A DNA stretch of 64,000 nt from Malaciobacter marinus (GTDB lineage: Bacteria > Campylobacterota > Campylobacteria > Campylobacterales > Arcobacteraceae). This document shows, in pieces, positions 1-64,000 of the stretch. Position 1 is the first letter of the stretch. Each line of letters begins with the position of its first letter. The stretch is from contig NZ_CP032101.1 in assembly GCF_003544855.1 (NCBI RefSeq), positions 1,674,001 to 1,738,000 of the forward strand, given 5' to 3'. The position numbers and the translations under genes were made by a program. The notes below the pieces were generated by a model that saw nothing but the letters and a program-made list of their open reading frames with translations, did not search any database and had not been told where the DNA came from.

Positions 1-57
1 ATTGTAATTGATGGATGGTTTTTAATTATAGGAAATCTTGCACAATCCTTTAAATAA
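1..57 (+). CDS. C-terminal tail of an upstream protein (partial)
   Basis: Frame 1 is open from the first base to a TAA at 55-57, while the other two forward frames hit stops at once. The 18 visible residues are hydrophobic with a central Trp-Phe pair (GWFLIIGNLAQSF), which suggests the last membrane segment of an integral membrane protein. The family cannot be named from so little sequence. Confidence 0.4.
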   Translation: MVIDGWFLIIGNLAQSFK

Positions 58-149
58 TAATATTTTATTATAAATATAAGGCTTAATAATATAATTAATT
101 TTTATACTATTAATTGCTTTTTTTAACATTTGTTTTTATCTTTATGCAT

Positions 150-155
150 TATAAT
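150..155 (+). promoter_or_regulatory. Putative -10 box of the efflux operon
   Basis: A perfect TATAAT lies 30 bases before the first gene of the pump operon, after a long T-rich stretch and without a clear -35. That is the usual look of sigma-70 promoters in Campylobacterota. The gene then has GGAG five bases before its ATG. Confidence 0.5.
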
Positions 156-184
156 ATGCCATATTATAAATATGTGGAGTACTA

Positions 185-1531
185 ATGTATAAACTAAGCT
201 TATATTTTTTTCTTGTTTCTTTTTCTTTTGCACAAACTGTAAATTTCAATGAGTTATTGTCTTATACTCTAAAAAATAATAAAGATTTAAAAACTTCTAA
301 ATTAAATATTGATCTTAGTGAATTAAATGTTAAAAAGCTTGAAGCACTAAGTTTTGGAAAACTATCAATCATAAATGAAACAAATAGAACTAATCATTCA
401 GGTTATGTATTTAATTCAAAATTATCTTCAAGAGAAGCAACTTTTAAAGATTTTGGATTTGCTCAAATGAATGAACCTATAAATACTCAACCAAAAGACT
501 TGAATTATCCCTCAAGCAGAACAAACATAAATACAAAACTTACATATGATATTCCTTTATTTACAGGTTACAAGATAAAAACACAAAAAGATATATTAAA
601 ACTTGAAAAAAAAATTAATAAATTAAAATATAATATGAATAAAACTGAATTATCACTTGAAGTCTTTAAAGCTTACAATAGTACAGTAGTTGCAAAAGAG
701 TATATTAAAGCATTAAAAGAATCAAAATATACAATTACTCAAGTATTTAAAAGAGCTCAAGCTTTTCATAAAGAAGGTTTAATAACATCAATTGATGTTA
801 AACAAGCAAAAGCTTATATATATGAAATAAATGCAAAATTATCAGAAGCAAAAAAGAGTTTAAATTTTAACTTAGCATACCTTAGATTTTTAAGTTCAAA
901 TGATAAAATAAGTGATGTAAAATCATTTAAAAGTTTTAATTTAGATTTTTTAAATAAAAATGCACTTTTAACAAAAGCTTTAAATCAAAAAGATGAACTA
1001 AAAGCAATGAAGTTATATAAACAAATTAGTAAAAAAAATATAGATATTGCAAAAAGTTCATATTATCCACAAATTTATTCTCACTTAGAATATGGATATA
1101 ATGATAATAGAGTGAATTTTTCAGATGAAAAAGATTACTATAATGCTGTAATTGCTGTAAAATATACACTTTTTGATAATACAAGAGATGCAAATTATCA
1201 AAAGAATAGAATACTACATCATAAAGCTTCAATAAACTATGAAAAACAAAAGGATTATATAAAATTAGAGTTATCAAATGCTCTTGAAAATCTAAAATCT
1301 AAAAAAGTAATTCAAAAAGAAAAAAAACAATTTTTAAATCTTACTAATTTAATTTTTAAACAATCAGAAAAAATGTATAAAAACCACCTAATATCAATGA
1401 CAAATTTACTTGAACAAAAAGCTAAATACGAACAAGCAAAAGCACAATTAATACAAGCAAAATTTGCCAAAGCTTTAGCTATTGCAAAAATTGCAAAAAT
1501 CATTAATATAAATTTTGAAGGATTAAAATGA
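185..1531 (+). CDS. TolC-family outer-membrane efflux protein
   Basis: Outer-membrane channel of a tripartite efflux pump; it should form a trimeric barrel with a long periplasmic alpha-helical tunnel. The protein is 448 aa, the normal size for the family. Residues 1-16 are a cleavable signal peptide ending SFA, followed by NFNELLSYTLKNN, the typical start of an outer-membrane efflux repeat. Two long Lys/Glu-rich coiled-coil stretches (about 130-240 and 330-440) give the duplicated hairpin layout. The stop overlaps the next ATG by four bases (ATGA), so it is translationally coupled to the adaptor gene. The substrate cannot be read from the sequence. Confidence 0.88.
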   Translation: MYKLSLYFFLVSFSFAQTVNFNELLSYTLKNNKDLKTSKLNIDLSELNVKKLEALSFGKLSIINETNRTNHSGYVFNSKLSSREATFKDFGFAQMNEPINTQPKDLNYPSSRTNINTKLTYDIPLFTGYKIKTQKDILKLEKKINKLKYNMNKTELSLEVFKAYNSTVVAKEYIKALKESKYTITQVFKRAQAFHKEGLITSIDVKQAKAYIYEINAKLSEAKKSLNFNLAYLRFLSSNDKISDVKSFKSFNLDFLNKNALLTKALNQKDELKAMKLYKQISKKNIDIAKSSYYPQIYSHLEYGYNDNRVNFSDEKDYYNAVIAVKYTLFDNTRDANYQKNRILHHKASINYEKQKDYIKLELSNALENLKSKKVIQKEKKQFLNLTNLIFKQSEKMYKNHLISMTNLLEQKAKYEQAKAQLIQAKFAKALAIAKIAKIININFEGLK

Positions 1532-2298
1532 TAAAAGTTTTATTGATTATCTTATTATTTATCTCATCTTATGCAAAAGATATAGAAACATCAGGTACAG
1601 TAATATCAAATAATGAAAAAATCGTTACAAGTAGGCACTTTGGCTATATAAAAAAAGTATTTATACAAGAGGGTTCATTTGTTAAAAAAAATCAAATTTT
1701 ATATAAAATTGATTCTTCAAAATTAGACTCTTTAAAAAATGAAGCAAAATCTAATCTTGCTATTTTAGAAAATAAACTTGCTAATATAAAATTAAATTAT
1801 AAAAGATATAAAAGATTGTATAAAGATGATTTAATTGCAAAATATGATTTGGAACAACTGGAATTGAATCTTTTAAATTTAAAAAATCTTGTATCAATAG
1901 CAAAAGCAAAACTTACTCAAATAAACAATGAATACAACTATTTAAATGTAAAAGCATCAAATGATTCAATGGTTATAAAAAAAAGCATCAAAGAGGGTGA
2001 AATGGCTATGCCAGGTGCTATAGCACTAGTACTTACAGATTTAGAAAATCTGAAAATAAAAACTTCAATAAATGAAAGTGATTTAATAAATATAAAAAAA
2101 TCTCAAAAAGTAGAAATTATTTTCCCTTCAATTAACTTTGAAACAACTGGAATAATTGATGCAATTATTCCTAGTGTTGATAATACATCACACTCATTTA
2201 TAATAAAAATCTCTTTTGACAAAAAAGAACAAGTAATATATCCAGGTATGTATGCAAAACTAGTAATTAAAACAAACAGGATTAAAAATGAAAAATAA
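1528..2298 (+). CDS. RND efflux periplasmic adaptor (membrane-fusion protein)
   Basis: Links the inner-membrane pump to the TolC-like channel. The protein is 256 aa, short for the family. It has a signal peptide at 1-16, a lipoyl-like half motif around 34-56 (GYIKKVFIQEGSFVKKNQ), a helical hairpin at about 60-125, the second lipoyl half near 140-165 and a beta-barrel domain to the end. No lipobox is seen, so it is probably anchored by an uncleaved N-terminus or free in the periplasm. It overlaps the upstream stop by four bases and the pump gene by eleven, which points to one operon. Confidence 0.85.
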   Translation: MIKVLLIILLFISSYAKDIETSGTVISNNEKIVTSRHFGYIKKVFIQEGSFVKKNQILYKIDSSKLDSLKNEAKSNLAILENKLANIKLNYKRYKRLYKDDLIAKYDLEQLELNLLNLKNLVSIAKAKLTQINNEYNYLNVKASNDSMVIKKSIKEGEMAMPGAIALVLTDLENLKIKTSINESDLINIKKSQKVEIIFPSINFETTGIIDAIIPSVDNTSHSFIIKISFDKKEQVIYPGMYAKLVIKTNRIKNEK

Positions 2299-3862
2299 TG
2301 ATTTTTCAAAACATATCAATCCAAATTTAAATATTGCAGGTAAACTATCCCTTAGTTTTATAAATCACCCTTTAACTGCTATTACAATATTTTTAATACT
2401 TGTTTTAGGCTATATTTCACTAATTATTATGCCAAGAGAAGAAAATCCACAAATAAAAGTAAGTGGTGGTGCAGTTATAGTAGGACTTCCAGGAGCAAAA
2501 CCAAGTGAAATTCAAAAAGTAATAATTGATCCATTAGAAAAAAAATTAAGAGAAATAAAAGGAATAGAACATATTTACTCATTTGCAAAAGATTCAGTAG
2601 GAATTGTCCAGGTTCAATATTTCATTGGAGAAGATAAAGAAAGTTCAAACTTAAAACTATATGATCAAGTTATGAGAAATATGGATTTAATGCCTAAAAA
2701 AGCCCTAACACCTATTGTCAAAACCATGGATATAGATACCGATATTCCTATAGCTACAATTGCTTTTTATTCAAAAAAAGACAAGGGAAAGAATCTAATT
2801 TCTCAAACTGAGATATTTAAAGAAATAGATAAATTAACTAAAAAAATCAACCAAATAGATAATGTTGCACTTATAGAATTAAAAGGTGAGAAAAAAGAAC
2901 AATATAATATTTTAATAGATTCAAACAAAATATCACAATATAAAATTTCATTAAATGAAGTAGTTAAAAGTGTACAAACTTTAGCTTATAATACTCCTAA
3001 TATCCAAGGTAATACAAAAGAGAATAAATTAATAGTTTTTGGAATAAAACAAGCAATTGAATCAAAAAAAGATATACAAAATTTAATAATAAGCTATAAA
3101 AATGGTTCAGCAGTTTATCTAAAAGATATTGCAAAAGTAGAAAAATCATATGACATACAAAACAATAAAGAAGCTTACTTATACACAAAAAATATCAATA
3201 ATAAAATAGAAGAAACTGCACAAGTTACAATGATGATTTCAAAACTAAAAGGTACAAATTCTGTTGATATAAATAAAAATATTTTTTCTTTTATGCAAGA
3301 TATGAAACAAGAACTTTTAGATAAAAATATCAAATATACAATTACACGAGATGATGGATATACTGCAAATAATGCAGTAAATTCCCTTGTAAAAAACCTT
3401 TTGATTTCTATAGTAATTATTGCCATTTTACTTATTTTTACACTTGGATTTAAAGAAGCTATGATTGTATCGCTTACTGTTCCTATGATTTTATCATTAA
3501 CATTATTTATAGGTTTTTTACTTGATGAAACAATAAATAGGATTACACTATTTGCATTAATTGTATCTCTTGGAATGCTAGTTGATGCAGCAATAATTGT
3601 TATTGAAAATATACATAGACATAGAAAAGAGAGTCCAAACGCTGATATTACAATTATTTCTATTAATGCAACAAATGAGATAGGAAATGCTACAAATATT
3701 GCAACAATAGCTATCATCATGACTTTTCTACCTATGTTCTTTGTAGGTGACATGATGGGACAATTTATGAATCCACTTCCTGTTTTTGTACCAATTGCAC
3801 TTATTGTTTCTCTTGTTATTGCTTATTCATTTACACCATATTTAATAAAAAAATTTCTATAG
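2288..3862 (+). CDS. RND efflux permease, N-terminal half
   Basis: The first half of an AcrB-like proton-driven pump as a separate 524-aa protein; normal RND permeases are about 1030 aa. It holds TM1 (about 30-50), the first large periplasmic domain (about 52-360) and TM2-TM6 (about 365-520). TM4 carries GMLVDAAIIVIEN, which keeps the first of the two relay aspartates of AcrB (D407) and has Ala at the second. The start has AGGA six bases upstream. The ORF ends cleanly after TM6, and the second half starts 8 bases later with its own Shine-Dalgarno, so this looks like a real gene split. The two halves probably assemble into one pump. Confidence 0.85.
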   Translation: MKNNDFSKHINPNLNIAGKLSLSFINHPLTAITIFLILVLGYISLIIMPREENPQIKVSGGAVIVGLPGAKPSEIQKVIIDPLEKKLREIKGIEHIYSFAKDSVGIVQVQYFIGEDKESSNLKLYDQVMRNMDLMPKKALTPIVKTMDIDTDIPIATIAFYSKKDKGKNLISQTEIFKEIDKLTKKINQIDNVALIELKGEKKEQYNILIDSNKISQYKISLNEVVKSVQTLAYNTPNIQGNTKENKLIVFGIKQAIESKKDIQNLIISYKNGSAVYLKDIAKVEKSYDIQNNKEAYLYTKNINNKIEETAQVTMMISKLKGTNSVDINKNIFSFMQDMKQELLDKNIKYTITRDDGYTANNAVNSLVKNLLISIVIIAILLIFTLGFKEAMIVSLTVPMILSLTLFIGFLLDETINRITLFALIVSLGMLVDAAIIVIENIHRHRKESPNADITIISINATNEIGNATNIATIAIIMTFLPMFFVGDMMGQFMNPLPVFVPIALIVSLVIAYSFTPYLIKKFL

Positions 3863-3870
3863 GATTTTAG

Positions 3871-5529
3871 ATGATTAAATTAGAAAACTTTATTTATCAA
3901 ATTTTAGAATCAAAATCTAAATCAATGTTAGTTTATGCGATTACTTTAATATTATTCTTATTAAGTGTATCAACCTTTCCAACAAAAATCATAAAAGCAA
4001 AAATGCTTCCAAGCAAAGATTCTGATACATTTTCTGTATATGTTGATTTAAAAGATGGATATAGTAAAAAATATACAAAAGAAGTGACTGATTGTATTGC
4101 AAGAAAATTACAAGAAAATGATATAGTCACAAATATATCTGTTTTTATAAGTGAGGGACAACCTTTAGATTTTGCTGCACTTGTTAAACAAAGTGCCTTA
4201 AAAGATAAACAATGGCAAGCAGAAATGATGGTGAATATAAAAAGAGAATCAAATAGAGATATTTCAAGTTTTAATTTAGTTTCAAAATTACGACCCATTA
4301 TAAAAGAAAAATGCAATATGTATAATGCAAATATAAAATTTATAGAACTTCCTGCAGGACCACCTGTTCTTGCTTCTATAGTTGCAGAAATCTATGGAGG
4401 AGAAGATTTCAATACACAAAGAGAGTTTGCTTACAAAATTGCAAAGATTTTTAATGCACAAAAAACCCTTGTAGATATAGATGTAATGGCAAGTAAAGAT
4501 TATGCAAAATATGAGTTAATTTTAGAAAATGAAAAAATTAAAAAAAGTGGTATTAACCTAGAACAAATTAAACAAATAATTTATCTTGCATACGAAGGAA
4601 TGCCAATTTCAGTAGTAAATGATAGTCATGCACAAAATCAAATACCAATTTTTCTAAGATTAGATGATACAAGACTTATAAATGAAAAAACAGAACAATC
4701 ATTAAAAAATAGATTAAAAAATCTAAAATTAAAAAATCAATACAATCAAATGATTAGTGTCTCAGAACTTGTAAGGGTAAAAAAAAGTGTTAAAGAGCCA
4801 GAATTAACATCTAAAAATTTAAAAAAGATGATAAATGTAATAGCAGAGACAAATAAAGACAGTCAAATTTATCCTTTATTAGAAGCTAGAACACAAATGA
4901 TAGAACAATTAAGTAGTGATTATAAAGTAATAAAAACAGATATGTTAAATCTATCTTTTATTGATAAAAATACAAATGAAAAATTTGATTTAGTTTTTGA
5001 TGGAGAACTTAAAGTAACCCTTGATACTTTCAAAGATTTAGGAACAGCATTTATTATTGCACTTATTTTAATATTCTTTTTGATGGTTGTTTATTATAAA
5101 AGTTATGCTATTTCAGGAGGTATTATACTTGCAAGTTTTATATCTATAATTGGAGTTATTTTAGCACATATTGTTATGGATATATTTACTCAAAATACTT
5201 TTTATTTAACTGCAACATCATTAATTGGTTTTATTGGATTAATAGGAATAAATTCAAGAAACTCAACACTAATAATTGACTTTTCTAAACAGTTAATATT
5301 AGAGCAAGGAATGCCTATAAATAAAGCTATTGCAAAAGCAACAGCAACAAGATCAAAACCTATTATTCTTACAGTATTAACTATGGTATTTGCTTCATCC
5401 CTACTTGCAAGTGATGCTGTTTTTGGAGGTTTAGGAGTTGCACTTATTGGTGGGACTTTAATTTCATATATAGTATCAATCTTTTTTGTTCCAGTAATTA
5501 TTAAAAACCATATGAAAAAACTTCTTTAA
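3871..5529 (+). CDS. RND efflux permease, C-terminal half
   Basis: The second half of the RND pump, 552 aa, with TM7 (about 20-38), the second periplasmic domain (about 40-385) and TM8-TM12 (about 390-545). TM10 has INSRNSTLIIDF, where Arg takes the place of the Lys940 of AcrB; Arg occurs here in other RND families. The C-terminus (DAVFGGLGVALIGGTLISY) is typical RND. AGGA seven bases before the ATG lies across the stop of the upstream half. A TAG directly precedes the ATG in its own frame, so no fusion protein can form without readthrough. It should work only with the N-terminal half. Confidence 0.85.
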   Translation: MIKLENFIYQILESKSKSMLVYAITLILFLLSVSTFPTKIIKAKMLPSKDSDTFSVYVDLKDGYSKKYTKEVTDCIARKLQENDIVTNISVFISEGQPLDFAALVKQSALKDKQWQAEMMVNIKRESNRDISSFNLVSKLRPIIKEKCNMYNANIKFIELPAGPPVLASIVAEIYGGEDFNTQREFAYKIAKIFNAQKTLVDIDVMASKDYAKYELILENEKIKKSGINLEQIKQIIYLAYEGMPISVVNDSHAQNQIPIFLRLDDTRLINEKTEQSLKNRLKNLKLKNQYNQMISVSELVRVKKSVKEPELTSKNLKKMINVIAETNKDSQIYPLLEARTQMIEQLSSDYKVIKTDMLNLSFIDKNTNEKFDLVFDGELKVTLDTFKDLGTAFIIALILIFFLMVVYYKSYAISGGIILASFISIIGVILAHIVMDIFTQNTFYLTATSLIGFIGLIGINSRNSTLIIDFSKQLILEQGMPINKAIAKATATRSKPIILTVLTMVFASSLLASDAVFGGLGVALIGGTLISYIVSIFFVPVIIKNHMKKLL

Positions 5530-5556
5530 TAAACACTAACTTTACAAAGAACTGCT

Positions 5557-5592
5557 AAAATCTAATAATTAAAACACAATTATTAGATTTTT
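5557..5592 (+). terminator. Rho-independent terminator after the efflux operon
   Basis: A perfect 14-bp stem (5557-5570 with 5578-5591) closes a 7-base loop and runs into five T. It separates the pump genes from the thioredoxin gene that follows. The Shine-Dalgarno AAGGA of the next gene comes straight after. Confidence 0.85.
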
Positions 5593-5603
5593 AAGGAAAA
5601 TAA

Positions 5604-6098
5604 ATGAAAGAAAAATTAAAAAAGTATGTAAAAGAGATAATATTTTTTATTGTTTCTTTAACAATTATATTAAATATTGTTAGTTATTATAGATCTCTTG
5701 AGTTAAATAAAGAAAAACTCTCTATAAAGAGTTTTAAACTACTAAATAAGCAAACTTATAATATACCTAAGGATAAACCACTTATTATTCATTTTTGGGC
5801 GACATGGTGTCCTACTTGCAAAATAGAAGCACCAAATATACAAAGACTTTCAAAAGATTATGAAGTTTTAACTATAGCAGTACAATCAGGAAATAAAGAA
5901 AATATAAAACAATACTTGAAAAATAACGAATTAAGCTTTAAAGTAGTTGATGATACAGATGGATACTTTTCAAGAAAATTCAATATTAAAGCCTTTCCTA
6001 CAACACTAATTTATGATAAAAATAAAAATTTGAAATTTAGTGAAGTAGGATATACTTCAACTTTTGGATTATTTGCAAGACTATGGTGGATTGATTAA
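5604..6098 (+). CDS. Membrane-anchored thioredoxin-like protein (TlpA/ScsD type)
   Basis: Predicted periplasmic thiol-disulfide oxidoreductase, 164 aa. Residues 11-28 form one membrane anchor. The thioredoxin fold follows with FWATWCPTC, giving the redox pair Cys69/Cys72, and the cis-proline loop AFPTTLIYD near residue 130. The CPTC motif and single N-terminal anchor match ScsD/TlpA proteins that reduce disulfides during copper resistance or cytochrome c maturation; which job it does here is open. AAGGA sits six bases before the start. The terminator upstream makes it its own unit, although it may be expressed by readthrough. Confidence 0.82.
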   Translation: MKEKLKKYVKEIIFFIVSLTIILNIVSYYRSLELNKEKLSIKSFKLLNKQTYNIPKDKPLIIHFWATWCPTCKIEAPNIQRLSKDYEVLTIAVQSGNKENIKQYLKNNELSFKVVDDTDGYFSRKFNIKAFPTTLIYDKNKNLKFSEVGYTSTFGLFARLWWID

Positions 6099-6104
6099 AA
6101 ATAA

Positions 6105-6566
6105 CTATAAGTCATAAACCATAGCTATTTCTTCACAAATTGGGAAATGTTTACATCTAATACAATCAGCCCAAATTTTGTGCTCTGGAATATTCTCTTT
6201 TTCTATTTTTTTAAAACCCAAACTTTCAAAAAAGCCTTCTTCATAAGTTAAAGATAAAATTTGTTCTAAATCATATTTTTTACCCTCACTTATACAAGCT
6301 TCAACAAGCTTTTTACCTAATTTTAAGCCTCTGAAATCTTTTGAAACAATTAGACTTCTAACTTCTGCTAATCTATAAGAATGAATATGTAAAGCAGTGA
6401 ATCCAGCTAGTTTACCATCAACACTAACAACAGTATATGACCTAATTGTATTTGCCATTTCATCTTCTGTTCTTAGTAAAATATTACCACTTTCAACTTC
6501 TGGTTTTACAAGCTCTTGCATTTGCTTAATATGTTTAACTGTTGGTTTAAAAAATTTGATTTCCAA
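6105..6566 (-). CDS. GNAT acetyltransferase, ArgA-like (N-acetylglutamate synthase type)
   Basis: A stand-alone GNAT-fold acetyltransferase of about 153 aa. The acetyl-CoA loop is SKDFRGLKLGKKLVEA and the C-terminus carries a CIRCKHFPIC cysteine cluster. Short GNAT proteins of this kind are annotated as N-acetylglutamate synthases in Campylobacterota, the first step of arginine synthesis; the substrate is not proven. I chose the TTG at 6566 because GGAG lies seven bases upstream; an in-frame ATG at 6587 would add seven residues. It overlaps the end of engB by 20 bases and is the last gene of the long minus-strand run. Confidence 0.72.
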   Translation of the reverse strand: MEIKFFKPTVKHIKQMQELVKPEVESGNILLRTEDEMANTIRSYTVVSVDGKLAGFTALHIHSYRLAEVRSLIVSKDFRGLKLGKKLVEACISEGKKYDLEQILSLTYEEGFFESLGFKKIEKENIPEHKIWADCIRCKHFPICEEIAMVYDL

Positions 6567-7158
6567 ATAAATGCTCCGTGATTGCATCTTGAAGATCCAT
6601 CATCCCTCTTTTTTTCAAGTTAGAGATAAAAATACCCTCAGGATATGCTCTTTTTAATTTTGCTAAATCATTCTGTTTTAGTTTATCTGTTTTTGTAAAT
6701 GCATGAATGATTTTTTGATCCCCTCTTTTTATAAGATCTAAAAATTCATCTACATTTTTATCAATATCCAATGTTGTATGTCTTGAATCAATCAAATGAA
6801 CAAAAACTTGTAAACAAGGTCTCTCTTCTAAATAACCAGTTAAGTTTTTATTCCAATCTTTTTTCAAGCCTTTTGATACTTTTGCATAACCAAAACCTGG
6901 TAAATCAACAAATCTTGCAAAAAGATAAGGTAACTCCTCACTTTGTGTTTTAAACTTAATATCAAAATAGTTAATAAGCTGAGTTTTTCCTGGTGTTGAA
7001 GATGATTTAGCTAAACCTTTTCTATTTGTTAATGTATTTAATAAAGATGATTTACCTACATTACTTCTTCCTAGAAAAGCAACTTCTGCCATATTAGGAG
7101 TTGGTGAATCATTTATACTTTGTGCCGAAGTTAAAAATGTTGCTTCAACTATTTTCAT
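6547..7158 (-). CDS. engB: Ribosome biogenesis GTPase EngB (YsxC/YihA)
   Basis: Essential small GTPase that helps assemble the 50S ribosomal subunit in the cytoplasm. It is 203 aa, the normal length. Visible motifs are G1 GRSNVGKSS, G2 around SSSTPGKTQ, G3 DLPGFGYA and G4 TKTDKL, in the order and spacing of the TrmE-Era-EngA-EngB family. Its start overlaps the stop of lptA by one base, so it is probably co-transcribed with the LPS transport genes. Confidence 0.95.
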   Translation of the reverse strand: MKIVEATFLTSAQSINDSPTPNMAEVAFLGRSNVGKSSLLNTLTNRKGLAKSSSTPGKTQLINYFDIKFKTQSEELPYLFARFVDLPGFGYAKVSKGLKKDWNKNLTGYLEERPCLQVFVHLIDSRHTTLDIDKNVDEFLDLIKRGDQKIIHAFTKTDKLKQNDLAKLKRAYPEGIFISNLKKRGMMDLQDAITEHLFGNQIF

Positions 7159-7655
7159 TATTTATCAGCCTTTTTCTCTTTTTTATCTTCAATATTAATA
7201 ATAAATCTAACAGGTTTACTATCTGTTCCACTAACTTTTGCTTCGCCTGTTATTTGATTGATATAAATCTTATTTCCATAAATTTTTCTATCTTCAATTT
7301 TTTCTTTAATAAAACCATTTCCAATAATTTCATATTGTTGCTTACTTGGATAATAAATAACTTTATCTCCTTTACCCTCATAATGTTTATCTTGAGAAAC
7401 AATTTCAAAAGTCACATTTCCTGTTGCTATATACTTTAAAGGAGACCTCTTCTTAGTTGAAGACTTTGCAGACATGTATACATCAAGCCTATCCGAATTC
7501 AATCTATCTTCTGCTTTTTTCAATTTTACATTACCTGTAAAAATTGATATCCCTTTTGCATCGTTTGCTTCAAACTTTTTTGCATCTATTATTAATTTAC
7601 CTTCATTTGCCATTAATGTTAAAGCAGCTAAAAAAGTTAAAAATAAATATTTCAT
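7158..7655 (-). CDS. lptA: LPS transport periplasmic protein LptA
   Basis: Periplasmic bridge protein that carries lipopolysaccharide from LptC to LptD. The 165-aa protein has a signal peptide (1-16, ending LMA) and an OstA-like beta-jellyroll from about 20 to 150 with the repeat pattern IFTGNVKLKKAEDRLNSDRL. The C-terminal tail is Lys-rich. It lies just downstream of lptC, and the whole kdsC-lptC-lptA block matches the common order of LPS genes. Confidence 0.88.
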   Translation of the reverse strand: MKYLFLTFLAALTLMANEGKLIIDAKKFEANDAKGISIFTGNVKLKKAEDRLNSDRLDVYMSAKSSTKKRSPLKYIATGNVTFEIVSQDKHYEGKGDKVIYYPSKQQYEIIGNGFIKEKIEDRKIYGNKIYINQITGEAKVSGTDSKPVRFIINIEDKKEKKADK

Positions 7656-7666
7656 TTTGATCCTTA

Positions 7667-8194
7667 TTATTTTGTTGTTTCTATTTCAAAGTGTGAATTT
7701 TTTGCTTTCATAATCTCTTTTTTCATATCTAAATACAAATTTTTCCCATCAATTTTATGATTATAATAAGTTCCTTTAAAAGGAACACTATTTTTTGCTA
7801 TTTGTGTTTTATCATTATAGTAAAGTTCTTGTGTATCTAAAGAAATAAAATCATTTCTTCTAAACTTTACATCATCCAAAAAAGTAAAATCATCATTCTT
7901 TTTAATTATTACATTTGCACTGATATAGTCTGTAGCGTGTTCTATTTTTTTGTCATTTGCTTTTAATATAAAATCACCCTCATACATAATATCTTTTGTT
8001 TTATATCTTGAAACTCTTTTTGAATTTACAATTTTTGTTGTTGTTTGTTCATTTAAAGTGTACATAGTTGAATCATTAAAAGTTACTAATGCAATATCTT
8101 TCTCATCTAATTTATTGTTAACTTTATCAATAGGAATAAAATAAACCCCAACTGCTACAGTTAAAAGTATATATGTAAATGCCTTTATAACCAT
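7667..8194 (-). CDS. lptC: LPS export protein LptC
   Basis: Inner-membrane anchored protein passing LPS to LptA. It is 175 aa with one N-terminal membrane helix (about 4-20) and a jellyroll domain with the recurring pattern YEGDFILKANDKKIEHATDY. Sequence identity within the LptC family is always low; the call rests on the fold pattern and on its place between kdsC and lptA. It overlaps kdsC by ten bases. Confidence 0.82.
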   Translation of the reverse strand: MVIKAFTYILLTVAVGVYFIPIDKVNNKLDEKDIALVTFNDSTMYTLNEQTTTKIVNSKRVSRYKTKDIMYEGDFILKANDKKIEHATDYISANVIIKKNDDFTFLDDVKFRRNDFISLDTQELYYNDKTQIAKNSVPFKGTYYNHKIDGKNLYLDMKKEIMKAKNSHFEIETTK

Positions 8195-8682
8195 GAGTTT
8201 ATAAACTCCTGCTCAATATTGTCTTTTTTTACTATATACTCTATCATTTCTCTAACAGCTCCATTACCACCACTATTTTGGCAAATAACATCAACAAAAT
8301 TTTTTAAATAATGTGTTCCATTAGAAGGAGTAAATGAAAGACCAACTTTTTTTAACATTTTAAAATCATTTAAATCATCACCAATTGCAGCAACTTGACT
8401 CCAATCTAAATTTTCTTTTTTTAAAATTTCTTCTAAAACTTCATCTTTATTATGAACTTTTTGATAAAGATACTCTATTTGTAAATCAGAAGCTCTTTTT
8501 TCTACTATTTTAGATGTTCTTCCTGTAATTATAGCAACTTTTTTCCCTAGTTTTTTACTCCATGTTGCAATAGCTAAGCCATCAGCCACATCAAAAGATT
8601 TCAACTCATCACCACTATTTGTATAAGTTATTTTACCATCAGTTAATGTTCCATCAACATCTAAAACAAGTAGTTCAATCAT
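8185..8682 (-). CDS. kdsC: KDO 8-phosphate phosphatase KdsC
   Basis: HAD-superfamily phosphatase that removes phosphate from KDO 8-phosphate, a step in making the inner core of LPS. The 165-aa length and lack of a cap domain match KdsC. The catalytic loop is LDVDGTLTDG (Asp8 and Asp10), followed by IITGRTS, and the acidic motif IGDDLNDFKML near 113-123. It overlaps hisB by four bases upstream and lptC downstream. Confidence 0.92.
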   Translation of the reverse strand: MIELLVLDVDGTLTDGKITYTNSGDELKSFDVADGLAIATWSKKLGKKVAIITGRTSKIVEKRASDLQIEYLYQKVHNKDEVLEEILKKENLDWSQVAAIGDDLNDFKMLKKVGLSFTPSNGTHYLKNFVDVICQNSGGNGAVREMIEYIVKKDNIEQEFINSWL

Positions 8683-9251
8683 AAAACACCTTTAGTACTA
8701 GGAATACCAATCTTTTCATTTTTAACCATGGCACGTCTAAGAGCAACTGCAACAGCTTTAAATGCTGCTTCTAGAATATGGTGTTTATTTTTTCCTCTTT
8801 CATAAATTATATGACAAGTAAGTCCTGCATTCATAACAAATGCATGAAAAAACTCTTCTACAAGTTCTACATCAAACTCACCTACTTTTTCACTTAAGTT
8901 TACATCATATACCAAAAAAGGTCTATTACTTAAATCAAGAGCACATGAAACAGCTGCTTCATCCATAACAACAGTTGCATTTCCATATCTTTCAACTGCT
9001 TGTATTGGAAAAATTGCTTCTTTTAAAGCTTTTCCCAATACAATACCACAATCTTCAACACTATGGTGATAATCAATATGCAAATCACCCTTGCAACTCA
9101 ATTCTATATCAATTCCACTATGTTTACTAAGTGCTTCTAACATATGATCAAAAAAACCAATACCAGTTTCTATTTTATTTGTACCACTTCCATTAATATT
9201 AAGTTTACACTTTATATCAGTTTCTTTTGTTTTTCTACTTAACTCAACCAT
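8679..9251 (-). CDS. hisB: Imidazoleglycerol-phosphate dehydratase HisB
   Basis: Sixth step of histidine synthesis, dehydrating imidazole glycerol phosphate to imidazole acetol phosphate. At 190 aa it is the single-domain form without the N-terminal phosphatase of E. coli HisB. The two metal-binding repeats DYHHSVEDCG and NKHHILEAAFKA are intact, as is FFDHML. It is the only histidine gene in this minus-strand run, which shows that the pathway is scattered in this genome. Confidence 0.95.
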   Translation of the reverse strand: MVELSRKTKETDIKCKLNINGSGTNKIETGIGFFDHMLEALSKHSGIDIELSCKGDLHIDYHHSVEDCGIVLGKALKEAIFPIQAVERYGNATVVMDEAAVSCALDLSNRPFLVYDVNLSEKVGEFDVELVEEFFHAFVMNAGLTCHIIYERGKNKHHILEAAFKAVAVALRRAMVKNEKIGIPSTKGVL

Positions 9252-9260
9252 ATTTTCTCC

Positions 9261-10073
9261 CTATTGTGCAATAATCATAGCACCACTAATTCCAAGTTTT
9301 GTTTTAAAATCAATGGCTTCCTCTTCACTTCTAAAACCACTTACCCAAACTCTATTTATAGGTGCATTATCATAATACCCATCTTTTATTACTACAGTAT
9401 AATTATTTCCAATAATATTTTCAAATTTTCTTTTTGTTATTTTTGCACCAGAAAGATTTCTAAATGCCCCAACTTGTACAAAATATTTTCCAACAGACAT
9501 AGTTTCATTTTTCTCAGATTTTGTTTGCGCAACTTTACCATGAAAACCTAAGACAGTAATTTTCACTCTTGCTGTTCCTTTTTTTACCATATCAACTGCA
9601 TGCGCAGCTTTATTTGATAAATCAATAATTCTTCCAGTTACAAAAGGTCCTCTATCATTAATTCTAACAACTGTTGATTTTCCATTTTCAAGATTATTAA
9701 CTTTTACCATAGTATTCATAGGTAAAGTTTTATGTGCTGCTGTCATAGCATACATATTATAAGTTTCACCATTTGATGTTTTTTTAGCATGAAAATTTGG
9801 GCCATACCAAGAAGCTATACCATCTTGAACATTCCCAACTTTAGCTAAAGTTGGATAATACCATTTTCCAGCAATCTGATACGGTCGCATAGTAGCTTTA
9901 TGCATAGCTTTTGAGTTTCTCATTTTTTCTTTTGGAATTGATTTATAACCTGAATAATTATTTGAATTTCCAAAAGAATAATTTTGATTACTAAAAGATG
10001 AAAAACAACCAGTGAATAAAAAAGTTGCACTTAAAATAACACCACTTTTAAAAAAACTATTTTTTAATAACAA
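9261..10073 (-). CDS. rlpA: RlpA-family septal-ring lytic transglycosylase with SPOR domain
   Basis: Predicted outer-membrane lipoprotein that cleaves denuded glycan strands. The lipobox LFTGC lies about 18-22 residues from the start. The double-psi beta-barrel domain (about 85-185) keeps ASWYGPNFHAKKTSNGE, AAHKTLPMNT and VRINDRGPF, including the catalytic Asp region. A SPOR domain that binds denuded peptidoglycan takes the last 75 residues. I placed the start at the TTG at 10073, six bases after GGAG; a TTG at 10085 is possible but has no such site. It overlaps the end of the upstream MltD gene, so two peptidoglycan-cleaving enzymes are coupled. Confidence 0.87.
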   Translation of the reverse strand: MLLKNSFFKSGVILSATFLFTGCFSSFSNQNYSFGNSNNYSGYKSIPKEKMRNSKAMHKATMRPYQIAGKWYYPTLAKVGNVQDGIASWYGPNFHAKKTSNGETYNMYAMTAAHKTLPMNTMVKVNNLENGKSTVVRINDRGPFVTGRIIDLSNKAAHAVDMVKKGTARVKITVLGFHGKVAQTKSEKNETMSVGKYFVQVGAFRNLSGAKITKRKFENIIGNNYTVVIKDGYYDNAPINRVWVSGFRSEEEAIDFKTKLGISGAMIIAQ

Positions 10074-11472
10074 TTTTATCTCCAATATTTATAAAATTTG
10101 ATTTTAATTCATTATCACTCATTAGTTTTTTTAAATCAATATTATATTTTCTAGCAATTGAGTATAAAGTATCTCCATTTTTAACTTTATATATAAGTGT
10201 AGTTTTAGTATTTGCTTTTGCTAATTTTATACTACTACTATTAGATTTATTTGAACTAATAGGAATAATTAGTTTTTGTTTTAAAGATAAAACATTTGTA
10301 TTTAATTTGTTAAAATCTTTAATTATTTTATATGAGATATTATATTTATTACCAATTCTATGTAAAGAGTCACCTCTTTTAACTATATATACTAAATATT
10401 TACTATCTTTAATTAGATTTTTATTTGCTTGATATCTAGCAAGCCTACTATAAGGAATATAAATATCATAAGTTTTTTCATATGGAGGTACTATTTGTAA
10501 TTTTAAATGCTTATTTAAATTTTTAATCTCTTTATAATCTATTCCAACAGCATTTGAAATTGATTTTAAATGCAAACCACCTTTAACAGGTATAGTTGCA
10601 ACAGAAGAAGTAGCTCCTATATTTAAAAGATGAGCATTGTCATTTTCTGTAATAAAACTTTGATTATTCATCATACCAAGTGCAATAATTTTTCTAATAT
10701 ACATTCTACTTTCACTTGGGATATATTGTCTTGTGATATTTTTTTGTACTCTTAAAAAATCATCAATATCCAATGAAACATCCCACTTTCTAATCTTTTT
10801 ATAAACTCTATTTAATTTATAAAAAGGTTCTCTTCCTCTTTGATAAGAGTAAATTGTATGTCTAAACTCTTGAATTTTGCTACTATTTTTTTCTTTTGGA
10901 TTTTCTTCTACATATTTATCAATTGTAGCTCTTGTAATTGCTTCAATTACTCTTCCCTCACCACAATTATAAGCAAGTGCAGCTAAATACCATTTGTCAA
11001 ATCTTTTGTGTAAATATTTCAAATATTGTGTTGCAGCTTTAGTTGATTTAACAAGATCCATTCTTTCATCAACATATAAATTAATATTTAAATCAAAATG
11101 TTTTCCTGTTTCTGACATAAATTGCCAAATACCAGTTGCCTTTACATTTGATTTAGCATCAATTGTAAAATCAGATTCTGCCATTGCCATATACAAAAAA
11201 ACAGAAGGTATCTCTTCTTCTCTTAATATCTTTTTGATTTTAGGTACAAACAGTGATGCATCACTTAATTTTCTTACATAATTGTTTTGATTATGTTTTC
11301 TTAATAGATTATTATATGTTTTTTGAAGTTTATAATCTGTAATAAAAGAGGATTTAATTTGTAAATCCTCTAATATTTGCATGTCTCTTTGGTTATAATT
11401 AGCTCCTATTAAAGAAGCCCATGAGTAATTTACTAATATAAATAAAAATATGACTAACTTATACAAATACAT
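10057..11472 (-). CDS. mltD: Membrane-bound lytic transglycosylase MltD with two LysM domains
   Basis: Peptidoglycan lytic transglycosylase of the SLT family, 471 aa. It has a signal peptide (1-19) and a catalytic domain with MAMAESDF (catalytic Glu near residue 94), SNVKATGIWQFMSETG and ALAYNCGEGRV. Two LysM modules follow, at about 365-410 (YIVKRGDSLHRIGNKYNI) and 428-470 (YKVKNGDTLYSIARKYNI). No lipobox is seen, unlike E. coli MltD. It sits 30 bases after tatD and overlaps rlpA. Confidence 0.9.
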   Translation of the reverse strand: MYLYKLVIFLFILVNYSWASLIGANYNQRDMQILEDLQIKSSFITDYKLQKTYNNLLRKHNQNNYVRKLSDASLFVPKIKKILREEEIPSVFLYMAMAESDFTIDAKSNVKATGIWQFMSETGKHFDLNINLYVDERMDLVKSTKAATQYLKYLHKRFDKWYLAALAYNCGEGRVIEAITRATIDKYVEENPKEKNSSKIQEFRHTIYSYQRGREPFYKLNRVYKKIRKWDVSLDIDDFLRVQKNITRQYIPSESRMYIRKIIALGMMNNQSFITENDNAHLLNIGATSSVATIPVKGGLHLKSISNAVGIDYKEIKNLNKHLKLQIVPPYEKTYDIYIPYSRLARYQANKNLIKDSKYLVYIVKRGDSLHRIGNKYNISYKIIKDFNKLNTNVLSLKQKLIIPISSNKSNSSSIKLAKANTKTTLIYKVKNGDTLYSIARKYNIDLKKLMSDNELKSNFINIGDKIVIKK

Positions 11473-11502
11473 TCCTAATTGTTAAAATAGCATATATTTT
11501 AT

Positions 11503-12291
11503 CTAATTTATATTAGAGAACTCCTTAAATAAAGTTTTAGCATTATGTGTAGTTAAAGTTTTCACTTCATCAACTTCCATCTCTAAAAGTTCAGATATTT
11601 TTTCAACTACATAGTTTGTGTAAGATGGTTCATTTCTTTTTCCTCTAAAAGGATGTGGAGTTAAATAAGGTCCATCTGTTTCTACAACAATTTTTTCTTT
11701 TGGAATTTTACTTAAAACTTGAACAAGTTTTCTAGCATTTTTAAAAGTTAAAACTCCTCCTATTCCAAAATAAAAATTTTCATTAGCTAAACTCAAAAGT
11801 TGTTCATCAGCATTAAAACAGTGTAAAACTCCACCAACTTTACCTGCATTATTATCTAATAATATTTTTTTAGAATCATTTGAAGCATTTCTTACATGAA
11901 CAATAAGAGGTTTATTAACTTCTGTTGCAAATTTCACTTGCTTTGAAAATACCTCTTTTTGTCTTTTTATCTCTTCTTCTTTTTCATTTTCATCTTCAGG
12001 GAGTCTAAAATAATCTAGACCACATTCTCCAATAGCTATACATTTTGGGTGAGTAACATATTTTTTAAGTACTTCTTCATCATAAGCTTTTGCATCATAA
12101 GGATGTACTCCTACAGAAAAGAATACCTCATCATACTGTTGTGCTAATTCAACAGCCTTAGGTAAATCTTTTGGATCTGCTCCAGGTATTAAAAAACCTT
12201 TTACATTTGAATCTAATGCATTTGCTATTACTTCATGTACATCTTGACAATACATTTCATTATCAAGATGACAATGTGTATCAATTATTAT
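11503..12291 (-). CDS. tatD: TatD-family metal-dependent hydrolase, apparent ATA start
   Basis: TIM-barrel nuclease or hydrolase of the TatD family. Seen motifs: IGECGLDYFR, LIVHVRNAS, LHCFNA and VETDGPYLTPHP. The first in-frame ATG at 12255 would remove the family's N-terminal metal motif, but reading upstream in frame gives I-I-D-T-H-C-H-L-D-N before that Met. The codons at 12291-12280 are ATA ATA ATT GAT, matching the usual Met-Ile-Ile-Asp start of TatD proteins with ATA in place of ATG. No ATG, GTG or TTG lies between this point and an in-frame TGA 16 bases further up. The ATA overlaps the previous stop as ATAA. The protein is then about 262 aa, normal for TatD. The stop is firm, the start codon is inferred. 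Confidence 0.85.
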   Translation of the reverse strand: MIIDTHCHLDNEMYCQDVHEVIANALDSNVKGFLIPGADPKDLPKAVELAQQYDEVFFSVGVHPYDAKAYDEEVLKKYVTHPKCIAIGECGLDYFRLPEDENEKEEEIKRQKEVFSKQVKFATEVNKPLIVHVRNASNDSKKILLDNNAGKVGGVLHCFNADEQLLSLANENFYFGIGGVLTFKNARKLVQVLSKIPKEKIVVETDGPYLTPHPFRGKRNEPSYTNYVVEKISELLEMEVDEVKTLTTHNAKTLFKEFSNIN

Positions 12292-12593
12292 GATAGGAAT
12301 CTCTTTTCAACAAGATTTATAAGTGCATTAATATCTTGAATATCCTCACCCTTAATCCAAGCATCAACTCCAAAGTTTTTAAATGCATCATAATCACTAT
12401 CATCATCAATTACTGCAAGTGATACATATTTTTCTTTGCAAGCTTCATGTTTATTCTCTTCAAAATCAAAAATAGAATTAATATCTAAAATTGCAATATC
12501 TGCTTTTTGCGTAATTCCACTATCATAATGCTCTACACTATGCTTATTATCTATTAAAGAATCATCTACATCACAAAATGTTACTATATTCAT
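12288..12593 (-). CDS. Small pseudo-receiver-like protein of unknown function
   Basis: 101 aa, acidic, no membrane segment. The start has GGGAG five bases upstream. The N-terminus MNIVTFCDVDDSLID and the end GVDAWIKGEDIQDINALINLVEKRF have the strand-acidic pair and beta5-alpha5 pattern of response-regulator receiver domains (compare GADDYLTKPF), but the central phospho-acceptor strand is only loosely recognisable (ADIAILDINSIF). I read it as a divergent or pseudo-receiver domain. It is directly coupled to tatD, sharing its stop with the tatD start, and follows hslU after a 56-base gap with its own possible promoter. Confidence 0.6.
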   Translation of the reverse strand: MNIVTFCDVDDSLIDNKHSVEHYDSGITQKADIAILDINSIFDFEENKHEACKEKYVSLAVIDDDSDYDAFKNFGVDAWIKGEDIQDINALINLVEKRFLS

Positions 12594-12649
12594 AACTACT
12601 CCCTGTTTTCTTATACTTTTACTATTCTATCAAATAAAAAATTAAAATA

Positions 12650-13978
12650 TTACAAGATATACCTTGCAGTATCTTCATTTTCAACAATATCCTCTAGTTT
12701 CTTCTCAACTAAATCTTTGTCAACTATAATAGTTTCACCTTTTTTCTCATCAGCACTAAAACTAATATCTTCAATAACCTTTTCAATTACAGTATGAAGT
12801 CTTCTTGCACCAATATCTTCAGTTTTCTCATTTGCAGTTACTGAATATTTTGCAAAGGCATGAATTGCATCATCACTAAATTCCAATGTTACATCTTCAA
12901 CTTTTAATAATGCCTCATATTGTCTTAAAAGAGAATTTTTTGTATTTGTTAATATTTTATATAATGCATCTTCATCTAATGAGCTTAACTCTACTCTTAA
13001 AGGAAATCTTCCTTGAAGTTCAGGAAGTAAATCACTTGGTTTACTTACATGAAATGCTCCAGCAGCAATAAATAAAATATGATCAGTTTTAACTTGACCA
13101 AATTTAGTTTGAACAGAGCTTCCCTCAACAATTGGAAGTAAATCTCTTTGAACACCTTCTTTTGAAGGATCTTGATTTTGAGATTTTGTTCCTGTGGCAA
13201 TTTTATCAATTTCATCTAAAAATATAATTCCACCATTTTCAGTTCTTTTAATTGCTTCAATTTTTATAGCTTCATGATCAAGTAAATTCTCACTTGCTTC
13301 ATCTCTTAATAAAACCCTTGCATCTTTTATTGTTACTTCTTTTTTAACTTTTTCTTTATTTAGTCCGCCTAACATTTTAGAAAGACTCTCTTGCATTGAA
13401 CTCATATCCATTGGCATTGAAGAGTCAATTATTTCAACATGTGTTTTCTTAGGAAGTTCAATCTCTATTTTTTTATCATCTAAAGCACCACTTAATAATT
13501 TTTCTTCCATTTTATTATATGTTTTAATAAATGATTCTTTTGCAGTTTCAGTTGCTGTTTCTGGTAAAGGTGGAACAAGTTTTTCTATTATTTTTCTATT
13601 AACTTCTCCATCAATTTTATCAACAATTTTTTCTTCATACTCTTTTGTTACTAAGTTTATTGATTCATAAACTAAGTCTCTAATCATTGATTCAACATCT
13701 CTACCTACAAATCCAACTTCTGTATATTTACTAGCTTCAACTTTTACAAATGGCAATCCCATCATCTTAGCTAATCTTCTAGCAATTTCAGTTTTCCCCA
13801 CACCTGTACTTCCTATCATAAGAATATTTTTAGGCATTATCTCTTCTTGAAGTACTGGTTCAACTTGCATTCTTCTAAATCTATTTCTTAGTGCTAATGC
13901 AATTGTCTTTTTTGCGTCATCTTGTCCAATAATATAATCATCAAGATACTTAACTATTTGTTTAGGAGTTAAATCCAT
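12650..13978 (-). CDS. hslU: ATP-dependent protease ATPase subunit HslU
   Basis: AAA+ unfoldase of the HslUV protease. 442 aa, normal length. Starts MDLTPKQIVKYLDDYIIGQ, with Walker A GSTGVGKTE near 57-65, the I domain (about 110-240), Walker B IIFLDEIDKIA, sensor motifs, and the C-terminal EDTARYIL tail that docks into HslV. It follows hslV by six bases. Confidence 0.96.
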   Translation of the reverse strand: MDLTPKQIVKYLDDYIIGQDDAKKTIALALRNRFRRMQVEPVLQEEIMPKNILMIGSTGVGKTEIARRLAKMMGLPFVKVEASKYTEVGFVGRDVESMIRDLVYESINLVTKEYEEKIVDKIDGEVNRKIIEKLVPPLPETATETAKESFIKTYNKMEEKLLSGALDDKKIEIELPKKTHVEIIDSSMPMDMSSMQESLSKMLGGLNKEKVKKEVTIKDARVLLRDEASENLLDHEAIKIEAIKRTENGGIIFLDEIDKIATGTKSQNQDPSKEGVQRDLLPIVEGSSVQTKFGQVKTDHILFIAAGAFHVSKPSDLLPELQGRFPLRVELSSLDEDALYKILTNTKNSLLRQYEALLKVEDVTLEFSDDAIHAFAKYSVTANEKTEDIGARRLHTVIEKVIEDISFSADEKKGETIIVDKDLVEKKLEDIVENEDTARYIL

Positions 13979-13984
13979 ACTATA

Positions 13985-14521
13985 CTATTCCTCTATTGTT
14001 AAAATTTTAATATTTTGATTCGTATAAATACATAATTCACCTGCAATCATCAATGATTCTTTTACTAAATCTTGTGCAGGTAAACTTGCATGTTTATCTA
14101 AAGCCCTTGCAGCAGAGATTGCAAAATTTCCACCACTTCCAATTGAAGCAATTTTTCCATCTTCTGGCTCTACCACATCACCGTTTCCACTTAAAATAAA
14201 TATATGCTCTTTATTTAAAACAATCATCATTGCTTCTAGTCTTCTTAAAACTTTATCTTTTCGCCAAGCTTTAGAAAAAGCAATTACTGCTTTTAACAAA
14301 TCACCTTTAGTAGTTTGTAAATGTTCTTCAAACATATCAAAAAGATTGAAAGCATCAGCTGTGCTACCTGCAAAACCTGCTAAAATTTTTCCGTTATATA
14401 AAGTTCTAATTTTAGTAGCATTTCCTTTTAAAACAGAATTACCAAAAGTAACCTGTCCATCTCCACCAATTACGGCTTCTTTTTCACCTTTGTAGGCTAA
14501 TATTGTAGTTGCTTCAAACAT
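13985..14521 (-). CDS. hslV: ATP-dependent protease proteolytic subunit HslV
   Basis: Proteasome-like threonine peptidase, 178 aa. After a four-residue propeptide (MFEA) comes [10 protein letters not shown], whose first Thr is the catalytic N-terminal nucleophile. [11 protein letters not shown] and [14 protein letters not shown] are the other family blocks. It is followed by hslU and preceded by rplI at three bases, so it should be translated from the same message. Confidence 0.96.
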
Positions 14522-14524
14522 TAA

Positions 14525-14971
14525 CTACTCTCCTATAATGTCAACTTTTAAAGTTGCATGAACAGCATGGCCTAATTTACAATCAACTTCATAAATACCA
14601 GGTGCTTTTATTTTTTTATCTAAAGATATATTTTTCTTATCAATCTTAATTTCGAACTCATCATTTAAAGCTTCACTTATCTCTTTATTTGTAACTGAAC
14701 CTATTAGATGTCCATTTGCACCAGCTTTATGTTTGATTGTTAATTTTGTAGAATTTAAAGTTTCTGCTAGTTTTGTAGCCTCATCAATTTCTATAGCTAT
14801 TTGTTCTTGCTCTCTTTTCTTTTGTGCTTCATATTTTCTTATTACATCATTTGTTGCATGTAAAGCAAGACCTTTCCCAATTAAGAAGTTTTTTCCATAT
14901 CCATCTTTTACTTCTTTAACTTCACCTGCTTTACCTAAGCTTTTTACATCTTTTGTTAATAAAACTTTCAT
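14525..14971 (-). CDS. rplI: 50S ribosomal protein L9
   Basis: 148 aa. [36 protein letters not shown] is the L9 N-terminal rRNA-binding domain, joined by a long helix (about 45-80) to the C-terminal domain with [13 protein letters not shown]. It is the first gene of the rplI-hslV-hslU unit, with GGAG upstream of its start and a promoter candidate just behind. Confidence 0.96.
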
Positions 14972-15001
14972 AAAATATCTCCATATAAATAAATAGTTAC
15001 T

Positions 15002-15028
15002 ATTCTACAATAAGTTTAATGAAGTCAA
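15002..15028 (-). promoter_or_regulatory. Candidate promoter of the rplI-hslVU operon
   Basis: On the minus strand TTGACT (15028-15023) and TAGAAT (15007-15002) are separated by 15 bases. The -35 is one of the closest to consensus in the window, but the spacer is short. The position, 31 bases before the rplI start, is suitable. Confidence 0.45.
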
Positions 15029-15085
15029 TATAAATGATTAGAATAAATATTAAAATTATTAGTTAAAGAAAATTAACTATTTAAA

Positions 15086-15126
15086 TAAAAAAAGAGAATA
15101 AAGTATATATTGACACTTTATTCTCT
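15086..15126 (-). terminator. Rho-independent terminator of the recombinase-like gene
   Basis: A perfect 12-bp stem (15115-15126 with 15093-15104) closes a 10-base loop. On the minus strand it runs straight into seven T (15092-15086). It lies about 40 bases after the stop of the recombinase-like gene and insulates it from rplI. Confidence 0.85.
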
Positions 15127-15154
15127 GATTTTATTTCTTTAAAGTATAAAAATT

Positions 15155-15189
15155 ATACTCTTGATATTAACTTGCAATATCAAGAGTAT
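15155..15189 (-). repeat. Perfect 14-bp inverted repeat spanning the recombinase-like gene's stop
   Basis: Arms 15155-15168 and 15176-15189 are exact inverted copies of 14 bp around a 7-base centre. The arms cover the last codons and the stop of the serine-recombinase-like gene. On the minus strand the stem is followed by AATTTTTAT, so it may work as a first terminator. It could equally be a DNA-binding or former crossover site, since serine recombinases bind inverted arms of this size. Confidence 0.75.
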
Positions 15190-15808
15190 TTCTCAAATTT
15201 TCTCTAATACTTCTTTTTTTGACATAATTATTTAATCCAATATGATTGCTATAACCTAAAAGTTTTGCAATCTTTCTTACTGATAAACCAACAGATAATA
15301 ACTCTTCTATTTTTTCTCTTTGATTATCAAATTTTGATTTTTGAATTGTACCTTTTGGTTTTCCAAGATGAGCACCTTCTAATTTTTTTGCAGTAAGTGC
15401 TTCTTTAGTTCTTATACTCATAAGCTCTTTTTCAAGTTTTAAAGTCATAGAGATTACACCTAAAATCATTTGAGTTAACATATCATTATCATCTATTAAA
15501 TCTAGATTTTGTTTTATTACAATAATTCTGATTTTATTACTTAATAAAAATTTAACTATCTCTAAAATTGTTTCAACTGTTCTTCCAAAAACATTTAAAT
15601 CTGCAACTAATAAAGTTGATTTACTTTGGGAATTTTTTAGAAAATCTAGCATGTTTTTTTCATCACTAGGAGTATTTATTTCTATTTCAATACTTTGATA
15701 AATCTTGATATTTTGTTTTTTTATATACTCATTTAGAACATCATTTTGTTGTTTGGTATACACCTCATTGTTTTTATTTATTCGAACAAAACTAAAAATT
15801 TTAGACAC
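15167..15808 (-). CDS. Serine-recombinase (resolvase/invertase) homologue lacking catalytic residues
   Basis: 213 aa with the full small-serine-recombinase layout: N-terminal resolvase domain (1-125), long E helix (about 105-135), the LGKPKGT linker (about 150) and a C-terminal helix-turn-helix (LSVGLSVRKIAKLLGYS). Compared with gamma-delta resolvase, the nucleophile Ser10 is Asn (VRIN where VRVS is expected), Arg45 is Glu, Asp67 is Asn and Arg68 is Val; only Arg8 and Arg71 remain. It should bind DNA but not cut it. I chose the GTG at 15808 because AGGA lies six bases upstream and the domain starts there; the upstream extension is hydrophobic and unlike the family. No mobile-element genes adjoin it. 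Confidence 0.82.
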   Translation of the reverse strand: MSKIFSFVRINKNNEVYTKQQNDVLNEYIKKQNIKIYQSIEIEINTPSDEKNMLDFLKNSQSKSTLLVADLNVFGRTVETILEIVKFLLSNKIRIIVIKQNLDLIDDNDMLTQMILGVISMTLKLEKELMSIRTKEALTAKKLEGAHLGKPKGTIQKSKFDNQREKIEELLSVGLSVRKIAKLLGYSNHIGLNNYVKKRSIRENLRNTLDIAS

Positions 15809-16008
15809 TTTAAATCCTTTTACAATAAGTATTATTATAAATAAATTATTTAACATATTGTTATATTTATAATATTTTTTGTTATACGAAATGTTAGTAT
15901 AGTTTTAATAAGACAAAGCTTAACTAAGGCTTCAAAAATAGCTTTTTTCTATACTTGTGTTACTGTTTTTATACAATTATGTGTTATACATTTTGAAAAA
16001 TTCAAATT

Positions 16009-16063
16009 GGCAAATCTTTACACCTCCTTTGAGTTTTTTATTATTTGTTTTTTTTTGATTTGC
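16009..16063 (-). other. Hairpin-framed strong Shine-Dalgarno with a three-codon ORF in the recombinase leader
   Basis: On the minus strand AAAGGAGGTG (16030-16021) is an unusually full match to the 16S rRNA 3' end, followed after seven bases by TTG CCA ATT TGA. The site lies in the loop of a possible 7-bp stem (GCAAATC at 16010-16016 with GATTTGC at 16057-16063). No longer ORF follows. It lies about 200 bases before the recombinase-like gene and could belong to its leader. Confidence 0.3.
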
Positions 16064-16122
16064 AATAAAGTAAAAGTTAGATAAAATATTTTCTTAATAA
16101 GATAATTCTTAAAGGATTTGTA

Positions 16123-16677
16123 TTGAAATTAACTGTTGCCATTACTGGTGCTAGTGGAGCAAGTTTAGCTCTTAAATTTGTTGATAATATTCCTGAAAAT
16201 GTAGAAGTATTTTTAGTAGCTTCAAAAAGTGCAAAAATTGCTTTAAAGCTTGAAGAAAATATTTCGATTTCTAATTATTTCAAAAGCAAAAAAAACTTAA
16301 CAATTTTAAATGATAGTGATATTTCAGCTTCAATAGCTTCTGGTTCATTTGGTATAGATAAGATGATAATCTTACCCTGTTCTATGAATACACTTGCAAA
16401 ATGTTCTATTGGAATTTCAGATAGCTTAATAACAAGAGCTTTTACAGTAATGCTTAAACAAAAAAAAGACATAATTATTGCACCAAGAGAGATGCCTTAT
16501 AATACAATTATCTTAGAAAATATGCTTAAATTATCTCAATTAGGAGTGATTATCGCTCCTCCAAGTTTAGGTTACTATTCAAGCCAACAAACTTTAGAAG
16601 ATATGGAATACTTTTTAATTGGTAAATGGTTTGATTTATTAGGAATTGATAATAATTTATACAAAAGATGGGAATAA
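16123..16677 (+). CDS. ubiX: UbiX-type flavin prenyltransferase
   Basis: Makes the prenylated FMN cofactor used by UbiD decarboxylases. 184 aa with the flavodoxin-like start MKLTVAITGASGASLALKF, the CSMNTLAKCSIGISDSLITRA block and the C-terminal prenyl/phosphate site PREMPYN. Start is TTG with AAGGA six to seven bases upstream; no ATG fits. It opens a long plus-strand run and is joined to coaD by only a few bases. No ubiD is in the window. Confidence 0.92.
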   Translation: MKLTVAITGASGASLALKFVDNIPENVEVFLVASKSAKIALKLEENISISNYFKSKKNLTILNDSDISASIASGSFGIDKMIILPCSMNTLAKCSIGISDSLITRAFTVMLKQKKDIIIAPREMPYNTIILENMLKLSQLGVIIAPPSLGYYSSQQTLEDMEYFLIGKWFDLLGIDNNLYKRWE

Positions 16678-16679
16678 AT

Positions 16680-17177
16680 ATGCAAAATAAAGAAAAAACA
16701 AATAATGGTGGAACATATAAAAAAGCTATTTATAGTGGAACTTTTGATCCTATAACAAATGGTCATATGGATATTGTAAGAAGAGCTACAAGTATTTTTG
16801 AAGAAGTAATTGTAGCAGTAGCAAAAAGTGAAAGAAAAAATCCAATGTTCTCCCATGAGCAAAGAGTCAATTTTGCAAAAGAAGCAACAAAAGATCTTGA
16901 AAAAGTTACAGTTGTAGGCTTTGATATTTTACTTGTAGAACTTGCAACACAAATGAAAATAAATACTATTATTAGGGGATTAAGAGCTGTTAGTGACTTT
17001 GAATATGAATTACAAATGGGTTATGCAAACTCTTCTATAAACAAAGACTTAGAGACTCTTTATCTTATGCCAACTTTAAAAAATGCATTTGTTAGCTCTA
17101 CAATTGTTAGAGAATTGATTATGTTTAATGGAAGCTTTTGTCATCTTGTACCAAAAGAGGTATTAAAATGTATGTAG
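16680..17177 (+). CDS. coaD: Phosphopantetheine adenylyltransferase CoaD
   Basis: Joins ATP and 4'-phosphopantetheine to dephospho-CoA, a late step of CoA synthesis. YSGTFDPITNGHMDIVRRA carries the nucleotidyltransferase (T/H)xGH motif; RGLRAVSDFEYE and the SSTIVREL block follow. I took the ATG at 16680, six bases after GGA, rather than the ATG at 16668 inside the ubiX end. The C-terminus overlaps tmk by ten bases. Confidence 0.94.
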   Translation: MQNKEKTNNGGTYKKAIYSGTFDPITNGHMDIVRRATSIFEEVIVAVAKSERKNPMFSHEQRVNFAKEATKDLEKVTVVGFDILLVELATQMKINTIIRGLRAVSDFEYELQMGYANSSINKDLETLYLMPTLKNAFVSSTIVRELIMFNGSFCHLVPKEVLKCM

Positions 17178-17734
17178 TAATTGAAGGAATTGATACAGCA
17201 GGAAAATCTACACAATTAGAAATTCTTGCTAAAAAATATAATAATGCAGTCTTTACAAAAGAACCAGGAGGAACACCTATTGGTTCTAAATTAAGACAAA
17301 TGGTTTTAACAGGAGAAGCAAACTCTAAACTTGCTGAAATGTTTTTATTTTTAGCAGATAGAGCTGAACATATGCAAGAAATAGTTTTAAAAAATAAAGA
17401 TAAAATGGTTATTTCTGATAGATCAATGATATCAGGTATTGCTTATGCACAAAACTTACCTTTAAAAACAGTAATAGATTTGAATCTTATTTCAACAAAT
17501 AATGTCTTGCCAAGTCATGTGATTTTATTAAAACTATCAAAGAAAGAGTTAGAAAATAGACTTTCACAAAAAGAGCATGATTCTATAGAAGCAAGAGGAA
17601 TTGATTATTTAATAGATATTCAAAATAGAATGGAAGAGACAATAAAAGAATTAAATTTAAATTATATTTTTATAGATGCAAGTTTAAGTATCGAAAAAAT
17701 TTCAAAAGATATAGAGGATTTTTTAAATGAGTAA
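17168..17734 (+). CDS. tmk: Thymidylate kinase
   Basis: Phosphorylates dTMP to dTDP. 188 aa from the ATG at 17168, which has GAGG seven bases upstream; the possible earlier start only adds residues lying inside coaD. P-loop EGIDTAGKST, then EPGGTPIG, the DRSMISGIAYA dTMP-binding block and the lid LSQKEHDSIEARG. Overlaps hisS by eight bases. Confidence 0.94.
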   Translation: MYVVIEGIDTAGKSTQLEILAKKYNNAVFTKEPGGTPIGSKLRQMVLTGEANSKLAEMFLFLADRAEHMQEIVLKNKDKMVISDRSMISGIAYAQNLPLKTVIDLNLISTNNVLPSHVILLKLSKKELENRLSQKEHDSIEARGIDYLIDIQNRMEETIKELNLNYIFIDASLSIEKISKDIEDFLNE

Positions 17735-18953
17735 ACAAAATATGATACAAAGCCTAAGAGGTATGAAAGATATTTTAGATAATGATAGCAAACTATTTAC
17801 TTATTTTTGCGAAAATGCTGCAAAGATAGCACGAAATTATGGTTTCGAATATATAGAAACACCTATTTTAGAAGAAACTGCACTTTTTAAAAGAAGTGTT
17901 GGAGAAAGCTCTGATATTGTAAATAAAGAGATGTATCAATTTATTGATAAGGGTGAAAATGATGTATGTTTAAGACCTGAGGGAACAGCAGGGGTTGTAA
18001 GAAGCTTTATTCAAAATAAACTTGATAGAGCTGGTGGAGTTAAAAGATGGTATTACCACGGACCAATGTTTAGATATGAACGACCTCAAAAAGGTAGATT
18101 AAGAGAGTTTCACCAATTTGGAGCAGAAGTATTTGGTGTTAATTCTGTTTATGAAGATGCAAATATCATCATGATGTTAAAAGATATTTTAGAGTTTTTT
18201 GGTATCTCTTATAAACTACAATTAAACTCATTGGGTTGTAAAGAGTGTATGCCTCCTTATAAAGAAAATCTTATTGCACATTTAAATAGTTTTAAAAGCG
18301 AACTATGTGAAGATTGTAATAAAAGAATAGAAACAAACCCAATAAGAGTCCTAGATTGCAAAATTGAAAAGTGTCAATCTTTACTTATAAATGCACCTAA
18401 AATCACAAATAATTTATGTAATTCTTGTGATACAGATTTTGAAAAATTAAAAGAAATATTAGATTTTAATAATATCTCTTATGAAGTAGACAGTAATCTT
18501 GTTAGAGGATTAGACTACTATTCTAAAACTGCATTTGAATTTGTAAGTGATGAAATAGGAGCACAAAGTGCAATAGCAGGTGGTGGAAGATATGATAGAT
18601 TAGTTGAGTTTTTAGGAGGGAGAGAAACTCCTGGAATTGGATTTGCTATTGGTATTGAAAGATTGCTTGAATTAGTTAAAATGAAAGAATCAAAAGAAGA
18701 CATATATTATATTGGTGCATTAAGTCAAAATACTTTAAATCAAGTTACAAAACTATGCAATATAAAAAGAAAAACAAATCAAACCTTTATGGAATATACT
18801 CCAAGAAGTTTTGCAAAACATTTTAAATTAGCAGAAAAATCAAATGCAAATATTGTTGTATTAGTTGGCGAAGATGAATTAAAAGATGGCACTGTTTATA
18901 TGAAGAATATAGATACAAAAGAAGAAACAAAAATAAAACTTGAGGATTTTTAA
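17727..18953 (+). CDS. hisS: Histidine-tRNA ligase
   Basis: Class II aminoacyl-tRNA synthetase charging tRNA-His. 408 aa, normal length. LRPEGTAGVVR and the motif 2 sequence FRYERPQKGRLREFHQFGAE are plain, as is the histidine-binding RGLDYYSKTAFEF, GGGRYDRL and the motif 3 GFAIGIERL. A CxxC-type Cys cluster (KECMPPYK, EDCNK, CNSC) sits in the insertion region. The C-terminal 90 residues are the anticodon-binding domain. Confidence 0.96.
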   Translation: MSKQNMIQSLRGMKDILDNDSKLFTYFCENAAKIARNYGFEYIETPILEETALFKRSVGESSDIVNKEMYQFIDKGENDVCLRPEGTAGVVRSFIQNKLDRAGGVKRWYYHGPMFRYERPQKGRLREFHQFGAEVFGVNSVYEDANIIMMLKDILEFFGISYKLQLNSLGCKECMPPYKENLIAHLNSFKSELCEDCNKRIETNPIRVLDCKIEKCQSLLINAPKITNNLCNSCDTDFEKLKEILDFNNISYEVDSNLVRGLDYYSKTAFEFVSDEIGAQSAIAGGGRYDRLVEFLGGRETPGIGFAIGIERLLELVKMKESKEDIYYIGALSQNTLNQVTKLCNIKRKTNQTFMEYTPRSFAKHFKLAEKSNANIVVLVGEDELKDGTVYMKNIDTKEETKIKLEDF

Positions 18954-18955
18954 TA

Positions 18956-20752
18956 TTGAATGATTTTGGAATTGATATTTGGAGCAATAATAACTTTATT
19001 ATTGAAGAGGGAAAATTAAAACTTAATTATAAAAGTAAACCCTCATTGATTTCTTTAGTAAATAGCATAAGAAAAAAAGATTATAAAGGTCCTTTACTTT
19101 TTAGGTTTCCCCACTTAATTGAAAAGCAAATAGATAGACTTTATGATACATATACAAAAGCTATAAAAGAGTATTCATATAAAGGTTCATTTAATGCAGT
19201 GTTTCCTTTAAAAGTAAATCAGTACCCTACTTTTGTAAAACCTTTAATTAAAGCTGGACAAAAACACAATTACGGTTTAGAAGCGGGAAGTAAAGCTGAA
19301 CTTTTTATTGCAATGACTTACAATAAAAATGCACCAATTACTGTAAATGGTTTTAAAGATAAAGAGATGATTCATTTAGGTTTTATTGCTAAAAAAATGG
19401 GTCACAATATAACTTTAATTATTGAAGGTTTAAATGAACTTGAAACAATAATTGATGTTGCAAAAGAGACAAAACTTCAACCACCTAATATAGGAGTTAG
19501 AGTAAGACTATTTAACAGTGGAAGTGGTGCATGGGCAAAATCAGGTGGAATTGATTCAAAATTTGGCTTAAGTTCAACAGAAATATTAGAAGCTTATGAT
19601 CAATTAGAAAAGAATAACCTTTGTGAGTATTTAACAATGATTCATTTTCATATTGGATCATCTATGAATAGTATCAAACCTTTAAAAAATGCATTAAAAG
19701 AGTCAGGTCATATTTATGCAGAATTAAAAAATTTAGGTGCTACTAATTTAAGTGCTATTAATATTGGAGGGGGTCTTGCTATTGAATATTCTCAATTTAA
19801 TAGAACAATTAACTACTCTTTACATGAATTTGCAAGTGATGTAATCTTTACTCTTAAAAATATTGCTAAACAAAAAGGCGTAGAAGAACCAAATATTTTC
19901 ACAGAATCGGGAAGATTTATATCTGCATCTAGTGCTGTTTTAATAGCACCTGTATTGGAACTTTTTTCAGCTGAATATGAAGCTGTACATTTAAGATTAA
20001 AAAAGAAAAATCCGCCTTTAATTGAAGAACTTAATGAACTTTATAAAGATATGAAAAAGAAAAATGCATTGGAATATATGCATGATAGTATCGATCACCT
20101 TGATTCACTTTTAAAACTATTTGATTTAGGTTATATTGATTTAGAAGATAGATCAAATGCAGAAATTTTAGCAAACCTAATAATAAAAAAAGCTATTTCA
20201 TTTTTAGAAGTTGATGATTATGAAGAGTTAAAAAGAATTGATAATAAAATTCAAGAAAAGTATTTATTGAATTTCTCAATCTTTCAATCGCTACCTGATT
20301 TTTGGGGAATAAAGCAAGAGTTTCCAATAATGCCAATTACACACTTAGACAAAAAACCAACTAGAAGTGCTTCTATATGGGATATTACTTGTGATAGTGA
20401 TGGTGAAATTGAATTTGATCCCACTAAACCTTTATATCTACATGATGTAAATTTAGATGAAGAAGAGTATTTTATAGGATTTTTCCAAGTTGGTGCATAT
20501 CAAGACGTATTAGGAATGAAACATAATTTATTTTCTCACCCAACAGAGGTAAATGTACTTTTTAATGAAAATGATGAAGTTGAATTAGAACATATTATAG
20601 AATCTCAAAAAATTATTGATATATTAGAAGATATTGATTATGATACAAATGAAATTAAAGCTATTTTAAATGAAAAACTTGATAAAGATACTTATGCTAT
20701 ATTAGAAAAATATTTATATGATAATTCATATTTAAAGACAACTTGGAGTTAA
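18956..20752 (+). CDS. speA: Biosynthetic arginine decarboxylase
   Basis: PLP enzyme turning arginine into agmatine, the first step to putrescine and spermidine. 598 aa, slightly shorter than the usual 630. The PLP lysine is in FPLKVNQYPTFVKPL, followed by GLEAGSKAEL, GSGAWAKSGG, the HFHIGSS block and, near the C-terminus, the substrate Cys/Asp motif WDITCDSDGEI. Start is TTG two bases after the hisS stop, with GAGG ten bases upstream. Confidence 0.94.
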   Translation: MNDFGIDIWSNNNFIIEEGKLKLNYKSKPSLISLVNSIRKKDYKGPLLFRFPHLIEKQIDRLYDTYTKAIKEYSYKGSFNAVFPLKVNQYPTFVKPLIKAGQKHNYGLEAGSKAELFIAMTYNKNAPITVNGFKDKEMIHLGFIAKKMGHNITLIIEGLNELETIIDVAKETKLQPPNIGVRVRLFNSGSGAWAKSGGIDSKFGLSSTEILEAYDQLEKNNLCEYLTMIHFHIGSSMNSIKPLKNALKESGHIYAELKNLGATNLSAINIGGGLAIEYSQFNRTINYSLHEFASDVIFTLKNIAKQKGVEEPNIFTESGRFISASSAVLIAPVLELFSAEYEAVHLRLKKKNPPLIEELNELYKDMKKKNALEYMHDSIDHLDSLLKLFDLGYIDLEDRSNAEILANLIIKKAISFLEVDDYEELKRIDNKIQEKYLLNFSIFQSLPDFWGIKQEFPIMPITHLDKKPTRSASIWDITCDSDGEIEFDPTKPLYLHDVNLDEEEYFIGFFQVGAYQDVLGMKHNLFSHPTEVNVLFNENDEVELEHIIESQKIIDILEDIDYDTNEIKAILNEKLDKDTYAILEKYLYDNSYLKTTWS

Positions 20753-20753
20753 T

Positions 20754-21491
20754 ATGACAAAACAGAATGAAGAAGAGTTATCCCTTTGGAAGTTAATCAA
20801 AGAGGATTTCTCTGTCCCAAAACAAAATGACCCTGCACTTCAATCAAGTTTAGAACTTTTTTTTAATTATCCAGGAGTTTGGGCAATAATAAATTATAGA
20901 GTTGCAAATGCTTTACATAAAAAGGGTTTTAAAAGACTTTCAAGAGTTATTAGTGGTATATCTACTTTTTTAACAAAAACAGACATTCATCCTGGATGTC
21001 AAATAGGAAGAAGAGTATTTATTGACCATGCAATAGGTGTAGTAATAGGTGAAACTACTATTGTAGAAAACGATGTGCTTATTTATCAAGGAGTAACTCT
21101 TGGGGGAGTATCTTTAAATAAAGGGAAAAGACATCCAACTATTAAGTCTAATTCTGTAATTGGTAGTGGAGCTAAAGTTTTAGGAAACATAATAGTGGGT
21201 AAAAACTCAAGAATTGGAGCAAATTCAGTTGTAATTTGCGATGTACCTAAAAACTCTACAGCAGTTGGAGTTCCTGCAAAAGTCATTAAAAGAGATGATA
21301 AAAAATGCAAATTATCTCATAATGACTTGCCAGATATAAATAAAGAGATGTTTGATTATTTATTAAAAAGAGTTGCTGTACTTGAAAATGCTGTTAAAAA
21401 ATATGAAGGTATTGATTTAAGCAGTGAAGATAAAGACCTTGAAGACATCTACGAAAGATTTATCCAAGCAATGAACTCAATAAAACAATAA
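20754..21491 (+). CDS. cysE: Serine O-acetyltransferase CysE
   Basis: Makes O-acetylserine for cysteine synthesis. 245 aa. An alpha-helical N-terminus is followed by a left-handed beta-helix (about 75-185) with DIHPGCQIGRRVFIDHAIGVVIGET; the catalytic His/Asp pair is in DHAIG, and VTLGG and GVPAKVI close the helix. One base separates it from speA and from the next gene, so the three are translated together. Confidence 0.93.
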   Translation: MTKQNEEELSLWKLIKEDFSVPKQNDPALQSSLELFFNYPGVWAIINYRVANALHKKGFKRLSRVISGISTFLTKTDIHPGCQIGRRVFIDHAIGVVIGETTIVENDVLIYQGVTLGGVSLNKGKRHPTIKSNSVIGSGAKVLGNIIVGKNSRIGANSVVICDVPKNSTAVGVPAKVIKRDDKKCKLSHNDLPDINKEMFDYLLKRVAVLENAVKKYEGIDLSSEDKDLEDIYERFIQAMNSIKQ

Positions 21492-21492
21492 A

Positions 21493-22224
21493 ATGATAGA
21501 ACTTTTAGTCTTAGGAACATTAACTGGATTTACTTCTGGTTTTTTTGGAGTTGGTGGAGGAATGATTCTTGTTCCTTTACTAATAGTTTCAGGTTTTGAA
21601 ATGAAAGCAGCAATTGCAATATCTATTATGCAAATGGTATTTAGTTCAATCTTTGGAAGTTTTTTAAATATCAAAAAAAGTTCTGCTGTATTTAAAGATG
21701 GTTTTTTTATTGGTATTGGAGGAATGCTTGGAGGCTTATTTAGTGGCTATATTGTTTCAAGCTTTTCAAATACATTTTTACAATACCTATTTATTATTAT
21801 TGTTATTTTTTCAATTTTAAGAATATTTTTTTCTCCAGCTGAACCTATAAAAGAAGAAAGAAAACAAAATAAATTTATTCTTATTTTAATTGGTTTTTTT
21901 ATAGGCTTAATAGCAATGAGTATTGGAGTTGGTGGGTCTATTATGTTAACTCCTATTTTAGTAGGTTTTATGCATTATAGTTTAAAAAGAGCAACTGCAT
22001 TAGGGCTTTTCTTCGTAGTTTTTTCATCAATTGCTGGATTTTCTTCTCTTTGGTTTCATGGACAAATATTACTTACAGAAGGTGCAACAGTTGGTATAGC
22101 ATCACTTATTGGTGTTTATTTTGGAATAAAAGTAAAAACCTTAATACATTCAAATTCATATAAAAAGTATATTTTACTTCTAAATATAAGTGTTTTATTT
22201 ATGATGATTTACAAAACAATATAA
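21493..22224 (+). CDS. TauE/SafE-family sulfite or sulfoacetate exporter-like membrane protein
   Basis: 243 aa integral membrane protein with about eight helices in two repeats; each repeat begins with the family motif G-F-x-GVGG (GFFGVGGGMILVPLL near 15 and SIGVGGSIMLTPIL near 155). TauE/SafE proteins move sulfur-containing organic anions or sulfite; position directly after cysE suggests a sulfur link, which is an inference. Starts ATG one base after the cysE stop. Confidence 0.85.
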   Translation: MIELLVLGTLTGFTSGFFGVGGGMILVPLLIVSGFEMKAAIAISIMQMVFSSIFGSFLNIKKSSAVFKDGFFIGIGGMLGGLFSGYIVSSFSNTFLQYLFIIIVIFSILRIFFSPAEPIKEERKQNKFILILIGFFIGLIAMSIGVGGSIMLTPILVGFMHYSLKRATALGLFFVVFSSIAGFSSLWFHGQILLTEGATVGIASLIGVYFGIKVKTLIHSNSYKKYILLLNISVLFMMIYKTI

Positions 22225-22261
22225 AGTTTCATAAAGTAACTATTTTTCTCACTTATTAATC

Positions 22262-22291
22262 ATGGACCAATAAATTGCTTCTATAATGGAC
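22262..22291 (+). promoter_or_regulatory. ATGGAC direct repeats upstream of the ectoine operon (candidate operator)
   Basis: ATGGAC occurs at 22262-22267 and 22286-22291, 24 bases apart, each followed by an AT-rich CAATAA/AATTAT stretch. They lie 80-110 bases upstream of the operon promoter. TGGAC-containing direct repeats are a known operator type of MocR/GntR regulators such as TauR; EnuR, the ectoine regulator, belongs to the same family. Binding here is inferred. Confidence 0.4.
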
Positions 22292-22371
22292 AATTATTTA
22301 TAAATTTTTAGTTTCAAATCCAATAGAATTTATCAAAATAAAAATAATAATTACTCTTAATAGTAAAGTTG

Positions 22372-22400
22372 TTGTAAATTACTGTTTAATATGATACAAT
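22372..22400 (+). promoter_or_regulatory. Sigma-70 promoter of the ectoine-degradation operon
   Basis: TTGTAA (22372-22377) and TACAAT (22395-22400) are separated by exactly 17 bases, 33 bases before the first ATG. The gene then has AAGGA seven bases before its start. This is the best -35/-10 pair seen in the window. Confidence 0.65.
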
Positions 22401-22433
22401 TTTTTATTTTAGCTATTAATGTAAGGATAAATT

Positions 22434-23597
22434 ATGAAACTTAAATGGATAGAAATAATAGAGTTTGCAAAAAAATTTAGAAAAGAGTTACATAAAAATC
22501 CTGAGCTGACTTGGGAAGAAATAGATACTGCAAAAGCAATTAGAGCGACACTAAAAGCCCACTACACCCCCTATAAAGAGTTTGCCCATACAGGGACTGT
22601 TGTTACCCTTGCGCCAAATGCAAAAGGCACACATATTGCACTAAGAGGCGATATTGATGCTTTAGAAATAGATGAACAAACAACAGTTCCGTATAAATCA
22701 CAAAAACCCAATTGTATGCATGCATGTGGCCATGATGGTCATACAGCAACACTTTTAGCCACTGCAATTTGGTTAAAACAGTATGAAGATCAGCTGCCAG
22801 GTCCTGTTTCTTTAGTTTTTCAGCCTGCTGAAGAAGGTGGTCATGGAGCGAAAAAAATGCTTGAGGAAGAGGCATTAAAAGGTGTTGAATTTATCTATGG
22901 ATGGCATAACTGGCCAGCAATTAAATTTGGTCAAGCAATATGCCCAGATGGAGTAGTAATGGCAGGTAATGGAACTTTTCATATTGATATAAATGGTCAA
23001 GGAGGTCACTCTTCTCAACCTGAAATATCAAAAGATCCAGTCCTTGCTGCTAGTGCTATTACAATGGCATTACAACAAATAGTAAGTAGAAGAATAGCTC
23101 CTCAAAAAGCAGGTGTAGTTTCAGTTACTTCAATCGATGCAAGAAGTGGTCTTACAACAATTCCATCTCACGCAAAAATTGAAGGAAGTATTAGAATACC
23201 AGATTTAAAAACAAGAGATGAAGTTGCAAAATCAATTAAAGAAATTGCTCAAAATACTGCAAAAGCATATAATACAGAAGCAATTGTAGAATTTAGGAAT
23301 AGATATTCTCCTACAATAAATCATGAAAATGCAGCTTCAAGCATGAGAGAAAAATTAGAAGAAGTATTAGGAAAAGATTATAAAAGCGATATTGCTACAC
23401 CAATTATGGCATCTGAGGATTTTAGTTATTATTTACAAGAAATACCAGGTGCATTTGCATTAATTGGAAGTAATGATGGTCAAGAAAAACACACTAAGCC
23501 TTGTCACAATGCATATTATGATTTTAATGATGAGCTTATTGAACCTGTTTGTAAGGTATTTACAAAACTTGCAAACTTAGAATGTGAATTTATATAA
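22434..23597 (+). CDS. doeB2: M20 amidohydrolase, N-acetyl-diaminobutanoate deacetylase (DoeB2-like)
   Basis: 387-aa M20D metallo-amidohydrolase. RGDIDALEIDE, MHACGHDGHTA, FQPAEEGGHGAKKM and the late ASEDFSYYLQEIPGAFALIG are the dinuclear-metal and catalytic motifs; GHSSQPEISKDP marks the lid domain. The family has many substrates. The three next genes form an ectoine route, so the fitting role is deacetylation of N-acetyl-L-2,4-diaminobutyrate, the product of ectoine hydrolysis. Hand-counted GC is about 41% over 22561-22920 against about 27% over 23221-23340, so the 5' third differs in base use from the rest. Confidence 0.8.
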   Translation: MKLKWIEIIEFAKKFRKELHKNPELTWEEIDTAKAIRATLKAHYTPYKEFAHTGTVVTLAPNAKGTHIALRGDIDALEIDEQTTVPYKSQKPNCMHACGHDGHTATLLATAIWLKQYEDQLPGPVSLVFQPAEEGGHGAKKMLEEEALKGVEFIYGWHNWPAIKFGQAICPDGVVMAGNGTFHIDINGQGGHSSQPEISKDPVLAASAITMALQQIVSRRIAPQKAGVVSVTSIDARSGLTTIPSHAKIEGSIRIPDLKTRDEVAKSIKEIAQNTAKAYNTEAIVEFRNRYSPTINHENAASSMREKLEEVLGKDYKSDIATPIMASEDFSYYLQEIPGAFALIGSNDGQEKHTKPCHNAYYDFNDELIEPVCKVFTKLANLECEFI

Positions 23598-23611
23598 ATA
23601 AGGAGTTTAAA

Positions 23612-24859
23612 ATGTTAAATAATGATAAAACAATTTTTGAAACATATGAATCAGAAATTAGAGCATATTGTAGAGCAGTACCTACTGTATTTAAATCTTC
23701 ATCAAATGCGACAATGATTGATGAAGATGATAAAGAGTTTATAGACTTTTTTGGCGGTGCTGGAGTTTTAAACTTTGGACACAATAACCCAAAGATGAAA
23801 GAAGAATTAATAGAGTTTATACAAAGAGATGGAGTTGCTCATTCATTAGATATGTTTACTGATGTAAAAAGAGATTTTATTAAAACATTTGTAGATACAG
23901 TTTTAAAACCAAGAGGATGGGAAGACAGAAAACTTCAATTTACTGGTCCTACAGGAACAAATGCTGTAGAAGCAGCATTAAAGTTAGCTAGAAAAATCAC
24001 AGGAAGAACAGAAGTGGTTGCTTTTAATAGAGGTTTTCATGGTATGACTTTAGCAGCATTAGCTTGCACTGCAAATAATGCTTTTAGAAGTAGTTCTGGA
24101 GTTCCTTTAAATCATGTAATTAGAGATACATTTAATGATATGGATGCTTTAGAAAATTTAAGACAAAAAATGTTTGATTTAGCTTCTGGTATGCTTCCTC
24201 CTGCTGCATTTATAGTTGAACCTGTTCAAGCAGAAGGTGGTGTTAGAATTGCTACTAAAGAGTGGCTTCAAGGAGTTCAACAACTTGCAAAAGATACAGG
24301 TGCACTTTTTATTTTAGATAGTATTCAATGCGGTTGTGGAAGATGTGGAAGTTACTTTAGTTTTGATGATTTAGATGTTGATCCTGATATTATAATCCTA
24401 GCAAAAGGCTTAGGTGGATTTGGTACTCCAATTGCAATGTTAGTAAATAAACCAGAAGTTGATAAAGCTTGGAGTCCAGGTCAACACACAGGTACTTTTA
24501 GAGGACAAGGTTTCTCTTTTGTTGCAGGGAAAATTGGACTTGAATATTTTAAAAATGAACAATTCAATGAAGAAACAAAAAGAAAAGGTGATATAGTAAG
24601 AAAAGTTTTAGATAAACTAAATTCAAAATATGAAAAAGTAGTTGATGTAAGACAAAAAGGTTTGATGTTAGCAATTGAGTTTGATAGTGCAGCAACAGTA
24701 AAAGAAATTACAGCAAAAACATATGAAAATGGTCTGATTATAGGAGCTTGCTCTACAGGTGAAATTATTAAGTTTATTCCTCCTTTAACTATTACAGATG
24801 AAGAATTAAATAAAGGTTTAGAAAGATTCACTGCTTCTGTTGAAGCAATTTTATCATAA
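23612..24859 (+). CDS. doeD: Diaminobutyrate aminotransferase of ectoine catabolism (DoeD/EctB-like)
   Basis: Class III PLP aminotransferase, 415 aa. FFGGAGVLNFGHNNP, FTGPTGTNAVEAALKLARK and FNRGFHGMTL are EctB/DoeD-like blocks. The PLP Lys is in LAKGLGGFGTP, with the cofactor Asp in ILDSIQCGCGRCG. It should convert L-2,4-diaminobutyrate to aspartate 4-semialdehyde with 2-oxoglutarate as acceptor. No ectA or ectC is nearby, which argues for breakdown rather than synthesis. GGAG precedes the start. Confidence 0.86.
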   Translation: MLNNDKTIFETYESEIRAYCRAVPTVFKSSSNATMIDEDDKEFIDFFGGAGVLNFGHNNPKMKEELIEFIQRDGVAHSLDMFTDVKRDFIKTFVDTVLKPRGWEDRKLQFTGPTGTNAVEAALKLARKITGRTEVVAFNRGFHGMTLAALACTANNAFRSSSGVPLNHVIRDTFNDMDALENLRQKMFDLASGMLPPAAFIVEPVQAEGGVRIATKEWLQGVQQLAKDTGALFILDSIQCGCGRCGSYFSFDDLDVDPDIIILAKGLGGFGTPIAMLVNKPEVDKAWSPGQHTGTFRGQGFSFVAGKIGLEYFKNEQFNEETKRKGDIVRKVLDKLNSKYEKVVDVRQKGLMLAIEFDSAATVKEITAKTYENGLIIGACSTGEIIKFIPPLTITDEELNKGLERFTASVEAILS

Positions 24860-24870
24860 GGGGAAATATT

Positions 24871-26268
24871 ATGGGATATAGTACAACACACTTTAAATCA
24901 ATAAATCCATATACACAAGAAGATGTATATGAAGTTAAAATGCATGATACGCAAGAAACTACTGAAATTTTACAAAATGCTCAAGAAGCATTTTGTAATG
25001 AGTGGCAAGATACAACCTATGAGCAAAGAGCAAAGCTTTTAAATGCTGTTGCAAAACAGATGAAAGATAATCTTGATTATTATGCCTTACCTATGACAGA
25101 AGAGATGGGAAAGCCAATAAATGAAGCAAGAGGAGAAGTAAATAAAGCTGCTCTAGCAGCAGAACACTATGCAGAATTTGGAGAAGATTATTTAAAAACT
25201 GAATATTTAGAATCTGATGCTACTGAAAGTTATGTTCAATATTTACCTTTAGGTGTAACTTTAGGTATTTTACCTTGGAATGCACCATTTTGGTTAGCTT
25301 TTAGATATTTAGCACCAGCTCTTATGTCTGGAAATACTTGTATTATGAAACATGATTCGCATACTCCTTTATGTGCAATAAGAATAATTGAAGCTTTTCA
25401 AAAAGCCGGTTTTCCTAAAAATGTAGTTCAAAATTTAGTTGTAGGACACTCTAGTTTAGAAACAATAATTAGAAATCCTATTGTAAAAGGTATTTCTTTA
25501 ACTGGTTCATCAAAAGCAGGTACTTCTGTGGGTGCAATTGCTGGTAGTGAGATTAAACCTGTTGTTTTAGAATTAGGAGGAAGTGATCCTGCTATTATTT
25601 TAAAAGATACACAAGATTTAGAAAAAGCTGCTGATATTATTACTCTTTCAAGATATATAAATGCAGGACAATCTTGTATAGCAGCTAAAAGAATTATTGT
25701 AGAAGAACCAATATATGAAAAATTTATTGAATTACTTAAACAAAGATTTGAAAAATTGAAACTAGGTGATCCAAAAGATGAAACAACGACAATAGGTCCA
25801 ATTGCAAGAAAAGAGTTAGTAGACCAAATGCATGAACAAGTAGATAAGTCAGTTGCAGCAGGTGCAAGATTGATACTTGGGGGACAAAGATATGAAGGAA
25901 AAGGTTTTTTCTTTCCCCTTACAATTCTTGCAGATGTTGAACCTGGAATGGTAGTATCTTGTCAAGAAACATTTGGACCTATTGCAGCAATTATCAAAGT
26001 AAAAGATGAAAAAGAAGCTATAAAAGTAGCAAATGATACTGAATATGGTCTTGGTGGTTCAATTTGGACAGGTGACACTCAAAAAGGAAAAGAGTTAGCA
26101 AAAAAAATTGTTACAGGACAAGTTTCTATAAATGGCATTGTAAAATCTGATCCAAGACTTCCAAGTGGAGGAGTTAAAAAATCAGGAATTGGTAAAGAGT
26201 TGGGACCACATGGTATAAAAATGTTTGTAAACACACAACAAGTTTGGGTAGGTCCAGCTAAAGGGTAG
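24871..26268 (+). CDS. doeC: NAD(P)-dependent semialdehyde dehydrogenase (DoeC-like)
   Basis: 465-aa aldehyde dehydrogenase of the succinate-semialdehyde group. PWNAPFWLAFRYLAPAL, the catalytic Glu in VLELGGSDP and the catalytic Cys in NAGQSCIAAKR are intact, with ETFGPIA towards the end. In this operon the likely reaction is aspartate 4-semialdehyde to aspartate, which would finish the route from ectoine to the TCA cycle. Succinate semialdehyde is an alternative substrate. Eleven bases separate it from the aminotransferase. Confidence 0.86.
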   Translation: MGYSTTHFKSINPYTQEDVYEVKMHDTQETTEILQNAQEAFCNEWQDTTYEQRAKLLNAVAKQMKDNLDYYALPMTEEMGKPINEARGEVNKAALAAEHYAEFGEDYLKTEYLESDATESYVQYLPLGVTLGILPWNAPFWLAFRYLAPALMSGNTCIMKHDSHTPLCAIRIIEAFQKAGFPKNVVQNLVVGHSSLETIIRNPIVKGISLTGSSKAGTSVGAIAGSEIKPVVLELGGSDPAIILKDTQDLEKAADIITLSRYINAGQSCIAAKRIIVEEPIYEKFIELLKQRFEKLKLGDPKDETTTIGPIARKELVDQMHEQVDKSVAAGARLILGGQRYEGKGFFFPLTILADVEPGMVVSCQETFGPIAAIIKVKDEKEAIKVANDTEYGLGGSIWTGDTQKGKELAKKIVTGQVSINGIVKSDPRLPSGGVKKSGIGKELGPHGIKMFVNTQQVWVGPAKG

Positions 26269-26292
26269 TTTACTTCTTATTAAGGAGCAAAA

Positions 26293-27471
26293 ATGAAATT
26301 AGCTTTTCCTAAAGCAGAATATGTAAAAAGAGTAAAAAAAGTACAAAGAGAAATGCGAAGAAAAGGCATTGATGTACTTCTTGCAACTGATCCTGGAAAT
26401 ATGAATTGGTTAACAGGATATGATGGTTGGTCATTTTATGTGCATCAAGGGGTAATTGTATCTTTAGATGAAGAAGAACCTATTTGGTTTGGAAGAGCTA
26501 TGGATAGAAGTGCAGCACTTCTTAGATGTTATATGAAAGATGATAAATTAGTTGCTTACCCTGAAGAGTATGTTCAAAATCTCCATAAACATCCAATGGA
26601 ATGGCTAGCAAAGAATATCTTCTTTGCTAGAGGTTGGCATGATGCAACAATTGCAACAGAGATGGATAATTATTACTATTCTGCACAAGCCCATTTAAGT
26701 TTAGTATCAAATCTTTGGAAAGCAAGATTTGTAGATAGCCAAAACCTTGTAAACTGGGCTAGATGTATAAAATCTGAAAAAGAGATTGAGTATATGAAAA
26801 TTGCAGGAAGAATTACATCTAAAATTCATCAAAGAATACTAGATGTTGCAAGAGTTGGAATACCAAAAAGTTTTGTTGTTGCACAAATATATGAAACAGC
26901 AATTGAAGGAGTTGATGGATATAGTGGTGATTACCCTTCAATTGTTCCTTTACTTCCATCTGGGAAAGAAGCTTCTGCTTCTCATATCACTTGGGATAAT
27001 AAACCCTTTAAAGCAAATGAAGGAACTTTTTTTGAAGTTTCAGGATGTTATAAAAGGTATCATTGTCCAATGTCAAGAACACTTTATATGGGAAAACCAT
27101 CTGAAAGATTTTTGAATGCTGAAAAAGCATTGCTTGAAGCAATTGATACAGGACTTGAACAAGCAAAACCAGGTAATAAAGCAAGTGACATTGCAAAAGC
27201 ACTTGATAATGTAATGCTTAAATATGGCATAGATAGACATGGCGCTAGGTGTGGATATCCAATAGGTGTTAGTTATCCTCCTGATTGGGGTGAGAGAACA
27301 TTTAGTATTAGAGCTTCTGATAATACAATACTTAAAGCAGGAATGACTTTTCACTTTATGCCAGGTATTTGGCAAGATGACTGGGGGATAGAGATAACTG
27401 AAAGTATTTTAATTACAGATACTGGATATGAATCACTTTGTGATTATCCAAGAAAACTATTTTTTAAATAA
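26293..27471 (+). CDS. doeA: Ectoine hydrolase DoeA (EutD), M24 family
   Basis: 392-aa creatinase/aminopeptidase-P-like protein. The start MKLAFPKAEYVKRVKKVQREM and LLATDPGNMNWLTGYDGWSFYVHQGVIV closely fit ectoine hydrolases rather than general Xaa-Pro peptidases. The pita-bread domain runs from about 155 to 390 with GTFFEVSGCYKRYHCPMSRT, where a standard M24 enzyme would show metal ligands. It opens the ectoine ring to N-acetyl-diaminobutyrate, the substrate of the deacetylase at the start of this operon. Its presence is the key evidence for the pathway. It is last in the operon, unlike the doeA-first order of Halomonas. Confidence 0.88.
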   Translation: MKLAFPKAEYVKRVKKVQREMRRKGIDVLLATDPGNMNWLTGYDGWSFYVHQGVIVSLDEEEPIWFGRAMDRSAALLRCYMKDDKLVAYPEEYVQNLHKHPMEWLAKNIFFARGWHDATIATEMDNYYYSAQAHLSLVSNLWKARFVDSQNLVNWARCIKSEKEIEYMKIAGRITSKIHQRILDVARVGIPKSFVVAQIYETAIEGVDGYSGDYPSIVPLLPSGKEASASHITWDNKPFKANEGTFFEVSGCYKRYHCPMSRTLYMGKPSERFLNAEKALLEAIDTGLEQAKPGNKASDIAKALDNVMLKYGIDRHGARCGYPIGVSYPPDWGERTFSIRASDNTILKAGMTFHFMPGIWQDDWGIEITESILITDTGYESLCDYPRKLFFK

Positions 27472-27474
27472 AAT

Positions 27475-27600
27475 TTATTTAAAAATTTCTTGCCAAGAGT
27501 ATATTTTTTTAATTGCTCTTGGCTCTATTACAAATGAAACAATTGATACTATTAAAAATGATACTATAAATAAAGATATAATTTTTATTATTAGTTTCAT
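27475..27600 (-). CDS. Small membrane protein, 41 aa
   Basis: Minus-strand ORF with ATG and AAGGAG four bases upstream. The first 25 residues are strongly hydrophobic (KLIIKIISLFIVSFLIVSIV), one membrane helix, followed by a positively charged tail (EPRAIKKIYSWQEIFK). It lies head to head with uvrA and tail to tail with doeA. The clear ribosome site and helix-plus-basic-tail pattern favour a real gene, but I recognise no family. Confidence 0.5.
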   Translation of the reverse strand: MKLIIKIISLFIVSFLIVSIVSFVIEPRAIKKIYSWQEIFK

Positions 27601-27704
27601 GTTACTCCTTAGTTTATTTTCTATATTAAATTATAAAAATACTTATAAAATGTACAAATTTATAAACTTACATTTTTTATATATTTAGTTTCATCTTTCT
27701 TTGG

Positions 27705-27710
27705 TATAAT
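27705..27710 (+). promoter_or_regulatory. Putative -10 box for uvrA
   Basis: TATAAT 47 bases before the uvrA start, preceded by the T-rich stretch usual for this group. No clear LexA-type operator was recognised around it. Confidence 0.4.
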
Positions 27711-27756
27711 AAAGGCTTTATTTTTTACAAACCTATTAAAAAACGGATTATTATTT

Positions 27757-30585
27757 ATGAAAGATTCAATTAAAATTTACAACGCAAAAGAAAACAACTT
27801 AAAAAATATAAATTTGGAAATTCCCAAAAATAAGCTTATAGTTTTTACTGGACTTTCTGGTTCAGGAAAGTCCACATTAGCCTTTGATACTCTTTATGCT
27901 GAGGGTCAAAGAAGATATATAGAATCTTTGTCTGCATATGCAAGACAATTTTTAGATAAAGTTGGAAAACCTGATGTTGAAAGAATTGAGGGTTTAACTC
28001 CTGCAATTGCTATTGATCAAAAAACTACATCAAAAAATCCTCGTTCTACAGTAGGAACGATTACAGAAGTTTACGATTATTTTAGACTTTTATACGCAAG
28101 GGTTGGAAAACAACATTGCCATAAATGTGGACAACCAATTTCTCAAATGAGCTCTTCTGATGTTATTGAGCAAGTTTTATCTTTACCAAATAGTGCAAAA
28201 ATCATAATTCTTGCACCATTAATCAACAGAAAAAAAGGAACTTTTGCAGATCTTTTAGAATCACTTAGAAATAAAGGTTATGTAAGAGCTATGATTGATG
28301 GTGTGATGGTAAGGCTAGATGAAGAAATAGAGCTTGAAAAAAACAAAATGCACACTATTAAAATAGTAATAGATAGAGTTGTTATAAAAGAAGAAAATCG
28401 AGATAGAATTGCTCAAGATGTTGAAAAAGCTTTAAAAGAGAGTTTTGGAGAACTTGAAATTGAAATATTAAATCATAAAGATTTAGATTGTGAAAAACAT
28501 GTTCACTATTCTGAGCATATGGCTTGTTTTGACTGTAAAATATCTTTTGAACCATTAGAGCCGTTAAGTTTCTCATTTAATTCACCAAAAGGTGCATGTT
28601 CATCTTGTGATGGATTAGGTATTAGATATTCACTTGATATGAAAAAAATCATAGATGAAGATTTAACTTTAAAAGATGGAGCTATTAAAATCATATATGG
28701 CTTTAACAAAGGTTACTATTTTAAAATGCTAACAGCATTTTGTGAAGCTGCTAATATTGATATGAATAAAACTTTTAGTGAACTAAAAGACCATGAACAA
28801 AAAGCTATTTTACATGGTGGTGTTGATGAAGCTGTTTTTACATGGAAAAGACACAAGCTAAAAAGAAAATGGGAAGGTATTGTAACTATTGCATATAATA
28901 TGGTAAAAGATGAAAAAGACATGGCAGATTATATGACTGAAAAAACTTGTGATTCATGTAATGGCAATAGATTAAAACCATCTTCACAAAGTGTATATGT
29001 TGCAAATAAAACAATCTCTGATATTATAAATTTACCTATTGAAGATGCACACACATTTTTTCAAGATGATAAAAACTTTGAATACTTTAATGAACAAAAT
29101 AGAATGATTTCAGCTCCAATATTAAAAGAGATAAAAGAGAGAGTTTTCTTTTTAAATGACGTAGGTCTTGGATATATTACTTTAGGAAGAGATGCAAGAA
29201 CAATCTCAGGAGGTGAAGCTCAAAGAATCAGAGTTGCAAGTCAAATTGGTTCTGGACTTACAGGTGTTATGTATGTACTTGATGAACCATCAATTGGTCT
29301 TCATGAAAGAGATACAAATAAACTTATCAAAACATTAAAAGCTTTACAAGAAAAAGGCAATACTGTAATAGTTGTAGAACATGATAAAGAAACAATTAAA
29401 GAAGCAGATTTTATTGTTGACATTGGTCCAAATGCTGGTAAATATGGTGGTGAAATAGTTTTTGCAGGTACTTTAAAACAAATGCTTAAAGCAAATACTT
29501 TAACATCAAAATTTGTTTCAGGTAAAAAACAAATTGCTTATGTACATAATAGACCACAAGAAAAATTTATTGAAATTAAAAATGTAACTATTAATAATAT
29601 TAAAAATCTTGATGTTCAATTGCCATTGAAAAATTTAGTATCAATAACAGGTGTTAGTGGTAGTGGAAAATCATCTTTAATATTACAAACACTTCTACCT
29701 GTTGCAAAAGAACTTTTAAATCATGCAAAAAAAGTTAAAAAAGTTGATGGGGTTGAAATAAATGGCTTGGAAAATTTAGATAAAGTAATTTATCTTGATC
29801 AAAGTCCAATTGGTAGAACTCCAAGAAGTAACCCTGCAACTTATACAGGTTTAATGGATGAGATTAGAACACTATTTTCTAAAACTAAAGAGGCTAGTTT
29901 AAGAGGCTATAAAATAGGAAGATTTTCATTTAATGTAAAAGGTGGAAGATGTGAAAAATGCCAAGGTGAAGGTGAAATAAAAATTGAAATGCACTTCTTG
30001 CCTGATATTATGGTTAAATGTGATGAATGTCATGGACAAAGATACAATAGACAAACTTTAGAAATATTATATAAATCAAAAAGTATTGCTGATGTATTAA
30101 GTATGAGTGTAGATGAAGCTTTAGAGTTCTTTGCAAAAGTTCCAAAGATTCATGCAAAATTAAAAACTTTAAGTGATGTGGGACTTGGATATATTACTCT
30201 TGGACAAAATGCAGTTACATTAAGTGGTGGGGAAGCACAAAGAATAAAATTAAGTAAAGAATTAAGCAAAAAAGACACAGGAAACACTTTATATATTTTA
30301 GATGAACCAACAACTGGATTACACTTTGCAGATGTAGATAGGCTAACAAAAGTTTTACATCACCTTGTAGAAGTTGGGAATTCAGTTTTAGTAATTGAGC
30401 ATAATCTTGATATTATTAAAAACTCTGATTGGGTTATTGATATTGGTCCAGAAGGTGGAAGTAAAGGTGGTAAAATAGTAGCCCAAGGAACACCTGAAGA
30501 GTTAGCAAAAACTCATAAAAAAACAAAATCTTATACAGGTTATTATTTAGAAAAAGAACTAAATGAACAACAAAAAGCCAATTGA
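27757..30585 (+). CDS. uvrA: Excinuclease ABC subunit UvrA
   Basis: Damage-recognition ATPase of nucleotide-excision repair. 942 aa, full length. First Walker A GLSGSGKST (about 32-40), CxxC zinc module CHKCGQ paired with CDSCNG, signature ISGGEAQRIR and Walker B VLDEPSIGLHERD. The second half has GVSGSGKSS, the zinc module CEKCQGEGE/CDECHGQR, LSGGEAQRIK and LDEPTTGLHFAD. The end overlaps the next gene by 23 bases. Confidence 0.97.
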   Translation: MKDSIKIYNAKENNLKNINLEIPKNKLIVFTGLSGSGKSTLAFDTLYAEGQRRYIESLSAYARQFLDKVGKPDVERIEGLTPAIAIDQKTTSKNPRSTVGTITEVYDYFRLLYARVGKQHCHKCGQPISQMSSSDVIEQVLSLPNSAKIIILAPLINRKKGTFADLLESLRNKGYVRAMIDGVMVRLDEEIELEKNKMHTIKIVIDRVVIKEENRDRIAQDVEKALKESFGELEIEILNHKDLDCEKHVHYSEHMACFDCKISFEPLEPLSFSFNSPKGACSSCDGLGIRYSLDMKKIIDEDLTLKDGAIKIIYGFNKGYYFKMLTAFCEAANIDMNKTFSELKDHEQKAILHGGVDEAVFTWKRHKLKRKWEGIVTIAYNMVKDEKDMADYMTEKTCDSCNGNRLKPSSQSVYVANKTISDIINLPIEDAHTFFQDDKNFEYFNEQNRMISAPILKEIKERVFFLNDVGLGYITLGRDARTISGGEAQRIRVASQIGSGLTGVMYVLDEPSIGLHERDTNKLIKTLKALQEKGNTVIVVEHDKETIKEADFIVDIGPNAGKYGGEIVFAGTLKQMLKANTLTSKFVSGKKQIAYVHNRPQEKFIEIKNVTINNIKNLDVQLPLKNLVSITGVSGSGKSSLILQTLLPVAKELLNHAKKVKKVDGVEINGLENLDKVIYLDQSPIGRTPRSNPATYTGLMDEIRTLFSKTKEASLRGYKIGRFSFNVKGGRCEKCQGEGEIKIEMHFLPDIMVKCDECHGQRYNRQTLEILYKSKSIADVLSMSVDEALEFFAKVPKIHAKLKTLSDVGLGYITLGQNAVTLSGGEAQRIKLSKELSKKDTGNTLYILDEPTTGLHFADVDRLTKVLHHLVEVGNSVLVIEHNLDIIKNSDWVIDIGPEGGSKGGKIVAQGTPEELAKTHKKTKSYTGYYLEKELNEQQKAN

Positions 30586-30889
30586 TAATTTTATAGAGGC
30601 TTTACAAGAACACAAATTTGTAGAGGCTCATGAAATACTTGAAGATGACTGGAAAACTTTTAAAAAACAAGGTTTAAAACTTGAAGCAAAAGCCATACAA
30701 GGTTTGATTAATGGAGCAACAGCACTTGCCTTATACCATATCAAAAAAAGACCTGATGGCTTTAAAAAAGTATGGCCAGTATATTTAAAATATAAACCTT
30801 TATTAACTAATGCAAAAATAAATAATAAAAATCGATTCTTTTATGCTTGTAAAATTCTTGAAGAAAAAAAAGAAGAATTGACAGATTAG
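30563..30889 (+). CDS. DUF309-family protein
   Basis: 108-aa all-helical protein with the DUF309 pattern FVEAHEILEDDWKTFKKQG and AIQGLINGATALALYHIKK. Members of this family are small, soluble and of unknown biochemical role; the conserved His-Glu pairs hint at a metal site. Its start lies inside the end of uvrA, so the two are co-translated. Confidence 0.82.
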   Translation: MNNKKPIDNFIEALQEHKFVEAHEILEDDWKTFKKQGLKLEAKAIQGLINGATALALYHIKKRPDGFKKVWPVYLKYKPLLTNAKINNKNRFFYACKILEEKKEELTD

Positions 30890-30895
30890 CTTTAT

Positions 30896-30923
30896 ATTAA
30901 CTTAAATTACAAAATTAACTTAA
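30896..30923 (+). repeat. Direct repeat ATTAACTTAA x2 before the symporter gene
   Basis: Exact 10-base copies at 30896-30905 and 30914-30923, start to start 18 bases. They lie about 85-110 bases before the ATG of the symporter, upstream of TATAAT-like boxes near 30970. The spacing and place suggest a regulator site, but the DNA is AT-rich and chance is possible. Confidence 0.35.
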
Positions 30924-31005
30924 GAATATTGCACTATATAAGTTTATACTAAAAGCAATAAATATATAATTCTCTATAATTTATTGAAATAAAGGAAACA
31001 TTATT

Positions 31006-32250
31006 ATGTCACAAACCAAAAAGAGTATCTTTTCTAATATAGGTATTCAAATTATAATTGCAATGGTTTTAGGTACTATTGTAGGTGTTATTATGAAACA
31101 CGATGCAGTAGTATTTGCACCTCTTGGAACAATTTTTATTCACTTGATTAAAATGTTAGTTATTCCATTGATTGCAATTTCTATTATAAGTGGGGCAGCA
31201 AGTATTGGTGGAACTAAATCAGCTGGGAAGATAGGAGCCTTAACTTTTGCATTTTTCCTAATTACTTCAGGATTTGCAGTTGCTTTAGCTTTAACAATGG
31301 GAGAATACTTTACACCTGGAATTGGAGTTGACTTAAGTAGCGTTGAGGGAATGTTCTCAAATGAATATGCATCAAAAGGTGAACTTCCAGGATTTTTTGA
31401 AACTATTACAGGAATTATTCCTACAAATATTTTTGTATCACTAAACAATGCAAATATTTTACAAATACTATTTTTCTGTTTATTTTTAGGAATTGCCATT
31501 TCAAAACTAGAAAAAAAGAAATCAGAGTCATTACTTGGTGGGATTAATGCTCTTGTAGAAGCTTTTATTTGGATGATTCATGTAGTAATGAAATTTGCAC
31601 CTATTGGTGTATTTGGTCTAATGGCAGATGCTATAGGTACATTTGGATTTGACGTACTGCAACTAATTACAAATTTAGTTCTAGTTTATTTTGCGGCAAT
31701 TTTAATTTTTGGTTTTATTTTCTTTCCTTTATTAATTAAACTATTTTCAACAATGAGTGTTAGAAAATTTATAAGTGCAATGAAAAAACCTCAAACAGTT
31801 GCCTTATCTACAGCCTCATCAATGGGAACACTTCCTGTTACTATGGAAGTTTGTGAAGAAGAATTAAAAATCTCTAAAAGTACATCATCATTTGTTTTAC
31901 CATTGGGTGCTACTATTAATATGAGTGGTAATGCAATTTATTATGGTCTTGTAGCAATATTTTTTGCACAAATATTTAATGTAGATTTAGGATTTACAGA
32001 ATATGCAGCAATTATACTTACTGCAACTATTGGAGCAATTGGACAAGCAGGAGTTCCTGGACCTTCATTTTTAGTTGTTGCAGTACTTATTGCAGCTGGA
32101 ATACCAATTGAAGGATTACCTTTACTTTTTGCACTTGATAGAATATTTGATATGACAAGAACAGCATTAAATATTACAGGTGATGCAGCTTGTGCAGTTA
32201 TAGTAGATGAATATACACAAAATGAAATAAATAAAACTAGTAATGCCTAA
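31006..32250 (+). CDS. Dicarboxylate/amino-acid:cation symporter (DctA/GltP family)
   Basis: 414-aa inner-membrane secondary transporter with eight helices and two re-entrant loops. The family blocks are TASSMGTLPVTMEVC (serine-rich hairpin), GATINMSGNAIYYG (the NMDGT-like helix 7 motif, here NMSGN) and GVPGPSFLVVAV. It would take up glutamate, aspartate or C4-dicarboxylates with sodium or protons; the exact substrate is not readable. AAGGA precedes the ATG. Its stop overlaps that of the convergent FlaG-like gene. Confidence 0.85.
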   Translation: MSQTKKSIFSNIGIQIIIAMVLGTIVGVIMKHDAVVFAPLGTIFIHLIKMLVIPLIAISIISGAASIGGTKSAGKIGALTFAFFLITSGFAVALALTMGEYFTPGIGVDLSSVEGMFSNEYASKGELPGFFETITGIIPTNIFVSLNNANILQILFFCLFLGIAISKLEKKKSESLLGGINALVEAFIWMIHVVMKFAPIGVFGLMADAIGTFGFDVLQLITNLVLVYFAAILIFGFIFFPLLIKLFSTMSVRKFISAMKKPQTVALSTASSMGTLPVTMEVCEEELKISKSTSSFVLPLGATINMSGNAIYYGLVAIFFAQIFNVDLGFTEYAAIILTATIGAIGQAGVPGPSFLVVAVLIAAGIPIEGLPLLFALDRIFDMTRTALNITGDAACAVIVDEYTQNEINKTSNA

Positions 32251-32612
32251 GAAAAATTAGCAGCTTCTTGCTGCTGGTTTTTCAATAAAAATGCTTTTAA
32301 TCTCATCATCTCATCTGTTGGGTATTGACTTTCTGAATCACCTCTTTGTACTTTTACATAAAAATCTTTTGAGTTACGATTATAACCAAAGTTTAAATTT
32401 GTTAAGTTATACTCAATAAGATTTGAAACTTTAGAATCAGATGTTTTATTTGTTTGTTTAGTTTCATCAAGTTTTAAAAACTCTTCTTTTACTTTTGAAG
32501 ACTCTTTTCCCTCAATTACTTGAGAAATAGAATTTGAAGGTTGTACCTTTTGTATTTGAAGTGATTGGTCATTACTGTAAGATTCAAGTTTTGGAATTAG
32601 TCCATACTCCAT
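32247..32612 (-). CDS. FlaG-like hypothetical protein
   Basis: 121 aa from the ATG at 32612, which has a strong AAAGGAGG five bases upstream; the longer version lacks support. The first 80 residues are Gln/Ser/Lys-rich and probably disordered. The end (LNFGYNRNSKDFYVKVQRGD, then PTDEMMRLKAFL) resembles the C-terminal beta-hairpin-helix of FlaG proteins (VKVVD...IPPEE..L). FlaG limits flagellar filament length in related bacteria. No other flagellar gene is in the window, so the call is weak. Confidence 0.45.
   Translation of the reverse strand: MEYGLIPKLESYSNDQSLQIQKVQPSNSISQVIEGKESSKVKEEFLKLDETKQTNKTSDSKVSNLIEYNLTNLNFGYNRNSKDFYVKVQRGDSESQYPTDEMMRLKAFLLKNQQQEAANFS
32259..32282 (+). terminator. 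Terminator of the symporter gene, inside the convergent gene
   Basis: AGCAGC (32259-32264) and GCTGCT (32270-32275) form a 6-bp stem with a 5-base loop, followed by GG and five T. It lies just after the symporter stop and within the last codons of the FlaG-like gene on the other strand. Confidence 0.65.
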
Positions 32613-32777
32613 AGCAACCTCCTTTTTAAAGTTATCACTTTGAATGTATTCTTTATTATATATAAAAAAGCAAACTTTTGTCAAATATTTTTTAAATAAA
32701 GTTAAATTTTGCTATGATACGTTGTATTTTTTTCAAAATAGTATGATTTATTACTATTTAATTTAAGGAGAAATTAA

Positions 32778-32837
32778 TTGGAAGACAGTTCCCAGAGGTG
32801 CAAGATTATTACAGGTGATATAAAATGGAAATATTAA
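32778..32837 (+). CDS. Possible 19-codon leader peptide before the CNNM gene
   Basis: TTG start with AAGGAG exactly seven bases upstream, better than the site of the gene it precedes. It encodes a charged 19-aa peptide (starting EDSSQRCK, ending IKWKY) whose TAA lies 13 bases inside the next gene. The arrangement fits a translationally coupled leader. A short GGAA-gacag-TTCC hairpin overlaps its first codons. Nothing shows that the peptide itself has a function. Confidence 0.35.
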   Translation: MEDSSQRCKIITGDIKWKY

Positions 32838-33871
32838 TACTTCTATTTTTTATTGTAATAGGCACATCGTTTTTATGTTCAGTTTTAGAATCAGTAATTC
32901 TATCAACAACAGTTTCATATGTTTCAGTAATAGAAAATAAAAATCCTACTGCTGGAAAATTACTAAAAAAATTAAAATCAGAAATTGATATTACAATTGC
33001 ATCAATTTTAATTATTAACACAATTGCAAATACATTAGGTGCAACAGCTATTGGTGTTCAAGCACAAAATGTATTTAGTGGTGACAAAACATTAGTAATG
33101 ATTATTTCTATAATTTTGACTTTTATGATTCTGTTTTTTGCAGAAATTATTCCTAAAACAATTGGTGCAGTTTATTGGAAAGAACTAGCAGCAGTAGCAG
33201 CAAGAATAATCAACGTTTTTGTATTTATTACTTATCCTATAATAATAATAACACAATTTGTAACAAAAAAGATATCTAAAAACTCTTCAAATAATGATTC
33301 TTTTTCAAGAGAAGAATTAATTCATTCTACACTTTTAAGTGAAGAAGAAGGAGTAATTGGTGATTTAGAATCAGATATCATTGAAAATACATTAACTTTA
33401 AATGCAGTAAAAGTAAAAGATATTTTAACTCCAAGATCAGTTATGTACGCGGTTCAAAAAGATGCTTTTATAAAAGATATATTAGAAGATAAACGAACAT
33501 ATAAGTTTTCAAGAGTTCCTGTTTATGATGAATCAATTGATAATATTGTTGGTGTTGTATTAACCAAAAAACTTTTTAGACAAGCAATTAAAGATAAAAA
33601 TGTTCCTATTGAAAGAATCATGACACCAGTTTTTGCTTTAAATGAAAATATTCCAGTAGGAAAAGCATTAAGTAAGTTTATACAAAAAAAAGAACACATG
33701 TTTATTGTTTTGGACAACTATGACCAAACAGAAGGACTTGTGACATTAGAAGATTGTATTGAAACATTATTAGGTCTTGAAATAATGGATGAACTTGATA
33801 CAACAGCAGATATGAGAAGACTTGCATTAAATAAAATGAAAGCTAAAAGAAAAGAAAGAGAAAAAGAGTAA
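32825..33871 (+). CDS. CNNM/CorC-type membrane protein (DUF21 plus CBS pair)
   Basis: 348 aa. DUF21 transmembrane domain at about 1-150 with four helices, including the CSVLESVILS segment and FAEIIPKTIGAVYW; then two CBS repeats at about 190-310 (VKDILTPRSVMYAV, IERIMTPVFALNENIPVG, FIVLDNYDQTEGLVTLEDCIETLLG). It lacks the C-terminal CorC_HlyC domain of longer members. The family is linked to magnesium or cobalt efflux and its control by adenine nucleotides. AGGTG lies seven bases before the start, and a TGA directly upstream in frame rules out an extension. Confidence 0.87.
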   Translation: MEILILLFFIVIGTSFLCSVLESVILSTTVSYVSVIENKNPTAGKLLKKLKSEIDITIASILIINTIANTLGATAIGVQAQNVFSGDKTLVMIISIILTFMILFFAEIIPKTIGAVYWKELAAVAARIINVFVFITYPIIIITQFVTKKISKNSSNNDSFSREELIHSTLLSEEEGVIGDLESDIIENTLTLNAVKVKDILTPRSVMYAVQKDAFIKDILEDKRTYKFSRVPVYDESIDNIVGVVLTKKLFRQAIKDKNVPIERIMTPVFALNENIPVGKALSKFIQKKEHMFIVLDNYDQTEGLVTLEDCIETLLGLEIMDELDTTADMRRLALNKMKAKRKEREKE

Positions 33872-33893
33872 AATCAATACTCTTTCTTTTTAT
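33859..33893 (+). terminator. Terminator after the CNNM gene
   Basis: AAAGAGT near the stop pairs with ACTCTTT a few bases on, followed by CTTTTT. The stem overlaps the last codons of the gene. Confidence 0.5.
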
Positions 33894-33916
33894 CTATATA
33901 AAAAGGTTACAAAAAT

Positions 33917-34396
33917 ATGCTAAATCAATTTATTAACAATTTCAAATCTATAATACTTGCAACAATGGATGAGAACAACTCTCCTTTTAATAGTTATGCA
34001 CCATTTATTAAATATAATAATAAATATTATGTCTATTTAAGTGATATGGCAAAACATGCAAGAAACTTAAAATCAAATCCTAAAGTATCAATATTTTTTA
34101 TAGAAGATGAAAATAATTGTGAAAATATTTTTGCAAGAAAAAGAGTAGTATTTCAAGCAAATAGTTCAATACTTCAAAGAGGTTCAGATAAATTTGAATT
34201 AATATTAGATAAGTTTGAGAAACTAGATGAAAAAACAGTCAAAATGACAAGAAAAATGAATGATTTTCACCTATTTGAATTAGAAGTCAATTATGGTGAA
34301 GCAGTATTTGGTTTTGGTAGAGCTTATAATATTGGTGGTAAGAATTTTGATGAGTTAATTCAAAGAGATAATCAAAAAGGTCACACAAGTAAATAA
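33917..34396 (+). CDS. HugZ-like pyridoxamine-phosphate-oxidase-fold protein
   Basis: 159 aa, split-barrel FMN-binding fold: SIILATMDENNSPFNSYAPFI, YYVYLSDMAKHARNLKSNPKVSIFFIEDE and RKRVVFQANSSI. The C-terminal end HLFELEVNYGEAVFGFGRAY and the tail GHTSK are as in HugZ haem oxygenases, where a His near the C-terminus binds haem. It is shorter than Helicobacter HugZ because it lacks the N-terminal extension. Haem degradation for iron uptake is the likely role; no haem receptor is nearby. Confidence 0.72.
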   Translation: MLNQFINNFKSIILATMDENNSPFNSYAPFIKYNNKYYVYLSDMAKHARNLKSNPKVSIFFIEDENNCENIFARKRVVFQANSSILQRGSDKFELILDKFEKLDEKTVKMTRKMNDFHLFELEVNYGEAVFGFGRAYNIGGKNFDELIQRDNQKGHTSK

Positions 34397-34465
34397 TAAT
34401 TTTAACTTATATATAAGACATTATTAATTATAATAATTCCTAATACTTAAATATAAGGAATAATT

Positions 34466-34888
34466 ATGAAAAAATTACTTGCAGTTTCTACTCTTGGTCT
34501 ATTTTTAACTACTTCTGCATTTGCAACTAGTGCAAAAGGATTAAATGTTTTAGTTACATCAGATAATGCTCAAACACAAATGATGTCAATGGTTTTATCA
34601 ATGATGACTTTAAAACAAAATAAAAAAGTGAATATGGTACTGTGTTCAAAAGCTGGTGATTTAGCACTTAAAAATAGTAAAAGTGAAACTTTAAAACCAA
34701 TGAATAAATCTCCAAAAATGATGCTAAAAGCAATAATAAATAAAGGCGCAAGTGTTAAAGTTTGTCCTTTATATTTACCAAATAAAAATCTTCAAAAAAC
34801 TGATTTAATGTCAAATATCACTGTTGCTAAACCAATGGATGTTTCAAAAGATTTATTAAATAATGACTATAAAAATTTAAGCTATTAA
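34466..34888 (+). CDS. DsrE-family periplasmic protein
   Basis: 140 aa with a signal peptide (1-20, ending AFA). The mature part NVLVTSDNAQTQMMSMVLSMMTLKQNKKVNMVLC followed by LKPMNKSPKMMLKAIINKGASVKVCPLYL is the DsrE-like alpha/beta fold with two conserved Cys. Members of this fold relay sulfur or bind small ligands; the exported form has no settled function. It has its own AAGGA start site and promoter-like AT stretch. Confidence 0.75.
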   Translation: MKKLLAVSTLGLFLTTSAFATSAKGLNVLVTSDNAQTQMMSMVLSMMTLKQNKKVNMVLCSKAGDLALKNSKSETLKPMNKSPKMMLKAIINKGASVKVCPLYLPNKNLQKTDLMSNITVAKPMDVSKDLLNNDYKNLSY

Positions 34889-34890
34889 AA

Positions 34891-34910
34891 ACTAGCCCTA
34901 AGGGGCTAGT
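34891..34910. terminator. Shared terminator between convergent dsrE-like and pdxH genes
   Basis: ACTAGCCC and GGGCTAGT form a perfect 8-bp stem with a 4-base loop. On the minus strand it is followed by TTTTT; on the plus strand it lies two bases after the dsrE-like stop. The pdxH stop is inside the hairpin. Confidence 0.75.
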
Positions 34911-35536
34911 CTATCAATTTGCCAACTATTATTTTCTTGTAAAGTATATTGAAATCTATCATGTAATCTATGTTTAGCACCTTGCCAAAATTCAATTTTC
35001 TCAGGCTTTACTATATAACCTCCCCAAAAAGAAGGAAAAGGAATTTCACCTTTTACAAATTTATTTTTTATTTCATTGAACTTAGCTTCTAAAACTGACC
35101 TTGAACTAACAACTTGACTTTGTTGTGAAACCCAAGCTCCAATTTGACTTCCCTTAGGTCTTGACAAAAAATATTTTAATGATTTTGATGAAGATATTTT
35201 TTCAGCCCTACCCTCAATTTTTACTTGTCTTTCTAAGCCAAGCCAAGCAAAATGAAGTGCGACTTTAGAATTTTCTTCCATATGCTTTGATTTTACACTT
35301 TCATAATTTGAAAAGAAAACAAAACCAGTTTCATCAAAAAATTTCAATAATACAGTTCTTACTGAGGGCATCATATCATTACCTACAGTTGCTAAAGTCA
35401 TTGCATTTGCTTCTATTAAATCTGCACTCATTGCTTGTTCAAACCATTGTTCAAACTGTTTTATAGGATTTTGATCTAAATCCTTTCTTCTTAATCCATT
35501 ATTTACGTACTCTTCTCTCATAGAACTTAAGTCCAT
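34898..35536 (-). CDS. pdxH: Pyridoxamine/pyridoxine 5'-phosphate oxidase
   Basis: FMN enzyme making pyridoxal phosphate. 212 aa, normal length. MREEYVNNGLRRKDLDQNPIKQFEQWF at the start, RTVLLKFFDETGFVFFSNYESVKSKHMEEN, RPKGSQIGAWVSQQSQVV, SFWGGYIVKPEKIEFWQG and the C-terminal RLHDRFQYT are all PdxH blocks. Ten bases upstream on the same strand lies the glutathione peroxidase gene. Confidence 0.95.
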   Translation of the reverse strand: MDLSSMREEYVNNGLRRKDLDQNPIKQFEQWFEQAMSADLIEANAMTLATVGNDMMPSVRTVLLKFFDETGFVFFSNYESVKSKHMEENSKVALHFAWLGLERQVKIEGRAEKISSSKSLKYFLSRPKGSQIGAWVSQQSQVVSSRSVLEAKFNEIKNKFVKGEIPFPSFWGGYIVKPEKIEFWQGAKHRLHDRFQYTLQENNSWQIDRLAP

Positions 35537-35545
35537 AAATTTCTC

Positions 35546-36079
35546 CTAAAGTAATTTTTCTATATCATCTTCTAAACTTTTTGGTGTTGTAGAAGGAGAA
35601 TATCTATTTATAATATTTCCATTTTTGTCAATTAAAAATTTTGTAAAATTCCATTTAATAGCTTCTGTTCCTAAAAAACCTGAAGCTTCACTTTTTAAAA
35701 ATTTATATAATGGATGAGTTTCATCGCCATTAACATCGATTTTTGAAAACATTGGAAAACTAACATCATAAGTTAAACTACAAAACTCTTTTATTTCTTC
35801 ATTTGTGCCTGGTTCTTGATTCATAAATTGATTACAAGGAAAGCCTAAAACAACAAAATCTTTATTTTTATACTTATCATATAACTTTTCTAAACCTTCA
35901 TATTGTGAAGTAAATCCACACTTACTAGCTACATTTACTATTAGTAAAACTTTGTTTTTATACTCATTTATACTAATTTTCTTTCCATCTATAGTCTCAA
36001 CTTCAATATCATATATATTTTTCATATTAGCTCCTATTAGTGAACTTACCAATAAAGTAATAATTATCAATAGTCTCAT
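35546..36079 (-). CDS. Glutathione peroxidase-family protein with signal peptide
   Basis: 177 aa, thioredoxin-fold peroxidase. Residues 1-17 look like a signal peptide, so it probably works in the periplasm. The peroxidatic Cys (not selenocysteine) is in NVASKCGFTSQY; the partner Gln is in FPCNQF and the Trp/Asn in KWNFTKFLID. It reduces hydroperoxides, most likely with thioredoxin-like donors since glutathione is not assured in this group. The start overlaps the upstream gene's stop by four bases (ATGA). Confidence 0.87.
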   Translation of the reverse strand: MRLLIIITLLVSSLIGANMKNIYDIEVETIDGKKISINEYKNKVLLIVNVASKCGFTSQYEGLEKLYDKYKNKDFVVLGFPCNQFMNQEPGTNEEIKEFCSLTYDVSFPMFSKIDVNGDETHPLYKFLKSEASGFLGTEAIKWNFTKFLIDKNGNIINRYSPSTTPKSLEDDIEKLL

Positions 36080-36525
36080 ATTTCCCCTTCTAAAATTTTT
36101 TTAGTTACTTCATGTCTAAACTCAAACATTTGCTCTAAATCTTTTTTTATAAAGCCATCTAACAAAGAACCTAAAAAACCAAAAGGCAACTTATATCTTA
36201 CCACATCTTTTAACAAAACCTTATCATCTTCTTGCTCAAATATATGTGAATGTTCCCAAAATTTAAAAGGTGATTTTATAGCTACATCAATAAACATATT
36301 AGGATAATCCATTTTTTTTATTTTCACTTCCCAAGTAAAGGGAATAAAGTTTTTTGTAGTTTTTATTTTTAAAATTGCACCCTCTTTTGGGCTTACATCT
36401 TTTGTTAAAAGTTCTGCTTTAATATTTTTAGGAGTGATTTTTATAAGATTATTTGAATCTAAGTGAAACTTAAATAACTCTTCTAAACTTGTATTTATAT
36501 AAGTTTGTTTTGTAAATGTTTGCAT
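36076..36525 (-). CDS. SRPBCC-family ligand-binding protein
   Basis: 149 aa, START/Bet v1-like fold. TYINTSLEELFKFHLDSNNLIKITPKNIKAELL and the end MFEFRHEVTKKIL match the polyketide-cyclase-like SRPBCC group often annotated as cell-division inhibitor-like. A hydrophobic pocket and an unknown ligand are expected. It is coupled to the peroxidase gene. Confidence 0.75.
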   Translation of the reverse strand: MQTFTKQTYINTSLEELFKFHLDSNNLIKITPKNIKAELLTKDVSPKEGAILKIKTTKNFIPFTWEVKIKKMDYPNMFIDVAIKSPFKFWEHSHIFEQEDDKVLLKDVVRYKLPFGFLGSLLDGFIKKDLEQMFEFRHEVTKKILEGEI

Positions 36526-36583
36526 AAATACTCCTTTTATTCTATTATAACCATAAAAAAAGTATTTAAATATAGTTTTTTTG

Positions 36584-37147
36584 TTATTTGATTAGTTTAT
36601 CAAACTTTTTTATCAAATTTTTCATTTGTAACTCATAGGCTAAAGTATATGCGCTATTACCTAAAATATCAACTTGATAGATATTAGCATTATTATTTAT
36701 CAAATAATCTACACAATGCACTTTATTGTATAAAACTGCATATATTAATGCAGTTGCATTAATCTCATCTAAATAGTTTATATCAACATCACAATTTTTT
36801 AAACACTTTAACATTTTTACATCATCATTGTAAACTGCAAAATGTACAGCATAAAGAGTAGGAGTTACATACATATCAATTCCTTTAGAAATCAATAATT
36901 TTACAGCTTTAAAATTCTTATACTTAATAGCCCAATAAAGTGCATTTCTACCTTTTTTATCTCTTAAATCAATATCAGGATTTAAAGATAATACTGCTTC
37001 AATATTTTCATTATAAACAATAGTTTCAAAAAGTATGCACCAACCTTGTGAATCTTGATGATTAATATCTAAACCACTAAAAATTAATTTTTTTAAAGAA
37101 AGATTTTTATTTGTCAATTTATCATCTATAAAAATATTTGTACTCAT
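36584..37147 (-). CDS. Ankyrin-repeat protein
   Basis: 187 aa with about four ankyrin repeats between residues 30 and 175: GWCILFETIVYNENIEAVLSL, RNALYWAIKYKNFKAVKLLISKG, YAVHFAVYNDDVKMLKCLKN and TALIYAVLYNKVHCVDYLINNNA. No signal peptide, so cytoplasmic. AAAGG lies six bases before the ATG. Partner unknown. Confidence 0.8.
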   Translation of the reverse strand: MSTNIFIDDKLTNKNLSLKKLIFSGLDINHQDSQGWCILFETIVYNENIEAVLSLNPDIDLRDKKGRNALYWAIKYKNFKAVKLLISKGIDMYVTPTLYAVHFAVYNDDVKMLKCLKNCDVDINYLDEINATALIYAVLYNKVHCVDYLINNNANIYQVDILGNSAYTLAYELQMKNLIKKFDKLIK

Positions 37148-37234
37148 ATTTAGCCTTTTGTGTTTAATTATAAAACTTTAGCATATCAAAGCTTAAAGTA
37201 TATTGATAATGGTTATTGATATTATATGCTTTTC

Positions 37235-37240
37235 TATAAT
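37235..37240 (+). promoter_or_regulatory. Putative -10 box of the DTW gene
   Basis: TATAAT 46 bases before the TTG start at 37287. Its position inside the longer open frame supports the shorter start: the upstream codons are promoter DNA. Confidence 0.45.
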
Positions 37241-37286
37241 TATCCTTTCTAGTTTTTTTTACTATAATATCAGCAAAGGAAAATTA

Positions 37287-37925
37287 TTGGAAAATATACT
37301 TACTCAAAGAGAATATTGTTATAAATGCAATAGACCAAAAACCTCATGTTTATGTCAGTACATAAATAGTTTTGATACAAATACTAAATTTATCATATTG
37401 ATGCACCCAAAAGAGTACAGAAAGACAAAAAATACAACAGGTAAGATAACTAACTTACAACTTAATAATTCTAAGATTTATATTGGTATTGACTTTACAA
37501 AACATGAAGAAATAAATAAGTATATAAAAGAGTATGAATGCTTTATTTTGTATCCTGGAAAAGAATCAATTTTGATAAATACAACAACTATAAAAAGTAA
37601 AAAAAAGCAACTTATATTTATTATAGATTCTACATGGGCATGTTCAAAAGCAATTTTAAAAAGAAGTTTAAATTTACAAGATTTACCTAAAATAAGTTTT
37701 AAAACAACTAAACAATCTGCATATAGATTTAAAACACAACCACAAGAGTATTGTCTTTCAACAATTGAATCCACAAAAGAGATTCTTTACTTATTAAATA
37801 AACATAATATTGAAAATATTGATTCAAAATACTTAGATAGTTTTTTACTACCATTTGAGAATTTAGTTAATTATCAAATAAAATGTAGTAAAAAAAGAGA
37901 TTTAAGAGTTAAAACCTACTCTTAA
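37287..37925 (+). CDS. DTW-domain protein (tRNA acp3U transferase TapT-like)
   Basis: DTW proteins add an aminocarboxypropyl group to uridine 47 of tRNA using SAM. 212 aa from the TTG at 37287, which has AAAGGA six bases upstream. The frame stays open for 28 more codons but that part contains a -10 box. Zinc-type cluster YCYKCNRPKTSCLCQY at the N-terminus, LMHPKEYRKTKNT, and the DSTW signature in IIDSTWACSKAI. Its 3' end overlaps the convergent gene by 17 bases. Confidence 0.84.
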   Translation: MENILTQREYCYKCNRPKTSCLCQYINSFDTNTKFIILMHPKEYRKTKNTTGKITNLQLNNSKIYIGIDFTKHEEINKYIKEYECFILYPGKESILINTTTIKSKKKQLIFIIDSTWACSKAILKRSLNLQDLPKISFKTTKQSAYRFKTQPQEYCLSTIESTKEILYLLNKHNIENIDSKYLDSFLLPFENLVNYQIKCSKKRDLRVKTYS

Positions 37926-37929
37926 ATCT
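37898..37929. terminator. Shared hairpin holding both stops of convergent genes
   Basis: A perfect 12-bp stem (37898-37909 with 37918-37929) and an 8-base loop contain the stops of the DTW gene (+) and the YgjV-like gene (-). On the minus strand it runs into C and seven T. Confidence 0.75.
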
Positions 37930-38505
37930 GATTATAAAATCATCAATTTCTTCTTTCATTGTATTTTTATATCCATTAAAAGATGTATATATAAAAAACA
38001 TTGATTGTGCCATAAAGAAATAGAATCCATTTGCATATCCCACATATACATATAAAACATCAGCTATAAAAAATAGTATAAATGCATATGATCTTCTAAT
38101 ATGACTTCTACTTGATAAGAAGAAATTTCCCATGATTGCCATAGATGCAGCAGTACTATCTAAAATCAATACTTCAAAATCAATTGAAGAGATAGATTGA
38201 AAATATAAAATTATTGCAAGTATTGAAAAATAGATTATTGAAATAGTCGTTACAATTTTAAAATCTCTTTTAGGATTTGGTGATTTTTTAATAATCCCTA
38301 AAAAGGCTCCAGCATAAAAAAATACTAATTGTATAATCATTGGTACTTTACCTGCAAATAAAAAGAATGCAAATAAAGATAGGTTTGCAGCTAAAAAACT
38401 TATAAAAGCTAAGTATAAAGGTCTTTGATTATGTTTAGTGCTAAGGGACATTAAATATGCACCTAAAATAGAAAAGATAGCACCAAAAGCTTCAAGTAAT
38501 AACAT
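37909..38505 (-). CDS. YgjV-family inner-membrane protein
   Basis: 198 aa with about six hydrophobic helices, starting LLEAFGAIFSILGAYLMSLSTKHNQRP, the YgjV pattern. Function of the family is unknown. It has a TATAAT-like box on the minus strand near 38530 and GGAG before its ATG, so it is probably expressed from its own promoter. Confidence 0.68.
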   Translation of the reverse strand: MLLLEAFGAIFSILGAYLMSLSTKHNQRPLYLAFISFLAANLSLFAFFLFAGKVPMIIQLVFFYAGAFLGIIKKSPNPKRDFKIVTTISIIYFSILAIILYFQSISSIDFEVLILDSTAASMAIMGNFFLSSRSHIRRSYAFILFFIADVLYVYVGYANGFYFFMAQSMFFIYTSFNGYKNTMKEEIDDFIIRFKSRF

Positions 38506-38581
38506 AAAATCTCCAAATTTTTTCGCTATTATATTAGCTTTTAATAAAAAAAGAATAAAAGAAGTTCTTATTATATAAGAA

Positions 38582-39718
38582 TTACAAACTTACTAAATAT
38601 TTCTCTTCTAGTTTCTTACTTAAATTGTTTATATTTTTTATTAAAAGTCTATGTTCAGGTAGTAAAATTTTAGAGATAAATCTTGTCTCTTTATTAGTAA
38701 ATCCTTCTGGATCTTTATCTTCTATAGATAATTTTTCTTTTGAATAAGATACTCTTTTTAATTTATGATTTGTCTGTCTCAAATAATAAACAATTTCAAA
38801 CTTTTTTTGATTTATTTTTTCTATTGTTACAAGAACTCTATCCTCTTTAGCATCACCCTCATAAGGAACAAGTTGTTTAAAATCTTTTATAGTAATAAAA
38901 CCTATATAAAGTTTAGTGAAAATATCAAAATATAAAAATAGTTTTTTACATTTAAAAAAACTCAAATCAACAGCATGAGTTTGGTGAGCCCTACTTTTAT
39001 GTAAAATCCACTCCAATGTTTCAAAGTAAGAAAACTTTTTATACCTTACATTTATAGCTTCAATAAATTTTTTATCTTTATATTCTACTAAAGTCTCTTT
39101 TCTCTCTTTATTTAAAATAAGCTCTTTTAAAATCTGTTCATCATCAAACTCTTTAGTAATCCAAATTGTACAATAATCTGGAAATCTACTAAGACCAATA
39201 GAACCTTGTGTTAATACAATAAGAGCTTTAATTTCAAAACTTGGAAATAGTAATTTTAATAAAGCAAATTTTTTAAATAATCTTTTATTTAAACCCGAAG
39301 TTTTTTTTGATTTACTCATTTCTACAAAATATATACTATCTTTTGTAAAAAACAATGCATCGAATTCACTAATATCTTTATACACTGATTTATAGACAAT
39401 TTGAGCACCTTTATCTATTAAAAGTCCATTTTTTTTAAATATATTATTTTTATTTTGATGTGGACCTTTTAAAATAAAACGTTTTATCTCATCATTGTTT
39501 TGAGCAAATCTTAATAAATGTTCATAAATAATATTCTCAAACACTTCACCTTTGAAACTATGATAAGTAGGACTCTCTTTTGACTCCTCTTTTAAAGTTC
39601 CATCTTTTGTATAAAGATTTTTCAAATATTTATTATCATATTTATAATGAAATAGATTGCTTCTGATATTTGTTAAATCTAAGTTTTTTATTTCGTCTGT
39701 AATTTTAAATTCTTGCAA
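38582..39718 (-). CDS. Unknown protein with a PD-(D/E)XK-nuclease-like N-terminal domain
   Basis: 378 aa, Lys-rich, no membrane helix. Residues about 55-185 show an early helix with Glu (FKGEVFENIIYEHLL), then SEFDALFFTKDSIYFVEMSKSKK and a following helix LNKRLFKKFALLKLLF. This is the alpha-beta-beta-beta order of the restriction-endonuclease-like fold, with Asp and Glu at the catalytic places, though the ExK motif is imperfect (VEMSKSKK). The second half is not recognisable. Start is TTG without a clear Shine-Dalgarno. A perfect palindrome lies 13 bases upstream. Confidence 0.5.
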   Translation of the reverse strand: MQEFKITDEIKNLDLTNIRSNLFHYKYDNKYLKNLYTKDGTLKEESKESPTYHSFKGEVFENIIYEHLLRFAQNNDEIKRFILKGPHQNKNNIFKKNGLLIDKGAQIVYKSVYKDISEFDALFFTKDSIYFVEMSKSKKTSGLNKRLFKKFALLKLLFPSFEIKALIVLTQGSIGLSRFPDYCTIWITKEFDDEQILKELILNKERKETLVEYKDKKFIEAINVRYKKFSYFETLEWILHKSRAHQTHAVDLSFFKCKKLFLYFDIFTKLYIGFITIKDFKQLVPYEGDAKEDRVLVTIEKINQKKFEIVYYLRQTNHKLKRVSYSKEKLSIEDKDPEGFTNKETRFISKILLPEHRLLIKNINNLSKKLEEKYLVSL

Positions 39719-39730
39719 GTTATTAGTTTT

Positions 39731-39744
39731 GTATCATATGATAC
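39731..39744. promoter_or_regulatory. Perfect 14-bp palindrome before the nuclease-like gene
   Basis: GTATCATATGATAC reads the same on both strands and lies 13 bases before the TTG start. It contains TATGAT in the place of a -10 box, so a bound repressor would block RNA polymerase. No regulator gene adjoins it. Confidence 0.5.
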
Positions 39745-39816
39745 TTTTCCCTCATATTTATTTATAAGATTATACCTAAAGGGAAATTTATTGTAAAGAA
39801 AATAGTAGTTAATTGT

Positions 39817-39853
39817 TAAAAAAGAGGAGAATAACCCCTTTTTTTAACAATTT
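39817..39853 (-). terminator. Terminator of the metNIQ operon
   Basis: A long inverted repeat (left arm from TTGTTAAAAAA, right arm ending TTTTTTTAACAA) with a GAGG/CCCC core lies right after the metQ stop. T and A runs on both sides would let it work for both strands. Confidence 0.7.
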
Positions 39854-40665
39854 TAGAAAGCTTCTATAATTGAACCTTCATATTTTGTTCTAATAAAGTT
39901 TTTAATCTCTTCAGAAGTTATTGCTTTATTTAAAGCTTTAATATATTCTTTGTTTTCATTACCTGCTTTAATAGTTACAATATTTGCATAAGGAGAATCT
40001 TTTGATTCAATTGCTAAAGCATCTTTTAATGGATTAAGATTTGATAATAAAGCATAGTTTGTATTAATAACTGCTGCTGTTACTTCATCTAAAACTCTTG
40101 GTAATTGAGGAGCATCTAACTCTTCAATTTTAAGATTTTTTGGATTATCTAAAATATCTTTTGCAGTTTTTAATTCTACATCATTAAATGTTAATAAACC
40201 TTCTCTTTGTAAAATATCTAAGGCTCTACTCTCATTTGTTGGATCATTTGGTACAGCTATTGTATCACCCTCTTTAATCTCTTTTAATGATTTTATTTTG
40301 TTTGAATAGATTCCCATTGGCTCTAAGTGAACATTTACAGTTTTAACTAAGTGAGTATTCTTATTTTTGTTAAACTCATCCATATATGGTAAATGTTGGA
40401 AGAAGTTAGCATCTAATTCACCCTCTTCAACAGCAATATTTGGAGTTACATAATCTGTAAACTCAACAATTTCTAATGTATAACCATCTTTTGCTAAGAT
40501 TTTTTTTACTTCTTGTAAAATCTCTGCATGTGGAATTGGAGTAGCTCCAACTTTTATAACTTTCTTTTCTTGAACTTTCTGCTCTTGCTTATCATTACTA
40601 TCTGAACAAGCACCTAAAAATAATGCAACTAGTGCAACTAAAACAACTTTAAAAAAATTATTCAT
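39853..40665 (-). CDS. metQ: Methionine ABC transporter substrate-binding lipoprotein MetQ
   Basis: 270 aa NlpA/MetQ family. Lipobox LFLGAC near residue 20 anchors it to the inner membrane. VGATPIPHAEILQEVKKIL, EFTDYVTPN, DANFFQHLPYM and AVINTNYAL are MetQ blocks that bind L-methionine. It is the last gene of metNIQ. Confidence 0.93.
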   Translation of the reverse strand: MNNFFKVVLVALVALFLGACSDSNDKQEQKVQEKKVIKVGATPIPHAEILQEVKKILAKDGYTLEIVEFTDYVTPNIAVEEGELDANFFQHLPYMDEFNKNKNTHLVKTVNVHLEPMGIYSNKIKSLKEIKEGDTIAVPNDPTNESRALDILQREGLLTFNDVELKTAKDILDNPKNLKIEELDAPQLPRVLDEVTAAVINTNYALLSNLNPLKDALAIESKDSPYANIVTIKAGNENKEYIKALNKAITSEEIKNFIRTKYEGSIIEAF

Positions 40666-40678
40666 TTATTTCCTTCCT

Positions 40679-41317
40679 TTATTTTTTTGTAATTTTGTAT
40701 AAATAATCACCTAAACTTTGAAATATCTGTACTATTATGATTAAAACTAATACAGTGTACATCATAATATCAGTTTGGAATCTGTAGTAGCCATATTTGA
40801 TTGCTACATCACCAAGTCCCCCTCCTCCAACGGCTCCAGCCATTGCAGAAAACCCAACAACAGTAATTAAAGTTAAAGTTATGGCTGAAATAATACCAGG
40901 CAATGCTTCAACTAACATTATTCTAAATATTATCTGGAAATTTCCAGCTCCAAACGATTTTGCAGCTTCAATAACACCTTGATCAACCTCTTTTAAAGCA
41001 CTCTCTATTAATCTTGCAATAAAAGGAGCAGCACCAATTGTAAGTGGAACTATAGCAGCAGTTGTTCCAATACTTTTTCCAACTATCATTTTAGTTACAG
41101 GAAATAATACAATCATCAAAATAATAAAAGGAAAAGATCTTAAAGTATTTATAACTACATCTAAAACTCTATATAGTTGTATATTCTCCATCAATCCATC
41201 TTTTTGTGTAAGTATTAAAACAATAGCAGTAAAAAAACCTATAATAACAGCAATTGAAGTAGAAACTACACTCATATATATAGTTTCCCAAATTGCTGGC
41301 AATAAAATATTTATCAT
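40679..41317 (-). CDS. metI: Methionine ABC transporter permease MetI
   Basis: 212 aa from the ATG at 41317, which overlaps the metN stop as ATGA and has GGAG eight bases upstream; an in-frame TTG further up is less likely. Five helices with the coupling EAA loop [20 protein letters not shown] and the end [17 protein letters not shown] typical of MetI. Confidence 0.93.
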
Positions 41318-42273
41318 TTTAATATCTCCCAAGTAATTTGCTTATTTTCTAAATATTTACAAACCGTATCTTTTTGCTCATTTTGAATATTTATAACCAT
41401 GTTCCCAATAATATGAGTATTAATCTCTTCAAGTTTTCCCCAAACAATATTGAAATCCATATTTAATTCTCTTGCCATTGAAGTAATAAGTGATTGATGT
41501 GCATTATCTTTTGGAAAGTATATTTTTATATTTACTCCCTCTTGTGGTACTACTTCATCCTCACCCAAAAATCTTTTCATTTTTGTATCAGGTTGTAAAA
41601 ATAGATCTTCTGTTACATCTAAACCTATTATATTTCCATACTCTAAAAGTAAAGCTTTTTGCGCTATTTGTTTTACTACTTCCATTTCATGAGTTACTAA
41701 AATAATAGTAATATTTAATTCTGTATTAATCTTTTTTAAAAGATTTAAAATTGATGTTGTAGTATTTGGATCAAGGGCTGAAGTTGCTTCATCACTTAAT
41801 AAAATATCAGGATCAAGTGTTAGTGCTCTTGCAATTGCAACTCTTTGTTTTTGTCCACCACTTAGTTCTTTTGGATAAGACTTAGCTTTATTAGAAAGTC
41901 CAACAAGATGCAATAAATCATCAACTTTCTTCTTTATTTCATTCTCTTTATATCCCCAAACTTCCATTGGTAAAGATACATTTTCATAAACTGTTTTTCT
42001 TTGAAGAAGTGAAAAATGTTGAAAAATCATTCCAATTTTTTTTCTAAACTCATTTAACACACTACCTTTTAATGTTTTTACTTCTTTATTATTTACTATA
42101 AGTGAACCATCATGATAACCTTCAAGTCCATTAATACATCTTAAAAGTGTAGATTTTCCAGCACCACTATGCCCTACAATAGCAAAAATATCACCTTTTT
42201 CAATAGTAAGGTTAATATCATTTAGTACTTTCATCTGCCCATAATATTTATTTAAATTTTTAATTTCAACCAA
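41314..42273 (-). CDS. metN: Methionine ABC transporter ATP-binding protein MetN
   Basis: 319 aa. Walker [10 protein letters not shown] (about 34-42), Q loop MIFQHFSLL, signature [15 protein letters not shown], Walker [14 protein letters not shown] and the switch His in LVTHEME. The C-terminal NIL domain (about 240-319) binds methionine and gives trans-inhibition. Start is TTG with AAGG six bases upstream. It is first in the operon; no SAM riboswitch was seen in the short leader. Confidence 0.94.
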
Positions 42274-42350
42274 AGTAAACCTTATTGTATTTTTGACTGT
42301 GTATAATATAAAAATAGTACTAATATATCTATTAAATTATACATTTTGAC

Positions 42351-42379
42351 AAACAAAAAGGATTTTTACCTTTTTGTTT
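42351..42379 (-). terminator. Terminator of the MFS carrier gene
   Basis: An 11-bp stem (AAACAAAAAGG at 42351-42361 with its inverse at 42369-42379) closes a 7-base loop right at the stop of the MFS gene. Confidence 0.65.
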
Positions 42380-43617
42380 TAATCTTCTAACTGTTTTTTC
42401 AATTTTTTTATATTTAAAAGCATTGAAATAGAAACAACTAATGCAATACAGAAAAAACCTGAAAATACATATAGTGTTTGAGAATAACTTCCTGTTATAT
42501 CTTTTACATTTGAGATAATTAAAGGCCCTACAAGTCCAGCTGCTGCCCAAGCAGTTAAAATATATCCATGAATAGCACCTAACTCTTTTGTTCCAAAAAT
42601 ATCTCCAATATAAGCAGGAATTGAAGCAAATCCACCACCATAACAAGACATTATAAAATATAAGACAACTTGAAATAGTATAAGTTCACTTATATTTGGT
42701 AAGGCATAAAAAGCAACTGTTTGTGTTGCAAAAAATATTATATAAACAATAGGTCTTGTTAAAAAATCAGAAATACTAGCCCAAAAAATTCTTCCAAGTC
42801 CATTAAAGACACCCATTAATCCAACTGCAGCAGCAGCTGCAAGGGCCGTAATACCCATAACTTCTTCAAGAAGAGGAGAAGCAACTCCAATTATTGCAAT
42901 TCCACATGTTACATTTATAAATAACATAATCCATAGACCATAAAACCTAGGTGTTTTTATAGCTTCATTTAAGCCCATACTAGATAAATCTTTTTTGATT
43001 TTCTTTTTACCCTCTTTGATTTTCTTCTTAAATTTCTTTGGCATGTAGCCCTCTTTTGGAGCTTGCAAATACATTGCTGAAATAAATATTACGATAAAAT
43101 AAACACTTCCTAAAATAAAGAATGTATTTGCAATTCCCACAGAACCAATTAATAACTTTATTGCTGGACCTGAAATAGCTGAAGCAAAACCAAATCCCAT
43201 AATTGCAAGTCCTGTTGCAAGACCTCTTTTATCAGGAAACCATTTTACTAAAGTTGATACTGGTGAAATATAACCTATTCCTAATCCACATCCACCTAAG
43301 ACTCCATAAAAGAAATAAAGTAAAAGTTTTGATTCCATTAAAATGGCAAGTCCAGAACCAGCAGTTCCTATACCAAAAGCAAAAGCTGCAATTGTAGCAG
43401 ATACTCTAGGTCCATTTTTTTCAACAAATTTTCCCATAAGTGCAGCAGATAAGCCAAGAAAGAATATAGCAATACTAAAAGCAATTGTTACATCAGTTAA
43501 ATCCCACTTCATTTGTTCTTGAATAGGATTTACATAAACACTCCAAGCATAAACAGACCCTATACAAATATGCACACCAACAGCAGCAAGAGCCATAAGC
43601 CAACGATTTTTTTTCAT
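42379..43617 (-). CDS. OFA-type MFS transporter (oxalate/formate or lactate carrier family)
   Basis: 412 aa with 12 membrane helices. The start MKKNRWLMALAAVGVHICIGSVYAWSVYVNPI and GGCGLGIGYISPVSTLVKWFPDKRGLATGLAIMGFGF are classical for the OFA family. Members move monocarboxylates such as oxalate, formate, lactate or pyruvate; the substrate is not readable. I chose 43617 because GGGG lies six bases upstream of it, within the alternative start at 43629. A basic linker (KKFKKKIKEGKKKIKKD) separates the halves. Confidence 0.84.
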   Translation of the reverse strand: MKKNRWLMALAAVGVHICIGSVYAWSVYVNPIQEQMKWDLTDVTIAFSIAIFFLGLSAALMGKFVEKNGPRVSATIAAFAFGIGTAGSGLAILMESKLLLYFFYGVLGGCGLGIGYISPVSTLVKWFPDKRGLATGLAIMGFGFASAISGPAIKLLIGSVGIANTFFILGSVYFIVIFISAMYLQAPKEGYMPKKFKKKIKEGKKKIKKDLSSMGLNEAIKTPRFYGLWIMLFINVTCGIAIIGVASPLLEEVMGITALAAAAAVGLMGVFNGLGRIFWASISDFLTRPIVYIIFFATQTVAFYALPNISELILFQVVLYFIMSCYGGGFASIPAYIGDIFGTKELGAIHGYILTAWAAAGLVGPLIISNVKDITGSYSQTLYVFSGFFCIALVVSISMLLNIKKLKKQLED

Positions 43618-43717
43618 ATATTTCCCCATGATTTTTAAGTAAAATTAGGTGAAAATTTTATCATAAACAAACATAAAACAGTATATATTATAACTTTTGT
43701 TAATATATACTCATCAA

Positions 43718-44431
43718 TTAAGTGAAACTATTCCCATAAATGCCTACAATAAAACCAATATTAACTCCTATTGCAATAAGTCTATTATTTTTATATTTTA
43801 AACTAGGAGCAATATCTTGAAAAATTAAATACAAAATTCCTCCACTTGCAAAAAGCATCAAAGCAGAAGTAATAAAAGGATTTTCTGATAATAAATAATA
43901 TCCTAAAAGAGAAAAAATAACTCCTATAAAACTTAGAAGAAAAAGTATAATTAACAATTTTTTTATTTTAAACCCTGAACTTCTAAGTTCTAAGTATGAA
44001 TTAAAAGATTCTGGAAGATTTTGTAGTGCAATAAATAAAGCTAAAACCATTCCTAACTTATAATCATATGCAAATAAAGCTCCAAGAGCAATTGATTCTG
44101 GAATAAAATCAAGAAGCATAGCCATGATTTGAGCGGTATGCTTAGCTTTCTTTTGAATATAACCATCTAGATAGTAAAATATAATTCCACCTAAAAGAAT
44201 TAAAAAAATAGCAATTAATATATGTGTCTTTTCCAAACCATGAGGCACTAAGACAAAGGAGATTGCACTAAGCATTATACCAGTACCAAAAGCTATAAAT
44301 AAGTGAATGATTTCTTCTTTTAAAAATCCTTTTTTAAATTTTTTTTCAAAAAAGAATGCAAGCAATCCCCCAAAAAAGACTGTAATTCCTGAGAGTAAAG
44401 AAAATATAATAATAGAAGAAATAATACTCAT
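43718..44431 (-). CDS. ZIP-like metal transporter with altered metal motifs
   Basis: 237 aa with about eight helices in the ZIP layout. The two signature helices read LLDFIPESIALG and ALQNLPESFNSY, where active ZIP proteins have HNxPEG in both. The Pro-Glu pairs are kept, but the metal-binding His is Asp in the first and Gln in the second. It may move another divalent ion or have lost transport. AAAGGG precedes the ATG. Confidence 0.68.
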   Translation of the reverse strand: MSIISSIIIFSLLSGITVFFGGLLAFFFEKKFKKGFLKEEIIHLFIAFGTGIMLSAISFVLVPHGLEKTHILIAIFLILLGGIIFYYLDGYIQKKAKHTAQIMAMLLDFIPESIALGALFAYDYKLGMVLALFIALQNLPESFNSYLELRSSGFKIKKLLIILFLLSFIGVIFSLLGYYLLSENPFITSALMLFASGGILYLIFQDIAPSLKYKNNRLIAIGVNIGFIVGIYGNSFT

Positions 44432-44487
44432 ATGCTAGAACCCTTTTAATAATTTATTAGGTTATAGCATATACTCAAAGAGCTTAA

Positions 44488-45693
44488 TTAAGCCTTTGAA
44501 GCACAACTTGCAGTAAAAAGTACATCAGTTGAAGAGTTTAATGCCGTTTCAAGTGAATCTTGAACCACTCCAATTACAAAACCAATTGCAACTACTTGAA
44601 GCGCAATATCATTTGAGATTCCAAAAAGTGAACAAGCAAGTGGTATTAAAAGAAGTGAACCACCAGCAACACCAGAAGCTCCACAAGCAGCTAATGCTGA
44701 TATAATACTAAGTAAAAGTGCAGTTCCCAAATCAACAGTAATTCCTAAAGTATGTACAGTTGCTAAAGTTAAAATAGTAATAGTAACAGCAGCACCTGCC
44801 ATATTTGTACTAGCACCTAAAGGAATAGAAACAGAGTAAGTATTTTCATCAAGATTCAATTTTTTACAAAGATTCATATTTACAGGAATATTAGCAGCAC
44901 TACTTCTTGTAAAGAATGCAGTTATCGCACTATCTTTTATACAAGTAAAAATTAAAGGAAAAGGATTTTTTTGTGTTTTAATAAATACAATTATAGGATT
45001 TACTACAAATGCTATAAAAAGCATTGTTCCTACTAATAAAGCTAAGATTTTTCCATAACTAAAAAGTGCATCAAATCCTGTTTTTGCAAAAGTATTTGCA
45101 ACAAGACCAAAAATACCTAAAGGTGCAAGTTTAATAATAAATTTTACAATTTTTGTAACACCTAAAGATATATCAAAAAATACATTTTTAGTATCTTCAC
45201 TACTATAGTGCATGGCAAACCCCAATGCAATTGCCCAAACTAAAATACCTATAAAATTTCCAGTTTGAAGAGCATTTATTGGATTGTCTACCATATTAAA
45301 TAAAACACCTTTTAATACAGATATTACACTATCAGGAGGAGTTAACACACTTTCTTGTGCATCAGGAAGAACTAATTCAATAGGAAATAAAAAACTTGCA
45401 CTAACAGCAACTAATGCAGCTAGAAATGTACCTACTAAATATAAAATTATAATTGGTTTTATTTTAGTCTGAACTCCCATCTCTTTTGTTGCAATTGCAG
45501 TTGATACTAAAATGAAAACTAATATAGGAGCTATTGCTTTTAATGCTCCAACAAATAAAACTCCAAGAATAGAAACGGCATTTGCCAAATCCTTCGATAA
45601 AAAACCAACAACAACACCAAGAATAATACCTATTAAAATTTGTAAGACTAAATTTCCATTGAGATATTTTTGTAGTAAACCATTTTGAGCCAT
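44488..45693 (-). CDS. sstT: Serine/threonine:Na+ symporter SstT
   Basis: 401 aa, same fold as the dicarboxylate symporter at 31 kb but of the SstT branch: [41 protein letters not shown] (serine-rich hairpin) and [21 protein letters not shown]. It takes up serine and threonine with sodium. Single gene, with an AT-rich 200-base region behind it. Confidence 0.93.
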
Positions 45694-45901
45694 ATAAATC
45701 CTATCACTATAATTTTATTATTATCTAATTTTAAAATTTAAAAGCAAAAGTATAACAAAATTTTATTTTATTTTAAAACTTTATGCCATTTTTTGTAAAT
45801 TAATTTAAATTTTTGCACTTTCTTAGTTTTAAATTGCAACCATTTTGTAATACTTAAATTATAAAATTTTAAGAATAAAATAAATTAAGAAAGGATTCAA
45901 A

Positions 45902-46012
45902 ATGATTAAAGCAGGTTTATCTTTTGTAGCAATTAGTGTAATGTTTTTTATTTATACAAGTGTAACAATATTAAAAGAGTGTATAAATCCAAATACTAAT
46001 ATAGCCTCATAA
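45902..46012 (+). CDS. Small single-helix membrane protein, 36 aa
   Basis: ATG with AAAGGA six bases upstream. One hydrophobic stretch (AGLSFVAISVMFFIYTSVTI) then a short polar tail with one Cys (KECINPNTN). It fills a 343-base gap between sstT and the methyltransferase gene; the rest of the gap is AT-rich with no further ORF. TTGTAA and TAAAAT-like boxes lie near 45850-45875. No family recognised. Confidence 0.55.
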   Translation: MIKAGLSFVAISVMFFIYTSVTILKECINPNTNIAS

Positions 46013-46024
46013 TGCTATGGGGCT
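46003..46024. terminator. Hairpin at the stop of the small membrane protein gene
   Basis: AGCCTCAT pairs with ATGGGGCT (one T-G wobble) around a 6-base loop. It contains the TAA of the small gene and faces the end of the convergent methyltransferase gene. No clear T-run follows on either strand. Confidence 0.45.
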
Positions 46025-46036
46025 AAAAATATAATT

Positions 46037-46951
46037 TTATGATTTTTCAAATATCATATTTTTTAAACTTTTTTCTTTATCTTTTGAAATAAACTCTTCT
46101 AAATTATCTAATCTTTTTACATATTTAAACTCAGGTGCAAACTTTTCAAATAAGTTTTTAATAAAACTTGTATCTAATTCTGGGGCATTTAAACAGCTTA
46201 AAATTATGCATTTTTCAAAAGCTAAAGAGTCTAATCTTTTAATTATTTTTTCATAATCCTTTGTTGCAGCAAAACTTCCTTTTTGAAAAGAAGGTGGATC
46301 AATAATTATAATATCATAAGGTCCAGATTTTTTTATTTTTCCCCATGATTTTAGTATATTATGGGGTAGAAATTTTACATTTTTGGTATCAAGATTATTT
46401 ATTTGGTGATTTAAACGTCCAGTATTTAATGCATTTTTTGCCATATCAATATTGACAATTTCTTTTGCTTCACCTTTAATTGCACAAACACTAAAAGAGC
46501 ATGTATAAGAAAAAAGATTTAATACTTTTTTATCTTTTGCATTTTCATATACAAATTGACGACCTTTTTTCATATCTGCAAAAAATCCAATATTTTTATT
46601 TGAAAAATTAATACTATATTTTAAACCATTTTCTATTGCATGATTTTGTTTATTTAAAGTTCCTTTTAAAACTTCATTTTCACCATTATTTAAATATCTT
46701 CTTTGTAAAACTAATGTTTTATAGTTATAGTTTTCATATATTTTTTCTAAAAAATCAATAATCTCTTTTTCTATATCTTTATTTATTTCTTCAAAAATTG
46801 TTGCAAATATAATATCATCAATGCTATCTATTGTTAAATAGTTAAAATCTTCATAAAAATTACCTCTTCCATGAAATAATCTTTTATACTCTTGCGTTTT
46901 ATTTTTTAAACTTTCATCTATTATCTTTTCTAAACTTGATATATTCATCAA
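46037..46951 (-). CDS. RlmK/RlmI-like class I rRNA methyltransferase
   Basis: 304 aa. A divergent N-terminal region (about 1-115) is followed by a Rossmann methyltransferase domain: VLNLFSYTCSFSVCAIKGEAKEIVNIDMA binds SAM and DIIIIDPPSFQKGSF holds the catalytic DPPSF motif. The pattern fits the RlmK half of E. coli RlmKL (m7G2069 of 23S rRNA) and RlmI; the site is not certain. Its start overlaps the stop of the greB-like gene by four bases. Confidence 0.8.
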   Translation of the reverse strand: MMNISSLEKIIDESLKNKTQEYKRLFHGRGNFYEDFNYLTIDSIDDIIFATIFEEINKDIEKEIIDFLEKIYENYNYKTLVLQRRYLNNGENEVLKGTLNKQNHAIENGLKYSINFSNKNIGFFADMKKGRQFVYENAKDKKVLNLFSYTCSFSVCAIKGEAKEIVNIDMAKNALNTGRLNHQINNLDTKNVKFLPHNILKSWGKIKKSGPYDIIIIDPPSFQKGSFAATKDYEKIIKRLDSLAFEKCIILSCLNAPELDTSFIKNLFEKFAPEFKYVKRLDNLEEFISKDKEKSLKNMIFEKS

Positions 46952-47436
46952 TCTACTTTAAAATTATATTTTTTAATATCTAAAATCTCATATACAAAAG
47001 TCTCATTATTTATTATAAATTCAAACTCTTCATTTATTGATTTATTTAAAAGAACTTTACCTAAAGGTGACTTATTTGAAATCATATTTTCACTTGGATT
47101 TGTTTCATATGTGCCTACAATAATATACATTTTTTCTTCATTTGTATCTAAATTAAGTATTGTAACTTGTGAACCAAAATTTACTTTCTCATGGGAAAGT
47201 TCTTCTGTTTTTATAGCTTCAGTATTTTTTATAATTTTATCTAAAAATCTAAGCCTTTTATCAATATTTCTTATTTGTTCTTTTGCACTTATATACTCTG
47301 CATTTTCACTTCTATCTCCAAATTGGGCAGCTATTTCTTTTTCTTTTACCCAATATGGCTTTTCTATTTTTAGAAGATTATTAAACTCATCTAAAAACTT
47401 TTTAAACCCCATTTGTGTTATTAACTCTTTTCTCAT
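46948..47436 (-). CDS. greB: GreB-like transcript-cleavage factor
   Basis: 162 aa. MRKELITQMGFKKFLDEFNNLL opens the coiled-coil, with GDRSENAEYISAKEQIRNIDKRLRFLDKII at its tip; this holds the acidic residues that enter the RNA polymerase secondary channel. The C-terminal FKBP-like domain has ISNKSPLGKVLLNK. It rescues backtracked RNA polymerase. The GDRSENAEY form is that of GreB rather than GreA. Confidence 0.85.
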   Translation of the reverse strand: MRKELITQMGFKKFLDEFNNLLKIEKPYWVKEKEIAAQFGDRSENAEYISAKEQIRNIDKRLRFLDKIIKNTEAIKTEELSHEKVNFGSQVTILNLDTNEEKMYIIVGTYETNPSENMISNKSPLGKVLLNKSINEEFEFIINNETFVYEILDIKKYNFKVD

Positions 47437-47529
47437 TTTTTATTGTATCTAAAGAGCATAAAAAGATGATTTAATAACTTACAGTTAAGCTATTTAAAGC
47501 TATGATAATTAAATTTAAAAAGGGAAAAT

Positions 47530-48135
47530 ATGTCAAACAATAGCAGAATAAATGAAATCTATACAAAGATTAAAAGTTTAGAAGAAGACTTAAAAAAAGA
47601 GTATGAAAAAAATAAAGAAAAATTTTACTTTGACAAAAATTTTAATAAAAAATTTCAATTTGATAGAGAGTATATAAATGAATATAAAAGTAAGGTTATA
47701 AATTCATTTAAATATTTATGGAGAGAAAGAATAAGTATTATTCTTACAATTCCTATAATTTGGTCAGTTTTAATTCCTGCTTTTTTACTTGATATTATTG
47801 TTTCTTTATATCAAGCAATATGTTTTCCAATCTATAGAATTCCTAAAGTAAATAGAAAAGATTACATAATCATTGATAGATATAATCTATTTTATTTAAA
47901 TAAAATACAACAAATAAACTGTCTATATTGTGAATATTTCAATGGTCTAATGGGATATGTTAGAGAAGTTGCTGGAAGAACAGAACAATATTGGTGTCCT
48001 ATTAAACATGCAGATAAAACAAAAGACACTCACTCAAGATATAACAAATTTTTTGATTATGGTGATGCAAAATCATTTCAAGAAGAGATTGATATAGTAA
48101 GAGAAGATTTTGATGATGTAAAAAATAAAGGTTAA
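47530..48135 (+). CDS. Conserved membrane protein with a cysteine cluster
   Basis: 201 aa. A charged coiled-coil N-terminus (1-60) leads to two adjacent membrane helices (about 70-105), then a cytoplasmic tail with NCLYCEYFNGLMGYVREVAGRTEQYWCPIKHA. The CxxC pair plus a third Cys and His suggest a metal or redox site. I have no function for it. GGGA precedes the ATG, and the next gene starts two bases after its stop. Confidence 0.65.
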   Translation: MSNNSRINEIYTKIKSLEEDLKKEYEKNKEKFYFDKNFNKKFQFDREYINEYKSKVINSFKYLWRERISIILTIPIIWSVLIPAFLLDIIVSLYQAICFPIYRIPKVNRKDYIIIDRYNLFYLNKIQQINCLYCEYFNGLMGYVREVAGRTEQYWCPIKHADKTKDTHSRYNKFFDYGDAKSFQEEIDIVREDFDDVKNKG

Positions 48136-48137
48136 AT

Positions 48138-48536
48138 TTGAGAAACTTAAGATTTAATACTGAAGATATTTCACAATTAATAATTGGTGCATTTGCATTA
48201 TGTGTGCCAATATCTTTTTCACAAGAAGCATGGGATATAGCGCAAACTCTTCCTAATTTAAACTTAAGTTTATTAATATTTTTAACAGTTTGTTTCTTAA
48301 GTATTTATACATATGGAAGTATTTTCCAAACAAATATTAAATCAAGAGTTTTTATATTTATATTTAGAATTTTCATAGCTTATTTTATAACTATCTTAGT
48401 TGTAAGTTTAACACTTTTTGCACTTAACAAACTACCACTATTTACGGACACCCTACTTGCAATTAAACGAATAATTGTAATATCAATGCCAGCTTCAATA
48501 GGTGCTATTATAGTAGATGGCTTAGATAAAGAGTAA
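48138..48536 (+). CDS. DUF2391-like integral membrane protein
   Basis: 132 aa with four helices. DISQLIIGAFALCVPISFSQEAWDIA and the end VISMPASIGAIIVDGLDK resemble the DUF2391 (TIGR02587-type) membrane proteins of unknown function. Start is TTG with AAGG six bases upstream, two bases after the preceding stop, so the pair is one unit. Confidence 0.65.
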   Translation: MRNLRFNTEDISQLIIGAFALCVPISFSQEAWDIAQTLPNLNLSLLIFLTVCFLSIYTYGSIFQTNIKSRVFIFIFRIFIAYFITILVVSLTLFALNKLPLFTDTLLAIKRIIVISMPASIGAIIVDGLDKE

Positions 48537-48673
48537 ACTCTTAATCTAAAAACAATAATAATATTCAAATTATACATATTATATTCACTTCATAAAATTA
48601 ATTTTACATATTGACAACATTTTGCCAATTGTAATTGCTAAACTTCTCACATAATTTACAAAAAGGTGAGATT

Positions 48674-51121
48674 ATGAAAAATTTATCAAGAAGAGATTTT
48701 CTTAAAAGTACAAGTGCAGTCGTGACTTTAGCATCAATTAATCCAGCATTAAATGCCATGGTAATTAATAATGCAAAAAAGATTTTAACAACTTCACATT
48801 ATGGAGCATTTTATGCAGTTGTTGAAGATGGAAAGTTTGTTAGAACTATTCCATATGAAAAAGACAATCATCCAAGCCCAATGATTGAAGCAATGCCAGA
48901 TAGAGTTTATACTCCAACAAGGGTTAAATATCCTTATGTAAGAGAAGGATTTTTAAAACATGAACACAAAAGTGATACAACAAAAAGAGGAAAAGAAAAA
49001 TTTGTAAGAGTATCTTGGGATAAAGCCTTTGAACTAGTTGCAAAAGAGATTAAAAGAGTACAAAAAACTACAGGACCAGACTCTATTTATGCAGGTTGTT
49101 ATGGTTGGTGGACTTCAGGAAATATGCATAATGTAAGAAATATTGCACAAAGAATGTTAAAACTAACAGGTGGATTTGTTGATGATGTAAATACTTACTC
49201 TACTGGTGCAATTAGAGTAATTTTGCCATATGTAACAGGAAGTGCGAGTGGTTATTATAAACCTTCTGCTTGGCCTACAGTAATAAAAAATGTTGATAAT
49301 TTAGTAATAATTGGAGCAGACCCATATGTTACAAATCAAATAGCATGGACAAGTGCAGATCATAGATATTATGATTATATGGAAGATTTAAAAGAAGAGA
49401 GTAAAAAAAGAAAAATAAATATAATTAATATTAATCCTGTTTATACAGAAACAGCACAAAAACTTAATGCAAAACAAGTATCATTAAAACCAGGAACTGA
49501 TGTTGCTTTAATGTTAGGAATTGCTAATTATATGTATAAAAATAAACTTTATAATGAAAAATTTATGAAAAAATATACATATGGTAGAAAACAATTTTTC
49601 AAATATCTAATTGGAGAAGAAGATAATATAGATAAAACACCACAATGGGCATCAAAAATTACAGGAATTTCTGAAAAAGACATTGAATTATTAGCAAAAC
49701 TATTTGCAAAAGGAAAAACAACGCTTATGGGTGGTTGGGCTATTCAAAGAATGGATTCAGGAGAACAATCACATTGGATGATGGTAACTTTGGCTTGTAT
49801 GATAGGTCAAATTGGTCAAGAAGGAGGAGGATTTACTTTTTCAGGACACTACTCTAACATCGGTGCACCTGCTGCAACAGGACCAGGATTGAGTGCATTT
49901 CCAATTAATTTTAAAAATACTAAAGATATTCCTTGGGTAAATAAAAAATCAAAATATATTCCTGTAGCAAGAATTGCAGATATGCTATTAAATCCAGGTG
50001 AAAAATTTGATTATAATGGGAAAAAACTAACATATCCAGATATAAAAATGATTTACTGGGCAGGAGGAAATCCTTTTCACCATCATCAAGATGTTAACAA
50101 ATTGATAAAAGCATGGCAAAAACCTGAATCAATTATATTTATAGAACCTTACTGGACAGCAAGTGCAAGAATGGCAGATATAGTGCTTCCTGCTACTACA
50201 ACTTTTGAAAGAAATGATATTACATTTTTTGGTCATGGTTCACATGAATCTATTATGGCTATGAAAAAAGCAGTAGAACCAATTGCTGAATCAAAAAATG
50301 ATTATGATATTGCAGTAGGAATAATGGATAAATTAGGATTAAAAGAGTTATATACAGAAGGGAAAAAAGATGAAATGGATTGGATTAAAGAGTTTTATAA
50401 TAACTCTTTAAAACAAGCAAAAGACAAAAATATCCCTATGCTTGAATTTGATGATTTTTGGGAAAAAGGACATACAGACTTCAAAATTTCTCAAAAAGCA
50501 AAAAACTATGTTTCTTTTAAAAGTTTTATAAAAAATAAAAGAAAAAATAGATTAGGAACGCCATCTGGAAAATTTGAGATTTTTTCTAAAACTATAGAAA
50601 GCTATAACTATGATGATTGTGCTCCACATCCAAAATGGTATGAACCAATGGAATATTTAGGAAGTAAAAAAGCAAATAAATATCCATATCATATTGTTTC
50701 TCCTCATCCTAAATATAGACTTCACTCTCAACTAAATAATACTTGGTTAAGAAATGTATATGAAGTAAAAGGAAGAGAACCAATTTTAATAAATATCGAA
50801 GATGCAAAAGAAAAAGGGATAAAAGATGGAGATGTTGTAAAAGTTTTCAATGATAGAGGTTCAGTTTTAGCTGGTGCAGTAGTCACTTCAAATATAAGAA
50901 AAAATGTTGTCCAATTATGTGAAGGAGCTTGGTATGATCCAGCTGATTTACAAAATGGTGATACTTCTTGCATTCATGGGCATGTAAATGTATTGACAAT
51001 AGATAAAGGAACATCAAAACTTGCACAAGGAAATATTGCCCACACAGCTTTAGTTGACTTTGAAAAATATACAGGAGAATTACCTCAAATAAAAGTATTT
51101 ACTCCTCCAAAAACTATTTAA
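48674..51121 (+). CDS. torA: Periplasmic TMAO/DMSO reductase (TorA-like molybdoenzyme)
   Basis: 815 aa from the ATG at 48674, where AAGG and a Tat signal (LSRRDFLKSTSA) begin. Members reduce trimethylamine N-oxide or DMSO as terminal acceptors using bis-MGD molybdenum. GCYGWWTSGNMHNVRNIAQRML, the Mo-ligand serine in NTYSTGAIRVILPYVTGS, IIGADPYVTNQ and WGG-type cofactor segments (LMGGWAIQRMDSGEQ) are family blocks. It has no iron-sulfur N-terminus, as in TorA and DorA. With the following cytochrome it matches the Campylobacter jejuni Cj0264c/Cj0265c pair. No TorD chaperone gene lies in the window. Confidence 0.9.
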   Translation: MKNLSRRDFLKSTSAVVTLASINPALNAMVINNAKKILTTSHYGAFYAVVEDGKFVRTIPYEKDNHPSPMIEAMPDRVYTPTRVKYPYVREGFLKHEHKSDTTKRGKEKFVRVSWDKAFELVAKEIKRVQKTTGPDSIYAGCYGWWTSGNMHNVRNIAQRMLKLTGGFVDDVNTYSTGAIRVILPYVTGSASGYYKPSAWPTVIKNVDNLVIIGADPYVTNQIAWTSADHRYYDYMEDLKEESKKRKINIININPVYTETAQKLNAKQVSLKPGTDVALMLGIANYMYKNKLYNEKFMKKYTYGRKQFFKYLIGEEDNIDKTPQWASKITGISEKDIELLAKLFAKGKTTLMGGWAIQRMDSGEQSHWMMVTLACMIGQIGQEGGGFTFSGHYSNIGAPAATGPGLSAFPINFKNTKDIPWVNKKSKYIPVARIADMLLNPGEKFDYNGKKLTYPDIKMIYWAGGNPFHHHQDVNKLIKAWQKPESIIFIEPYWTASARMADIVLPATTTFERNDITFFGHGSHESIMAMKKAVEPIAESKNDYDIAVGIMDKLGLKELYTEGKKDEMDWIKEFYNNSLKQAKDKNIPMLEFDDFWEKGHTDFKISQKAKNYVSFKSFIKNKRKNRLGTPSGKFEIFSKTIESYNYDDCAPHPKWYEPMEYLGSKKANKYPYHIVSPHPKYRLHSQLNNTWLRNVYEVKGREPILINIEDAKEKGIKDGDVVKVFNDRGSVLAGAVVTSNIRKNVVQLCEGAWYDPADLQNGDTSCIHGHVNVLTIDKGTSKLAQGNIAHTALVDFEKYTGELPQIKVFTPPKTI

Positions 51122-51142
51122 AGAGAGATTCTTCTCTCTTTA
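51119..51142 (+). other. Intercistronic hairpin between torA and the cytochrome gene
   Basis: A perfect 10-bp stem (TAAAGAGAGA with TCTCTCTTTA) and a 4-base loop begins at the torA stop. What follows is TAATAATAAAA, without a T-run, so it is more likely a message-stabilising or partial-attenuation element than a full terminator. Confidence 0.6.
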
Positions 51143-51168
51143 ATAATAAAAAACAACAAAGGAAGAAC

Positions 51169-51744
51169 ATGAGACTTTTAATAATAACTGCTATTGTATT
51201 TTTTTCTTCATCACTATTTGCACAAAATAAATTTTTGACAAAACAAGCAAATTTATTGAATAAAAATAATGATAAAATAGCTATAATTACAAAAGGTACT
51301 AAAGTTAAAATTTTAGAAAAATATAAAGATAAGAGTTTGGTTCAAATTAAAGGTTGGTCATATGAAGATGAACCTAATGATGAGATTTTTTTTAAATATG
51401 GAGTAACTGTTACATTAGCAACACGTAATGAAAATTCACCTAAAAGAAAAATTTATCAAACTAAAGAAGATGACTATGAAGAAATATGGATTGAAAATAG
51501 TATTCAAGGTTTTATAATGAATAAAGATTTAACAAATAATTTTAAATCTATATGGAATGACGAATCAGCTTTTGCAAGTCAAAGATGTAGTGGTTGTCAT
51601 GAAATACCAGCTCCAAGTAGTCATTTTGCTGGAGAGTTTCCTTCTTTGATTAACTCTATGGCAGAACAAGCAGGTTTATCGCCAAAAGAAGAAAAAACTT
51701 TAGTTAACTATTTTCAAAAGAAAAATATTTACGGTAAAAAATGA
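51169..51744 (+). CDS. Monohaem c-type cytochrome, electron donor to TorA
   Basis: 191 aa with a signal peptide (1-18, ending LFA). An SH3-like part (about 25-120) is followed by one haem motif CSGCH near 138 and EIPAPSSHFAGEFPSLINSM, then AGLSPKEEKTLVNYFQ. The C-terminal part is like the last domain of E. coli TorC, and the whole is like Cj0265c. It should pass electrons from the quinol pool to the reductase. The stop overlaps the sensor kinase start by four bases. Confidence 0.83.
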   Translation: MRLLIITAIVFFSSSLFAQNKFLTKQANLLNKNNDKIAIITKGTKVKILEKYKDKSLVQIKGWSYEDEPNDEIFFKYGVTVTLATRNENSPKRKIYQTKEDDYEEIWIENSIQGFIMNKDLTNNFKSIWNDESAFASQRCSGCHEIPAPSSHFAGEFPSLINSMAEQAGLSPKEEKTLVNYFQKKNIYGKK

Positions 51745-53918
51745 AAAAAATAGTTTTAATTCTACTCTTATTAATAAATTTAGAAGCAGCAAATAAACAA
51801 ATACTTCTTTTGCAATCTTATAATAAAGGATTGAAATGGAGTGATGATTTATCGAAAGGTGTGGAAGAAGTATTAATAAACTATAAAAGGTATGAATTAA
51901 CTACACAATATATGGATAGTAAAAAATACCACTCTAAAGATTATATTAGCGCACTTTATAATCTTTTTTTACAAAAATATAAATATCAGCAATATGATGT
52001 AGTCATTGTTGCTGATAATTATGCAATTGATTTTGTACTAAAATATAAAAATAAAATTTTTAAAAACTCTAAATTAGTTTTTTGTGGTTTAGATAAAGAC
52101 TTACCAGGAATTAATGTAAAAAAAGCATTAAAAGAACATATCCCTGTAGTTTTAGAAAATAAACAATTAAATACAAATATAGAATATATATCAAAAATTT
52201 TACCAAATTTAAAAGAACTTTATTTAATAAATGACTTATCTTTATCTTCACGGTTAATAAATAAAAAATTTGAAGAATCAACAAATAAAATAAATAAAAA
52301 ATTAAATATTAGTTTGTCGCTTCACGGTAACTTAAAAAAAATAGAAAATGACTTATTGAAATTACCTGAAAATTCAGCAATTTTATTTGGTTCATTATTT
52401 ATAGATGAAAAAGGCAAATATATTCCTTATTATCAAGTTAATGACTTAATAAACAAATCTACCGTACCTGTTTTTTCCCTAACAGATTCCCATCTAGGCA
52501 AAGGAGTTATAGGTGGTAAACTATCAACAGGTTATGAACAAGGTAAAGAAGCAGCAAAATTAGCAATCAAATTTTTAGAAAAAAAATATATTGACTTTTC
52601 TAAACCTGTTACAGCTGATGCTTTATGGTATTTTGATTATAAGGTATTAAAAAAATATAATTTAGAAAATATAAAACTACCTGATAATGCTACAATTATA
52701 AACTCTCCAAAAAGCTTTTTTGAAAAATATAATAGGATAATAAATATAATTTTTATAATTTTTCCTTTTATTCTTATTACTTTAATCATTGCTATAATTA
52801 GTATTATTTTAAAAACAAAAGCTCAAAAAAAGCTAGAAGCTCAAAAAAAGCTTTCAGAAGCTCAATTAAATAATTTAGAAAGTTCTATTTTTTGGATAGA
52901 TACAAATGGCAAAATAAAAGGTTGTAATAGTTCATTTAATAAATTTGTTAAAAGAGATTCATCACAAATTATTAGCAAAGATATTGATAATATTTTTTTA
53001 TTTTTAAAAAAATATATTTCTAAAGAAAAAATATTTAACTATGAACAATTTGAATTTAATTATTTAAAAAAAGACTATTTGGTAAAAAATAAATATGTTG
53101 AAGATGAAAATAGAAATCTAGAAGCAGTTACAATAATAACAAATATTACAGAAAAAAAACAAGCAGAAATAAATAAACAATTTCTAATTCAACAATCTAA
53201 ACTAACAGAAATAGGAGAAACTCTTTCAGCTTTAATTCATCAATGGAAAACTCCTCTTGTTGAACTATCAGCAGTTGCTCATAAAATGCATTATTATAAT
53301 AAAAAAAAGAGACTAAATGATAAAGATATTGATGATTTTTATAATATAATTATGAAACAAACAGTTTTCATGAGTGAAACAATGGACTCTTTTAGAGGTT
53401 TTATCAAAGCATCAAATAAAGCTATTAGCTTTGATATAAGCTTAGGGATAAGTGAGATACTTGATATATTAAAAGATTCATTAAAATATAATAATATTCA
53501 AGCTGAATATATTAATGTTTTAGAAAAAAATATTTTTATTCATGGATATCCAAATGAATTTAAGCAAGTTATTCTAAATCTTATTAATAATGCAAAAGAT
53601 TCAATCTTAGAAAAAAGAAAAAAGGAAAAAAGTAATATACAAGGTGAGATAAAAATTATTTTAACACAAATAGAAGAGAGTGTAAAAATAAAAATTGTTG
53701 ATGATGGATTAGGCTTTACTAATAATATAGAGAATAAAATATTTAATCCTTACTTTACAACAAAAAATGATGGAATTGGTATTGGATTATATATGGCAAA
53801 ACTTATTATTGAAAATAAAATGAACGGAATAATAAAAGCATATAATAATATTGTTGGAGCAAAATTTATTATCACACTACCTAAAGGTAAAGAAAATGAT
53901 GAAAATCTTAATTCTTGA
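51741..53918 (+). CDS. Sensor histidine kinase with fused periplasmic binding domain
   Basis: 725 aa. Signal/anchor at 1-17, then an ABC-type substrate-binding domain (about 18-320; ILLLQSYNKGLKWSDDLSKG, TAD and YEQGKEAAKLA), one membrane helix (about 337-360), a coiled coil, a PAS-like domain (about 375-475), the phospho-acceptor H box LIHQWKTPLVELSA, and an ATPase domain with NLINNAKDSI, VDDGLGFTNN and GIGIGLYMAK. The binding domain would sense a small molecule directly, replacing the separate TorT of E. coli. Its place in the operon suggests TMAO or a related compound. Confidence 0.85.
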   Translation: MKKIVLILLLLINLEAANKQILLLQSYNKGLKWSDDLSKGVEEVLINYKRYELTTQYMDSKKYHSKDYISALYNLFLQKYKYQQYDVVIVADNYAIDFVLKYKNKIFKNSKLVFCGLDKDLPGINVKKALKEHIPVVLENKQLNTNIEYISKILPNLKELYLINDLSLSSRLINKKFEESTNKINKKLNISLSLHGNLKKIENDLLKLPENSAILFGSLFIDEKGKYIPYYQVNDLINKSTVPVFSLTDSHLGKGVIGGKLSTGYEQGKEAAKLAIKFLEKKYIDFSKPVTADALWYFDYKVLKKYNLENIKLPDNATIINSPKSFFEKYNRIINIIFIIFPFILITLIIAIISIILKTKAQKKLEAQKKLSEAQLNNLESSIFWIDTNGKIKGCNSSFNKFVKRDSSQIISKDIDNIFLFLKKYISKEKIFNYEQFEFNYLKKDYLVKNKYVEDENRNLEAVTIITNITEKKQAEINKQFLIQQSKLTEIGETLSALIHQWKTPLVELSAVAHKMHYYNKKKRLNDKDIDDFYNIIMKQTVFMSETMDSFRGFIKASNKAISFDISLGISEILDILKDSLKYNNIQAEYINVLEKNIFIHGYPNEFKQVILNLINNAKDSILEKRKKEKSNIQGEIKIILTQIEESVKIKIVDDGLGFTNNIENKIFNPYFTTKNDGIGIGLYMAKLIIENKMNGIIKAYNNIVGAKFIITLPKGKENDENLNS

Positions 53919-54543
53919 AGATAACTTCAATTTAGCAAATATTATAAAAGAAATGCTTGAAGAAAAAAATTATAAAGTTGATTCTTTCAATGATGGTAAT
54001 TTAGTACTTGACAATTTTATGAATGGATATGATTGTTTCATATTAGATATAAATGTACCTAATATTGATGGATTAACTCTACTTAAAACAATTAGAGATT
54101 ATGATATATCAATACCTGTTATAATAATAAGTTCTAATATTGAATTAAATACAATTAAAAATGCATATATAAAAGGTTGCAATGACTTTTTAAAAAAACC
54201 TTTTTATATTTATGAACTAGAAGCAAAAATAGATTTATTATGTAAAAAAGATACTATTATTTATTTAAATAATGATTTCTATTTTAATACAAATGAGGAA
54301 ATACTTTATAATAATTTAAATAAAGAAATACATTTAACGCATAAAGAGAAACAGTTTTTAATATTAGCTTCAAAATATCCTTCCCAATCTATATCTTTAG
54401 AACTTATAGAACAATATGTATGGGAAGGAGAAATGGCTTCAACAATGAGTATTAGATCACTTATAAAAAGACTTCGTATGAAACTGCCTAAAGATTCAAT
54501 AGAAACAACAACTTATGGATATAAAGTGATATTAACAAAATAA
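53896..54543 (+). CDS. OmpR-family response regulator
   Basis: 215 aa from the ATG at 53896 (AAAGG eight bases upstream; inside the end of the kinase gene). Receiver domain with LILEDNFNLAN, phospho-acceptor Asp in DCFILDINVPNIDG and Lys in FLKKPF; the C-terminal winged helix ends TTYGYKVILTK. Partner of the upstream kinase and probable activator of the torA-like operon (TorR role). Confidence 0.85.
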   Translation: MMKILILEDNFNLANIIKEMLEEKNYKVDSFNDGNLVLDNFMNGYDCFILDINVPNIDGLTLLKTIRDYDISIPVIIISSNIELNTIKNAYIKGCNDFLKKPFYIYELEAKIDLLCKKDTIIYLNNDFYFNTNEEILYNNLNKEIHLTHKEKQFLILASKYPSQSISLELIEQYVWEGEMASTMSIRSLIKRLRMKLPKDSIETTTYGYKVILTK

Positions 54544-54551
54544 ATTAATTA

Positions 54552-56093
54552 TTAGGCAAAAGCCTCTTGTACTGTTTTATAAATAGCTATATCTTTAAAA
54601 ATTTCTCTTTTATCTACTGTTTGTATTTTATCTACATGTCTTTGTTTTAAAACTAGACAAATCTCTATATTTAAATCTTTAAGTTTTAAAATTAACTCTT
54701 CTAATGTAAAAATTGCAGAGATATCCATAAAAGGAACGTTTGTGCAGTTTATAATTAATTTTTCAGTATCCAATAATTTATTTATTTCTTCTTCAAAAAA
54801 AGATGCTGAACCAAAGAAAAAAGCGCCATTTATATCTAAAACTCTTACTTTTTCATTTCCTTTTTCTTCTGAAAAAACTTCTTTTTCCAATGAGATATTT
54901 AATTTGGCCTCTTTTGAAATTCTATATACTATTAAAAGTGAGGCTAAAGTAATACCTACTCCAACTGCCATTATTAAGTCAACAAAAACAGTTAATAAGA
55001 AAACAATTACCATAACAATTAAATCATTTCTAGGTGCATATTTTGCAACTTTTAAAAATTTATAATCTAAAATATCAAGCCCTACTTTCATTAAAATTCC
55101 TGCTAATACAGCTAATGGAATTTGGGAAGCAATAGGAGCTAAAAATAGTACAATTAATACAAGAACTAAAGCATGAATTATTCCTGAAAGTTTTGTTCTC
55201 CCACCACTTTTTACATTAACAACAGTTCTCATAGTGGCACCAGCTCCTGGTATTCCACCAACAAAAGCTACAAGGGTATTTCCAATTCCTTGTCCAATTA
55301 ACTCTTTATTAGAACTATGTTTTGTTTTAGTAATTGAGTCTGCAACTAATGATGTTAATAAAGTATCTATAGTTCCTAAAAGCGCTAAAGTTATTGCTAG
55401 AAGAATTATATCTTTAGATTTTGAAAATTCAAAAACTGGCATAGTAAACTCTGGCAAACTAGTTGGAATCTCACCTATTGTTTTTACATCAAAACTAAAA
55501 AATACACTAATAATTGTCATAATAGTTAAGGCCAAAAGTGCAGGAGGCACAAGCTTTGCAACTTTTTTTGGAGTTATAAGCATAATTAACAAGGTAAAAA
55601 ATGATAATATCAGTGATTCAAAGCTTAAGTTCGTAAAAGTCGATGGCAATTCAAATATAGTTTTTAATACAGAACTTTCAGAATCAACTCCTAAAAAAGG
55701 ATTGATTTGTAAAATTATAATTATAATTCCAATTCCACTCATAAATCCAGAAATCACTGGATAAGGGATGTATCTTACAAATTTACCTATTTTTAAAACT
55801 CCAAATAAAATCTGAAAAATACCTGAAAGAAGTACAACACTCATCACTGCATTAATATCATTATGAAACATAACAATAGCACTTGCAACAACTACTGTCA
55901 TTGGACCAGTAGGTCCAGATATTTGAGAAGAAGTACCACCAAATAAAGAAGCGAAAAAACCTAATATTATTGCTCCATATAGTCCAGCAACTGCACCAGC
56001 ACCACTTGCTACACCAAAGGCTAAAGCTAAGGGTAGTGCAATAATTGCAGCTGTTAAACCACCAAAAAAGTCGCCTTTTAAATTTGACAACAT
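54552..56093 (-). CDS. SulP-family anion transporter with STAS domain
   Basis: 513 aa, about 12-14 helices and a C-terminal STAS domain (about 420-513). FFGGLTAAIIALPLALAFGVASGAGAVAGLYGAII, GGTSSQISGPTGPMTVVV and GGIPGAGATMRTVVNVKSGGRTKLSGI are SulP blocks. Sulfate and bicarbonate are the usual cargoes. Position beside the Tor locus is probably incidental, since it is on the other strand. Confidence 0.88.
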   Translation of the reverse strand: MLSNLKGDFFGGLTAAIIALPLALAFGVASGAGAVAGLYGAIILGFFASLFGGTSSQISGPTGPMTVVVASAIVMFHNDINAVMSVVLLSGIFQILFGVLKIGKFVRYIPYPVISGFMSGIGIIIIILQINPFLGVDSESSVLKTIFELPSTFTNLSFESLILSFFTLLIMLITPKKVAKLVPPALLALTIMTIISVFFSFDVKTIGEIPTSLPEFTMPVFEFSKSKDIILLAITLALLGTIDTLLTSLVADSITKTKHSSNKELIGQGIGNTLVAFVGGIPGAGATMRTVVNVKSGGRTKLSGIIHALVLVLIVLFLAPIASQIPLAVLAGILMKVGLDILDYKFLKVAKYAPRNDLIVMVIVFLLTVFVDLIMAVGVGITLASLLIVYRISKEAKLNISLEKEVFSEEKGNEKVRVLDINGAFFFGSASFFEEEINKLLDTEKLIINCTNVPFMDISAIFTLEELILKLKDLNIEICLVLKQRHVDKIQTVDKREIFKDIAIYKTVQEAFA

Positions 56094-56239
56094 TTTACTC
56101 CTTTATAATTCAATTAAAAGATAATAATAAGTTCACCTTATCTATCTTTGCATTTAGTGTACTCCTTTTTTGCTTATAAAATATTTTACCTTGTATGATA
56201 TTATAATCTTTAAATAAGTTATACTTATAAATTTTATCT

Positions 56240-56353
56240 TTAAATTTTATCCATATTTTTAAACTCTTTTAACTCACTTTTATTAAAACTTGAAATTTGT
56301 GTACCTAAAAGTAAATTTATCATCAAAAAAATTGAAAGTAAGTTTTTTTTCAC
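56240..56353 (-). CDS. Small secreted peptide, 37 aa
   Basis: GTG start with AAGGA seven bases upstream. It reads as a signal-peptide-like stretch (KKNLLSIFLMINLLLG) plus about 20 charged residues (NKSELKEFKNMDKI). It may be a real small exported peptide or the 5' remnant of a lost exported protein. It fills the 334-base gap between sulP and the flavoprotein; nothing else is seen there apart from AT-rich promoter-like DNA. Confidence 0.42.
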   Translation of the reverse strand: MKKNLLSIFLMINLLLGTQISSFNKSELKEFKNMDKI

Positions 56354-56427
56354 GTTGAAATCCTTTTTATTTGTTAGAATTATTTTAATAGATATTTGTG
56401 GAACAATAGTTTTTAAAAGGATAGAAT

Positions 56428-57795
56428 ATGCAAAATTTTGATTTGATAATAATTGGAGCAGGAAGAGCTAGTAATATTGCTGCAAAAGCTGGAAAACTTG
56501 GTAAAAAAGTAGCGCTTATTGAAAAGTCTACTCTGGGAGGCACATGTCCAAATAGAGGCTGTGTTCCATCAAAACTTCTAATAGGCTATGCCCAAAAAAT
56601 TAGAGAAATAAAAGAGTCAAAAAAGCACTTTATTAGAGCAATAATAGATGATATAGACCAAGAAGAGATATTTAAACGCACAAATGAGTATATTTACAGT
56701 GTTGAAGAAAATTATAAAAAGAAATTAAATGATAATGTAACTATATTCAAAGGGGAGGGAAGCTTTTTAGATAATAAAATAGTAAAAGTAAACAACACAA
56801 AACTAACTGCACCTAAAATAATAATTGCAACAGGAACAAGACCAACAAAAGTTCCTTTTGAAAATGCATGGACAAGTGATGATATTTTTCCTTTGATAAA
56901 AGAGATACCTGATTCTATAACAATAGTTGGAGGTGGTTTTATAGCTTGTGAATTAGCAAACTTTTTTGATGCAATTGGAGTAGAAACAACGCAATTAGTA
57001 AGAGGTGATACTCTTTTAGAAAATGAAGATGAAGAAATAAGTGAAATTTTCAAAGAACAATACTGCAAAAATGTAAATGTAAAATTTAATATATCTATTA
57101 AAAATGCATTATATAAAAACAACTCTTTTGAAATAGAGTTAGATAATGATGAAACATATAAAAATGATGCTTTACTTTTTGCAATAGGAAGAGCTTCAAA
57201 TGCTGATACTTTAAAACTTGAAAATACTAATATAAAATTAAATGAAAAAGGTTTTATTAAAAGAGATGAGTTTTTTCAAACTGATGTTGAAGGTGTTTAT
57301 GTAGTAGGTGATGCAAGTGGAGAACATATGCTTCAACACGCTGCTGCATTTGAAATGAATCACCTATTTAAAATGTTATTTGAAGATGAGAAAGAGCCTT
57401 TAAAATTCAAATACATGCCCCATGCTGTATTTAGTCATCCAGAAGTTGCAAGTGTTGGATTAACAGAAAAAAAAGCAAAAGAACAAAATATAAAATATGT
57501 TACATCAACTACAAGTTGGCTTGCAAGTGCAAAAGCTCAAGCACTAAAAATCAAATATCCAAGAACTAAATTTATTCTAAATCCAGATACATATGAAATT
57601 TTGGGTTGTCATCTAATTGGATATGAAAGTGCTACTATGATACATCAAGTTTTAGCAATAATGCATCTTCAAAATGATATTAGAAATTTAAAGGAGATGT
57701 TATATATTCATCCTGCTTTAAGTGAAGCATTACTTCCAGCAGCTGTACAAGCAGTAAAAGCGATACATGAATATAAAGAGTCAAAGAAGATATGA
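56428..57795 (+). CDS. Dihydrolipoamide-dehydrogenase-like flavoprotein disulfide reductase
   Basis: 455 aa, FAD/NAD pyridine-nucleotide disulfide reductase. FAD motif IIIGAGRASNIAAKAG, redox pair in GGTCPNRGCVPSK, NAD motif VGGGFIACELANFF, second FAD block GVYVVGDASG and the catalytic His-Glu pair in HPALSEALLPA. GAGRAS at the FAD motif in place of GAGPGG is unusual. No pyruvate- or oxoglutarate-dehydrogenase genes are nearby, so it may be a mycothione-reductase-like or mercuric-reductase-like enzyme rather than E3. Confidence 0.82.
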   Translation: MQNFDLIIIGAGRASNIAAKAGKLGKKVALIEKSTLGGTCPNRGCVPSKLLIGYAQKIREIKESKKHFIRAIIDDIDQEEIFKRTNEYIYSVEENYKKKLNDNVTIFKGEGSFLDNKIVKVNNTKLTAPKIIIATGTRPTKVPFENAWTSDDIFPLIKEIPDSITIVGGGFIACELANFFDAIGVETTQLVRGDTLLENEDEEISEIFKEQYCKNVNVKFNISIKNALYKNNSFEIELDNDETYKNDALLFAIGRASNADTLKLENTNIKLNEKGFIKRDEFFQTDVEGVYVVGDASGEHMLQHAAAFEMNHLFKMLFEDEKEPLKFKYMPHAVFSHPEVASVGLTEKKAKEQNIKYVTSTTSWLASAKAQALKIKYPRTKFILNPDTYEILGCHLIGYESATMIHQVLAIMHLQNDIRNLKEMLYIHPALSEALLPAAVQAVKAIHEYKESKKI

Positions 57796-57804
57796 CTCTT
57801 TATA
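57772..57804. terminator. Terminator between convergent flavoprotein and sodB genes
   Basis: A perfect 11-bp stem (TATAAAGAGTC with GACTCTTTATA) closes an 11-base loop that holds the stop of the flavoprotein gene. It lies five bases before the end of sodB on the other strand. Confidence 0.65.
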
Positions 57805-57809
57805 GGTAA

Positions 57810-58388
57810 TTATTTAGTTAGATTTTGTGCAACAAAATCCCAGTTTACTAGTTTCCAAAAGTTTTCTAAGTATGCTGGTCTTGCGTTTCTACAGTCGATG
57901 TAGTATGCATGTTCCCAAACATCACATGTTAATAATGGTGTTAAACCTTCAGTAATTGGAGTTTGTGCATTTGAAGTAGAAATAATACTTAATTTTCCAG
58001 CTTCATCTTTAACTAACCAAGCCCAACCTGAACCAAAGTGAGTTACTGCTTTATTTGTAAATTCTGTTTTAAACTCTTCTACTGAACCAAAATTTGCAAC
58101 TATTGCATCTTCTAACTCTTTTGAGATTGATGTCTCATTTGGAGTTAATCCATTCCAGAAGAAATCATGATTAAATACTTGAGCAGCATTATTAAAAACT
58201 CCACCTTCAGAATCTTTGATAATATCAACTAAAGAAGAGTCTTCATGTTTACTACCAGCAATAAGTTCGTTTAATTTGTTTACATATGTTTGATGGTGTT
58301 TCCCATAATGGAATTCTAAAGTCTCTTTTGACATTAATGGTTCTAATGCATCTTTCTCATAAGGTAAAGTCATTAATTCATGTTTCAT
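57810..58388 (-). CDS. sodB: Iron superoxide dismutase
   Basis: Converts superoxide to oxygen and peroxide in the cytoplasm. 192 aa from the ATG at 58388, seven bases after AAGGA; the longer frame adds a leader without support. Metal ligands are in [24 protein letters not shown] and [15 protein letters not shown]. The Gln in [12 protein letters not shown] is the Fe-type mark. Confidence 0.95.
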
Positions 58389-58454
58389 TTTGTTATCCTT
58401 TTGTAAATTATTGTTTTGATAAGTAAAGAATACTCCTATTTGATTGAAAGAATT

Positions 58455-58460
58455 ATTATA
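58455..58460 (-). promoter_or_regulatory. Putative -10 box of sodB
   Basis: TATAAT on the minus strand about 67 bases before the start. Upstream of it lies an imperfect inverted repeat (AGGACAA-aaa-TTGTCTT, about 58482-58498) that could bind an oxidative-stress or iron regulator. Confidence 0.45.
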
Positions 58461-58522
58461 CAAAGAAACTAATTTTTATTTTAAGACAATTTTTGTCCTA
58501 TATAGTAACTTTTAGTAATAAA

Positions 58523-59179
58523 TTATCTATTTAAATATAGGATTTTACCTTTAAAAGCTTTTGGTAAATAATCTGTTATTGGTTTTTCATTTCTTGAAGA
58601 AAAACCAAATGTTTCCATTTTTCTACAAAATGCATTATGATTTCCCCTTGCAGGATCTATAATAATTATTTCACATTTTTCATTTGCATAAAGTTCAATA
58701 AAAGATGAAAGTAAATTTACATGGGTTCTTTCATATAAAACATCACTTCCTATAATAACATCAAATTTTTCAACAATTGATACCTTATCATCCCAACTAG
58801 CTTGAAAGTATGGAATATCTTTTTTACTATTTAATAAGCTATTATATTTTAAAAAACTTGCTACTTCTGGGTGATAATCTGTTGCTGTTATATTTGCACC
58901 TCTTAAATTTAAAACCATACTTGCCAAAGCAAGACCACAACCTAGTTCTAAAATACGCTTACCTTCTATTTCATAAGTTAACATTAAATTTGCCAATACT
59001 TCCCCAGCTTCCCATAAAATACCAAAGATTGGCCACTGTGCAGAAGAAATTCCAAGTTTTTGTGCAATATCATCTTTATCAAAAAATTGTTGTTTATCTT
59101 TTAAAGTTTTTAAGTGAATATCTAAAGTACCAACTTCAATAGTTTGATACTTTATTCGATAGTTATTTTCTTGAGACAT
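58523..59179 (-). CDS. Class I SAM-dependent methyltransferase, lysine-methyltransferase-like
   Basis: 218 aa. Rossmann fold with ILELGCGLALASMVLNLRGANITATDYHP and DVIIGSDVLYERTHV, the pattern of the PF10294-type (METTL/NNMT-like) protein methyltransferases; WPIFGILWEAGEVLANLM precedes it. Target unknown. Single gene with promoter-like DNA behind it. Confidence 0.72.
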   Translation of the reverse strand: MSQENNYRIKYQTIEVGTLDIHLKTLKDKQQFFDKDDIAQKLGISSAQWPIFGILWEAGEVLANLMLTYEIEGKRILELGCGLALASMVLNLRGANITATDYHPEVASFLKYNSLLNSKKDIPYFQASWDDKVSIVEKFDVIIGSDVLYERTHVNLLSSFIELYANEKCEIIIIDPARGNHNAFCRKMETFGFSSRNEKPITDYLPKAFKGKILYLNR

Positions 59180-59283
59180 ATAATACCTTAATATGATTTA
59201 TTGTTGAAATCTTTAAATTATGGTATTAAAAGTAGATTGTACTAGTTCAGACAAAGTCTTTTTGGTAGAATGATATTTATAAA

Positions 59284-59302
59284 ACCAATTTTTAAAATTG
59301 GT
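59284..59302 (-). terminator. Terminator of the RNase H gene
   Basis: ACCAATTTT and AAAATTGGT form an inverted repeat around a single T. On the minus strand the stem is followed by TTTTAT and lies about 35 bases after the RNase H stop. Confidence 0.5.
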
Positions 59303-59336
59303 GTAATTATAGCCAAAATATAAAATAATAACAATA

Positions 59337-59813
59337 TTATAAAATTATTTCATTTCTTAATTTAGCTCTTGATTCTTTATCCACTAAAAAAAAGCAATCA
59401 TCTATTTCATCTTTTGTCGATGCTTTTTTGTGCCCTTTTACTTTTATAATTTCAAAATTATATTTATCATAAAGTAAAAAAAACTCTTTATAAAGTTCTT
59501 CGTTTTTAACTTTTTTACCTGTTTTTGTGGTGTAATTACTATTTTGTAACTTTTCTCTTCTATTTAGTAGTGATAAAATATTTTGACAGTCTGTATAAAC
59601 TATAAACTTTTCACTACAATCAATTTGTGTTACAGCCCAAATAAATGTTTGAACTTCTAATTTTGTAGAAGAAGTGTCTTCAAATTTTTTTGTAAAGATT
59701 TTTTGTTCTTTGCAAGTGTTTAACTCTTTGCAAAAAAGATATGCCCCAAAACCAATATTTTTTTGAGGATTAACACTTCCATCTACAAATAGTTTATATA
59801 TTATTTTTTCCAT
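59337..59813 (-). CDS. RNase HI-family ribonuclease
   Basis: 158 aa. The four acidic active-site residues are in FVDGSVNP (Asp), SSTKLEVQTF (Glu), YTDCQN (Asp) and the late DDCFFLVDKESR (Asp), in the RNase H order; the HKKAS segment holds the conserved His. Sequence is divergent from E. coli RnhA, and this may be a second RNase H of the genome. Confidence 0.75.
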   Translation of the reverse strand: MEKIIYKLFVDGSVNPQKNIGFGAYLFCKELNTCKEQKIFTKKFEDTSSTKLEVQTFIWAVTQIDCSEKFIVYTDCQNILSLLNRREKLQNSNYTTKTGKKVKNEELYKEFFLLYDKYNFEIIKVKGHKKASTKDEIDDCFFLVDKESRAKLRNEIIL

Positions 59814-59924
59814 AAACGAAGTATATCACTAATTTTTCTTATATTTACTTTTTATAGATGTTTTTAATAACTTTAGATATAAATAAGTAAATTTATATAA
59901 AATAAGAAAAACAAAAGGCAAGTT

Positions 59925-60623
59925 ATGAAATTTGATAAATTATATGAGGGAAAATTAATAAAAAGATATAAAAGATTTTTAGCAGATATTAAATTAGATA
60001 CAGGAGAAGAGATAACTGCACATGTTCCAAATAGTGGTGCTATGACTTCTTGTATTGAACAAGACTGTCCAGTTTGGGTTACTTACCATGACAATCCAAA
60101 AAGAAAATTAAAATATACATTAGAACTTACACAAATGGAAAACAATTTAATATGTACGAATACAACAGTTGCAAATAAAATAGCAATTGAAGCAATAAAT
60201 AATGGAAAAATAAAAGAACTTCAAGGTTATGATAGCTTAAAACCAGAACAAAAATATGGTAAAAACAGTAGAATTGATATACTTTTAGAAAGTGACCATG
60301 ATAATAAAAAGTGCTATGTAGAAATAAAAAGCGTAAGCTTAAAACTTGATGATACATTGGCTTTTCCAGATGCAGTTACAAGTAGAGGCACAAAACATCT
60401 AAATGAATTAAGAGATATGGTAAAAGAAGGTCATAGAGCTGTAATGTTATATGTTATTCAAAGAACAGATGATAAAGAGTTTAAAATTGCAAAAGAGATT
60501 GATCCTAAATATTATGAAACTTTTCAAGAAGTTATACAAGAAGGAGTTGAAGTAATTGTTTATCAATCATCTATATCAAAAAAAGAGATAAATATAACAA
60601 AAAGTAAAATGTTAAGTAATTAA
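59925..60623 (+). CDS. sfsA: SfsA-family nuclease
   Basis: 232 aa. EGKLIKRYKRFLADIKLDTGEEITAHVPNSGAM, the RIDILLE segment and VEIKSVSL, FPDAVTSRGTKHL are SfsA blocks, holding an OB-like N-terminus and a PD-(D/E)XK nuclease core (Asp in RIDILL, Glu-x-Lys in VEIKS). The family was named for sugar-fermentation stimulation, but the fold is a nuclease. Confidence 0.92.
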   Translation: MKFDKLYEGKLIKRYKRFLADIKLDTGEEITAHVPNSGAMTSCIEQDCPVWVTYHDNPKRKLKYTLELTQMENNLICTNTTVANKIAIEAINNGKIKELQGYDSLKPEQKYGKNSRIDILLESDHDNKKCYVEIKSVSLKLDDTLAFPDAVTSRGTKHLNELRDMVKEGHRAVMLYVIQRTDDKEFKIAKEIDPKYYETFQEVIQEGVEVIVYQSSISKKEINITKSKMLSN

Positions 60624-60647
60624 ACTTTTTTAATATTGATTTTAAAG

Positions 60648-60653
60648 TATAAT
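60648..60653 (+). promoter_or_regulatory. Putative -10 box of the MscS-like gene
   Basis: TATAAT 32 bases before the ATG, preceded by T-rich DNA. Confidence 0.4.
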
Positions 60654-60684
60654 ACATAATAAATATAAAGCGTGGAATAATAAA

Positions 60685-61599
60685 ATGAATATTTTAAAAA
60701 ATTTATTTACAGATTTAGAAAATTTATTAAATTTATTAAATAATTTTGATTATAGTAAGTTGATATTATTAGTAGTAACATTACTTGTGATTTATATAAT
60801 TCATATCATCTTTTTAAATCGATATCACAAAAGTAAAATAAATAAAACCAAAATAGAATTAAAAAAAATAAATTTAGAAGCAACACTAAATTTGAAAAGA
60901 CAAAATTTACTTAAAGTATATATGATACTGTTTTTATTGAGTTCATTTATTATTATATCTCAAAATAATTTAACTGTTATAGTACCTGTATTATCGGCAT
61001 TAATACTAATTTTACTTTTTTCAATAAAAGAGCAATTAAACAATATATTTCTAGGTTTAGCTTATAAATCATCTGTTTTAACAACTATATATGAGGGGAT
61101 GGAATTTTATTTTAAGGATACACCAAATGAAATATGCAAGATAACAAAAGTTAATCTATTTAAAACAATATATAAAAATCAAAAAACAGGTCAATTACTT
61201 TCACTTGAAAATAAAACATTAAATGAATCAGAAATTATCCATAAAGTAATCATAGATTTAGATTATATTGAGTTTAAATACATTGTAAGCAATGATTTTG
61301 ATTTTGACCAATATGTAAAGCAAACAAGAAAAAAATTAAAAGAGTATGTAAATACAGTAGATGTAGATTTTAAAACTTTAAGACAAACCATATTATCTTT
61401 AAAATCAAAGTACAATACAACTCCTTTTTTAAAACCAATTTACACAATAGATATAAACTATAATACAAAAGAAGATGTAATAATCAAAATAAAACTATCT
61501 ACATATAAATATGATTATGAAAATTATTTAGATGATTTTTTAAAATTTAGACCTAAACAAATATACAAAAATAAAAATGAATTAGAAAAAAATATATAA
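60685..61599 (+). CDS. Divergent MscS-like mechanosensitive channel protein
   Basis: 304 aa with three membrane helices (about 25-45, 74-92, 93-112), the last running into SIKEQLNNIFLGLAYKSSVLTTIYEGMEF. This recalls the pore helix and the start of the MscS beta domain (GLALQ..LSNFAAG), and the KVNLFKTIYKNQKTGQLLSLENKTLNESEI part recalls its Thr-x-IPN loop. The rest is highly divergent, Lys-rich, with a likely C-terminal alpha/beta domain. Call from pattern only. Confidence 0.55.
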   Translation: MNILKNLFTDLENLLNLLNNFDYSKLILLVVTLLVIYIIHIIFLNRYHKSKINKTKIELKKINLEATLNLKRQNLLKVYMILFLLSSFIIISQNNLTVIVPVLSALILILLFSIKEQLNNIFLGLAYKSSVLTTIYEGMEFYFKDTPNEICKITKVNLFKTIYKNQKTGQLLSLENKTLNESEIIHKVIIDLDYIEFKYIVSNDFDFDQYVKQTRKKLKEYVNTVDVDFKTLRQTILSLKSKYNTTPFLKPIYTIDINYNTKEDVIIKIKLSTYKYDYENYLDDFLKFRPKQIYKNKNELEKNI

Positions 61600-61694
61600 G
61601 CAAAAATAAAATCTATTAAATAAGTTTTTCTTATCAAATTTATTTAATAATACATAAGATATAATTATATTAACTTTATAACAAAGGATAATAT

Positions 61695-61880
61695 ATGAAT
61701 ATCTATGAAAAGATTAGAGGAATATGTAGACCAATAAGAATTATAGTAGGAGTAGTACTAATTACTATTGGAGTTATTATTCAAAATCCTTGGTTTTTCT
61801 TAGGTGTAATACCTCTATTAGCAGGAGTTATAAACTTCTGTCCTTTATGTAGTATCACTAAAAAGTGCTCAATTAAATAA
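61695..61880 (+). CDS. DUF2892-family small membrane protein
   Basis: 61 aa, two helices (about 15-30 and 32-48) and an end CPLCSITKKC. RPIRIIVGVVLITIGV and WFFLGVIPLLAGVINFCPLCS match the YgaP-like transmembrane domain (DUF2892). Often fused to rhodanese; here alone. AAGGA precedes the ATG. Confidence 0.82.
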   Translation: MNIYEKIRGICRPIRIIVGVVLITIGVIIQNPWFFLGVIPLLAGVINFCPLCSITKKCSIK

Positions 61881-61888
61881 GTAAATAG

Positions 61889-62974
61889 TTAAAGAGTTTT
61901 CTCTTTAACTTCTACTATTTTATATATATTTCCACTATCAGTTGCAAAATATATATTTCCAGAAATATCTTCTGTTACTACTCTTATTCTTTCATTTAGT
62001 TTACTAAAAACTCTTTTTTCATCTATTGGCTTAAGATTTTCATCTAATCTTATAATATTTATATGAGTTAGTTTTAATGCTGTAGAAATTAATGCACCCT
62101 TTAAACTTTTGTATTTTTTTCCACTATAAACTATTAGTGAACTTGGTGCAATTGAAGGAGTATAATGTTTAATAGGATCAATCAAGCCTTTTTCTTGAGT
62201 TTTACCTACACTAATAGGAGCCCAATACTCTTTTCCCAAAGATACTCTTGGCCATCCATAATTTTGTGCTTTTTTAATTATGTTTATTTCATCTCCACCT
62301 CTTGGACCATGTTCATTTGAAAAAAGGATTTTTGTATTTTTATCATAAAAAAGCCCTTGAGGATTCCTATGCCCATAACTATAAATCTCTTTTAAAATAT
62401 CTTTATTGTAAAAAAAAGGATTAGTTTTTGGCACTGTGCCATCTAAATTCAATCTTATAATAGATCCTGCATGATTGCTTAAGGTTTGAGCATTATCTCT
62501 TTCTCCCCTATCTCCAACGCTAAAATAGATATGATGTTCATCAAAAGTTATTCTACTTCCAAAATGTCTTGTAGTATTTGTTGCACTTTTAGTAACTAAA
62601 ATATCTTCTATATTAACAAGTTTTTCATTTATTAATTTTGCTTTTGCAAGTGTAGTCACACCCATATTATTTATATTTTTAACATATGTAAAAAATATTG
62701 TATTATCATTTTTAAAATTTAAAGAGGCTTTTACATCAAGTAACCCAGCCTGTCCTTTTTCATATACATCTAACTTTTTAATATATTTCAAGGTATTACT
62801 ATTTGTATCTAAAATAGCAAAAAAACCATTTTTAAAACTGACTATTGCTTTACTCTTATCATAAAAATCCATTCCCCAAATTATGCTTTTTGCTTCAACT
62901 ATTTTCGAAGCTTTAAAAGAAGCAAATAAATTACTTGCAAGAATAATCATAACAAAAAATATTGTCTTCTTCAT
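61889..62974 (-). CDS. PQQ-dependent aldose-sugar-dehydrogenase-like protein (YliI type)
   Basis: 361 aa with a signal peptide (1-18, ending LFA). Six-bladed beta-propeller of the GSDH family: TRHFGSRITFDEHHIYFSVGDRGERDNAQ, IYSYGHRNPQGLFYD and FSNEHGPRGGDEINIIKKAQNYGWP. Soluble periplasmic dehydrogenase using PQQ, oxidising sugars; no PQQ synthesis genes lie in the window. Confidence 0.87.
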   Translation of the reverse strand: MKKTIFFVMIILASNLFASFKASKIVEAKSIIWGMDFYDKSKAIVSFKNGFFAILDTNSNTLKYIKKLDVYEKGQAGLLDVKASLNFKNDNTIFFTYVKNINNMGVTTLAKAKLINEKLVNIEDILVTKSATNTTRHFGSRITFDEHHIYFSVGDRGERDNAQTLSNHAGSIIRLNLDGTVPKTNPFFYNKDILKEIYSYGHRNPQGLFYDKNTKILFSNEHGPRGGDEINIIKKAQNYGWPRVSLGKEYWAPISVGKTQEKGLIDPIKHYTPSIAPSSLIVYSGKKYKSLKGALISTALKLTHINIIRLDENLKPIDEKRVFSKLNERIRVVTEDISGNIYFATDSGNIYKIVEVKEKTL

Positions 62975-63067
62975 TTTTATTCCTTATATTTTATAGAAAA
63001 TTAAAACTTTTATATTTTAACAATAATACATTAAATAACTTATAAATTTATAAACTAAGTATTAGTA

Positions 63068-64000
63068 CTATTTCATCATCTTTTTTGTTTTATTTGTAGC
63101 TTGTGCTTCATAAGGATTTTGTGGCCAATAGTGCTTCTTGTATTTACCACGAAGCTCTTTTCTTACCTCATCATAAGAGTTTTCCCAAAAACTTTTCAAA
63201 TCATAAGTAATTTGTATTGGTCTTTGAGCAGGAGTTAATAACTCAATTTGTAAAGCAAGTTTATTATTTAAAACTTTTGGTGTTTCATATACTCCAAATA
63301 TCTCTTGTATTTTTATACTTAGTTTTGCAACTTCAATATTTGAGTAATCTATTTTTATCTTTGAACCACTTGGTGCTTCAAAAAAAGCAGGTACTAACTC
63401 ATTTAAAATTTGTTGTTGTTGCCAAGATAAAAGATTAAGTAGTATATTATATAAATCCAATTTCTTTAACTGCTCTATTGTTTTTATAGCGCTTAAATAT
63501 ATACCTAACCATTCATCTAAACTATCTAATAAATATTTTTTTTCAAAAGAAGGAAACTTTAGACTTTTATCATGATAGTTTATAAAATCAACTCTTTGTT
63601 TTAATAAAAGAGATTTCTTATCCCAATTTAATAACTCTAAGCCTTCATTTTTTATAACATTTATTATTAGCTTTGTTAATTTTGTATCATCTAATTTACA
63701 AGGCTTTACATCTAATTGTAAGTGTAAGAAACTAATCACTTCTCTTGAGATAAGTTTATTATTTTGTTTATCAAAACTTACTTCTTGTTCTTTTTTTATA
63801 TGTGTACTAAAATACTTTTTTATATGTTTAAATTCTATTTTTAAAGCTTGATTTATAAAAGAATCTTTTGCTTTAGCATTTATATTAACTACAACTAAAA
63901 AAACTTCATTAAACAAATAGCTATCTTTATGAAGTTTTGCACCTTTATTATTGCTAAGCTTGTATCTTGTATCATTTTCTTCTCTTAACTTTGCTAATCT
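63068..64000 (-). CDS. hrpB: ATP-dependent helicase HrpB, C-terminal part (partial)
   Basis: The frame is open to the window end, reading from 64000 R-L-A-K-L-R-E-E-N-D and then KLHKDSYLFNEVFLVV, so the visible 310 codons are the 3' part of a longer gene. The HrpB C-terminal domain shows at LLNLLSWQQQQILNELVPAFFEAPSGSKIKIDYS and at AQRPIQITYDLKSFWENSYDEVRKELRGKYKKHYWPQNP. DEAH-type helicase of unclear cellular role; the helicase core is outside the window. Confidence 0.88.
   Translation of the reverse strand, partial: RLAKLREENDTRYKLSNNKGAKLHKDSYLFNEVFLVVVNINAKAKDSFINQALKIEFKHIKKYFSTHIKKEQEVSFDKQNNKLISREVISFLHLQLDVKPCKLDDTKLTKLIINVIKNEGLELLNWDKKSLLLKQRVDFINYHDKSLKFPSFEKKYLLDSLDEWLGIYLSAIKTIEQLKKLDLYNILLNLLSWQQQQILNELVPAFFEAPSGSKIKIDYSNIEVAKLSIKIQEIFGVYETPKVLNNKLALQIELLTPAQRPIQITYDLKSFWENSYDEVRKELRGKYKKHYWPQNPYEAQATNKTKKMMK

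Follow-up and report, generated by a model that had tools for sequence, protein, structure and literature searches.

A probably domesticated serine-recombinase homologue of the Arcobacteraceae with a conserved putative operator in its own promoter

The window analysed here, a stretch of 64,000 nucleotides from Malaciobacter marinus, contains on its reverse strand an intact gene for a serine-recombinase homologue in which catalytic residues are replaced. The locus raises the question why a recombinase that very likely cannot recombine is retained among housekeeping genes. The first-pass annotation had suggested a domesticated recombinase serving as a regulator or as a DNA-architecture protein. 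Our analysis supports domestication; the binding of DNA by the protein is still inferred.

The gene, its neighbours and its conservation

The gene encodes a protein of 213 amino acids in a frame that is open throughout. It starts with a GTG codon at 15808, which is preceded by the ribosome site AAAGGA, and stops at 15167. The following features are referred to below.

15167 to 15808, reverse strand: coding sequence of the serine-recombinase homologue (very likely dead), 213 amino acids, GTG start; orthologues in 57/60 genomes of the same family
15434 to 15808, reverse strand: resolvase (catalytic-like) domain, residues 1-125, PF00239; 23-32% identity to the nearest active relatives
15380 to 15481, reverse strand: helix E (dimerisation helix), residues 110-143, as predicted in the AlphaFold2 model
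15194 to 15379, reverse strand: linker GKPKGTIQKSKFD and helix-turn-helix, residues 144-205, near-invariant across the family
16123 to 16677, forward strand: ubiX, the conserved divergent partner
16668 to 17177, forward strand: coaD, following ubiX
14525 to 14971, reverse strand: rplI, downstream in the same orientation; not generally linked
15155 to 15189, no strand assigned: perfect 14-bp inverted repeat across the stop codon, probable terminator, in this genome and one close relative

The protein matches the Pfam family Resolvase (PF00239) with 56.2 bits (cut-off 23.3) over residues 17-146 and also matches HTH_38; it is the sole PF00239 match in the 2.9 Mb genome. The AlphaFold2 model (mean pLDDT 86.6) predicts the resolvase elements, a 34-residue helix E and the helix-turn-helix, and its best matches in the PDB are Tn3 resolvase on site III and gamma-delta resolvase. 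Resolvase domain, helix E and C-terminal helix-turn-helix, which define the fold superfamily of the serine recombinases, are all present, and the earlier claim that these parts are present in an intact frame held. The best NCBIfam match is to the PRK13413 / Mpi-family DNA invertases (NF009949). It covers almost the full length of the protein; in contrast to these invertases, however, the window protein remains below the cut-off (87 versus 272 bits) and has lost catalytic residues. In PHROGs the protein matched a DNA invertase family and, weakly, an integrase.

The gene shares its strand with hslU-hslV-rplI, and ubiX-coaD-tmk-hisS are divergent. The neighbours are housekeeping genes, and no mobile element was found among them within the window, as had been claimed. 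A Tn3 transposase is absent from the genome, so that a linked transposase, one criterion for assignment to the TnpR lineage, is lacking.

Orthologues are present in 57 of the 60 Arcobacteraceae genomes; the named relatives of the protein belong mostly to this family, the nearest being from Malaciobacter halophilus (94%). This family-wide conservation is shown. Pairwise dN/dS values of 0.01-0.17 indicate purifying selection, the non-synonymous divergence (pN) is comparable to that of ubiX, coaD and rplI, and the DNA-binding half is the better conserved half of the protein. The same substitutions and the same synteny recur across the whole family. With family-wide orthologues, retained synteny and these dN/dS values a decaying pseudogene could be rejected; a strain-specific one would have refuted the first-pass annotation. 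The proposed location between rplI and ubiX held only in part. While ubiX-coaD is divergent from the gene at 47/49 testable loci, rplI is situated downstream at just 27/41, and a fixed linkage to rplI was rejected; the constant partner is ubiX. We conclude that selection probably maintains a DNA-binding protein, the binding itself being an inference.

Active site and descent from active recombinases

Positions of the active site are numbered as in gamma-delta resolvase, the equivalents of Arg8, Ser10, Arg68 and Arg71 in the window protein being R9, Asn11, Val73 and R76. Three codons were assigned by alignment.

15776 to 15778, reverse strand: Asn11 codon, aligned with the catalytic Ser10
15590 to 15592, reverse strand: Val73 codon, aligned with the catalytic Arg68
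15656 to 15658, reverse strand: Lys51 codon, equivalent to Arg45 in the alignment with the nearest active relatives; variable in the family

The nucleophile Ser10 is lost in 51 of the 53 orthologues that cover the position (Asn 48, Ile 3, Ser 2), and Arg68 is lost in all 54 (Val 52, Ala 1, Ser 1). Loss of these catalytic residues is shown. The first-pass annotation had named both replacements, Ser10 by Asn and Arg68 by Val, and both held; an alignment restoring the serine and the arginines, which would have refuted it, did not emerge. Its replacement of Arg45 by Glu is true only against gamma-delta resolvase. Against the closest active relatives, which carry the motif ERRID or QRRID, the position corresponds to Lys51 and varies among the orthologues (K 31, E 7, R 4, others; n=53), the adjacent Glu50 being invariant. 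The exchange of Asp67 for Asn is correct but not diagnostic, as most active relatives already have Ser there. Arg8 and Arg71 are retained in every family orthologue covering those positions.

In serine recombinases the loss of the nucleophile and of Arg68 is sufficient to abolish catalysis. Because both are missing, and with them the Ser10 and Arg68 expected of an active small serine recombinase, the window protein is very likely catalytically dead; this is inferred from sequence without an activity assay.

As a separate observation, one genus (L056-L059), in which genome reduction has gone furthest within the family (four genomes, 1.3-1.5 Mb), has strongly diverged copies of about 40% identity. 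These have Ser at position 10, lack Arg68 and carry Lys in place of Arg8.

When named genomes were scanned, Legionella, Chloroflexota-type and Omnitrophota records yielded active relatives with 39-46% identity. In the nearest of them, the aligned sisters L288-L293, the catalytic residues are intact, unlike in the window protein. In the tree the dead family and six active relatives form a single clade (support 100/98), and descent of the dead family from active recombinases is thereby shown. The C-terminal DNA-binding part (residues 126-205) is 60-74% identical to active relatives, measured on the sisters L288-L293 from genome contigs, compared with 23-32% for the catalytic domain.

Eight plasmid records were also considered, which carry relatives 52-90% identical to the sister L290. 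Four of these relatives, L300, L301, L302 and L305 on plasmids of Legionella fallonii, Ca. Megaera, Persicobacter and Moellerella, are divergent from an annotated Tn3-family transposase. Of the other four, one is adjacent to toxin-antitoxin genes, another is adjacent to an Rpn nuclease/putative transposase gene, and the last two come from records without annotation. None of the plasmid genes is in the tree; the four Tn3-linked ones are 62-81% identical to its member L290. Shared ancestry with Tn3-associated resolvases, a second criterion for the TnpR lineage, is met by the 100/98 clade and, via L290, by the plasmid link.

The palindrome AACGNNCGTT is found in 11/14 sister upstream regions, including those of L300, L301 and L305, and in none of the upstream regions of the dead family (0/54 loci). 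We infer that it is the crossover core of the sister recombinases. If so, the dead loci lack the crossover site near the gene that would be expected of an active recombinase. Besides this core and the intact active site, the sisters differ from the window gene in belonging to mobile elements.

Residual recombination, weak or by means of another residue, for example where Ser is present, was considered as an alternative. The retention of Arg8 and Arg71 and the Ser at position 10 in two orthologues speak for it. Against it stand the complete absence of Arg at position 68 (n=54), the drift of the Arg45 position and the missing core palindrome, and we regard this possibility as practically ruled out.

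The putative operator in the promoter region

Upstream of the gene the following elements were identified.

15882 to 15896, reverse strand: putative operator O1, TAACATTTCGTATAA, near-invariant in the family; its right half may double as a -10 element
15849 to 15865, reverse strand: operator-like O2, about 33 bp downstream of O1; repeats the O1 motif in weaker form, as in most orthologues
15820 to 15834, reverse strand: operator-like O3, adjoining the ribosome site; a weak copy of conserved position
15919 to 15923, reverse strand: TTAAG, first half of TTTAAG-N5-TTTAA (HP1043/CosR-type box); a family-wide footprint

The operator motif TAACATTTYGTATAA is near-invariant and lies about 90 bp upstream (about -90) of the dead gene in most species and at about -54 in one genus. 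O1, O2 and O3 form an array with a spacing of about 33 bp. A conserved operator in the own promoter, as demanded of a transcriptional autoregulator, is thus shown; data on binding or repression are not available. O2 and O3 lie below 15880 and hence outside the region 15880-16063 that had been named earlier as a binding probe. The other region named as a candidate for binding, 15155-15189, does not qualify as an operator of the whole family: among the loci inspected, its perfect inverted repeat occurs only in this genome and its nearest relative. It is probably just a species-level terminator.

Independent support was obtained from the active sisters. For 14 sister recombinases, the upstream 200 bp were scored with a matrix built from the dead loci only and compared with shuffles. 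The summed best score exceeded the shuffles with z 4.2; the same matrix gave z 0.7 on 29 other active recombinases and z 1.0 on 30 promoters of a second dead clade (see below). The motif upstream of active sisters is thereby shown for the set; taken singly, 3/14 regions beat every shuffle. Upstream of the Tn3-associated L305 there are two inverted copies, TTAACATTATGTATA, so that this gene has the operator motif in common with the dead family.

Just upstream of O1 an element TTTAAG-N5-TTTAA occurs across the family, at 15907-15923 in the window, where its second half is degenerate. It matches the consensus of HP1043 (PMC8345958).

Two other readings of this region were considered. First, O1 could be a mere promoter, an HP1043/CosR-type box with an extended -10, used by other factors, with the dead recombinase binding elsewhere. 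The fit of the upstream element to the HP1043 consensus and the -10-like TGTATAA are in favour of this. However, the TAACA part of O1 is near-invariant although it is outside any -10, copies of the motif recur in the 5' leader, and the motif is found upstream of sister active recombinases but not of the controls. We consider a promoter-only function unlikely.

Second, the protein could be a DNA-architecture protein without promoter control, its dimers organising the local region from tandem sites and perhaps bridging them by surfaces derived from the synaptic complex. Helix E in the model, the array and its spacing, and the architectural nature of the accessory-site complexes of resolvases (PMC9943657) are compatible with such a role. 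Against it, the genome as a whole shows no enrichment of the O1 pattern (71+75 matches versus 110+106 for the reversed control), the strict pattern in ten genomes has a conserved location solely at the promoter of the gene itself, and the distance of O1 to the start codon is fixed in most species. This reading also appears improbable. The search in the ten genomes revealed no regulon.

A probable domesticated resolvase and a second dead clade

The explanation that we consider likely is that of a domesticated TnpR-type resolvase which has lost recombination and kept the role of a repressor. It is known that Tn3 TnpR represses tnpA and tnpR by binding to res (PMC7157771). In this view, an ancestor of the Arcobacteraceae would have acquired a resolvase along with a portion of the binding-site region upstream of it. 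Neither the transposase nor the palindromic core that presumably served as crossover site would have survived, and ubiX-coaD would have become the divergent neighbour. The catalytic serine and Arg68 would have disappeared afterwards, the dimerisation helix and the DNA-binding domain being kept under strong selection. A dimer would bind the array of TGTATAA/TTAACA half-sites in its own promoter. Since O1 overlaps the presumed -10, autorepression would be the simplest action, dimers on O1 shutting off the promoter of their own gene; an additional effect on ubiX-coaD may exist. Binding of the operator by the window protein, repression and any influence on ubiX are inferred, without experiment.

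The TnpR proteins of Tn3-family transposons (gamma-delta, Tn3) resemble the window protein in the fold, helix E and the helix-turn-helix, and in a gene that is divergent from its neighbour with binding sites (putative in the window) in the shared upstream region. Repression of the own promoter would be a further likeness, in our case by inference. Unlike these systems, the window gene has no catalytic Ser, no Arg68, no transposase and no core palindrome, and it is chromosomal and conserved in a family.

Several points stand against the domestication model. The TGTATAA part of O1 could possibly be conserved as a -10 element, and the operator motif is convincing individually in no more than those 3 of 14 sister regions. 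Position 10 is Ser in two orthologues, Arg8 and Arg71 remain throughout, and the copies of the genus with reduced genomes are strongly diverged. Moreover, autoregulation alone leaves the family-wide retention without explanation, because no second conserved target was found.

A defence function in trans was considered as a further alternative: as a dominant-negative resolvase, the protein would occupy the res sites of incoming Tn3-type transposons and silence tnpA. The DNA-binding half is indeed still similar to that of active enzymes, and the operator motif is present upstream of at least one Tn3-associated resolvase (L305). Yet Tn3 transposases are rare in the order (6/249 genomes, two of the six in Arcobacteraceae), so that no protective pattern is visible, and the conserved helix-turn-helix is explained equally well by the conserved autogenous sites. 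We judge this function very unlikely.

A separate clade of dead serine recombinases (L071, L125-L142, L155-L194) was observed in ten other families of the order, with one copy per genome. At the loci that yielded a ccoG match, the recombinase gene precedes ccoG in the same orientation and is almost always its immediate neighbour; FixG_C was confirmed in one case. Among the 57 copies Arg68 and Arg71 are lost in all and Ser10 in 55; a segment of helix E has been deleted, and 56/57 keep two cysteines. Most promoters of this clade contain a covarying inverted repeat, TGRCGAAAA-N20-TTTTCGYCA, of about 39 bp around a -35. In two genomes of one family (L219, L234, L224) the 39-bp palindrome also occurs elsewhere. 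One additional site, common to both genomes, lies in an intergenic region flanked by a Dabb-type gene and by a gene for a membrane protein; another, in one genome, is upstream of a small uncharacterised gene. These sites suggest a small regulon of the ccoG-linked clade, and the two conserved cysteines might sense the redox or metal state.

The two dead clades are alike in being dead serine-recombinase homologues, one per genome, with a palindrome in the own promoter. They differ in helix E, in the cysteines, in the operator and in origin. A single origin was at first not rejected (AU p 0.17) and was rejected once the sister recombinases had been added (p 0.021). With long branches present, we take this as moderate evidence for separate origins. 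A bolder reading, to which we lean by a narrow margin, is that serine recombinases were converted at least twice within one order into conserved dead promoter-binding regulators, in the Arcobacteraceae from a Tn3-linked lineage and elsewhere as a regulator of the ccoG operon.

Beyond the claims of the first-pass annotation, the likely Tn3-linked origin, the conserved autogenous operator and the independent support for it from active sisters are new. In the open-access literature searched, which leaves most subscription journals outside its scope, we found no description of dead serine recombinases or of regulators of ccoG, nor of a dead family-wide resolvase with an autogenous operator. The conversion of a mobile-element protein into a regulator is a known kind of event; what appears to be new is its form here, a dead resolvase that is family-wide and has an autogenous operator.

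For the annotation of these genomes it follows that a 'recombinase family protein' is not necessarily a mobile element. Because sisters with intact active sites still carry related (putative) binding sites, the sequence allows the transition from recombinase to regulator to be followed step by step, and these steps are testable. Repression, a side role of resolvases such as Tn3 TnpR, seems here to have become the sole role of the protein and to have persisted throughout a family of bacteria.
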